Assembly: GCF_000003815.2 (NCBI RefSeq)
Contig: NC_049980.1
Span: 14,240,405 to 14,304,404, forward strand
DNA length: 64,000 nt
Direction: 5' to 3'
Source: Branchiostoma floridae
Taxonomy: Eukaryota > Chordata > Leptocardii > Amphioxiformes > Branchiostomatidae
Position numbers and translations under genes: made by a program. Under the pieces are notes generated by a model, which had not been told where the DNA came from, made no database searches, and saw only the letters and a list, made by a program, of their open reading frames with translations. Positions within the stretch are counted from its first letter, which is position 1. Each line of letters opens with the position of its first letter. Positions 1 to 64,000 of the stretch are shown here, piece by piece.

Positions 1-400
1 TTCCTCACTATACTCAGGTGAAAAATGAGTACCTAGCTTCGGCTAGGGCCGTCCCTCGGATAGGACGTTAAATGGAGGTCCCGTGTATGGGGAGAGTCAC
101 ACCCCATGCACGTTAAAGAACCCCCACACGTGCGATGGTGCGGTGTGAGATGGAACAAACCCTTCTGTCTGGAGTTGGTGATTCACTTCAAATCACCCGG
201 TTGGAGGCCTGGCGAACCTCCATACCGTATCAGCCAGCGAAAGGGTATATCACCCCGTAAGGGGCGGTGTAACCCCGCCGCGTGTAGACATGTGCGAACA
301 TGTGCACATGTGTGTATGGCGGCTTTGAAAAGGTGTTCTTAACACCTGTTTCGCCATACCCTCCAAATGGAGAATCCTAATAAATAAATAAATAGAATGC
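1..400 (+). repeat. SINE-like dispersed repeat with (AATA)n tail
   Basis: The body (about 14-135) recurs in the window at 24895-25018 and, more diverged, at 29230-29330. Shared landmarks are CTCAGGTGAAAA, GAGTACCTAGCTTCGGCTAG and CACGTTAAAGAACCC. The copy ends in an A-rich simple tail, (AATA)n, at about 379-394, as SINEs do. The 29150 copy carries a tRNA-like head, so this family is probably tRNA-derived. The 5' end of this copy lies outside the window. Confidence 0.65.
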
Positions 401-1738
401 CAAAGGAGTTAGCTGGCCGAGGATAGTTTGGTTTGCGACCCAGCTCGTCTAGTATATAATATATTATCTGTCTTTATTTCTCCATTTTCTGTTATTTTCC
501 AGCAACCTGGTAGAGGCTAAGTCTTTAATACGGACCTCATACAGACTTGAATATATACACAAGTGTGAACCCACCCTAAGGCCCCGTTTACACTTGTTCG
601 TATATTCAAGTCAGAAAATTTACCTAAGCCAAAATTGTCAATACGTAACTCATATACGAACTTGAATATAGGCACACATTTTAATGGGGTCTAATATTGC
701 AGCTATAGTCCGCTCATTTATAATCCAAGCAGAATATAACTTTTCCGAGCTTCATTTGACAGAAATTTACCGTCTGATGGTGCAGACAATTCTGCAAGAC
801 TAGTAGGCAACGTCGCCGACCAACACCGTTGCTCACGAATAACAGCCAACTATACTCTGGGGGTAATTCGGGAGGCAATGCCGTGACGGTAGCTCGATGA
901 GACAACAGTGTATAAAGTGTACATTGAAAGTTCAACTGCTTGTAAGATTATTCATAGCGAGCCATGGCAATTATGAACTGTATACATCGTACCGCGGAAG
1001 ACCTGTCAAGAGGTGAGAACGGACTTCCATGGGTGTGGTCACCTTGATGAAATCAACTCAGTTACTCATAAAAGTATCTATAGATATTTCAGCCTCAAGA
1101 AGATACGGTTTTGCATTTGTGCCGAATGTCATTGTGTACAATGTAAAATGAAGCTGCTATGACGCTAATGGCTTTCTAACCCACCCTCATACGATAAAAA
1201 TGAAATCAATCAACGGAACGTCTAAAGTTCGTCTTTGTATTTATTCTGGCACTTTATTAATTACAGTCATATTTACGTTAAACCTAAAGCTCTCTTTGCC
1301 TTGTAAATGTATTTGACGGTGATTTGATTTAAACATTAGTGAATGTGCACCTACCGCCAACCAGTTACCGTGTAATGCAAAAAGAAAGATATAGGAGAAG
1401 ATACAGTATATAGAAAGAACAGCTTTTCCAACGCTCCTTGGAACAGTTCATGTATTTGCCGTTAGGGGGCGTGTCTACTTCATAGACACACATGCTCATG
1501 ATTCTCATGACATCATGACATTTTTAAATAAGTTGATTACATTGCATGGTTAGAGTTAGAGTAAATAGGCACTAAATATCTAATGAAAAATGATATGTTA
1601 CAGAGATACAATCAGGATCAATTGAAATTTTCTCGGTAACATTCCTGGGTAAAATCGCTAACTCGGAAGTTTGACTTTCATGACGTTTTGTTACATCATA
1701 TTACGTTACTTCAGTGTGAAACATTGACATCGTCCACT
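401..1738. other. Intergenic, no gene recognised
   Basis: No open frame here resembles a known protein and no RNA gene was recognised. A short imperfect inverted pair (CCTCATACAGACTTGAATATA near 535 and CGTATATTCAAGTCAGA near 599) suggests a small palindromic repeat remnant. The stretch includes whatever 3' UTR the adjacent minus-strand acetyltransferase has. Confidence 0.5.
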
Positions 1739-2251
1739 CTAAGATGATACCTGTTTCTCCATGTTCTGTAACGTGCGGAACAAAAATGTCCCCGCACACA
1801 CACACTCAATAGGCTCCCCTATAGCTGTGTATCCAAGCTTCTCAAAGAAGTGCACTGCCTTCGCAGCACTCTGAACTCTGATTGGTCGAGGAAGGGACGA
1901 GGTCATCACTCTTTGTACGTGTTCTGTCATATGACGTCCATAACCCATCTGCTGAAAGTCCCTCTTCACAAAGAGAAATGTAAGCATATGATAATGTCTT
2001 GAACGGAAGTTGGAGCTGGGGTGAGTATCCTCCGGTAAGGCTGGCAAGACACTAGCCACTGCAATAGGCTGCTTGGTGTGTGGTCGCTCGTGTGGATGTG
2101 TGTGCTGGTATCCAAAGAAGATGCGGTTGTCTTCACCTGGAGAGAAGTTCTCGCCACACGTGTCCCTTGAGACTTGAACGAAAGTCCGCCTGTTCCTGTT
2201 ATTCCTCTCAACTTCCCTGATAATGAGCTGAGGCACATTTGATGCCTGCAT
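1739..2251 (-). CDS. GNAT-family N-acetyltransferase (single exon)
   Basis: A 170-residue intronless frame starting at an ATG. The family transfers an acetyl group from acetyl-CoA to an amine. The diagnostic acetyl-CoA pyrophosphate-binding motif Q-x-x-G-x-G is visible at residues 100-105 (QQMGYG) after a hydrophobic strand (HMLTFLFVKRD, 88-98). The second half of the fold ends in the typical SAAKAVHFFEKLGY stretch (128-141), followed by a final beta strand. The length is normal for a single GNAT domain. The substrate cannot be told from sequence. The basic N-terminus (VERNNRNRR, 14-22) is not a signal peptide. No splice sites are needed, so this may be a retrocopy or simply a one-exon gene. 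Confidence 0.75.
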   Translation of the reverse strand: MQASNVPQLIIREVERNNRNRRTFVQVSRDTCGENFSPGEDNRIFFGYQHTHPHERPHTKQPIAVASVLPALPEDTHPSSNFRSRHYHMLTFLFVKRDFQQMGYGRHMTEHVQRVMTSSLPRPIRVQSAAKAVHFFEKLGYTAIGEPIECVCAGTFLFRTLQNMEKQVSS

Positions 2252-4212
2252 GGTCAGAATTAGGTCACTTTTTTCCAGACACAGCCTTTATGTGAGAGGA
2301 GGGTATTTGAAGCCACAACCTACAGAAGTACACACAAAAAATAAGCCTAAAACATTCAACCATCACTTTCTTGATTACCATATCAAAATGTTCTTAAAAG
2401 GATAAGTGTCAGACAGGAAGTGGATACAGACCTAAAGCTATTCATCTTGGATTATTCAGATTAGAAAGGAAGGCTTAACTGTTAACCTGCTTGTAGAAAT
2501 ATGATATTAATATGAGATGCTGATTGAAGATTGGATGGTCTTCCTGCAGTCTGCCAAGCTTCAACCACCTCCAGACCACGGTTGGGAGTCATCAATCAGC
2601 AAGGTGAACTGAAGTTGGGATTTGGTAAGAGAAGTTTGCTACTTTATAAAATTGTCTATTAAACTATAGATTTTTTTAAAATCCAAATTTGGAAAGTCAT
2701 ATTTTGCTTGGGTGTGATCAGAAGTCATTAGAGCTAACTGTAGAATAAAATGGACTCCAGGCTACTCCAACACTGACCTCGGTTAGGAACGAAGTACAAA
2801 AATGTAATTCAAATGAATGCAAATGTGGGGAGTGCAAAATAAGCAATGTCTACGCACTACTCTCTCTAAACGCCAACCAAAGACACTATGGAGCCAAACC
2901 AATCATCTGAGGTCATGGGGACTGACACCCCAGTTTCTTTCATTTCTCAAAACCAGATTGGACAAGTCTATCAACTGTTCTGGGCTGAAGCAGAAAAAAA
3001 AAGTTTGTACAGAAATTAAAATATCAATAGAGTTTCAGTTTTTACAACATCTCAGATTCTATTGCTTCTTCTTGAAGAAATACTTTTTTTTTTCAGAAGC
3101 AACATGCCAAATATTCTCTTGGAATTAAACCGATTACCGATTACAGGCTCATACCGTACCTGACTGTGTTACGCAAAGGTGCCTTGGGGTTCACCCCACC
3201 CCAGTGGCGTTGCCAAAAAAATACAAGTTCAACTCGGCGATCCTCGGGTGCTACAAATTATGTAAGGAGACATGTCACCAGGTAAAATAGCGTTAAATGT
3301 AACAACGTTAGGGGCAAATAACGTTACTGTTCATTTGGACCGATCCTGACAATCCATCACAATTAATTAGCAGCTAAACCAATAATAGCATGGCAATTAC
3401 CGGTTCGACCAATCAAGGAGGTGATATAACCTCCGTGGACCAATAAGAGTCGCCCAATGAAAATGATGCCGTAACTATTAGTGAGACCAAGGTTTTTTTT
3501 AACCTCATTGGTGAGACCGGTATAAAAGCATGCCCGTCAAATATTTCGTTTCAATGTAATTTGCATCCCCATGTTTAGACGGAGTGGATCAAATGTCATG
3601 TTGAAGTATCATTGATTTAAACGAGATTTTAAAAGAATTGGTAAATATTGCAACCCAGTATCCCCGTTATCCAATTGTTAGAAACTCTTCCCTATGTTTG
3701 GAATGGTTTGAAACATAAAAACTTACCACAGAACTCACATTTGCCTAAATGGTGTTACTTTTCACGGGATGGCCAAGTTGATAGATCTTGGTGGAATCAT
3801 CTTCCGAATCAACAGGAAGTCACTACACGGAAAGTACCGAAGACTGCCGATGGTTGCCGAAGTAAGTTGCTATGGAGACAAAACATTTGCTCGGGACGTT
3901 ATTTCCGTTTCCCATCAGGCTTTGTGTCCTGATAGCTGAGCACGGGTCAGCGGAAATATTCCTCCGCGCCTGTTTAAAAAGTAGCCAGACGACGAAAAAA
4001 TGCTCATCCTAGAATCAAAAAGAAGTAAAATGTCATTCAATGTACTTATATATATTATGAATTTGCTATAGGGAACGCAAAATGTCCAGTTTCGATACGT
4101 TTGGGAGAGAATTATTTTCCCTCTCGCACGGATAATAGGTGTGGTTAGGGCATATTAGAACACGGAAGCGGAATTTCTGAGCTGCTGGATTTCATTGACA
4201 AAATCTGACAAG
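2252..4212. other. Intergenic: between acetyltransferase and MAPK15
   Basis: These two genes are divergently oriented, so this 2 kb stretch should hold both promoters. No clear TATA box or coding sequence was recognised. Repeated motif GGTGAGACC/AGTGAGACCAAGG near 3480-3520 and the sequence GGTATAAAAGCATG at 3520-3533 are the only core-promoter-like signals, and the latter is about 690 bases from the MAPK15 ATG. Confidence 0.45.
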
Positions 4213-14492
<10,280 letters not shown>

Positions 14493-16190
14493 AACATTTA
14501 TGATTTATAGCCATGAACTCTTTTATTCCCTATGTTGAGTGTACAGTGTACAAACTGTAAAATCATTTTTTTTTGGGGGGGGGAGACAGTTATAGTAGCT
14601 ACCATCACATGTGTGGGAGTGGAATATCAATATTTGAATGAAAGCCAGGTACTATTAACTTGTTCATATTTTTATCAAGCCTTAATGAAGAAGTATGTAC
14701 ATTCTTCTATATTGTGAAACATAACTATTCACTTGTCTCTACAAGGTATATTGGTCCAACATGAGTCATTTGAATGTTTGATTTTTCTGTCCTCAGTGTA
14801 TTTATCAGTGTTACAAGTCTTTCTTTTCTCACAAGTCTTTCTTTTTAACTTGTCTTCTTAAGTGATTGTGTCTAAGATGAATTAAGTCTTGCTGCTATGT
14901 TAAGTGTTGTACTAGTATAATGTAAAAACTTTTAAACATTGTATCCCAGCAAGGCCAAGTGGTCATACCTGTATATACAAGAGATTTGTGGTGGAAATTC
15001 ATTCTCTATCTTATGGTACTGCAACTGAATCACTGTTTGGTTACTTAATGATAGGCAGATAGTGGATGATAGTTCCATTTCAGATGTTGTATAAGCTATT
15101 CATATACATATAACACATCCTTATCCAATGGTTGTTTAGTTGAAGTTTCAAATGCTGTGAAATATTCGTAATAAGCTTTGTGATTGGTGAGTAATTCCCA
15201 CCAATCACAGCATAGTCACATTGAGTGACAGGTGGATTTCACAATCGGTGTTTGCAAGGTATCAGAAGCTGCTGACAATCACTTTATATCTCGTGGAAGC
15301 AATAACTGCAGGGGTCAGATTCGGTAATCTTGGGTTGTATACGATATGTCATTCCAGAAAAAGTCTCAAATAATGAGTAGTGATCTGTATATATTGTGAA
15401 GTATGTTGCTTGTAGGTTAACTTTCTGTTGTGATACTCTACCTGAACTATGTATGAGTGTTTCGCTGCATAGTCAGTTATATATGCTTGTTTTCTGCCTT
15501 GTATTTTATTCCCTCCTCTACAAGATGATCTTTTTATTGTATGTGAAAATACAACAGCTGCCAATGAACTAGGAGGGGAAAGCTGTTGCGACATTGCTCC
15601 TTCTCACGTATCAAATCCCTACTGCCCCTTTCCACCAGAGTCTGTGATCACTCAGTGACTTCTCTGCAACCAAACAGTTGACAGATCACTGCAAGAAAAT
15701 TATAGATAAGGATGAATCTTTTTACATTTTGTATGTTTTGTTGCCCTTACAAGTGCATCTTGCATCACATTTCAGTTATAAGTTCTAGTATCACACAAGT
15801 CCAATTTTGGTCACTGAAGTCACTCGCTGTTTAGTGGAAAGGGGGTATCAGCTGAAAAAGAGGTTAGAATATCAGTTAAATGTATTCTTACCTATTGATG
15901 TTTTTAGAGTCGGTGCAAATTGATCTTGTCAGCTATGGTAAGAACTTTTCAAGTACATGTACTTGGCACTAAGTGAATGCCTGTCAAACCTATGAAGTTG
16001 TTTTGGTTGCCATTTTCTCACAGTATTGTATAATGTAAGAAAAAAGCTTGTTTTCTTTGGCTTAATTCCAATGTATATGTATTGTGGCATGCCATATGAC
16101 ATCTTTTATATAAGAAATTATTTCAAGGTACTAGCTAGGTAGGTAGTTGTTGATTTTTCTTCATGTAACATAGCCTTTTAACTTGACGTG

Positions 16191-16196
16191 AATAAA
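16191..16196 (+). terminator. Candidate polyadenylation signal for MAPK15
   Basis: A canonical AATAAA about 1.7 kb after the stop codon, in an AT-rich context. It is the nearest canonical signal I noticed on this strand. Variant signals closer to the stop are possible. Confidence 0.3.
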
Positions 16197-16376
16197 GAGA
16201 TTTTCAAAGGAGTTTACAGGTGTATGAAAGGTAATACATAATGTATTAGTGTTGTTTGAATGTGTATTCACTTTCTAATTCATGCTGACTTTTGCAAGTA
16301 ACGTTTACAAGCAATGCAAGGACACATCTTTTTTGTCAACATAAAAGATACTGCTCTTCGTTTAAAGTCTCGGGGG

Positions 16377-16538
16377 TTATTTCTCAACAATGATTAGGAG
16401 CACCGTGCTGTAAAGAAAGAACAGTGTCAGCTTGAGCAGAAGAAGTGCTGTGAACTCGTGAAATTTCTTGAAGGGAACATAAAGTATCTCGTGTGACGGT
16501 GTGTACAGTAACTGAAACTCAGGACGTGCAGAATCCAT
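16377..16538 (-). CDS. Possible small membrane microprotein
   Basis: A 53-residue frame from an ATG, with a polar N-terminal half (DSARPEFQLLYTPSHEILY) and one strongly hydrophobic segment near the C-terminus (about residues 29-50, ALLLLKLTLFFLYSTVLLII) followed by VEK. This is the shape of a tail-anchored small integral membrane protein. I do not recognise a family. The frame remains open 33 bases upstream of the ATG with a splice-acceptor-like CCAAG, so it could instead be a terminal exon. It could also be chance. Confidence 0.25.
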   Translation of the reverse strand: MDSARPEFQLLYTPSHEILYVPFKKFHEFTALLLLKLTLFFLYSTVLLIIVEK

Positions 16539-16896
16539 AGCCTTGGCATATATGTTTACACACACACTCACTTAATGGTTAATGTGGGTACTACCCCGTG
16601 CTAGGGACAACAACTGATTGTATGATGACAAAGCTGACCTGTCAATATTGACGAAACGGCTGTAGACTTTGTAACGCAAACATCGGAACACTGGTGATGT
16701 TTATCCTCTCCCTTACTGTATGATTCTGTAGATGTTGTACCAGACGACTCCATTTGCAAACAAATTCTATATCATCGACAAGACCTTTTCCCCTGAAAAA
16801 TTTAGCACAGTAAATAACAGGACCTACACCTACTTAATTTCTTTTTCAAATACATCCGTATATATATTTTCTTGTGAACCAATGATGCCTAATATT

Positions 16897-16913
16897 GGGG
16901 GGGGGGGGGGGGG
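16897..16913. repeat. Poly-G run (17 G)
   Basis: Seventeen consecutive G on the plus strand. It can form a quadruplex and is prone to length variation and sequencing error. Confidence 0.9.
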
Positions 16914-17390
16914 CTTACCTCATGTTTAGTGGTGTAGACCTTCAATAGAATATGCAAATGTTCATTTAGGGTTATTACATTAAGTGAAGCAGATTTGAAT
17001 GCAAACGGTTGGTCGATGTCGCTATCAATTATACAGCCTTAGTCAGATACAAGTGATGTTTCATGCAACACCGTTGTAAGGACAACAGACTAACGAACAT
17101 CTAAGCCTTTCACGGCCATTGTCAATCTAAATGACGCCTGATGCCTAACAGCGCTCCTTAGTCTCTACCAGACTGACTACGTTGCCTATCATTTTCCAGG
17201 GAAGTTTTGCGACCAGAGGAGTTAGTCGGCCGGGAAACATGAATCTAAGCGACGACTGACTCACCTGGCCAATTTTTTAACGAATTCCACGATCCCTGCA
17301 AACCCATAGGAAGGCCTGTTGGAGGCTACCTAGTCCATGTGCACTACCGCCGTGAGTACGTCACTACCTGTAAGTTTTAACTTTTAAGCA

Positions 17391-20300
17391 ATGGCGCAAA
17401 GCATGCAGATCAAGGGACGGGTCATCATCTACACCGTACACGGCTGTCCGAGCTGCGTGGCAGCGAAGAACAGACTGGCTCGCCTCGGTGTCCCTTATGT
17501 GGAGGTCAATCTGGACGACTACGAGTCACAGGAGCGGCAAACTCTCGTGAACAGGACGGGGAAGCGCAGTATGCCACAGATCTTTTTCAACGGTATATTC
17601 GTGGGCGGATACGACGATCTGGCGACACTGGTAAGACCGTAAGAGTCTAGATTTCAGTTGCACCTACATGCTCGTATATGTAGGTGTTTGATCATCCAAC
17701 ATCCTTTCCACCAAACCGTTGAGCGATCTAAAAGACCAAACATTTTACAGATCGCTCAACAGATTTTCAGACAACGTATCATTTTGTGTTTTGTTGTCTT
17801 TTGCATCATACTTTCAGATACAAAATGTAGTGCATCATATTCAAATCATAACACAAGGGTCACACAAATCTAATTTTGGTCGCTCCGCGGTCGCTCAGTG
17901 AACGTTGACAAGGCTAAGGGAAATGGGGTCTGAGGAACTGTACATAAGAGTTCCCGTGGACCAGCATAGTCTGCAATTTCGTTACAAACTGCTTGTTAGA
18001 TTAACGGACGTTGAAATGTCAGACCGGATGAGTGAAGTTTTATCAGTGTCCACACACTTCTGGCATTCTACATAGCGAATGCGGATGATTTTCAGATGTT
18101 TGCCAAGTTCGAAACATGCCAACGTTGTCATACATTGCACATGGCTAATGAGACCACTTCACTAGACAAGGATATCCTAGATATGTATCCTTCATCTAGA
18201 CTGGTACACATATAATATTACTTGTTAGATTCTCAAAATGATCATATGGCATATGAAAAGAGGTTAAAGTATCATGCATGAAACACCATTGAATAAAGAC
18301 CTGCTCTACATTTTTGAAAATTGGTGTAATAAAATGAAGTGTCAATAAGATGTCTAAAAATACTGGTATATGTGGAATATTCTGTTAGACGTTTATGTAC
18401 AAAATCAATCAGGACGAAGAAAGTCAAAGAAGTGTCAGTAAATGCGTTCTAATTGATACGTATTATTACGCAGCAGCTAGGTTAAACCTTTAATCAAGCT
18501 TTACAACCGAGGCTGCACAAAACATTAGATCTTGCCAAGTGTTTACTATCAAACACCGCCACTTGTGCACACATACATTATTCTCATGGGCAAATGCATT
18601 TTAGCCAGTCCATGACGACGATTTCCGTAAGTTTTATGATGTTGAAAATAAGCACTCAATTTAGTTGGAAAGTGCGATACCAGGCTATTATCTCCTTTAA
18701 AATAGAACCTGCAAACTTTTTTCGCGAGCGCTACACCTGTCCCGCGCGCCACAGACAGGTGGTCAATAGGTCAATCGATTTGATTTTGGAGGATAACCAA
18801 TCAGAGGAGTTATGCAAATGAGCACATATGCTATTGAGGACAGCGGTATAATTGGAGATATTATCACAAAAGGCGCGCAGTTTGACTTGGGGAGGAAAAG
18901 CAACAGGTGGTTGGGAGAAACAGGTGGAAAGTTGGGTAGAAATGGGGAAAGTGGGAAGGAAATGAAGTGGTTGAGATATGAAAGGATAGTACTAGTAGTA
19001 TCTTTACAATAAACAACCCTCCCATCCTCTTTCTTAGGCTCGGGGAAAGTATTCGTCTCACTCTCTGGTCAGGGATGGGGATTTTCCGCACTCCTTATCC
19101 CTCCATCACCTGGCTGGGGCGCAGGGGATGGGTGTGGGGGTGTGAATATTCCACTGTTCATCTCCTTAGTGGCTATATATAATATTGAAATAATCACATG
19201 TATTTTGAATAGAAAAATGATGAGCTACAAGCGCTGGTTGACGAAGTTATCCACTACGATGCTCCACCTACCGCTCCAGTCGTGCCTTGCATTGGTGCTA
19301 TTACCATGGGTATGTAACAATTCATGACGTTCATCGTTTTATCTTCTTACAAAGGCTTTTCAGTTGACGTCATCTGCGCCATGTTGGATTGCTGTGTGCG
19401 TCTTTAAGACGCAAGAAGATGTTACTGCTTGATCCAATTACCCGCCTATATCACATACGTTCGCTGAGGGATTCAAATTATAATCATTTTGACGTCAAAG
19501 AAAATCCTGTATGTCAATAACATTACCTTCCCTTAGACGGCAATGTTTTGAGTAGCGTTTGTAGATGGATTGATGCGAAATTGTGGCTAGCGCTAGGTCT
19601 TTTAATGAAAAATGATGAAAAGGTGGCGGCTTTACTTAGTACAGCAACAGAACCTCTGCGTTCTGGGCATGCTGTGGTCACCATTTAGTGTTGCAGATAG
19701 CTGTTGTGGTCAGGAAAAAGTGTCAAAAGTTTGTGCCCTCTTACATCTTCCTTGAAACTGCAGGGGCGTTTTAATTGTTGACTTTGAAACAATGTGAAGG
19801 GGGTGAATTTTCATGATTTTTTACCTGTAGGTAACGTTGTTTAACATCATGATAGAGACACTATGTAAATCATACAAAATAGGTATTTATCTGCACAATT
19901 GAAAATCTATACTTTAGTTGTGTTGAAGGGCATGAGTTTCAATCTCATAACGTATATAACTCGATTTGAGAGCAATATAGGATTTCGGACTCATAAATAC
20001 ACATTCCATCCTTAGGTTCGTCATTAACAGAACATCGTGACCGTGACCAGTACGCCCCAGTGGTGGAAGACTTGGCGAGGAGCGGATTGATACAGACACA
20101 CCGACGCGGCATCATGCTATACAGGAAGACTTTCGTGGCGGAGGAATTTGTTCAGTGGTTGTCCCTGAATGAGAAATATTCTTACGGTAAGGTGCTGAAA
20201 CAATCTGGCGCATAACGTAGCTTGTTATCCTTTCGAACCACAGAGTTTCTACAACTATGGTAAATCAAAATCTAATAGGTGTATCCTGTGGTTTTTGTCC

Positions 20301-23300
20301 CATTTTTGCGATGTATGTTAGATTTGTCCTACAACATTCGTTTTCAGACAAAAATAGAATATATGATTATACGTATTTCTTTTATATCCTGTGAACTCTT
20401 TGACGCAAATTACGGTAGGGGCATCCTGTAAAGGTTAGGTGAGACAGGTAGTTCAGTGTAATAGAACCAGCTGTTGCTGAGCCACATGCCGGTGTTCTAT
20501 GGCCTGCGAACTTCGTCGAAGGGCGGTTATACCGGCTTTACAAATACAGGTACAGATACAGATCAGATTCTAACTGCTATACAAATGCCATCGTAAATGT
20601 TGACTTTGCAAAAATAATGTGTACAACGTTTGTATGTTTAATAAAGATCACCAGGAGGCCAGAGCTGTTGGAGAGGAGTTACTGCGCCGTAAGTTTATCC
20701 GCCGTTTGACCCCAGAGGGCGACCATCATCAGTTCAGGGCGGACGCCATGTTGTATAGACTTTTGGATGATGAGGAATGGGAGGCTCTGAATGCCGGCCC
20801 AGTATCACTCAACATCACACGAGAAGGTACGGCACGGTTTCTCATAAGGTGCTGAACAAAGAAGTTAAGTATGACAATAACTGTGGCAGAACACCGATCG
20901 TCATTAAAAATTCGGGTGACTCAAACTGTTTTAGTTGAAGAACCGTTTTTATTTCTTTGAAATATATCTTACCAACTCTGATTAACTTTCATGTATGTAA
21001 TACCTGTAATGAAATTCGGTGAATCAGCAATAGTATGGTATACGTACTGATTCCATTGAGCAAATTGAATAAGTATAAATAAGCATTATTTGAGCTATGT
21101 ATGTCTATTTCGTGTGAACCAATGCAACATATGATACGACTACCAAATACCAAACTTGTACATGAACACTACCACCATACCTATGTATATATTGAATTTT
21201 TACAAATGGTAAGTAGTACATACGTATTCTTTGCAATATGTAATATCATAAGATGTGCTAACGCAATCATTCCGCAATGTTGATTCCACAGCTGTTGAGC
21301 TTTCTAAAGCGTTGCAAGTTCTGATGAAGAAAATCTACGCCCAGTACATATCGTCTGGCGGAAAGGTAAGGGAGTACCCATAATTCATATGTTTCTTTTA
21401 GCCAGCACCATGTGTAATTTAATCTTTGCTTTCTGTAAGGTCGAAGTCTAGGTATTGTACATGTACTGTGTTGTGACGGATCTTGACAAGGCTAGTGTGT
21501 TTTCCAGACTGTAGACTACCTTGGGATCGCGCGAGATCCAAACTTCAAAATCGTTGAGAGTGTGGCATACGAACTGCAGAGGGCTCGACTGGAAACGTTA
21601 AGCAAAGAAGAGACGACGGCATTCTTCATTAATATCTACAACTGCATTGTTATCCACTGGAATGTTAGGATGGGAAGCCCGGGTGGACTTTTATCTAGGG
21701 GAAAGGTACGTTGTACCCTGTTTACCCGTTATGCTGTTTTGCTGTTGTTGTTGTTTGGTATTGTTTTTGTCGACAACCGCAACAAATCCATAAACAAATT
21801 GGTATAGGTGATGAATTGTGTAATTTGACTAAAAGAAGACTGTTTAGCCTGGGTGCCATTCTATTTACAAGGCAGCGAGTATGGGAGCTCCGCTAGAATA
21901 TAGGTCTGGATGATACTCGGGGTAGGCGAAGTTGCTACTTACTAGAAAAGTTCTATTATAGATTACTTTCTCTGGATATATCTCGCTAGTACCTAATACT
22001 TACTGATTTGATTATGAAGTTTGTTGTATATCCGTACATATGTAAGAATACGACATATATTGAATAACAAGAGTACGTGTAACGTTAACGTTACTGGTTT
22101 AAGCAAAGACAGAAAGACAACTGTCCATTGGCCGCTCGTTAGAATATCAGTTTGTGGAAACGGGAGTTACTTACCTTCACACCCATGGAAAACAAAGGCA
22201 CATAATCATTCTGAGTAGAATATGCAGCACCAAAATGACGTTAGAGTATTTTGCTGGACGCAAACTAGAGTGTAGCCAAGCAACACCTTTTGCGTAAAAT
22301 GGACGGTTGCACAAACGTGTTCCAGAACATCGCACCGATCCTTAGAACGGCCCATTGTCGTTCTCAAGGAAACACCGAACGCTAAAAGAGAACACAACAA
22401 AACCGGTTGTGCCCGATCGAGACGATTCGAATAGACGGCAAGCTAGAAAGCATGGCCAAAACGTGCGGAAAGAGGAAGCGACTTGATCGCGGAGACAATC
22501 AAGTCCACTCAAAAGTTCGGAAAGTCGTGGACAGTTTGATTGACGCCAAGAAAACCACCGAGACGGCCGGTCAGGAGACGAAGAAGGCCTTCGTAGCGAA
22601 ACCTGACCCTCTCAAGGTGACCTTTGCGCAAAAGAAGACGTCTCCGAGCGGTTTTGGTAGCGCGTCCAGTCTTCTGCTTGATGGCGCGGTTGTCCTGTCA
22701 CCCCGAGACCAGCGGTGGTTCCAGATCAGGGGCTGGTGGGACCTGCGGCTTGACGCTGTCACGCCGGGATTGTTTATCAGCAACAGGTACCTTGATCGAC
22801 TTTAAAGTTTAAGAAATCAACCGTCAATTTTCAAACACCCTTCTATGTGTTAGGCTGTCCGCGTCTTTTAGGTTTGCAGTTCTTTCACTGGTCTTTTGAC
22901 AACGTTTCTTTACAGAGATTTACACGGATGTTTTCTTGTCTTGTAAGAAGACATGGCAAAGGTTCTGTCTGATGAAGAGCAATGTTAAATACTGAAACAT
23001 TCTGTCGTTAGGTCGTCCGTCGAAACCAAGAAGCGTTGTTGCACCCAATGAATGTTTTTTTTTTTTTTCATTTCTTAAGAGGGATGGACAAAGGTTTTGA
23101 ACGAGCAATATCTGACAATTAATTTTGTTGCTAGGTCGTCTGCTGAAGATCCATTGTTGCTGGAATATCACGGCATCACGCAGATCATTAACATGGCGGT
23201 ACAGGAGACCGACTGTCCCGTGAGGGGCGTCCGCTATCTGCACTTCCCCATAGAGGACTTCGTCACGGAAGATATAACCGGGTAATTTTTTTAAGACGGC

Positions 23301-26300
23301 ACATCCCTTATACACTTCACTCTGTGACTGCATGCAACTCTCTCTGTTTCTCTGTCTGTCTGTCTGTCTCTCTCTTTCTCTCACACACACACTACATTAG
23401 TCTACTTTAAATCATCTATTCTCACTCTGAGTTTCTCTTGTTCTCTGCCTCTCTTTCGATTTTAATCTATTGCCCATTTTGATTTTCTTTGTTAATTTTG
23501 CGTAGGTACTTGGAGGAAGTGACAAAGTGTATCAAAGATGAGGAGGACAGGGGCGGACGGACGCTCGTACACTGCCTAGCGGGGATCAGTCGATCTGCGA
23601 CCGTGTGCCTGGCCTACCTTCTGAAGTACCGCCACATGTCGCTAGCCGGTGCTTATATGTTCCTGAAGCACAGCAAAGTATCCACACTGACAATCATTGG
23701 ATCATCCTCATTAGTGATGGGGGCAGTGCCGAAGTCGCGCGGTGGAAGCCGAGTCCCAGCAATGGCTATAAGGGTGGGTGGGTGGGGAAAGAAAAGCGCT
23801 TCCCCTCCTCACAACGCTCTATCCACTTTTCCCACTCGCTACAGGTCGGCCCCACTTTGCTCTTCGGCACTAGTATTATGGATTTCTCCAGATGAAAGCC
23901 AGTATGGATTATACACCCGTCTTACATAGTGTAATTCATCCGCTCTTTCTTTCATTGTCACCTGTTCATGTGCCAGGTCTGCCCCACCTTGCACTTCTGA
24001 GCTGCGGATGTCTCCGGGAGAATGGCAGAAGGGATTATGCACGCCGCCTTATATGGTATTATTTGATCACATGATTTCGGCTGACCAATGATCGTGCAGT
24101 GTGAATAGCAAAGTATCCACACTGACAATCATTGGATCATCCTCATTAGTGATGGGGGCAGTGCCTCCGTCGCGCTGGCTCCTCCCAATGTCCTGCAATA
24201 GGCATAATCACTGCTTTCCCATACTTTCACATGAAAGTATCTCTCCCCATCCTCATTATCCCCTTCCTTATTATCCCCATTCTTATCCCCTTACTCAATC
24301 GACCATCATGCACCGCCACCACCGCACCCGTGCTTTGCGAACCCATGTAGACAGGATTGGCTGCACTGTTCTTCGGCCAACTTCCTAGTTTGAGATGTAC
24401 TGTTGCCATCTCAGTCTCAAAATGCTGAATGGCAAATAACCCCTCTGGTCTGCAGTGTCAAAGTATTTCTCTTATCTTTCTGTAATTGTTTGCCAAGTTT
24501 CTGCACTATACAATACCGTAGAAAGCACACACACATTGCACCTATGCATTTTACTTCCCAGCTTAGTGTGTCTGGCTTTTCATACCCTCTTACGTTTTAT
24601 ACAGGTAGCAGCTCCAAGCCTCATTCTGTTCCTAATTTAAATGCTTCTACCCTTTCTTTTGTTGGCTGTGATGCCTGGGAGAACCTCTTGCAGATTTCCC
24701 TATCTAATTTCCGTATCGCTGCTCCATCTTGGTCAATTCAAGTATCATTACTTCTATTTTCTTCTTACTTATACTTAGCCCAACTGAATTCCCATTTACT
24801 GAAAAGTCTTCACTGAGGAGAACCAGGTCATCTGCCAAGTCTGCGTGTTACCATACTTGTGCCCTTAGGAAAGGCACTTTACACGGCTTTTCTCAGGTGA
24901 AAATGAGTACTTAGCTTCGGCTAGGGCCGTCACTCAGATAGGGCGTTAATGGAGGTCCCCTGTCTGGGGACAGCCATATCCCGGGCACGTCAAAGAACCC
25001 ACCACACGTGCGCTGTGAGTGGTTCAAAACCTACAGTTGCCACACCTGGGGCAATTACTGTCGTATTGAGGTCACTTGAGTGGCGCCAAATGGCAGCTCG
25101 CTCCAAACCCTTGCGATTGAGCCCGGCCTATTGTAAGCTTCTCGCACATCAATCCCTTGCTGCCAAGAGAGAGTAGTCGGCCTACCCCATTAAATGACAA
25201 GATAACAGTAACCATAACAGGTCCAAATCCTCGAACTGCCCACGTCTGAACCATGGTATTCTCTAATCTCATAACCCCGTCTATTACAGGTCCACCGAGG
25301 AGTAGTGACAAGATACGTTCTTACCTAATACATGACACGTAAAGACACTAAACCATTCTGAGAGTTCTCCAATATGTAGTCTTACAGCACACTCCCTCCC
25401 ATTGCGAATTCCTTTATCACACATGTTAGTTTCTCTGGAATACCATAGTGTAAACTTGTACGGCGATCACAGTGTAGGCCTGTGGAATATCATTGGCCTT
25501 TCGAAGTCCCCTTATGCGGTGAATGGTGAGAGGTTTATTACGGGCAACCTAGTTTCCAACATTTGTCCCAAGACCCATATCTAATATACCTTGCTCACCA
25601 TGCAATTATACATAGGTACATTCAACAATCCCAGATCACTCTTCAATACGTGCACTCTGCAATGCAACCGATGAGGACTTTTTCCCTACGTTAAGTCCTC
25701 ACAGAGCCGAGTGAACTTCTAGTCACGAGACACTGTGTCCCTTTTACGTGATCGTGCTTCCCAAGTCACGTGCACCTTGAGTGCTGAGTCATCAAATTTG
25801 AAGTTTGGTGGAGCGGCCGTATTGATGCTCATGATCTCAAATTCCCTTGCATTGATTTCCAATCCGACTCTCCATGACTGACGTCTATTGTCTCGTTACT
25901 TGTTGTAGCTCCTCTTCACTATTCTCTATAAAGGCGATGTCGTCAGCAAAGATTTAATGACCTCTAAACTCCTGAGGTTGTGACCTCTTACGTAACAATA
26001 AAATATGCATATATACAGACCTCACTCCCTCTGTGAAGTCATCGGCGCCATGTTGGATCACAACACATGCTCGTACAGTACACGACGATGACATTGGTTA
26101 ATTTGATTAACCTCCAATATGGTCACCGGGGAACTCATATCTTAATTACCATGACACACCTGCATCGTGGCGCCTGCCCAAGTCTATCAACTGATACCCC
26201 TGGGTATACACCTCGATACCAATTGTATCAATCCTGCCATTGCCAAATTGCTCACCTAACACACTAAATACGTCTATTTCATTCACGTAGCCCTTATATC

Positions 26301-29300
26301 CATCATATGAATGCCGGCACGGTCGCCGACACTTTCATTCACGTAAGCCTATGGTGGATGACTTACCTCCTGCACGTAACGCCTGTGAAACTCTTGTCTC
26401 ACGTTCATTACGTACCACATATCTTGTGTGACGTGAGATTATCCAACCTCTGCACACCCGGTGTGATAAAACTGATATAGCGTCCCAGACGCAATATATC
26501 CAATCTCAGCACACCCAGTGTGCTCGCTGCAAACTGCCATAGTCAAAGCTAAGGCCTAAGCAGCAACATAACTTACGTCCCAGACGTAAGATATCCAATC
26601 TCAGCACACCCAGTGTGCTCGCTGCAAACTGCCATAGTCAAAGCTAAAGCCTAAGCAGCAACATAACTTACGTCCCAGACGCAAGATATCCAATCTCAGC
26701 ACACCCAGTGCGTGTGCTCGCTGCAAACTGCCATAGTCAAAGCTAAGGCCTATTAAAGCAGCAACATAACTTACGTCCCAGACGCAAGATATCCAATCTC
26801 AGCACACCCAGTGTGCTCGCTGCAAACTGCCATAGTCAGAGCTAAAGCCTAAGCAGCAACATAACTTACGTCCCAGACGCAAGATATCCAATCTCAGCAC
26901 ACCCAGTGTGCTCGCTGCAAACTGCCATAGTCAGAGCTAAAGCCTAAGCAGCAACATAACTTACGTCCCAGACGCAAGATATCCAATCTCAGCACACCCA
27001 GTGTGCTCGCTGCAAACTGCTGTAGTCAGAGAACGCCCGGCGTAAGGGGACCAACAGCAAAGCAGCCGACGTCACGAGCTGGTTTCCTCGAGCAGTGTTA
27101 ACTCAATCAACCAGGTGCATACGCGCGCCACGTGTGCACAATCTACCGACGTCCCATCCACATGCAAATTTTATGGCGCCGCTCTCTGCTCCTGTAGGAT
27201 GGTAACTCTGGCGACAAAATCGCTGACTCAGGCTGGGAGTTATTGTGGTAGCTGTCGTTGCCATGATTCCCATGTCCGTCTGCCTGCTTGGGTTGTCGTC
27301 GTTGTTCTCATGTTGTCGTCGTTGTCCTCTCCTCTATGAAATAATTGTTGACTTCTGTGAAGATCTACAGTTTGATAACGACATAAGAACACCACACGTT
27401 AGACTTTGCTGCATTCCGCTCAAATGCAGCGCTACCCCCAACCCAAGCAAGCTTCCGCCACGCGAAGCTAGATCGGGCAACGTCGTGGACGCACGGGAAG
27501 CTCGACTTGAATTGTCCACCCAGCTACCATACTGAATACGTGAAACCCACCCGGAGACCCAAATCTAGACAGCACACTACCTCAGAAATGCAAATCAGCC
27601 CCATGTGCGCCCACCATCCACATTCTCGCCGACAACTCAAATGTGGAACAAATTGACAGCAAAATGCGAAAAAGACAATTCCCTGCACAAAGTGTTACCA
27701 CTGCGACACCCCAAACCTTTCAGGTGGAAACTGTGCTAAACTCTGCTTCATCAGTACACGTGGCGTAACGTTAGGGTTTCTCTGCACTGCTGCCAACACG
27801 ACCCTGCTTGTGTCTTCTTGCTGCGGATGTCTCCGGGAGAATGGCAGAAGGGATTATGCACGCCGCCTTATATGGTATTATTTGATCACATGATTTCGGC
27901 TGACCAATGATCGTGCAGTGTGAATAGCAGACCATGCGTGCTGCCCAATAAAGGATTCCACAGACAGCTGGAGCTGTTAGAAAGGCGCGAGAGAGGGAGA
28001 CACGGGGAGGAGGATGACACGAACGGGTCCTGCTCTCTAGTCAGCAGTCTTCCCGATCTAGACGACTGGGACTGATATCGATAGCTTTGTAGACCACTCG
28101 ATTCAGTTAACGATTGTCTACAGGTTAGATCATAGCCGATCTATAAGAGAAAAGTTGAAGCTTTAATTGTGTGCTGTGTCCAAAACTGGATTGGATACTG
28201 AGAATCAGTTCGCACTGCATCCATCCTATATTCTTCTTGCTCTAGCCCGTTACCCTTGCCGAATATTCTGATGTATTACTTGGTGAAAAGATCCGATGTA
28301 TAAAGTGCTGTGTATCTTTCCGACACTAAGTTCTGTACTGATGTCCACAAAACTATAGTCACAGTGCATGTGATTTGCATCATTTCTAGCTTTACGTCTT
28401 GATTCAGGAATCGGAGAAATGTTACATCTAATCGTACTTTTGAAAATTCGAGAGTACACAGCTATATAACTAAAAGGAATGCGTGTATTACAATGTAACT
28501 ATAAAATATAGCTATTATAGCAATATTCTGCATTGATACTTGTAATTTTTAATCAATGTCAGAATTTTAGACATACTAGTAAGTTTACTTACAAGTTGTG
28601 AGTGGACTTACACATGTGTACTATAAGAGACGTTATATACAGTTTGTAATAATCATGCAAATTTTGAAATGAAAAAGTGTCAGTGAGTTTTCATTCAGGT
28701 AACAAGCCGGTTAAAATGCGTGACTTGTGTTAATTTTTACTTGCTATTACAGATGCGATACTGGAGTATTATAATGTGGTTTACTGGGTATGCAAAACAA
28801 ACAAAATGCACGTCACAGGCTACATTGTAGTTTTATCCTGGGTAGTATCCTCTCACGATAGTTACCGGTGGCTCACCCTTTTGGTTGCCACCTTTTTTTA
28901 ACTTGAAGCATGACCTTTTGCACTGTAACATATAGAAAACTTAAACACGTACCCAACAGCTCTCCCTGTTGACACAGAGATAAGATAGAGACTGGGAAGA
29001 AGCCAAGGCTGGTGTGAAGCGTACAGTAGTGGCGCATCATCGGACTTGCCCCATCCCCAGGGTCGAAGGATGATGATGAATTTATAATGACATGCCTTTG
29101 CAGAAACAGGCGCCTATGCACGCACTTGCCAATGCCCAAGATCAGATATGAGTACTTTGGTTTGGTGGTTAGGGTTCTTGACTTGTTCTAGGTCCGAATC
29201 CCTACTAGACCCTGGTGTTGTGCCCTTTGGAGAGGCCGAACTCAACTCAGGCAAAATTGAGTACCTATTTCGATTTTTGGGTCGTGTTTGATGACAGACA

Positions 29301-31038
29301 GACTTCGAGCATGTTAATGAACCCACCATATTCATATTGAGTGAGTATGGACCCATTCCGGTGTGGGTGAATCTAACCTTACAGTCACTTCATGATAGTA
29401 TGTACCGTTGAAAGTCGGTTATGCGCAATAAACAACTGTAGGACAGAGGGAAACCAAAAGGTCCTTGCAATTGATTCATTTCAATGAAAAGTAGAATCTT
29501 AAAAAGATAAAAGGGTATCTTAGATAGGCAATACTTCTGACAGTGCTTTAGCATTTACATAAATTTGACCGATAGAGGCCCCTACAAATTGTAATATCAT
29601 CATATTATTGAACTTTCGTTTAAAAAACGACAAAATATTGTTAACGCAAACAAACAAACCAGGGAAAATGTTACAAAATGCGAAAGATTTACGTCAGACA
29701 TTACACCCTGGTACCATTTGGTTTCTGTATAAACTAGTAAAATATAAGCTCAACTAGGTTAACCTGTTGTTTGGAACCAGTTTTAGCTATCAAATCTATG
29801 TACAACTGACAAGTTTTTCTACTTTCTCCTCGTGATAGATATAGCAAAAATAAGGAGAACTGTACAATAAATAGAATGTTGATCTATGTGATTGTTCTTA
29901 CAGTTCTTCTTCAAAGCGCGTTACATTCTCGGAGGAGAGCTTTACAGTCTAGGAGACATCGAAAATGGAATCTTGCGGGCAAACTCAAAGTGCTGGTACT
30001 GGCCGTTTAGACCGTTTTCAAAAGAAGACCCAAGACTGGTGTGTGCAGTCCTGGATACAGATCCACGAATCCACTTTGCTCTTGTGTGTGGGGCACGAAG
30101 TTGTCCCGCCATTTGCTGCTATACTTCAGAGGTATTAATTCTTAAGTTGGCATTACTCTATTGTTGCTTCTCAGGCTTGATTACATTAACTTATCATTTA
30201 TGGCCTTTGATACTTCTTTGTAAAATGAAGATATTTTTTGGTGTGCGTTTGCGTGTGTCTATGTGTGCGTGTGCGTGTGCGTGTGCGTGTGTATGTGTGC
30301 ATGTACGTGTGTTACAAATGTATTTGTCTTTTGCATACGTTATCGGTTTTATGTTATTATTGGTGCGTTTATATATGTACCTCAGTGTTATTCTTCTCTA
30401 TTTCTTTTTGTTAGGCCTAGGTGGCCGCCATAGTCTTGTTGATGTTTCTGCCACACACTTGTGTGACTCATATTTGCACTTGTCCAATCAACATTTCAGA
30501 GTTCTTTTAAAAGTTAACAAGAGCACAAAACTCCATGTTCCGCAGGACATTGACACACAGCTGGACATGGCGACAGATGCGTACCTAGAGGGACACGACG
30601 GGTGCCAGGTGGATGTTGAAAACAAGGTTGTCACCCTGAGCAGGATCTTCAAGTGGTACAAAGAAGATTTTGGGGCATCCAAATCACAGGTACAGATTAC
30701 CATGAACAAGTACACACTAATTGAAACATAATGCCATCTAATAGCACGTGACAATACATTGTTACCAGTGATGCCTAGCTGCAGTGTTCAATAGAAGCAG
30801 TCAGTGCCCTGTTTGCCAGCGCAGGAATCGTACTTGTGGCATGTGAACAAAAGTCATCGAAATGAATATTTCCAGAGTAATACGCCCCCCCCCCCCCTGT
30901 TCTCTCTAGGTGCTCCAGTGGATATATAACCACATGGGGCATGGTGAAAAGCGGCAACTGCTGGGTGACCTGCTGGAGGAGGGGACGTGTCAGGTCACGT
31001 ACATGAAATACGACTGGGCATCGAACGGGAGGATGTAA
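17391..31038 (+). CDS. Glutaredoxin-DEP-DUF547 fusion protein
   Basis: Nine coding exons join in phase to 486 residues: 17391-17630, 19213-19309, 20016-20186, 20647-20826, 21292-21365, 21508-21705, 29904-30131, 30546-30689, 30910-31038. The first exon alone encodes a nearly complete glutaredoxin: strand RVIIYTVHG, active site CPSC (19-22), cis-proline motif SMPQIFFNG, glutathione-site GGYDDL. Exons 3-4 encode a DEP domain (about 115-230; VEDLARSGLIQTHRRGIMLY, FVQWL, HHQFRADAMLYRL), usually a membrane or GPCR adaptor. Exons 5-9 encode DUF547 (about 235-486), with FFINIYNCIVIH, and HFALVCGARSCP near the middle. DUF547 function is unsettled. The architecture suggests a redox-sensing module on a membrane-targeted scaffold, which is inference. 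Intron 6 (8.2 kb) hosts another gene. Confidence 0.9.
22452..28075 (+). CDS. Atypical dual-specificity phosphatase (DUSP14/18/21-like), last exon split by transposons
   Basis: Coding exons 22452-22786, 23135-23281 and 23506-23675, the last resuming at 27930-28075. With the insertion removed and one AGCA kept, the exons read in phase as 265 residues. The N-terminal ~95 residues are Lys/Arg-rich and unlike known domains. The phosphatase domain begins at VTPGLFISNR. The signature HCLAGISRSAT (HC-x5-R) with GGRT before it and VCLAYLLKYRHMSL after it is intact, with general-acid Asp expected in the loop HFPIEDF. The distal piece encodes RPCVLPNKGFHRQLELLERR, matching the family's RPxxRPNxGFxxQL, then an acidic tail ending DDWD. 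Reading straight through the insertion instead adds an unrelated tail after LKHS and stops at 23929, losing the final helix. The gene lies in the same orientation as its host gene. Confidence 0.85.
23336..23392. repeat. TC/TCTG microsatellite
   Basis: Pyrimidine-rich simple repeat with (TCTG)n, (TC)n and (CA)n blocks in the phosphatase intron 2. Confidence 0.85.
23676..24106 (+). mobile_element. Short TIR element (copy A) inside phosphatase exon
   Basis: Starts AAGTATCCACACTG and ends CAGTGTGAAT. The ends are imperfect inverted repeats, aligning ATCCACACTG-AC-ATCATTGG with ATTCACACTG-AC-ATCATTGG. It is bounded by AGCA on both sides (23672-23675, 24107-24110). Its first ~50 bases equal the start of copy B and its last ~100 bases equal the end of copy B, so it behaves as an internally deleted relative. 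No transposase frame. Internally it carries two diverged copies of a ~95 base motif (CGGCCCCACTTTGC... and CTGCCCCACCTTGC...). The superfamily was not assigned. Confidence 0.75.
24840..25030 (+). repeat. SINE-like fragment, family 1
   Basis: Matches the repeat at 1-135 through CTCAGGTGAAAATGAGTAC, CTTCGGCTAGGGCCGT and CACGTCAAAGAACCC, and the 29150 copy through the upstream TTGTGCCCTTAGGAAAGGC portion. No A-rich tail was seen, so it is truncated. It is nested in the long TIR element. Confidence 0.6.
26484..27030 (+). repeat. 95 bp tandem repeat, six copies
   Basis: Units start at 26484, 26579, 26674, 26777, 26872 and 26967, giving spacings 95, 95, 103, 95, 95. Each starts CCCAGACGCAAGATATCC and contains GCACACCCAGTGTGCTCGC, which includes the palindrome GCACACCCAGTGTGC. 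The third unit has two small insertions (CGTG and TTAAA region), and the last is partial. Near-identity of units points to recent amplification inside the transposon. Confidence 0.92.
29150..29395 (+). repeat. tRNA-derived SINE, family 1, with recognisable head
   Basis: TGGTTTGGTGGTTAGG resembles a pol III A box, and GGTCCGAATCCC about 33 bases later resembles a B box (GGTTCGAATCC). The downstream body (CTCAGGCAAAATTGAGTACC, TTAATGAACCCACC) is a diverged version of the repeat at 1-135 and 24840-25030. It lies in intron 6 of the Grx-DEP-DUF547 gene, sense orientation. Confidence 0.6.
30238..30314. repeat. GT-rich microsatellite
   Basis: (GTGTGC)n/(GT)n simple repeat in intron 7 of the Grx-DEP-DUF547 gene. 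It makes the exon 7 frame appear artificially open into the intron. Confidence 0.9.
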
Positions 31039-32956
31039 TTACTAGTACATAAATGAACGGACGAAGTAAAATAACGCAAGGTGGCCTAGCTAAAGGTTCA
31101 CAAGTTAGGCACTTTTAATGTCGACAATCCAGTTAGCCTAATCAAACATTTAACAAAAACGCCCCTTCAGTTCCAGAGCGAGCTGCTAGAGGATCCAAAC
31201 CTATATCACTTCTTTATTCTCTCGTCACAAAAGTAATGTAATGAACATAGCTTTATATGATTAATTTGATAAGTATTGATACAAACTGGTAAAATACACA
31301 TCAATGACCGAATGCTGAATACCAGAGGCTAGAAGATCCATTTACCGCTTCGATATTATACAGATCAGTAACAGAGGAAAAAGTCTCTTTCAAAAGTCAC
31401 TAACAATATTCGGTGGCATAAAAATGCGTACAGTACAAAAAGAGATATAGGTATACCGTCTAAAAATGTTGATGACATTCCATCTAAAACAGGCGTAGCT
31501 AAGTCGAAAAATAAAACGAAATACAATGGAATTTATTCTGAAGTGCATTGCATAATGGGCTATGTATATCGCACCTTGAATATTTAATGTTAACGTTATA
31601 CAGTGAAACCTGTCCGAGCAACCACCTGGCGCAGGCAACCACCTGCCGTCAGAGGACACATTGAAACAGTCCCGTCCATTTTTACATAGTTAAGACCCCC
31701 TCGCAAGCAACCACCTGTCTTCCCCAACCGGCAACCACTTTTTTACAGTCCCAAATGGGCATTCAACCTGCCCCAACCAACCAAAATTGATTGACAGCAG
31801 CTAGCAGCCATTTTATTATAAAGAATTATGTACTAGGCACAGTTACCCTGGACTTCTTTTCTTCTTGTAAGGGAATATCAGTCAAGCATATTGACAATGT
31901 GCACCGTGCAAAATGATTATCAGTGAGAATTTTGACATACTGGTAGAGAAATTGAAAGCACTTGTTTGGGCTGTTCAAGGAAACAGACAACTACAAAATA
32001 AACATGTTTGATTGTTAGACAAACTCAGCTCTGATTGTTAAACAATGGTTTCTTGAAATTTGTTTACATAACAGCATGGGGATTGAAAACTTTGCATCTC
32101 TTGTAGATATGTTTCCTGAGAACTAACTGAAAGGTGTACTAGTATATCATGCAAACCGTATCATTTATCATTTTTGTTCGCCAACCAACCAACTTGTCGG
32201 GAGCAACCACCTGTCCTCAGCAACCATTTTTGCTCGGTCCCTTGAGTGGTTGCTCAGGACAGGTTTGACTGTACCCTTTTCATATACATTCGTACTAAAG
32301 CTAGGAGTGACCTTTACTTACAATTGTATAAACCGACATTTATGAATATATTAAGTATACGTTTCGCCTTGCATGCATATTTGAAACTCATACGATTATG
32401 CGAAATATCTGTATCATGGCCAGATTGATTTTGCATGCAATTAACAAACAGGTTTTGAATATGTTACAACAATTATCTTAACACGCAGTACATGATGTAT
32501 TTGTCTCTCTTCTAGTCTATTCTCTGCGCTGCGTTTTATGACCAATACATTTTCGGTCGTAGGTGTGGTTCTATTAAAGTACATTTTCTTGTATACTCAA
32601 AGTTATTTTATATAATTGTTTTATGATAAACAAAAGTATCTGTACACAAACACTATACCATCACGTGTCCAGATCCACGTCTATCGTCCACGGCTGTTAA
32701 CTTACACCCCTTATCCACAGACACTGCAACCGCGCCGTGACCACTGAGTGACCAAAAACTTGCTAAACGAATTTCATAGATAAGGAACGAACATTTTTAT
32801 GCTTTTGTGTTTAGTTCTATATCCGTTGTCTCTTAAACCATACTTTTGCATCACTGCATCACATTCCAATTACGAAATCAGGGTCACACAAATTTAGGTC
32901 GCTGAACGATCGCTTTGCCATCGCCGTCTTGCCGAAAGGGGACCTTATGGTAGGAA
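31039..32956. other. Convergent intergenic region
   Basis: Lies between the stop of the plus-strand Grx-DEP-DUF547 gene and the stop of the minus-strand lectin-channel gene, so it should hold both 3' UTRs. An AATAAA at 31510-31515 could serve the plus-strand gene. A MITE occupies 31599-32273. No coding sequence was recognised. Confidence 0.5.
31599..32273. mobile_element. MITE with ~28 bp terminal inverted repeats
   Basis: The left end TACAGTGAAACCTGTCC followed by GAGCAACCAC is matched by the reverse complement of the right end (TACAGTCAAACCTGTCC, then TGAGCAACCAC). Inside each end the motif GCAACCACCTG is repeated in tandem (31617-31740 and 32205-32225). The TA at each tip would fit a TA target duplication of the Tc1/mariner type. 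No coding capacity. Confidence 0.75.
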
Positions 32957-35900
32957 TTACAGGAAGTAGTGTACCCAGAATACTACACAAAATACCAGGA
33001 ATAGACCAGGAATAAGAATTCTTGTCGCCCGGTCTATTTTCCTGGCCAGACGTGCAGGCCTCGGTGAGAACAGTTGTGGGAGAGGCGGTGGTGGGCCGGT
33101 CTGGGTGCCGGGCAGCCGGAACCGGACAGTCCGCTGGGGCGGCGGAGGGAGGTACTGCAGCAGGTAGTAAGGACGGCAGAAACGGGCCCGCGGGATGCTG
33201 ACTTTGGGCTGGACAAGCTGCCTCTTCCAGGACTCCTGTAAACATCAAGTTGAATTAACTAGTCAATGGCTTCAACTGCACATGCGAAAGGTCAAAAGTG
33301 AACGCTCCTAACCTGTCGACAGTTTTTGTTTTGATACATCATGATACGGATGTGTTTTGCGTGTGTCTCAGAAGCTTTTATCTTTGAAATATCCTCCACA
33401 ATACATTAATGTATCACACCGAACATGCTGGTAATTCAAGCTGTAAACTATTTTTCTTCTCCCGCTGTACAGCACCAGTAGGAACTGTCATGTGCAATCA
33501 GAATTTAGGTGAGTTAAGCATATCAAGCAATGAAGCGTCACTGAAAATCTGAACGAAAACAAACCTTTGCTAGGCCGGTGTAGTGGATGTAGTAGGCCAC
33601 GGCTGTCTCCAACAGTCCACAGAACACCGCCATCAGGCAACCGGCCATCCACACGTCTATGGCACGGGTGTAGGAAATCTAACATACATGGAGATGGACA
33701 ACGATCAACGATTCATGTCGTCAAAAACTAGAAACAAGTCAAAACAAAAAAGATTATTCATCAGCTATGAACTGAATTATATGAAGCTATTAAGGAATAA
33801 CAACCCTGAAACCGAAACAGGGACTGACACTGACTGCCAAGCACCTTTCATCTGTTGCCGAAGCCAAATATCCGTTCAGGTCACCTGATTAAAGCTTCTA
33901 GTCATTTCCAGAAGGACAAAAAGGCTGATCTAAAGCTTTACGGTAAACGCTTTACTCTATGTACAAAAATATTGTGTAGAATCTCTCTATCTGGTTTAGC
34001 TGATTTCTATGTTGCCTGCTCCCTTCTATTACATACGGAATGAATCTGGATACAAATGAATGTGCAACGTACAAACTCCATTGGGTGCTTCAAGTCTGCT
34101 CCCATCACGATTGTTAGCAAGGCAGAGGCGCCGAGAGAGACCCGCCCGATCACCGCGGCAGTCTGAAACCCCATCCACGGACTCATCCAGGACAGCACGA
34201 CGACCATGAGGGTGGGCACGAACGTCCTGAACACGTACAGCCAGATCCGCCGGGACAGGGACAGTTTGATCGTCAGGGTTGTGAAGGAGTTAACCGCTAG
34301 AGAGCAAAGTTACACGGTCAGCAGCCAGTGCCTGTAATGTCTTCAGTCCTAGGAAACTTTGATTAAAGTTATTACAGCCCTGAAAAAGTAGGGCCGGCAG
34401 GCATGGAGTTTGCTTCTTCAATGAGGTTAACCTCCTTGGTATCTTATCTACTTCATCCTAGATTCCGACCGAAGTGATCCAACAAATTACAATTAACGAT
34501 GTTAAACTGAAATGCAATAATGACGCGTATTTTCAACTTCATATTGTAAAAACAATAAAAAGACGTACAATGTTTATTATATATCCTTGCATCAAGTATT
34601 CTACGCCTTAATCTGTTCACAGGGTGGAATACAAGATGTTGTAAGAACAGTCGCAGTACTACTTGTAATTCCATCACTCAGGTGTTCGTTGCCAGCGGCA
34701 ATTAGAATAATAATAATGACAATAATGATAGTAACTATAATAGTAGTAATAATAATAATAATGATGATGATAATATAGTCCATTCCGAGATACCACGAGG
34801 GTTTTTAGACAATAATTGTAATAAGTTGGAATTCTTTTGAATAAAATAATATCTAAGCCCCAACAGCTATGATTTTTTTTTCAGAAAAGTTAATATGGAA
34901 TTTCGAATCTATTTGAATTTCTTTTAATACTTTGGAAACATTTTGAAAGAGATCACACAAAAATCTCTTTATTTACAATAATTTTCAGACATCTGCAGGA
35001 TTCTTTCACTTTTAGAAATATTTCCAAAAAATGGTAAACCTTGCCAAATGGTAGAATTCATTTATTGTCCCACAAAAGTTAGCCCCTTTTGTATGCCCGG
35101 TATTTTTTTTTAGATTTCACTGATGGGCACTGGTGGGTCCTTTGTGGTAGGCCATTGACATGGCACCCAATCATACTTTGCAAGGATGTGTGAATTGCTG
35201 TCTTCCTAGCCCACTGACCCAATATTACAAAAATGGTAAAAAAGTGTAAATAATGTCAAAATGCTGTTACCATTGTTAACAAACTGTTAGAAGTATTCTG
35301 TTCCACATCGTGAATATTTCAAACGTTCTACAGATCGGGGAAAATATTTAGAAAGTTCAAATAGCATTCAAAATATTCCAAAGCGTAAAATCTCCTGGAC
35401 ATATAATTGAAAACAATTGAAAACATTTGTCAATGATGACAATGGCAACCCTCGCGGTGACTTGGAACCGACTAAATGGCCTACCACACCACATGATGAT
35501 GATATTAATACTAACAATAATAATAGCAGGATTTATCTAGGGTCGGTCGGAGGCACAACGTTTTACTAGCCCCTATGGTAACAGTAAACAAACGCCAAAC
35601 ACTCACATACGCAAGGTGAAAACTTGGCGTGACTTTTAAGACTTAAAAAAAGTACCTACTTGGACCCGGGTCTCCGCAGATGTCCGTGTGATGACTACAG
35701 TTGCCCACGTGGTGACCACAATCCCCACATGTGGAACAGTTCAGGAAGGCCGACAGCATACAGTGTTCTACGTCATAGGTACACGCCTCACGGAAGTATG
35801 GGCAAATAACATCTGTGACAACATACAACGTAAAACTAAAAATTTAGAAATTAAGAAAACACGAAAGAGCAATGTTTTTCCCACACCACAGTGTGAGTGC

Positions 35901-38900
35901 ATGGTGACCATGATGTTTGTGATGGGCAAGAGCCAAGACCAAGACGGTGGTTGTCTTGCTCTTGCAGTCCCTAGCATGAGTAAATCGAGCTAGCTTCTAT
36001 TGGTGTTCTACTACTGGTCAGGCTCCAAGCTTGATGACCAACGTCCTCTAAGATAGTAGAATTGGAAATATCCTAATCCTTTATACATAGAGCGTAGAGA
36101 GCCTTTTGTCAGACTGAGAACTGTTTGTTTGAGTTGAAGGCTGTGAGAACTGGTTTCCAAAGTGACAAAGAATTCTGATCTACTATTGGACTGACTTTCA
36201 TAGTACTAAACAAATCATGCGTTGTTCTGGGAATCTCGAGAAGGAGGCCCAATGAGCCCCCAACAGCGAGAGATTTTGTGCCACAAGTTATAGTAATGGA
36301 CTGTTCCATCAAAAAATTAGATAGCTATGCAAACTGTCTCCTAACGTTTTCATCAGATGCCGGTATAAGTGGACCTGTCAACGACATACATTACATTTTT
36401 GTTTGAACGACAGATGCTATCCAAAAGTTGCGAGGTCTCACAAGTATAGACACTGTAGATCATTGTATTGAACACCCGCTCACCGTTGCTGTCATTGGCA
36501 AAGAACGTGCTGTAGGTGGATTCAACAGTTGCCCCCATCAACCTGAACTGTGAGACAACATTGCTGGCGTCGGATGAGATGGGTGCAATTTTGCTCTGCG
36601 CTGACGATACCAGTGTAAACCGCACTCCGTTGTCTGCGATCAGAAATACAAAACATGAAAGCATTCATTTAAAATGTACATGTGGAAACTTTCAGAAAGG
36701 GATTGTCAACAACTACCAGGATCCAACATTCATACAAATCCAAGGAAAGGATCTTGAGTTATGGGTCCTAGCACACATACACAACCAAGAGAACCTGCTG
36801 TCATAAGGTAAAAAGAGAGCCAACCAGAAAGCACAACAAACCTACATGCATGTAGTTGAACAGGGCACTCCTGGTCATCGAATGGGTAGCTATGTAAATC
36901 CACATTACATCGCACCTTCAGTACCTTTCTGCAATGATATAACCAACACTCATATACATGAGCAAAGGCTGAAGATCTTCAGTTTCACATAAGGTAAGTC
37001 AAGTCTACACTCATGACAACTTCTACAAGTCAAGTACGCGACATATTTACCCTCTTTTGGTATGGTATTTCCTTGTCGCCATTTTCGAGGAAATGAACAG
37101 CATCTCTTTTTTCGAAATGAAGCGAAAATCGATCTGAGTGTAGATGTCATCCATAGGATTTATTCATTGACGTTGTGGCCTAGGCAGAATCACAGCACTC
37201 ATAGAAGGCGTGCATCTATATCTTAGACACTTACGTCATCTGAAAGAAAATGAAACCCGAGCTGTGCAGCCACATCTTCAGTGACACGTCCAGCTCCTCC
37301 ACGGCACCGGTACTCGGGTGGACCCTCGGCTTGGTGATCCCCTCAGTTCTCCTGACTTTGTTCCCGAACATCAGGGCGGGAGACCAGAGGAGGGTTGCCG
37401 GTAGCGGCATCCAGCCTGACGGTACCGCCCCGGTCAGACGGTCATCAACCCAGGCTAGATTGTACTCCACCGTCATGGAGAGATTCTAAAAACAAATTAA
37501 TGTTTTATCAGTGATACTGTAACCTTGTAATGTTTCGGTCGTTCTATGTCGGGGTGACCAATTCACCAACTTAATACCGATGTTTCTAACTGTACATGTA
37601 AAGTATTTGTAAAAAGCTCTTTCGCGAACTTAGAATCTTCATTTTTCCCTACTGCGAAACTATATCATTGCGAATGTGCAAAACATTATCAAGTTGCTAA
37701 ATATTGCATGGCACCAGGAGTCCATTAAGTGTCTATCACCATATACAGTCAGTTGAAATCGTTGTATCACAAAAAAAGATTTCTCTAAAGTAATATAACT
37801 ATACCTTACCGCATTCTCCTCTGAGAGCCAGTCAACTCGTTTGATGTAGACACCTGTTGCAACGTCAAACCATTTACCTGTTAATGACAGAATCATTAAT
37901 GAACTGTTGTTAACTTGACAGAATGTTCATCTAAACAGAATAGATCTTGCTATACGTTGTGCCACCTTTTCGTCTCTGCCAGCGCTAAATGTTCGGTAGG
38001 ATTTACTCGTCACATGTAAGTATATACTTTATTATTCACGGTGGTCAAATACGGGCTCAAAATCTCCCATGTCTAGCCGAATTCGAACCTTTTTCCATGA
38101 TGTTCCATTTGACGTATATAATTCGAACCGAACCCGTGTTCTATTTAGGTCATCTGCGGTCATTGCAGGTAAAACCGTGCTTTCTGGCATTTCCCCCCTA
38201 ACTAACTTGAATCAGGCGAAAAACATAGTTTTTAACCAATATAAACAATTTTCTGGACAGTACATCTATGCTTTCACTTTGTTTGTGACCTGTAATATGT
38301 AACGAAGCTACTGACGTTTTTGTTGGTGACCTTGAATATCATAAGTGTTGTTTACACCGGTGTGACAGCGATCTCACCCCCCCGGCGATCTCGCCCCCCC
38401 GGGGGGCGAGATCACTAGCGTTTTCGCCCCTCTTTAGCGTTTTCGCCCCCCCCCCCCCCAGAGCAGCTGGCTACTACATATTACAGGTGCGCTACCTGGT
38501 ACTATACTGCACCTGGGGAGTAACGTATATGGTGTGTTACCTGGTACCTATATGGCACCTTATTACCGTACCGTAAGATGTCATACCTCGAAAGTCGATA
38601 TTATATTGTTCGGTGGAAACATGACATTGAAATGAAAAAAGGCAATTTTTGCAGCTGAGGTGGCATAAAACAGTGCTACTGCGAACGTATAAATCAACAC
38701 CATCTATGGTACGGAATACGTCAGCTATATGTTTTCAATTTGTCACAGTGTTTTCTTTCTTGTGCTGGAAACATTTCCAAAGCACTAACAAAAACACACG
38801 TGAATAATAGTTTCTCATTATAAACACTATCTACGCGCAAGTTGATATAGCTGTTGCTAAATGCTACACAAACACTGGTAAAGTACCTGTCTTAAGAAAC

Positions 38901-41900
38901 ACGGGTAAAAGCATCATTTCCTAAATACTAGAAAAAACAGTAATGTTGGAGGTGAAGATATCCATTGGCCAGGTGCATATACCAAAATGTGCGTTATTCT
39001 AATTAATACCTAATATTTGCATAATTATTAAAGACATTACATAGTTCTTTTGTGGTCACTTCATTGTAGAGACTTCATATTGGAGATATATAGGTTGCTT
39101 GAGGACAGGTGAATACAATGAAATACATCTTATGTCAAGACTCAGGTATATGCAATAATGGGATTTACAAGGGACCAAACCCTCCTTGTCTGAAACAAGT
39201 TCAACTATCTTATTACCATGTAATTACGTTAATATTGATACTATGAATGGAGTTATGTATCAAACTCGTGTACTTATATCATTCTGAAACTACATTTTGT
39301 GATTTATACCAATCAACTTCTAAAATGTCATGTAAACCCATTTGGGGGGGGGGCGAAATCGCTAAAGGGGGCGAGGTAGGGGGGCGAGATCACTAGCCGG
39401 GGAGGGCGAGATCGCTAGTGATTTCGCCCCGGGGGGGCGAGATCGCTAGTGATTTCGCCCCCGGGGGGGCGAGATCACGGGGGGGCGAGAACGCTGTCAC
39501 ACCGGTATCAATTACACCCTCCCGCTCTCCGTGCGGCATGACATGCGTGTAAACATCGTTTAAGATCTCCACCAAGAAGAGTCCAACATAACTCATTGAC
39601 GGCTCAAAATGAACGTAACGGTTTTCCCGAGATTTCTGTTTTTGGGATTTTAAAAAAATGCCTTAGATTTTGAATTATTGGTAATTAAGTGCGAAAAATG
39701 CCATTTTTACGCATATTTTTGACTGTAACTTTGCTTAAAATTAAAAATAAAAAAATCCCCAAAACAGAAAGTTTTATTTGCCTCTCAGATGACGAAAAAT
39801 ATAAAAATCGAGAATTTGCCATGGCACTTGCGGCCCATCTTATCAAGAGTATGGTCGAATTGAAGGCCTTCCTTGAAACAAAAAATGATCGTCTTTGGAA
39901 GCAAAATCGAAACAAAACAACTATCTCAATTCAAACGGGAAGATTCAAACTATCTAAAATTGCGAATTTAATCTTATTTTGAATACATTTTCCTTGTCAT
40001 AACATCTTGTTTATTTTGAAATATTTTACGGTTAGCAAATAGTAGGCCTCTTGTAACCCGATACTCTGTCGAACTCGCATAGCAACGGGAAAGAATACCC
40101 TAGCAACCGACCGCCGTGATTGTACATTTATGTAACGTAGTAGATTAATACCAATATTTTGGACAATGATTTATTAGCACAGTACCAACACACCTCTCTA
40201 ACAATGTGAGGAATTGGTGGAATTTTTTACTTGACAAATTTCTTGTCTATTTTCTTTATTTGTTTGTATTTTTTGTTTACCGTCTTTTCGAGGACTCTCG
40301 TTCTTATCGTATCCAGGAGGTAGGGACTCGCCATTCTTCCACTTGAGGAAGTCCCCCCAGCTAGCGGAGTCCGTGACACCAATGCCGCCCGAGGCGAAGG
40401 CAGCAGCCATGTTTTGCGCCGATATGGTTGTTGTTGTGGGAGGGGGTGGGGTTGTTGTCGGCGGGGGTGTTGTTGTAGGAGGCTTATAACAGATAGACTC
40501 TTCCTGTATTTCCCCTAGAAATAAATGTCGATTGAACGGTATGATAGAACTGTTGTAAATCTGAATGTAAAGTTTGTTATTCCGTTTCCAAAAAGATTAT
40601 TCCAACGGAAACACAATTCGAATTTGATAGACTTTTGAAACCTTCAGACATTTTGATAGTTGATCTTTCGAACAGCGAATCAAAGCCTACGTCATCAGGA
40701 GTTCAAGAGCGGCAGACGTTGGGGACATGCATTGAATAGAATCGAAGAGAAATTCACAATATCATAAAAGAAGAAAAGAAGGAATTTACGAAAACTAGAA
40801 GAATGTTTCACGGAGGTATGAGATCTTCGGTTTCTTGTTTATCTCAGACGTACAGCGTCAGGTCTCACCTACACACTCGCAGATAGAGCGCTCATTGCTA
40901 GTGCAATCTCTGTCCTCGTATCCGTCACCCTTCTTTATTCTGACGCAGTTTCTATCGCCCGGGTCTCCATCCTTCCATGATAGGTATGGCTCCGTATTAT
41001 CATCACAGTACCGAAACTCAAATGTAGTACCCTCTCTCTTCCTCCTCCTCCTATCGCTACTCTCTTGCTCACCACCACCATCACTACCCTCAGTCACAAC
41101 CTACAGGACATACCAAGCAAACATTGGATGAGTACAAGAGTGTGAAGAATGTGTATCCAAATTGAGCCGTGTGCTGATTTGCTTTGAGTTCCCACATATC
41201 TCAATTCCCTTACACGTAAGATTACTCTAAAGACTTGTGTAATACATTTCTTACACATTGTAATAAATTGCAAAATAGAGACACAGTGGCTGTCTCTCTG
41301 TCATTTTGGAATGAACTGACACGAACCTCGACTTTCCTAATCCCGATCCACACATCTTTGTCCAACTCATCGTCCGCTAACCGCATGAGAATGTTAAACT
41401 CTGCTTCATCGTTTGCCATCGCAAGATGTCCTCCCTTGGACAGACAGTTCTGCTCAGCTTCCGCGTGTCTTTTGTCTTCGTCGACCAGGAGGTACATCGA
41501 TGGGGAGTTGTAGTAAGAGGCCCAGCCATCGCTGGCCATGCAAGGTTGGTCTGCAGTATAGCAAAACCAATTCTCAAGTCAAGACACATCCATCAACAAA
41601 AAAGTTTGAAAACTTAAATTTGATCAATCACCAGTTCACCATTACTTATCAATTGTCTAGTATACTTATCATTGAAAATCTCATGTATTACCCTTTAAAC
41701 GATGCCAACATAGTGTCCGACCCACTAAAGAAATATTAATACTTATGATCTTTATTGCACGTTCATGCCCGTGGGCTTATTGCAAACAAAGTTTTTTAAG
41801 TGTAGTCATGACAATCAAGGAATCACTTTGAAGTACAATGTATTTTCAGTAATATAACACATTATGCTAATCATTAAAAACAAACGACATAGGATCAAGG

Positions 41901-43250
41901 GAAATTTTCCCTACCTATGGACTCACTTGTTAGATACAACTCGAGGTTGTACGATCATAACAAAAACAGATCATCATGATAAAGCAACAAACAAGTCTTC
42001 CTATGATATGATATGTAATGTAACGCAACAAGCAAAGTTATCACACACCAGTGACTCTGCTGGTATCATTGAACAGATCACTGCAGATGTCTGTTCCAAT
42101 TCTCTGACTGATAAGGACCTTGTCTGGCTGCTTTGTCTCTCTTCAAATGACACTCCCTTTCTGCCACGCTACATTCGGCAACCAGCTATTATCTACACGC
42201 TACATTAACCAACCTGCAATAAATACACGTTACAACAACCTACCCACAATAGGTTACGCCATTAAGTTTAACCTCGGTGACATTATGTTGCAAATGATGT
42301 AAGCATTAATGGTTTACGATTATTGCCCACAAAGTGTGTGTATGTATCATAACTACAATTTACTTTATGGTCTTCCATAGCTTCTTTTTAAGTCATAGTT
42401 CTAGCGTCCTTTTGTTTAGTCGATATGAAGTATTTTCTGTCATTTGCATTGAAATGTGAAAAATGCTGTCGGCGGCAGGCGACGTATTTATGAGCCAAAT
42501 TACGAGTAACATAATTGCTTTCTTCATTTTCCCACAACACGTATTACGAGGAATAGTATCGGTTGATGGCTTAGAAGAAACAGCAGCCGTGGGGGGAATT
42601 AGATGATTGTCGCCTGAGACTGTGCCCACGACCATTTACTTTACGTCTTGTGCAGTTTAGTGTCTTATGTATCATACTTTTTGTTCCCGATAGCTGCCCG
42701 GCCGGGCCACGGTTTGGAAATATGACGTGAGCCTGTTAAGGCTAAGTCTACCTAAATATTTTCAGTTAGCCAATAAATTTACCCGATGATTACATGTCTC
42801 TGCATCTCTGTTGTTCCAAAACCTACCGTATATAGCTACAGATAGTAATTAGTACCAATTAATGTCCCAATACCTCAACTGGTACGGTAGCAGCCTACAG
42901 CGGAGCTCCTTGTTCTGTTACACTTGCTAAATTATATTCAAACTGGGAGACACCGGTTCTATCCAGGGTAGGGGCATCTTGCTTGGGCCTGCTCCCGAAA
43001 ATGGGGGTCCTGTGTTTGAGGAGGTGCGACACCTCTCTGTGAAATATACCCTGCTACTGAAACAGCAATGTAACTCGCTGTCGGTCTGAACGAATACTAG
43101 CTTACTGTCTCAAAGAATGCATGTGAAGAAGACATGTTCTTAGCGCTAGCGCCATTTACCTGCCGACGGTGTAGTATTATTTCCACTGCCAAGCACGGTC
43201 CCGCACAGGAAGAAGCCCAGCAGCCCTTGAAGGGAAAGTAACAGCTTCAT
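32957..43250 (-). CDS. C-type lectin domain fused to a Cys-loop ligand-gated ion channel
   Basis: Twelve exons join with every phase consistent to 700 residues: 43160-43250, 41327-41550, 40869-41100, 40281-40514, 37810-37877, 37235-37485, 36846-36928, 36484-36633, 35660-35812, 34073-34296, 33565-33678, 32957-33235. Order: signal peptide (1-~21); C-type lectin domain (34-181; C66, WIGI 98-101, C157/C171, ICEC); Thr/Pro linker (~194-213); channel ligand-binding domain with loop A WSPALMFGN; 13-residue Cys-loop C374-C388 with FDDQEC; cysteine-rich insert in loop C (445-495); TM1 (~513-533), TM2 after R547 (VSLGASALLTIV), TM3 with SYTRAIDVW (572-580), TM4 ending at the C-terminus. TM2/TM3 resemble glycine/GABA-A anion channels, but the Pro-Ala before R0' is Ile-Gly. 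The lectin domain lacks EPN/QPD sugar motifs. Ligand unknown. Confidence 0.92.
34704..34778. repeat. AAT/ATG microsatellite
   Basis: (AATAAT)n and (GATGAT)n simple repeat in intron 9 of the lectin-channel gene. It explains the low-complexity Ile/Met frames on both strands. Confidence 0.85.
35660..35812 (-). other. Exon 9 of the lectin-channel gene: Cys/His-rich loop C cassette
   Basis: A 153-base exon, phase 1 at both edges (acceptor TCACAG, donor A|GTAGGT), encoding residues 445-495. It has eight cysteines at 448, 455, 462, 470, 473, 476, 483 and 490, i.e. C-x6-C-x6-C-x7-C-x2-C-x2-C-x6-C-x6-C, plus five histidines (461, 478, 479, 485, 486). It sits between beta strand 9 (QFRLMGATVESTYSTFF) and beta strand 10 (FTTLTIKLSLSRR), exactly where loop C caps the agonist site. 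Skipping it would join N444 through Ala to V497 in frame with a normal-length loop C. I do not recognise the fold. Confidence 0.85.
38356..39506. mobile_element. Foldback-type element with GC-rich internal repeats
   Basis: Both ends carry ACCGGTGTGACAGCG in inverted orientation (38356 and ending 39506). Inside each end is an array of a ~20 base motif, GGGGGGCGAGATCxCTAG, in alternating orientation (38371-38460 and 39340-39496). The middle 880 bases are AT-rich and non-coding. It lies in intron 4 of the lectin-channel gene. Flanking target duplication is unclear because the tip itself (CACCGGTG) is palindromic. Confidence 0.75.
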
Positions 43251-44206
43251 TTTGTGCCTCAGCCTTTTAGCGAACTACGGTGGCCTTGATCATGGAGGGA
43301 ACTGAACTATCATCTTTTTGGTCTAGAAGGGATGGTTGGGTCTTAAATAATAGATGAAAGCAATTTGGGCGCGGTTTTGTGAGAGTACTCCTAGTTCTGA
43401 ATCACCTATCAAACCATGTGACTTTAACGGTCTCATGGGACTTTGCCAAATCGTGACATCCATCCGCAAACTGGCGCAAATAAGCGCCAATTGGTCGCCT
43501 GTAACTGCGATTTTTGGATTAAGAAAATCGCAATTCAAATACGTCGCCAATGGGTCCAGGTAGGCGTAATTTATATACTTTATAATTGAAAAACCGTCTA
43601 TCACCTCTTTTTGATGCATTTTTTATCACTGTACATGTATATTTGTTTTGAATCCGGTGGCAATACTGCGATTTCCAACTACCTGCTCATCTGGGCTTCA
43701 TACGCAAACATGATGCGTCTCACGTAAAGGTGGGGTCACACCTGCGTATATATTTGAGTCCGTATGAGGCGCGTATGGGAGTATTTGCCTCCACCAGGCT
43801 CCACAGGTCGTTGTAAAAATAATAGGCATGTGTGACCCCACCTTAAGTGTGACCGCAATGCCAAAGGAAAATTGGCACAAATTCGGTGCATTATTTTAGC
43901 GCGGTGCAGTGAGATAAACCTTGTTTGATAAACTTGTGTGGTCACTTGATCTCCTGAGACTCTGAATAATAGTCCATCCGTATTTTTTAACAGTAACAGT
44001 ATTTTGGTTCTCCTAGTCTTGTTTCTTACTTTCGTACTTTACTGGTGTTTACACATTCAAGATGGGCGCAGGTTAACTTTTACCCTAACCTCTGAATACA
44101 TGGGTTTGGTACAATACATGTACATGCTATCCAGGTCTCGCGTCACTATGTAGTCCTAGTGAAATGACAAATATAAATCAAGTATGACCCAGTTGTAGCC
44201 AGCGCT
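43251..44206. other. 5' flank of the lectin-channel gene
   Basis: No coding sequence recognised. The motif pair AAGGTGGGGTCACACCTGCG (43727) and GTGTGACCCCACCTT (43831) is an inverted repeat of about 15-17 bases bounding some 90 bases, with a further copy of ACGTAAAG at its edge; it could be another small foldback repeat. Promoter elements were not identified. Confidence 0.4.
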
Positions 44207-44424
44207 GTTGACATGTAGTCTCTACCAGACTCCCGCCTGGTCGAGTAGTAATAGGGAAATTTGGCCAAGTTAGGAATAAAAGCCTAGTAGGAGTTAATTG
44301 GCCTAGGAGTTAACTGATCTCGCTGGATAGACTGACTGAAACCTGAAAAACTTATTTGTCTCTATTTGGCCAAATTCTTCTTTTTTGTCCAGCTGACACG
44401 TCTGCCTGGAGACTAGTTGACATG
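44207..44424. mobile_element. 200 bp MITE with perfect 9 bp target-site duplication
   Basis: Body 44216-44415. Left end TAGTCTCTACCAGAC; reverse complement of the right end TAGTCTCCAGGCAGAC. The body is flanked by exact direct repeats GTTGACATG at 44207-44215 and 44416-44424. A 9 bp duplication fits Mutator-like or similar superfamilies. Another terminus-like sequence is at about 17160. No coding capacity. Confidence 0.85.
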
Positions 44425-44532
44425 CCTTCACTCCCTTGGTGGACAAGAAGTACTAGCATATGAATGAATGAATCTACTATCTTTCCTGCGCTGTGATTGG
44501 CGATGCCTATATTAGGCGAAGACCCAATCCCA

Positions 44533-44538
44533 TATAAA
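44533..44538 (+). promoter_or_regulatory. TATA-like box in element terminus
   Basis: CCCATATAAAGGCAGG, about 65 bases upstream of an ATG, is repeated exactly at 50783-50788 in the short copy. It lies in a segment conserved between the two copies, which fits a promoter carried by the element. Confidence 0.35.
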
Positions 44539-46239
44539 GGCAGGATAGACTATTCACATGCAGTTTGACGGACTCCTCCCCACAGCCGGTTCGTCGACGC
44601 CATGGCTACGGAAACACAGAAGATCCACAGAAAGACCGCCAGCAGGTTTTCGGGGTGTAGAAGAGAGACCGAGTATTTACCTCGTTTGCGTTTACAGGGA
44701 GTATAGAATTCGAAGATTGCCCTTTTAGTGTCATGAAGATTTCGTATTTTATTTTGCTTTGTGAAACTGCGAGAAGTTGTTGCTGTGTAGGGACGAATGT
44801 GAGTTGTCTGCGTTTTGCACGTGTATCGCTCTTTGTCATGCTGAGGTCCGTTCTTCTCGCAGACACTGGCGTGCCGGGCATTATGTATGGGTTATGGAAG
44901 AAAGCATGCCTCACTGCGAGAATAGACGCTTATTTTGGGCGTTTGTTAGACATCACAGGTATATGCAGTACTGTCTGAAAGGACGTCGACGGAGAAGGCA
45001 AGTGACACCGCCGGCACGGCCGACCCCAGCATGACTGACGCAGCAGCCTTGTGAATGAGCCGGACGTTCCATAGCAGAGCACCAGTAACACTGTTTTTGA
45101 CAGTGAGACTCACCAGGACAAGTCTGCGATATCTACGACCTTCTGGGAACGGGTAGGGAAACTTGCCGACGACAGAGAAGATAGAGTAGTTTCCTACGGG
45201 CGTAGGATTTACAAGCCAAGCAGGTACGCAAGGTTTTGAGCTCGCCGCCATTTTTGGCGTCTTGTGGAATTTTCCATTTTGATTTGTCTTCCTACGTTGG
45301 CTGTTTTTTCTAGTGGATCCCTCGGCTGTTTTCTTTCTTGTTCCTTCATGATTTTATTTTCCTGTTTTTCCCCTTTTGTATGATTATGGTGTGTTTTGTT
45401 GGTCAGCAACTATTCTGTCGTTCATTTCGTTTAGCGACTCGTAATTTGCATATGTTTGCGCATCGCACATGTTTCGCGTGCGCAGGTGTGAGTGATTCTA
45501 TTTGGTAAAATAGGCTTGGTATAATTAATTTTGTGTTGTCTCATTTGAGTTAGGTATGTTGATACAGCTGAGCCACCGCTAGGGCTGCCGTTTACCCCGT
45601 CTTTTCGCCATAGGAGCCTTTATGAAGCGGTACAACGTTGTTCCAGTTTCCGCACGCTCGGAGCAGAGCCCGACCTTTTTTTATCAAGAAAGAGTCGGAG
45701 GCTTCAACTTATCACTGGTAGCTCTATGGGTGAGTTACGTTGTTTGAAAGCCTTTAGACAGTATTTGGTATAGTTTTTTGTCTGCCTATCACGTTTGTTG
45801 TTGTTGTATGAGTCGAACGTATTGCCTTATTTTACGTATTTTCCTTTGTTTTTTTCTGTATATTTGCTTTGTTTAATTTTGAAGTTAGGTTCGGCGATTC
45901 TGGGCATTGCATTTTGTGGACCAGCCAGCATTCAGCAACCCGAAAAGCTGAGGGACCAGGCCTCAAGACGCTCGGACAGCTGTCAACCATTGCGGCAGTT
46001 TTCCTAAGGTGTGTCCTATATCTCAGCTAGAGGTTGTTATCTTGTTGCTCGTCAGGTCGGCAGACAACCTCGAGTTTGTAGCGAGATTTCAGGTGATTTG
46101 ATTTTTGTTTATGAGCCGATTTGCTTTTTGTTGGGTTTCTCGCTTGACAGGTTCTTGGACAACCCTAGGTAGAAAAAAAAAAAGTGTTTGCAGTTTTTTG
46201 TCTGGTTGGTGTCATGCAATAGTTTGTTGGACAATTGAA

Positions 46240-47720
46240 CTGTTGGACAGTTTTTGTTTGCTGTTGTCGTACGACATGCTGTAAACAACCCCAGAGAGAT
46301 AACAAGACTGCTGGAAAGTTTTGTTGTTGTTGTCATGCGACAGGTTGTTGGACAACCCCAGGTAAGTAACAAGACTGTTGGACAGTTTTGTTTGTAGTTG
46401 TCATGCGACAGGTTGTTGGACAACCCCAGGTAAGTGTACAAGACTATTGGATAGTTTTGTTTGTGGATGGACGACGGGTTGTGGGATAGCACCAGGCAGG
46501 TAACAGGACTGTTGGACAGTTTTGTTTGTTGATGTACGACAGGTTGTGGGACAACACCAGGCAAGTAACAAGACTGTTGGACAGTTTGATTTGTTGATGT
46601 ACGACAGGCTGTGGGACGGCACCAGGCAAGTAACAGGACTGTTGGACAGTTTTGTTTGTTGATGTACGACAGGCTGTGGGACAGCACCAGGCAGGTAACA
46701 AGACTGTTGGACAGTTTTGTTTGTTGATGTACGACAGGCTGTGGGACGGCACCAGGCAAGTAACAGGACTGTCGGACAGTTGGTTTGTTGATGTACGACA
46801 GGTTGTGGGACAACACCAGGCAAGTAACAGGACTGTTGGGCAGTTTGGTTCGTTGATGTACGACAAGCTGTGGGACAGCACCAGGCAAGTAACAGGACTG
46901 TTGGACAGTTTGGTTCGTTGATGTACGATAGGCTGTGGGACAGCACTAGGCAGGTAACAAGGCTGTTGAACAGTTTGGTTTGTTGATGTACGGCGGGTTG
47001 TGGGACAGCACCAACCAGGTAACAAGACTGTTGGACAGTTTGGTTGGTTGATGTACGACAGGCTGTGGGACAGCACCAGGCAAGTAACAAGACTGTTGGA
47101 CAGTTTGGTTTGTTGTCGTGCGACAGGCAGTGGGACAGCACCAGGCAGGCAACAGGACTGTTGGACAGTTTGGTTTGTTGTCGTGCGACAGGCAGTGAGA
47201 CAACGCCAGGTAGAGTAACAACAGTGTACGACAGTTTTTTGTTTGCTGTTGTCGTATGACAGGTTGTTGGACAACCCCGGGTAGGTAACAAGACTGTTGG
47301 ACAGTTTTGTTTGTTGTTGTCGTGCGACAGGTTGGTTAGATAACCCCAGAGAAGTAAAAAGGCTGCTCGACAGTTTTGTGACGCTGTGCTGTCGTACGGC
47401 AGATTGTTGAGCAACTCCAGGAAGCCAACAAGACTGTTGGACATTTTTTGTTTGTTGTTGTCGTGCGACAGGTTGTTAGACAACCCCAGAGAAGTAAAAA
47501 GGCTGTTAGGCAGTTTTGTGGGTTGTCGTACGATACATTGTTTAGCAACCCCAGGTAAGCAGCAAAACTGTTGGACATTTTTGTTTGTTGTTGTCGTGTG
47601 ACAGGTTGTTAGGCAACCTCAGAGAATTAAAAAGGCTGTTAGATAGTTTTGTGTGTTGTTGTACGACAGATTGTTGAGTAACCCCAGGTAAGCAGCAAGA
47701 CTGTTGGAAAGTTTTTGGAC
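46240..47720. repeat. 65 bp minisatellite, ~22 degenerate units
   Basis: The unit core GACTGTTGGACAG recurs at 46507, 46572, 46637, 46702 and so on with a 65-base period; units also share GTACGACAGGCTGTGGGACAG and CACCAGGCAAGTAACA. Units become more diverged and variable in length at both edges, with related motifs traceable to about 48200. No unit has a stop codon on the minus strand in any frame in the core, which produces long overlapping artificial frames there. Confidence 0.9.
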
Positions 47721-50700
47721 TAGAGAAGTAAAGAGACTGTTAGACAGTTTTCTGTTATCGCACGATACGTTGTTACAAATTTGTTACCCAGGTGTTAGTG
47801 GTTGGTCGCACGACAGGTTGTTTAGACAAGCCTAGGTAGGTAACATGGCTGGCGGACAGTTTTTTATTTTGTTTGTTATGCGACAAGTTGTGGGACAACC
47901 ACAGGTGGAGTTTAAGACTGAAGGACAATTTTTGTGTGCTATGGAGCCGTACTATTAGTTATTGGACAGCTTCAGGCTGATAACAGGACTTGGTTTTCGT
48001 TCGGTTTGTTACTTGACAAGTCGAGGGACAACTCTAGGCTGATATAGTTGGTCGTGCGACAGGGCAGCCACATGTAGGAAATGAGAATAGTACAGTTTGG
48101 CTGGCTGACTACGACAGGTTTTGGTTAACTTCGTGATGGTACATACCGAGACTGTCCGATACTTTGGTGAGATTTGTGGCATTGCAGATTGTTGATGGAC
48201 CCCGTGTAGATAACGAGAACGGCAAGCAGTTTTTAACGCGATTGAGAAAATATCTACAGAAGCACTGAAGTCGAGGCCGACAATTGTGAAGATTACGGTG
48301 TGCAATGTAGAGAATAGTACGTCGTGGATAGTATTAGGACGGACAGCACAAGATTAAAAGTTGGCACTTATATACGTATAACTGCAAGGAGTTTGAACTA
48401 ATTACGAGTATCATTCGTTCGTTTTTCAACACGCTATTGTATCGCTATGATTCTTGGTACACGTACGTTTTCTTTGAAGTACAAGACACAGAGCAACATT
48501 GTCGTAGAACATTCGTAACCAACGACGTATTCGTTAGGTGGTACAGGTTTTCAAGACTCAAGAGAAAGGATACCTTCATCCCGAAGGACATGCAATATGA
48601 TAAATATGTTACAGGAAGCATTCAGTACAAGGCGCGTGGGTGTGATGCGAGGACGTCTGAAAATACCACCTCAAGTTCAGCAACTTAGACCCACCAGCCA
48701 GCTGAGAAGTACACGCAGCAAACCATATGGGAGGACGGCGTACAGGCAGGGATGGTGGCCAAGCAAAGGGATCAAGAAGTTTAAAACCAGACTTAAAATT
48801 CAGAAACAGAGAGACAACAGCCCCAGAATTTTTTTACTCTCTCGTACGTTCGAATTGTGACCTGAACTTCCATTTTGCCTTAAAGTAACAGAATATGTTA
48901 GAGGGCGTCTGTTAAACGCTTTCTTCGTAAAAAAAAAAAGAACATCTATACTGTCATAGAGTTCACTGTAGGGATGACCACTGTATTTGCTTGTTTTTAA
49001 TTAGAACACATCAACGTCAGAAGTTGTCCAGGAAGTGACATGTTTTCGTTGTAATGTTGAGAAACAACTAGTTATTAAATCGGTTTGCTGTTTTCGTCTG
49101 TCTCCATTTTCTTTACTTGGTAGTACGTTCCAGCGCTTATGGTTTATAAGTAATTTGAAAAGGAGCATGTTTAATATAAATTGCCATGGATAAATACAGG
49201 TTCGTGTATCTTGGGTAGTAATTTGTTGATAACTTGACGAGGCACGAAAGTTAAAAGGCAGCAGTTATTTTGTCGTTTTATCGAAACATTTAGGCCAAAG
49301 TCTAATTTTGTTTCGTAGGTAGATCTGACATGTTTAGCTGTAATGAGTCCAAAGATGACGCTATAAAAGTTTCAGGTTAATATAGCCAGTATTAAAAGGT
49401 CACTGCTTACTTTCTAACTGTCAGCCTTTATTGGCACACACAGGGTTAAGGCTTATTTATAGAAGACATGAAGGTTTTGCTGCACATAATATAGAATGTC
49501 TTCAATTTATCACATATGCTTTCCAACCTAGACCTAGTAATATAGGGTTGGCTACCCAGCGCAAAACGGCATTGGCCAAAACTGGTTTCGTCAAGTATGT
49601 ATCAATTCAAGGGTTAGTGGATTTTCCAGAGAGGTTGTTATCAGTGAAAAGCTAGAACAGAAGTGAGGAGGACTCTAACACTTCAATACAGATTTTTTGT
49701 TTAGATACAATTATCCCAATGTATGTGACGTAGCTTGGTTTGCTAAACGGCAGTTGAAACAAATATTTGAAACCGAATGTCGACATTTTTTTGTTTATAC
49801 CCGAGTTCTGATAGGGAGAAATGGGATTATATTGGGTATTTATTCTTGCAATATGTCTGGGCCATTTGTGTACGTCGAATTTGGAGAGATCCGTTATACG
49901 AAAGTTACATCTGCTGCGATAATAGACCATTGTTACGTACCGTGTCTATTCTATTTATGGGGTTGGAAGTATATTTGGAGTTTGCAACATCTGACAGAGG
50001 ACACTTCTAGTAGTTTTTAGAAGAGGACCGCCGGCGATGCAGGAAATAAAAAGTATTAGACTGCACATTAGTTTTATTGTAGTTGATTCACTTCCGATAA
50101 GCAGGACACGAATAAAAGAATAATGAATGGAGGTTGGGGTAGAAAGGAATAGAGAATGATGGTGTGAAGAACTTGGCGGATGAGAGTGGGAGAAGTAAGG
50201 ATGAGAGTGGGAGAGAACGATAGAGTCAAGGAAGGTTAAGATGAGATTGGGGATAGTAGGAGGTATGGATATTTATGAACGATGGAGTGAAGGAAAGTTA
50301 GGATGAGATTAGGAATAGTAGGAGGTATGCATATGTAAGAAGGAAGAATAGTAGCGCCAATATTGTATAGTGATTGTTATGGTAGGTCTGGACCACCACC
50401 CCTATAAGTGGTAGAGTCCGCTAGTGGTTACGTCACGCACTGTGTGGTGCTGGTTGTTTACCATCATGGAACGGTTCCATAAGAAGTTGTCAATAGACTA
50501 TGTTGAGTATGTTGACTATGCGTCCACTGTCGTCCTTGAGTATACACCGCACGCGTTCCCTATTAGCGTGGAGTCAGCGGTTGGTCTCCTAGAACCCACA
50601 CACGCACCAAGAAGCTTGGATGCCACGCAACTCAGGTAATGATACTAAAAAGAAGAGGCGCGACGGAAGGCACCACCCCATAGCTTCATATGGATGAGTC

Positions 50701-50730
50701 AATCACTGCGCAGAAAGAATAGGTAACTAT

Positions 50731-51049
50731 CTTTCCTGCGCTGTGATTGGCGATGCCTATATTAGGCGAAGACCCAATCCCATATAAAGGCAGGATAGAC
50801 TATTCACATGCAGTTTGACGGACTCATCCGCACAGCCTGGAATCCGTCGAAGACGTGAACATGGGATAGAAGGAGTGGGACAAGGGAAAAGAGGTAGGCA
50901 CGATGGAGTGCAGTTTTTCTTTTTCGCCCGCCTACCCACCCACCCACTCAGTCTGGGGAATGTTATATGTATCACATCTTCGCGCGACTCCAGGCACCAC
51001 CCCATAGCTTCATATGGATGAGTCAATCACTGCGCAGAAAGAATAGGTA
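50731..51049 (+). mobile_element. Short TIR element (319 bp) in tandem with the long copy
   Basis: Begins with the same sequence as the element at 44481 (through the TATA box and CAGTTTGACGGACTC) and ends with the same 58 bases, AGGCACCACCCCATAGC through GAATAGGTA. It is bounded by ACTAT at 50726-50730 and 51050-51054. It is non-coding and looks like an internally deleted derivative. Confidence 0.75.
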
Positions 51050-51054
51050 ACTAT

Positions 51055-52418
51055 AAATGCACTTTGGGCAGTGAATACTATATTTTGAAAACATCAAATA
51101 ATACACAAAATATTCACAAATGTAATAGCTATTGTACATATACTTTGACAATCCTGGCTTCTCATATTTTGTAATTTCAAGAGCCATGACTAACATGAAA
51201 TATGGATAAAGGGCAGTGTCGTTACAAACATGGAGAGAGCATATCAACTGACATTCAAGAAAACGTCAATCAAAACATCACAGTAGTGAGCAATATGCTT
51301 TATATAAATCATTTCCAACTATGGGAGACATTCCGGGCTTCTGATAGAATAACAAATAATGCACAAACATTAATTTGACATCACACATTCTATAAATAGC
51401 AGAATATAAAACAGTGTGTAATACACAAACAGTCTGGAAGAGGAAGACATAGAAAGAGCTGTTACATGTAGTAAAAAGCATTATATTATACACTGCACGA
51501 CATACATTTAAAGTAGACAAAGTATATATAGTTTATCAAATGCTACATTGAAGTTGGAAGTATGCTGAAATGATTTGTAACTATTAGACCTCACATACTG
51601 TAACATCCTTACATTTCGACAAAATACTCAAGATTTGGCCTATGATTGTTCTAACAGTGAGAGTTAGTGGATGTCTTGTTGTCTGCACTTCAGCAGGTTA
51701 AACACTTGTAGAAATATTCAAGAAAATGTGTTGCTACAGTTACATGTACATTCTCATAAGACAAGAACAGTACCACTGACAATGCCATTACTTTTGCAGG
51801 TTGTATTTAGGGCCGGAGTGACGTGTGTGGGTATCTAAAACGAGTTATGTACATTTTGGTACAGTCAAGACCCTGGATTCTCACTCCTGTTACATAATGA
51901 GATACTAACTAAATGTGTATAATTATAGTAATCTCCAAACAAATCTGAGTGTGGCAGACAGTATCCAGCCTGGTGGGCCATTGGATGTTGTTTGGCCAGG
52001 TGGATACTGTCTGGATAGATCTGCCTGGAGATCATATAACTATAGGTGGAAACTGCTTCGTGACAACAATGGGCCCAAAATACAGTATATCTTACAATTA
52101 CAATTTGGTCCATTTTCAGACAAATTAGACACTTTTTCACATGCTTTAGACCCTACATTTGAGGATTGTGAGAAAATCTTGGCAAATCTCTGATGCGGAT
52201 AGTAACCATCGCTGTACTTAGGTAATATTAAGTCATACATGAAACAACATTAATGACACCCATGACAGCTGGTATCAACATTACTGTAAAGTATACACTC
52301 TTTGAGAAGTTATATGTGTTCATGACTGTTGACTGCATACATGTATATATCTATAAGCACATATTCATTGTATGTATCACATAAGACATGACTTGTTACT
52401 TTCACTGGGAAGCTTAAC
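51055..52418. other. ZC3H4 3' flank
   Basis: AT-rich, with no recognisable coding sequence or RNA gene. It probably contains the ZC3H4 3' UTR immediately upstream of 52419 in plus coordinates. An imperfect inverted pair around AGTGTGGCAGACAGTATCCAG (51948) and GGATACTGTCTGGATAGA (52002) can form a hairpin. Confidence 0.45.
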
Positions 52419-55400
52419 CTACATGCCAAATGGAGAAGCCGTTGGATCAAATGTTTTGAAAACATCCTTAAGGGACTCATCTTTTGACTGATTAGGTCTG
52501 TTTGAAGCAGGTCCTTGTGGGTTGTTGGGTGGCCTAGCACTACCATACATGGAGATGACTGGTGTGGGAATAGTCGCGGACGGCACACTACTAGCCATTG
52601 GCGCCATAGCACCCGACGTAGTGACAGTTGGAACAGCGGGTCTAGGGCGGGGACGGTTGTATGCGTTATACTTGGCAGTGTTATCTCCTTGTGTTCCTGT
52701 GCTACCTACATGTTGTCCGCGGTCCAGTCCTTGTCGTGTCATGCGGGCCTGGCTCTCCCCCGTGTTAGCTGCCTTCGGAATGACAAACTTGCGTTGAGAA
52801 GTACCACCACTTGTGGCGGGTCCGCTACTGCTTGTTTTGTTCATTGCTCTTGGGTCGTAGGGAGGTAAGCTTGGAGGGTTATTAGCTGGCTTGGCTCCAG
52901 AATTTGACTTCAAACTACCAGACAACAGTCTGGGATCGTAGGGAGCCAATTTGGCCGGTTCAGGCTTTTCTGCAGGCTTCTCTGTGGAAGCATTAATCGT
53001 AGGCTCACCAGTTTGTTCGGGTGGGAGTCTTCCTTGCCGTGCTAAGCGAGGATCATGTCCCTTCTCTCGTGATACCTGTCTCTGCAGCCTGGGGTCTGGT
53101 GCCCCCTGCAGGCGTGCCAGCCGAGGATCCATTGCCTTGTTGGTTGAAGGCTGTGCAGGAAGAGATCCTTTCCTCTGGAGACGAGGGTCTCCGGCAGGTT
53201 TCTGTAACGGTTGTGGGTCACTGCCTTGACGCGCAAGCCGTGGGTCAGACCGGGCCAACTGGGCAGCTTGACCACCTAAAAACGGGGGACGGCTCTGGTT
53301 GTTGCCAAACTGTCCCAAAGACTGGTTGCCAGGGAACTGCCCTGTACCCTGTATGCCAGGAAATCGAGCCCCACCTTGACTTCCAGGAAACTGAGCCCCG
53401 CCTTGATTTCCAGGAAACTGAGCCCCACCTCGACCTCCAGGAAATCGAGCCCCCCCTTGGCTGGGAGGAGCAGCCTGACCTTGATGTCCAGGAAACCGTT
53501 CCCTTCCCTGGTTACTCTGGAATGGTGGCCCGCCCTGGTTTCCTGGGAAAGTCTGACTCGCCGGGGGCCGTGGTCCTCCTTGGTTACCAGGAAACTGAGG
53601 CGGACTGTGATTGGGCCCTTGCTGTCTCAGACCTTGCCTGCCAAAGGCATGCTCTAACCTTGGACCTCTCTGTGGTCCAACGTCCTCTTCACCCCTATGG
53701 TTTGGCACGGGTTGATGGCTCTGTTCCATCTGGCTCACAGACTGGTCAGGACCCTGCTGAATACCGCCTCGTGCTCTGGGGTCCTGTTGCTTCCCCGCCT
53801 GCCCATTCTGTAGTCTTGGGTCAGACTGGCTGCGCACGAGCCTGGGGTCAGACTGCACTGGCCGGCTCAATCTGGAGTCAGGCTGACCACCAGCCTGGCC
53901 ATATCGAGCCAGCTGTTCCAGAACCACCTGTCGTGGTTGGTGGTTCATGTTGGACAGTCGAGGGTCCATCTGGAGAGAATGAGGCTCCAGTGGGATGATG
54001 GCTGGTTGGGACAGGAGCCGGTGACCACCACCAGGCGTGGTGGGAGTCATTGGGGTAGTGGGCTCATCGGGTTCCTCAAAATCTGCAATGATATGTGCTT
54101 AATCAGTACACTCTCCAACATTCAACAAAAACCAAAAACAACTATTCAGCATTTTGTGTCCTTTTTAAACCAGGAAGCTCATAACCTACAATGCATTTAC
54201 ATTGTATCCAGTATGCTGTCCAACACATTATGAAAGTGGCATACATAGAAATTGTCTAAAGAATGTGGGCCATAATGGACAAGTAATAGTCTCTCCCACC
54301 TTCATCCCGTGACAGCGTTCTGGGATCCAACATTTTGTTATTTGCTTGTGGCTGCAATCTCGGGTCCGATGATCGGGAGCGTGGGTCCTGTGACTGTGCA
54401 CGTGGATCCCTCGCCCTTCTTGGATCTGATGGCCAAGCCAGCCCACCTTGATTGGGTACCTGGTATATCACAAAGATACAGCAATTATCATATCATCACA
54501 TTACTGCAGAGAGTCTTTCCTACCTATAGCAGAAAATCAAGCCATAATTCATTCATCCATACAAAAAACTCAGCGGCAGACTACTAACAAGGTCTGTTAG
54601 TAGATACCAATCTTGCAGTTGATAATTTTAAGGAAACTTGTTCTGAGATTCATACATGTAAATCCCTACACACAACATTATCAATACAAAAGATAGCTGG
54701 CTACATGTATAGCTTACAGATAGTTGAGTTAACCTGTATAGTACCTAAACTTATGTTTAAGTACACAGCATTATACAAGACTACTAAAGAAGCCTGTAAG
54801 CACAATGCACATGTACCTGTGCCTCAGGGGCTGCTGCTGTCCTCGGCCAGTTCTGTGCCGGTGTGCCCTGTGGTAGACCCTGCAGCCTGACCCGTCGGTC
54901 AGCAGGCCAGTTCTCCGGTGGTGGCTGGGACAGGGGCACATCATGGTTCTGTGCCTGCTCCTGTTTATCCTCTCCCCACACACTGCGTGGCCTGGAGCCT
55001 CCACCAGCTGATGGCCAGTTGCCACCTAGAGCAGTGACAACTTATTCAATATGTATTATAGATTTAAATTTGTAATAAAGCCTGAACCAACTTTCTTGGG
55101 TGGCTGGCCAATTATTAAATTTTATAGCATGCTTGCATCAGTTTTGGGGTATCCTACTATCAAATTGTTATGACCTAAGTTTAAAAAAACATAACTTGCT
55201 CACCTTGGTTTGAAGCTGGCTGTGTGCTTGCCTGCTCACGAAGAGTCCGTAGAATATTGGTTAGTGGCTGGCTTGTCTCATCTCCTTCCCTATCATCTTC
55301 CTCCTCACTCGAGTACCAGTCATCCTCTTGTTTCTCTTCTGTAAGACAACAACCATTTACAGAGTTGAAGGTACAGAAGACTTTAAAATAGCTTAAGAAG

Positions 55401-58400
55401 TATAATTTGTACAGCTTCTTGGTATGTCATGCAATCTCATGTTACCTTTTTTATTCTCCTCAGACTTGCCCTCGTTGTCTAGAGACTCCTGATGCTGCTT
55501 TTGCTGGATGCGGAGGAAGAGTGCCCGCTGTCTGTGTGGCATGTGGCTCAGGTCAGGGCCACCAACAAGGTCCAACCTTTCAAGCAAATAGATTTAAAAA
55601 ATTTCATTTTATCAAAACATCAAAACAAGATTGTCTGAAAGCTTAGTCACAGTACGGTATATGAGTAAAGCCCATGCCTCAAAGTTGACAAGCTCCAGCA
55701 ATATTCGGTTGATCGCCAAAGGGTAGATGAATTAAAAGAAAACACCATAGAGTGTATTTTTTACTTGAAAATCTACCCCATCACAATGCACAGGGCACAG
55801 GAACCTGTGAACATCAGCCGGTCTCCTAAAATTTGCTTGATGAGTGAGAGATCACTGGGCATATTGTCCAAAATGTCATTTAAAGCTTGCAGACTCATTG
55901 GCTGTTTGGTTTTCCTGCTGTGTGACTGTGGCATTAGGATAACTTGCACTTACTTTTTGCCTTCAGTGTCACTCTCGCTTTCCTTCGCAGATGACTCCTC
56001 TGGTGCAGTCTCTGTTGTTTCCCCACCCTTGTCCTCCTCTTCTGTTTGCTTGGCTTCTTCCGCAGGCTGGTGACTTTGTTCCAGCTGAGGTGGTTGATGC
56101 TGCTCCATCCCATCTGTGGGCACACAAAAATATCATCAAGATGTTGTCCTTTTAGAATTTTTTCTTTCATTTCTGCCTTGGAAAAAATGTTGTGTTTCCG
56201 GCTACGCAACCAACCCTAGGAACATGCTCAAGTTTAAGTTTTTCAGTACCGTAAGTTACATATCTGGAAACACAACAATGATTTCCTTGGCTAAGTTTCC
56301 CTTCACCTGATATACATAATACCACCAGTTTTCTTCAATGTTCTGAAGCTTATGCTACAAGGTCTGACTACTTTTCTAAACATGAACACCCACCTTCAAT
56401 CTCTGACTCCTCTTTACTTGCATCCTCTATCAGAGTAAGCATGTCAGAGGAGCAACAATATTACATCAGTAGGCATACACTGTGTATGTGTACATTGTAG
56501 GTGGTATGCTTCAAGCTTGCTAATTATAAATGTGGTGCCAGACTATGTGCCACCCTATACTATGATAAAATAATATCATGACCACCTCTACACCCTCATA
56601 ATGTCTACCAAAGTATTAGATTACTGTAAATTCATTCATTTTCACAGGAACTTTGTAGCTATACTGTCACTTAGTGATTGCCCGCTAGTGGAAAGGTTAA
56701 AAAAACACCCATCCTAACAATTTCCTTATGCCACATCAACTGTCAAATACTACTAAGAACAACAAAGAATACTGATCATGCTCAAATGAATGTCACATCT
56801 ACCTTTTGCATGATCACTAGCATCTTCAGTCTCAACTTTCCCATCATCAGCTGGTTAAGTGAAGTGGAGAGGGCAGCAATAAGCACATTGACAAGGTTAC
56901 ACATGGAGGATCAATCAATGCCATCAACATTTACACACACTGCAATCACTGTTAGTCAAGCATTGACGAAGTAAGTGAGTGATAGTAAGGATGTGTACCA
57001 GTACCCAAGTAACAGTGCAGTACCATGAAAACTTAATCCTTTTGGTAAAGTACCAGTGCCTAAACCTTTTGACCAGTATCTGTGCCTTTACCTGATGTCT
57101 TGTCAAGGTACACATCCTTAAGTGATAGTATTGTGAAGTAAGGGATTGATAGTATTCATTAACAATCCATGCAAAGCAATATAAAGTAAGGCAAGGCTGA
57201 CCAAACTGTAAAAGAAACCTACTGATTGGCTTTATATCTTCTTCATTCCATCCCTCGTTGTCATGAGGAGACTCTGCCCCTCCCTGTTGGGAGTAGAAGG
57301 CCTGGTAGAAGCCTGCCGTCTGCTGTGCATGTACATCCAGGCTACTGGGGCCGGGGACAGCTTCCATGGGGAGACCTGGGGGAGGACCCTGCTTTGTTGG
57401 CGACACAGCTTCACCAAAGAAACGGTGCCTGAAAATACATTTGTTTTATTTAAAGTTTCATTCCAACTACTGTCAATAATTATTGATTTATTTTTTACTT
57501 AATTCCGTGGTACAAGGGGAAAGGAGGTTTCGCATAGTTCCAAGTTTGTCGTGGAAACAATCCTGTAGTGCAGAAGTAATACATTGAAAGCGATGTTATG
57601 AATTCCTGGTGGAGAGGTCACTGCAAAAACTACGAAAATGAAACTACTGAAAACATTTCAAGATTTCTATTTATGACAGACCACAAACAAGAACTTGTAT
57701 GCCAGCCTTATAACTGTACTTACATAAGTTTCTTTGGTGGCTCCACTTTTATTTCGAACAGCGAGGGAATTTTAGGTTTGGGGTCGTTGGCATGGGGGTC
57801 AGGAGGAATGTTGGGGGTGGGGAGGAGGCCCACACCCTTGGGCGGAGGCATGGGACCACGGTAGGGCTCCTGTTGCATGATGGGAGGCGGAGGAGGCAGT
57901 TGGTCCTCTTGCTCGTTGTCCTGTTGTTGCTGCTCCTGTTCCTGTCGTCTCAGCTCCTGGTCTTCCTGCTCTCTTGCAAGGTACTGTGCATAAAGAACAA
58001 GCAGAGTTTTAGAGATTAGTAACAATAAACAGCCAAGTGGACACAAGAGCTAGAGGTCACAGGTTCATTGTTGGTATTCCTGGCTAGACATTGTGTCCTG
58101 ATGTAAGAATTGATACCTGACTTTTGTTGGGGAAGTAAAAGGCAGTTGAAGGAAAAGGATTGGCTCCATCTTCCAATACTGTGCCCTATAGTATTGACAT
58201 AGTGGATAACAACTCACTGCCCCTTTGGCCTCAAAAGGCTTTGGCTACTTTACCTACTGCAAAAAATGTGACACTAAAATCGTCACAAAAGTTCCATGGT
58301 TTACTGTACCTTGTCAAGCAGTGCCTTGGTCTCCTCAGTCAGAGGATCATGGGAGAAGCGACAGTTTTCATCCTGATAGCAGGGCTTACCCGTGTGGTAA

Positions 58401-61400
58401 AACTTGCAAGGGAATGAACGTAAAAACATAGTCAAGGAAGCCACGTTCAAAATCCTATAATTGAAAAACATGCATCAATTCATCTCAAGTCAGTTCCTAG
58501 ACTCATTTTCAGTTTATGTAATTTGCAGAATATGGAACTTTATCTTAAAATAGCTTGTTAACTATCCAAAACAGGCACAAAAAAATTCAAACTGGCAACA
58601 GTAACATATTTCCATTTTAAGGTGAAAAGGACATCATTATGAATGAAGACTTTACCAGACCATCATGTAGAAGAATAAGGACTTGGCCAAATTTTCACAG
58701 AATGGAGCTGTCTACATGTACTTAGTGATAGAAATATCAGTCTTCCAAAAATTTGGATAAGTCCCAATTTTTGCAAGTGTTGGTCTTGTTAAGGTCAGTC
58801 TTCCTTTACAATGTTATTTACCAACACGGATGAAGTTTCATGTTAGGAAAAGGATATCATGTATGAAGAGACACTGCTCCCCTTTGGCACAGTAGCCCTG
58901 CAGGTAGAACTTGCACATCTCTTGCTTTTTGTAAGGTTGGGCATCATGGCTGAAGGTACAATCTTGTCCCTTGGCAAATACAACAGTAAATAGAGTTAGT
59001 TCATACAAATGTTGACTATCATAGTGTAGTTTCTGCATGAGCCAAATGCATTGGTTAAAATGATTTACCATCCTCAAAATAATAACGCTGTCAAACTATC
59101 AATACTGGTATCAATTATTGCTTATTCTTAAAGGAGAATAACTGCCAGTAAATTTTGTACTGTAAATGCAGAAATATTTGCAGTGGTTTTAAGTTCGAGT
59201 GTTTTGCGGTGGATGCTTCACTGCGAACTCAAAACGACCGTGAACATTTTTCTATTACACTTTTTACAGCATGTGACAGTATATGGCACTTACAGTGGTA
59301 GCTGATCAGATATGCATTATTGCACAGTTGTCTTTAAAAATTAAGCAATATATGTGTGCTTAACCTTAATTTTGATGCCCAGTACAATCAGCTTATGTAC
59401 ATTGATCTTTCCATGAGATAAACTCGAGGACCCGTGACATGGTATGGCCATGATAACCCAAGTCTTCCTTACCTTGGCACATCTTCCCTCCATCCAGAAT
59501 TTGCAAAGCACTCTGGGTCTTCCCCTGCCCCGCATCTTCATTGGTGGCCCTGCCAAGGTGCCACGCCCTCTGTTGCCCCGCCCCCTGCCTGGGCCACCAT
59601 GCGCACCACGCCCACCTCTGTGATGGCCGGCAAAACTTTCCTGCAGGGCAAAGGTCAGTATCATACGCTGAGTCCTCCTTTACAAAGTTCTGAGCCTGTA
59701 GATGCCCTTTTCTTGGAAACTGTATTTGGAATCTTAAATGGATGAGACAGTGCAAAGTATTGACCTTCACAATTGATCAAAAAACAAGATTTTGGCCCAT
59801 TTCTTTAGGCCTGAAGGGACCCTAGCTGATATCAGAACCAAAATGGCACCATTGTTTTGAAAGTAGAATGTTGCATTGTGGCTCAGTGATCACTGTCTGG
59901 TAGAAAGGGGGCCTTTTATGAGATCAATGATAAAACAGGACATTGTTCCTTACCCCTTCATTAGCTGCTATGTTGATGTCCATGTCATCACCTTCCAGCA
60001 TGGACATCATACTGCCGCCCCTGCCATGGGGTGGACCTGCACCCCTCCCCCTGCCCCTCCCTCGCCCACGGCCTCTTCCACGGCCTCCCCTGGGGACAAA
60101 ACTGTCCTTCTGGGGTGATCGACCTACAACAAAGAAGATATCATCTCTAGCATGATCCATAAGTGTAAACACTTGCCACAATCCTGCAGAGAAATCAGAA
60201 TTTGAACAGCTTGTACCTTTAACATTGAAACACAGGAATAAATGTACATGTACAAAGTCATGCAGACCAATCATCCTAGGATTTGTGGACTGAGATTCAC
60301 CCAGGCACAAGGATTGATCTCAATTCACAAATCCTGGTATGAACTGTCCAGAATACAGATCAGAAGGGAGGTTACTCTATATCTTCAAAAATCTCCCTCA
60401 GGCGGCTTCTTATACCAGGATTTGCAAATCAGAATCATGCAATCCCCATCTTGATTTGCTAATCCTGATATTAACAGGGTCAGAGATTACACTACATATA
60501 TAAACATGCTCTCACAACTTCAGCTTTTAACAAACTAAAACTAGTCCTACCAAATCCCTCATAGTTGTCAAAGTAGTCCTCTTCATATGGGGAGTCGTAA
60601 GGATGTGACCCGGACCTCCTTCTCTTCCTGCTGGCACCACCTTGTCTCCCATAGCTGAACTCATCATAGTCACTGTAGTGGCTGTGGTCACTGTAGGAGG
60701 GACTGGAGCCATAGAAGCCTGGAGACCGAGATCTGGACCGCTGCAGAATACATTAAAAGTTAACATGATGGATACATATTTATAGGTAGTTTGAGGTCGT
60801 GATAGGTTTGTTCTCAACTAATCATAGGTGTCAATAGTTGATCATCATTAACTGATAATGTAACAAAACCACACTTTAAAGATGTTCAATAGCATCACAA
60901 AGCACTACATGTAAGCTTGAAAATACACGTATATCCACACTGTGAAGAAACTAACTAGCAACAGAAGCTTATGGGGCCATGTAGCAACTTACTGAACACC
61001 CCAAAGTAGATGTACAATTGACCCTGCCCCAACTCTTCTTATTAAAACTATTACCTGCTCCTTTTCAGTGGCTTTGAATTGGTGCTTTCTTTTCTTTGCT
61101 CTTCTTTTTTCCTTTTCTCGTTTCCTTTTCAACCTTTCTCTCTCCTTCCTCTTCTTCTTTTCGGCTCTCTCTGCTTTCTTTCTTTCTGCCCTCTCTTTCC
61201 GTGACTCCTTCTTTTGCCTCTTCTCAGGAGGAGGGGCTGCTTCCTGCGGCTCATCATCATCATCATCAATCTCTCCCTCCTCCAGTTCTCCCTCCTCCAG
61301 GTCCTCATCTTGAGCTTCCTGTGATCTTTCCTCACTTTGAACTGGGGACCTTGCCTTAGTTTCATCTTCTTCCATCTTTTCTTCTTCACTTTCTTCTGAA

Positions 61401-62438
61401 GACTCTTCCTCAGAACCCTCCTCGTGCGATTCCTCAAATTCATGATCTGTTCCTGGCTTGTTATCTTTATCCATTTCTTCTTCCCCCTGGTCTACATACT
61501 CCCCTTCATCATCACTAACATCTTCCACAGTTCCATGTTCCTTGTACGCATCATCAGTGTACTCTTGTCTTCCATGACTATTGGCCTTGTAGTGTTCTTC
61601 TGTGACTGTTTCATCAGGATTCAGTTCCACATTATCATCTTCATCATATTCACCATCATCCTGACCTATTTCTTCTTCAACTAATCTTCTTGAAGAATGA
61701 TGTCTATCATCATGTCCACTATGTGGGTCCTCTTCTTCATACTCACCCTCATTAACAACTATGTTTTGATCATCCTCAGAAAAACCTTGACCCTGTCCTT
61801 GAATCCTATATTGTGTCCCTCCCTCCTGTACCTCTTCTGAAGCAAGGGGCTTGGCTGCTTCCCTAAGAATGCTATCTACAATGTCCTCCCCACTGTCCAC
61901 AGTGTAATTACCAAACTGTCCGGCTATACCTCCATCAGCTGCAGTTTGTGAGAAGTCAATGAAGTCTTCCGGCTGAGCCTGAAAGTGGTCTTGACCAAAG
62001 TTAAGGGAGCTGGATACATCTTCAACTTTGCTACCCTGTATCTGGTTGTCACTTTGCAACAAGTCTGCATCAAATTCGCCATCCTCCATTCCTATTGGCT
62101 GAGCAAAGTCCTCCTGGCCTCCAATTGGCTGTACAACATGACCCTGGGGTAGTGACATCTCCTCTGCTAACCCATCACTGTCTCCCATGTGTGGTTGATG
62201 AAAGCCGCCTTCACCAAGTTCTCCATACTGTAGCTGTACATCCCCTTCGTACGAGTGTTTGGCACGATCAAGCATTTCACAACCTTCCCCATCAAAAGAC
62301 TGTCCAGTGTCCCCTGTGGAGGCTGCACTACTTTCTGTCTCTTCTCCTTCCTCCAGCTCCCCTTCTTCTCCTGATGACTCTTCATCACTCCCATGGTCTC
62401 CAAATGATGTCTTTTGGCATGCTTCTTGCATTTTCCTC
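52419..62438 (-). CDS. ZC3H4: ZC3H4 ortholog, triple CCCH zinc-finger transcription restrictor
   Basis: Sixteen exons join in phase: 61055-62438, 60551-60740, 59954-60123, 59473-59640, 58858-58969, 58310-58419, 57724-57983, 57223-57428, 56803-56850, 56394-56426, 55954-56113, 55446-55576, 55204-55338, 54817-55025, 54300-54459, 52419-54082. From the ATG at 62431 this is 1710 residues; a splice acceptor just upstream of that ATG implies an earlier exon. Seen: acidic [10 protein letters not shown]-type N-terminus, basic [15 protein letters not shown] tract, RGRG repeats (~530-620), three CCCH fingers (C625-H643, C654-H672, C677-H696), then family signatures [50 protein letters not shown], many DPRL motifs, RYNxYNRPRP-like [12 protein letters not shown], and the C-terminus [17 protein letters not shown]. 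The vertebrate protein works with WDR82 to stop unproductive transcription; the fly relative is Su(sable). ZC3H6 is the paralog alternative. Confidence 0.94.
58040..58262 (+). repeat. SINE-like repeat, family 2, in ZC3H4 intron
   Basis: Shares GGATTGGCTCCATCTTCCAA, CAATACTGT, AGTGGATAACAACTCACTG and GGCCTCAAAAGGCT with the copy at 9440-9722. It is antisense to ZC3H4 and lies about 50 bases from the exon carrying the third zinc finger. Confidence 0.55.
58420..58857 (-). other. U12-type AT-AC intron of ZC3H4
   Basis: After ...TTC ATA CAT G the intron opens ATATCCTTTTC, matching the U12 donor consensus ATATCCTTT. It ends TTCCTTGACTATGTTTTTAC, containing the branch-site motif TTCCTTGAC (consensus TTCCTTAAC) followed closely by an AC acceptor. 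Joining gives [12 protein letters not shown], in line with the vertebrate finger 2-finger 3 linker. No GT-AG pair gives this join. Confidence 0.9.
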
Positions 62439-64000
62439 CTGAAATTCAACAAGGCATAATGTCATTGTACTGGAACTATCATAGACCCCATATATTGCAA
62501 CTCCTAGCTGAGCCTCTACTTTACAAATTAATAATCTATAACACATATATGGTAATAAAGGACTTTGCATAGTCAAGAAGTGGTCCAGTGTATACATCGT
62601 CCTCTTTCAGATGGTACACACTTGGTTTTGATATGGGGACTAATTGCATTTTATGTTTTATAAATTGCTGGGCATTCCAATGTGATTTGGGGGCAATCTG
62701 GGGTTCCTGGTTTTGTGATAAATATAATTTTGTCAGCAATGCTTAGCAATGAATTCATGACAACACAAATAAGCTACATAGATATAAAGCAACCAATTAC
62801 CAACAATGCTTAATACTGAATTAGAGTGGGCCAGCTATGACAAAATTGCATTAAATTTGCTTGCTATATCTCGCAGAAGCAAGGCCCTCAATAAAAGCCT
62901 CTTTGTTCACAATAACCAGTGTTTTAAATGTAGCTTTTCTTTCCCTTGTTTCTGCTATGGGCTCATGTTAGCGTGGCAGAGCTCAAACACTGCGTGCATG
63001 TATATGTATAGTAACCAAAGTTGGTGCTATGCCTTGAACTTTTGGCAGTAGGCGCACCTAGACATTTGCGGTAAGGTGTCATACTTATCTAAGGTACTGC
63101 TGCACATTAGTATACAGTTTATTCTTGATATGTAACAGTCTAGAAACACAATAAAATGTACTACTTGTTTAGAATTTGGAGGCTACTGAATTTCAAGTTC
63201 AAGTTTAGAAGAAGGGCAGTAGGGTTTTTCTGCAAGTTGGAAATTACTTAATCTAATCTAAATGCTGTACATTTGGAAGACCTCGATGTAATGCTTCTAC
63301 AGTAAACATTCAGTAGTTCATGTCAATTGTGTTTCCAACTATTGTCAGACTCAAGAGAAGGGTAACATCAGAACAAAATCTAGACATATAGATCATTATC
63401 TGGGTGTCCTGATATCTAGTACAGGACAATATGACGTGTATTAATTTGGACAGGGGAATGTCTTCTTTTGATGGACTTGATTTTTGCTTTTATTTTTCAG
63501 GGGGTAAATGGCTTTTTTTTATTTGTTATAAATATGTTCTTGTGTTCATTTGTCTGCTGTTGGGGAAAAAATGTAACTTGTTCTTCATTTCATGTCAGTT
63601 ACTAAATAATATACATGTACAGTTCAGCAGAATGTCATTTTACCAATCTGATATCCACCTAAAAACCAGATTGAGCTATAATAATGATGATGATGATATA
63701 ATAATGCCAGAGTTCTGATTGGAACACCAGGGGCAATTGTCATTTTATGAAATGGACTGTTTTCGTGGAACACCATACCGGACAAATAGAATGCCCTATT
63801 CTATTCCTATTTCGAACAGCTAAAGAGCAGCCCCAATAGGACAGAAATAGCCAAAGAAAAATGCTATGCCTTTTTGTTGAAGACTACACCCACTTGTTGT
63901 TTTGTTCGGGAGAGCCACTGTATAGGCATTACATTGTTGGTGGGCAGAATGCATGTGTAAAGCAGGATATGTATAAGAGTCAGGACTCTGAACATGCAGA
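62439..64000. other. Upstream of the first visible ZC3H4 exon
   Basis: Either the first ZC3H4 intron or its 5' flank. No further coding exon was recognised. Contains a short (GATGAT)n run near 63683. The acceptor TGAATTTCAG before 62438 implies a transcribed exon somewhere at higher coordinates, possibly outside the window. Confidence 0.5.

Follow-up and report, generated by a model that had tools for sequence, protein, structure and literature searches.

Can a single lancelet gene join a C-type lectin domain (CTLD) to a complete Cys-loop ion channel and, if so, does such a gene stand alone, and what might its lectin do? This question is raised by a gene on the minus strand of the window (the whole 64,000-nucleotide stretch of Branchiostoma floridae DNA analysed here), for which an earlier note had proposed a 12-exon, 700-codon frame encoding a lectin domain, a ligand-binding domain (LBD) with a 13-residue Cys-loop, and four membrane segments. 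Both the frame and its domains are borne out by the GT-AG introns and matching phases, by Pfam matches and by an alignment to a glycine receptor. Rebuilt from sequence, the lectin-channel gene runs from 43250 to 32957 in 12 exons (Table 1); all 11 introns are GT-AG, phases are compatible across the exons, and the coding frame of 2103 nt (700 amino acids plus a stop codon) contains no internal stop. Three splice sites score low: the exon 2 donor, the exon 10 donor and the exon 11 acceptor. The signal peptide was called by eye only; an upstream phase-1 exon resembling a signal peptide, likewise judged by eye, is also present in two relatives (C9:13.27M and C17:17.57M).

Table 1. Exons of the lectin-channel gene in window coordinates; identities are to a paralogue on another contig (C8).
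Feature	Coordinates	Strand	Content
Exon 1	43160..43250	-	Start codon and hydrophobic segment resembling a signal peptide; phase 1 at its end
Exon 2	41327..41550	-	CTLD, first half (Pfam); 57% identity to C8 paralogue
Exon 3	40869..41100	-	CTLD, second half; charged insert with RRRRKR
Exon 4	40281..40514	-	Pro/Thr stalk and start of LBD, physically joined within one exon
Exon 5	37810..37877	-	LBD
Exon 6	37235..37485	-	LBD, loop A region; WSPA replaces WxPD
Exon 7	36846..36928	-	Cys-loop CNVDLHSYPFDDQEC
Exon 8	36484..36633	-	LBD
Exon 9	35660..35812	-	Cysteine-rich segment, 8 Cys, loop C region
Exon 10	34073..34296	-	Pre-M1, M1, M2 (R0', L9')
Exon 11	33565..33678	-	M3
Exon 12	32957..33235	-	M3-M4 loop, M4, stop; 74% identity to C8 paralogue

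Within the predicted protein, Pfam places Lectin_C (PF00059) at residues 59-180 (E 7.3e-9; 36.8 bits, where the cut-off is 22.6), Neur_chan_LBD at residues 247-434 (E 3.9e-16) and Neur_chan_memb at residues 520-618 (E 1.1e-9), the latter two also above their cut-offs. The CTLD matches Collectin-11 and LY75 as well, and the best PDB hits of the protein are GlyR and GABA-A receptors, the top match being glycine receptor alpha-2 (E 5.2e-29), with an alignment that reaches residue 698; the four membrane segments, up to M4, are placed by the GlyR alignment over residues 498-698 together with the Pfam match over 520-618. The Cys-loop (residues 374-388) has the form C-x13-C with YPFD inside, which agrees with the Y/FPxD loop motif that is a hallmark of Cys-loop/Pro-loop receptors (PMC4795631). 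Membership among the pLGICs is indicated by LBD and TM Pfam domains that both lie in a single frame. The agonist site of classical pLGICs comprises a canonical loop C and the loop A motif WxPD; neither canonical loop is found in the window protein, which has the Cys-rich exon 9 in the one region and WSPA, at residue 317, in the other. These alterations concern the transmitter site, not membership of the fold family. CTLDs, for their part, typically carry calcium/sugar motifs (EPN or QPD, and WND), which some of them lack; the EPN/WND motif is absent from the window CTLD, where DPG (at 151) and YED (at 166) stand instead, so that its calcium-dependent sugar binding may be lost. Both EPN and WND are intact in the CTLD at C17:17.57M.

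The pore combines familiar and divergent features. With glycine and GABA-A receptor subunits the window protein shares the LBD, the 13-residue Cys-loop, M1-M4 homology, R0' and L9'; it adds an N-terminal CTLD with its stalk and the Cys-rich loop C exon, and it differs in the approach to M2. The window sequence before M2 reads I G R, and the M1-M2 loop is longer by two residues; R0' and L9' are kept and Glu at -1' is absent in all five members read (5/5), none of which has the P-2' A-1' pair (0/5). The description of TM2 as GlyR/GABA-A-like consequently holds for R0' and L9' but fails for the missing P-2' A-1' and the lengthened loop. Given that there is no Glu ring at -1', a nicotinic-type cation pore is unlikely.

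The C8 paralogue has the same order of parts as the window gene (CTLD, Pro/Thr stalk, LBD, TM), to which it aligns in 12 pieces at 48-93% identity; a second locus with this order excludes chance as the source of the chimera. The sequence of exon 4 is divided there between two exons, and the RRRRKR insert (residues 122-127) is missing; in the window copy, this polybasic stretch within the CTLD could mean that the CTLD is cleaved. The C8 copy also has local partial-exon duplications, and assembly gaps lie roughly where M2-M3 is expected. Silent-site divergence between the two copies far exceeds replacement-site divergence in lectin and channel parts alike: pS is 0.78 and pN 0.29 in the CTLD (given as pS/pN only, because dS is saturated), pS is 0.73 and pN 0.14 in the LBD, which is the most constrained part, and dN/dS is 0.32 in the stalk and 0.20 in the TM and C-terminus. 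Judged by these substitutions, the pattern is a purifying one in all four groups: CTLD, stalk, LBD and TM.

To regard the lectin-channel as a one-off would be wrong, as the C8 paralogue and 16 of 19 sampled loci reveal it to be one member of a family of module-bearing channels. The channel subfamily has matches at about 28 loci of the genome, 19 of which were sampled in their upstream DNA. Extracellular modules occur on the channel's strand at 16 of the 19, no module being found at the other three. The module types are CTLD (5), F5/8C, Sushi, TSP1, EGF, SUEL lectin, fibrinogen-C, pentraxin and Methyltransf_FA, which the relatives combine in various ways (CTLD+F5/8C; CTLD+Sushi+TSP1; SUEL+Methyltransf_FA+TSP1; Methyltransf_FA+F5/8C; CTLD, and Sushi+EGF+TSP1; EGF arrays; pentraxin+F5/8C, and fibrinogen-C; TSP1, and EGF-type+Methyltransf_FA+TSP1; Methyltransf_FA+TSP1; and Sushi+TSP1). 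With E limited to 1e-4 (for the window, to 0.01), all module hits at the 16 module-positive loci share the strand of the channel (16/16), and in most relatives the modules are probably joined to the channel. (A genome-wide search with PF02932 as a subfamily marker was dropped, as it could not tell the subfamily apart from the remaining pLGICs.) Ordinary pLGIC loci, classed as such by Pfam match and not by tree, had modules in 0/3 cases by Pfam and, in the 3.3-4 kb upstream (shorter than some of the sampled loci), in 0/6 cases by tblastn after one short repeat hit was discounted. That hit, of the seed F58_C17b in control L057 (19 aa, E 8.7e-5), is considered a repeat because two other loci, L041 (antisense, E 0.002) and L050, match that short string too. 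Among the controls Pfam otherwise matched LBD exons (L057) and, below threshold, a kinase (L058).

Two further observations concern the subfamily. The first is the Cys-rich exon of the loop C region, present in all six members read that far, with seven Cys columns invariant among them (6/6); its profile finds no convincing match in the PDB (best E 0.4), and its predicted fold, with a mean pLDDT of 48, is too low in confidence to use. The second concerns splicing: for 17 module exons, a splice-site script gave a phase-1 best donor in 15 and a best acceptor and donor both of phase 1 in only eight, while six had no acceptor above threshold and three (SUEL, Methyltransf_FA-a and F5/8C of C9:3.49M) had a best acceptor of phase 2. 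In this assembly C17:17.57M carries a one-base frameshift inside a Thr/Ala repeat.

On this sequence evidence the gene very probably encodes a real chimeric channel subunit, a member of an 'adhesion-type' Cys-loop receptor family. The reading favored here, at a probability of roughly 0.55, is that it is a chimeric subunit within a module-bearing pLGIC subfamily for which recognition-coupled gating is the proposed mechanism. The ectodomain would consist of a signal peptide, CTLD, Pro/Thr stalk and LBD, followed by the four membrane segments; across the subfamily, exons for adhesion or recognition modules, many of them phase 1, would precede one channel core with a Cys-rich loop C exon. Five such modules, on their stalks, would stand above the pore, where they may capture a ligand, be it a glycan, matrix or the surface of a microbe, or tether the channel to such a ligand; contact-driven clustering or tension would then open the Leu-9' gate, in place of or alongside a classical loop C transmitter. 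We infer recognition via the modules and lectin control of either gating or placement, and the family suggests a channel class that senses or grips extracellular things. A bolder proposal, advanced tentatively and at less than even odds, is that sixteen or more Cys-loop channel genes form a lancelet ionotropic counterpart of the adhesion GPCRs, in which shuffled modules (lectin, pentraxin, fibrinogen, sushi, EGF, TSP1) would read glycans, matrix or microbes, contact rather than transmitter would open the pore, and the loop C region, which caps the transmitter, would be taken up by a Cys-rich module.

It is possible, but rather unlikely, that the modules of a real chimera merely anchor or place the receptor (at the glycocalyx, the basal lamina or a partner cell) and that an ordinary small ligand gates it through the LBD. 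The strong constraint on the LBD fits such an arrangement, as does the variation of module type around a constant core, which would follow if location depended on the modules and gating on the core; nevertheless the Cys-rich exon in the loop C region, together with WSPA in loop A, renders a classical transmitter site doubtful. A decaying or non-conducting family member, serving as a decoy or dominant-negative subunit, is improbable: the frame is open over 700 codons, the purifying pattern against C8 extends through all four groups of sites, and the pore residues R0' and L9' are retained, notwithstanding the altered CTLD motif and loops and the duplications and gaps of the C8 copy. Least credible of all, and largely rejected, is that two neighbouring genes, for a secreted lectin and a channel, have been joined only on paper. 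Unspliced read-through beyond exon 3 does meet a stop within four codons, but exon 4 unites stalk and LBD and offers neither a start codon nor a signal peptide ahead of the splice site (read in its frame, the stretch from the closest stop upstream as far as that site lacks Met, and no signal peptide follows, by eye, the Met within the exon, in QNMAAAF), intron 3 contains neither AATAAA nor ATTAAA, the C8 paralogue shows the same domain order, module hits share the channel's strand, and the ordinary pLGIC loci sampled showed no modules. The earlier note's link from exon 4 to exon 5 is likewise well supported: each of the two encodes part of the LBD, and at C8, C2:11.13M and C2:11.116M the corresponding exons occur one after the other in the same order. 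AATAAA motifs are present in intron 4 and may leave room for a shorter, channel-less transcript.

A chimeric, module-bearing channel has partial parallels elsewhere. The Polycystin-1 family, TRP-like proteins with 11 TM segments, also sets a CTLD (and, among relatives, further adhesion modules) on a channel-related membrane protein, but has an unrelated fold and no pLGIC domains. Adhesion GPCRs (seven-helix proteins with a GAIN domain and mosaic EGF/TSP1/SUEL ectodomains) similarly place mosaic ectodomains on one conserved membrane core, but are not ion channels. DeCLIC is a bacterial multidomain pLGIC. According to Tasneem et al. (PMC549065), bacterial multidomain pLGICs bear N-terminal PBP-I or Cache/MCP-N domains, and the architecture of animal Cys-loop receptors is simple compared with its diversity in bacteria. 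The likeness lies in a pLGIC core to which a recognition domain is added at the N-terminus, and the difference in the use of small-molecule-binding domains there and of animal adhesion/lectin domains in the window family. A later inventory (PMC4795631) omitted protein ends and listed domain architectures among the tasks still to be done, and a literature search found no animal pLGIC described as having a lectin or adhesion-module ectodomain. Mosaic ectodomains across a family would mean that, in a chordate relative, fast ion channels were coupled to lectin and adhesion modules, and the family would provide a ready experimental system in which to ask whether a tethered recognition domain, replacing a transmitter, can drive a pLGIC core.

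The twelve exons proposed in the earlier note for the window gene do assemble into a single frame (2103 nt, 700 codons plus a stop; GT-AG introns with compatible phases; minus strand, window 43250..32957), and its claim that lectin and channel domains share that frame is borne out by Pfam-A, in which a C-type lectin domain (CTLD), a ligand-binding domain (LBD) and a membrane domain all score over their cut-offs (see table). The best solved-structure matches of the model are glycine and GABA-A receptors, the glycine receptor (GlyR) alpha-2 alignment extending through membrane segment M4 to residue 698, and the lectin part on its own matches LY75 and Collectin-11. Its splice sites score from mixed to good, lowest for the exon 2 and exon 10 donors and the exon 11 acceptor.

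Because the Pro/Thr stalk is encoded in exon 4 along with the start of the LBD, the question of whether this is one gene reduces to the exon 3-exon 4 junction. From the closest preceding stop up to the splice site, the exon 4 frame contains no Met; a Met occurs within the exon, with no signal peptide discernible by eye after it. A channel-only gene beginning at exon 4 would be without a signal peptide. Left unspliced, exon 3 reaches a stop in four codons or fewer. A motif scan of intron 3 finds neither AATAAA nor ATTAAA, and intron 4 holds five AATAAA and one ATTAAA; a short soluble isoform terminating in intron 4 is conceivable.

A search of the organism's own genome (513,431,437 bases, 431 contigs; the window lies on contig C2 at 14.24-14.30 Mb) with the window model reveals a second locus in the same domain order, on contig C8: two CTLD exons, Pro/Thr stalk, LBD exons, a Cys-rich exon, M1 and a last exon, with assembly gaps around the expected M2-M3 and exon 1 positions. 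Twelve stop-free aligned pieces are 48-93% identical between the two. Silent differences are close to saturation and replacement differences far fewer (CTLD, pS 0.78 and pN 0.29; LBD, pS 0.73 and pN 0.14), which indicates that the lectin and channel halves have both long been maintained as protein. Partial exons of the C8 copy are repeated locally in tandem, several adjoining N gaps--either real microduplication or an assembly effect.

More broadly, a 74-residue exon-6 consensus yields 29 matches in this genome (E 2e-31 to 7e-4); one of these partially duplicates an adjoining match, giving a count of 28 loci. Upstream DNA was read at 19 of the 28, window included. Extracellular recognition or adhesion domains (modules) precede the channel at 16 of these 19, in 15 of which at least one module exceeds its Pfam cut-off; no module was found upstream at the other three. 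A further group of Cys-loop channel (pLGIC) matches, on contigs C5 (24.39-24.72 Mb), C7 (22.67-22.98 Mb), C4, C9, C14 and C12, has a single LBD exon spanning profile positions about 45-120, and is not among the exon-6 matches.

Features of the window and of channel-subfamily loci (contig:Mb) with their upstream modules
Feature	Location	Content	Score or scope
Lectin_C	residues 59-180		36.8 bits, cut-off 22.6 (Pfam-A)
Neur_chan_LBD	residues 247-434		59.6 bits, cut-off 26 (Pfam-A)
Neur_chan_memb	residues 520-618		39.3 bits, cut-off 28.1 (Pfam-A)
Charged CTLD insert	exon 3 (41100-40869)	EGSDGGGEQESSDRRRRKR; RRRRKR at residues 122-127	
GC-rich inverted motifs	intron 4, window 38360-39510	gatctcgccccc / gggggcgagatc, ~1.1 kb apart, resembling transposable-element ends	
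Minisatellite-like array	window 46109-47618	minus-strand open frames up to 405 codons of repeated 'TNQTVQQSCYLPGAVPQPVVHQ'-type unit	
C8 paralogue	C8, 23.838 to 23.827 Mb, minus strand		
C8 tandem partial copies	L039/L040, 23.826-23.843 Mb	CTLD start x5, LBD exon piece x6, exon 8 x4, M1 exon x5	
Tandem M3 exons	C17:17563001-17563898 (L042)	near-identical, 'RAYDVWMAGCLVMA...'	
Modules	window	CTLD	
Modules	C8	CTLD	
Modules	C17:17.57M	CTLD + F5/8C	
Modules	C17:17.58M	Methyltransf_FA + F5/8C	
Modules	C9:13.27M	CTLD + Sushi + TSP1	
Modules	C19:3.69M	CTLD	EGF sub-threshold
Modules	C4:10.994M	SUEL + Methyltransf_FA + TSP1	Sushi and EGF-like sub-threshold
Modules	C4:11.0065M	TSP1	
Modules	C4:11.030M	EGF-type + Methyltransf_FA + TSP1	
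Modules	C4:11.023M	Methyltransf_FA + TSP1	tblastn only
Modules	C4:11.076M	Sushi + TSP1	
Modules	C4:6.055M	Sushi + EGF + TSP1	Sushi at its cut-off
Modules	C5:26.30M	EGF array	
Modules	C2:10.77M	EGF array	
Modules	C2:11.116M	fibrinogen-C	by eye two copies, then TTTEEPP linker
Modules	C9:3.49M	pentraxin + F5/8C	
Module-free	C2:11.132M		7.1 kb scanned
Module-free	C2:10.796M		3.3 kb scanned
Module-free	C9:8.18M		5.5 kb scanned, gaps included

Were the modules contributed by unrelated neighbours, about half would be expected antisense; in six-frame tblastn (E threshold 1e-4, relaxed to 0.01 at the window locus) every module match at the 16 positive loci lies on the channel's strand and none opposite, a looser cut-off adding a single short, repeat-like antisense match in a module-free locus (L041). 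The ordinary pLGIC loci sampled as controls yield no such module, either by Pfam (three loci, 3.3 kb each) or by tblastn (six loci, 3.3-4 kb, one repeat match set aside). At C9:13.27M and C17:17.57M, read by eye, phases are consistent from a signal-peptide-like exon via each module to the LBD, and the module exons are phase 1-1, the latter gene having a one-base frameshift within a Thr/Ala repeat in this assembly. Across 17 module exons, a splice-site script places both the best acceptor and the best donor in phase 1 in eight, and the best donor in 15. Because phases are less clean at the other module-bearing relatives, the joins there are graded probable.

Between the Cys-loop and M1, all six members read (the window, C8, two on C17, C2:11.13M and C4:10.985M) have a Cys-rich exon in which seven Cys columns are invariant and a further Cys shifts position. 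It occupies the position of loop C in canonical receptors, where the GlyR alignment leaves 98 query residues unaligned against 41 of GlyR; loop A reads WSPA. Five of five M2 segments retain R0' and L9', and none has Glu at -1' or the P-2' A-1' pair. Together these features make a gated pore likely and a nicotinic-type cation pore unlikely; judged by general receptor anatomy, the transmitter site is probably altered. At its end the C17:17.57M gene has several M3 exons in tandem, which may represent alternative exons or an artefact of assembly.

The calcium- and sugar-binding motifs of C-type lectins are EPN or QPD, plus WND. EPN and WND are kept in C17:17.57M but are DPG and YED in the window copy (EPN and YAD in C8), so that sugar binding is plausible for the subfamily but doubtful for the window CTLD. 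The charged insert of the latter, absent from C8, includes what looks like a furin-like site (RRRRKR).

Literature searches, confined to one library, brought up no animal pLGIC described as having an ectodomain of lectin or adhesion type. Passages of one study contrast the simple architecture of animal Cys-loop receptors with diverse bacterial ones (PMC549065); a pLGIC inventory discarded terminal protein parts, deferred domain architectures to future study, and knew of domain associations at genome level only (PMC4795631).

The main rival account of these proteins is that the modules anchor the receptor, gating being left to an ordinary ligand. Favoured here, as a proposal about gating, is a recognition-coupled ion channel: five modules would be held on stalks over a single pore, where they may touch a glycan, matrix or microbial surface; such contact would cluster or strain the ectodomain, and the Leu-9' gate would then open.
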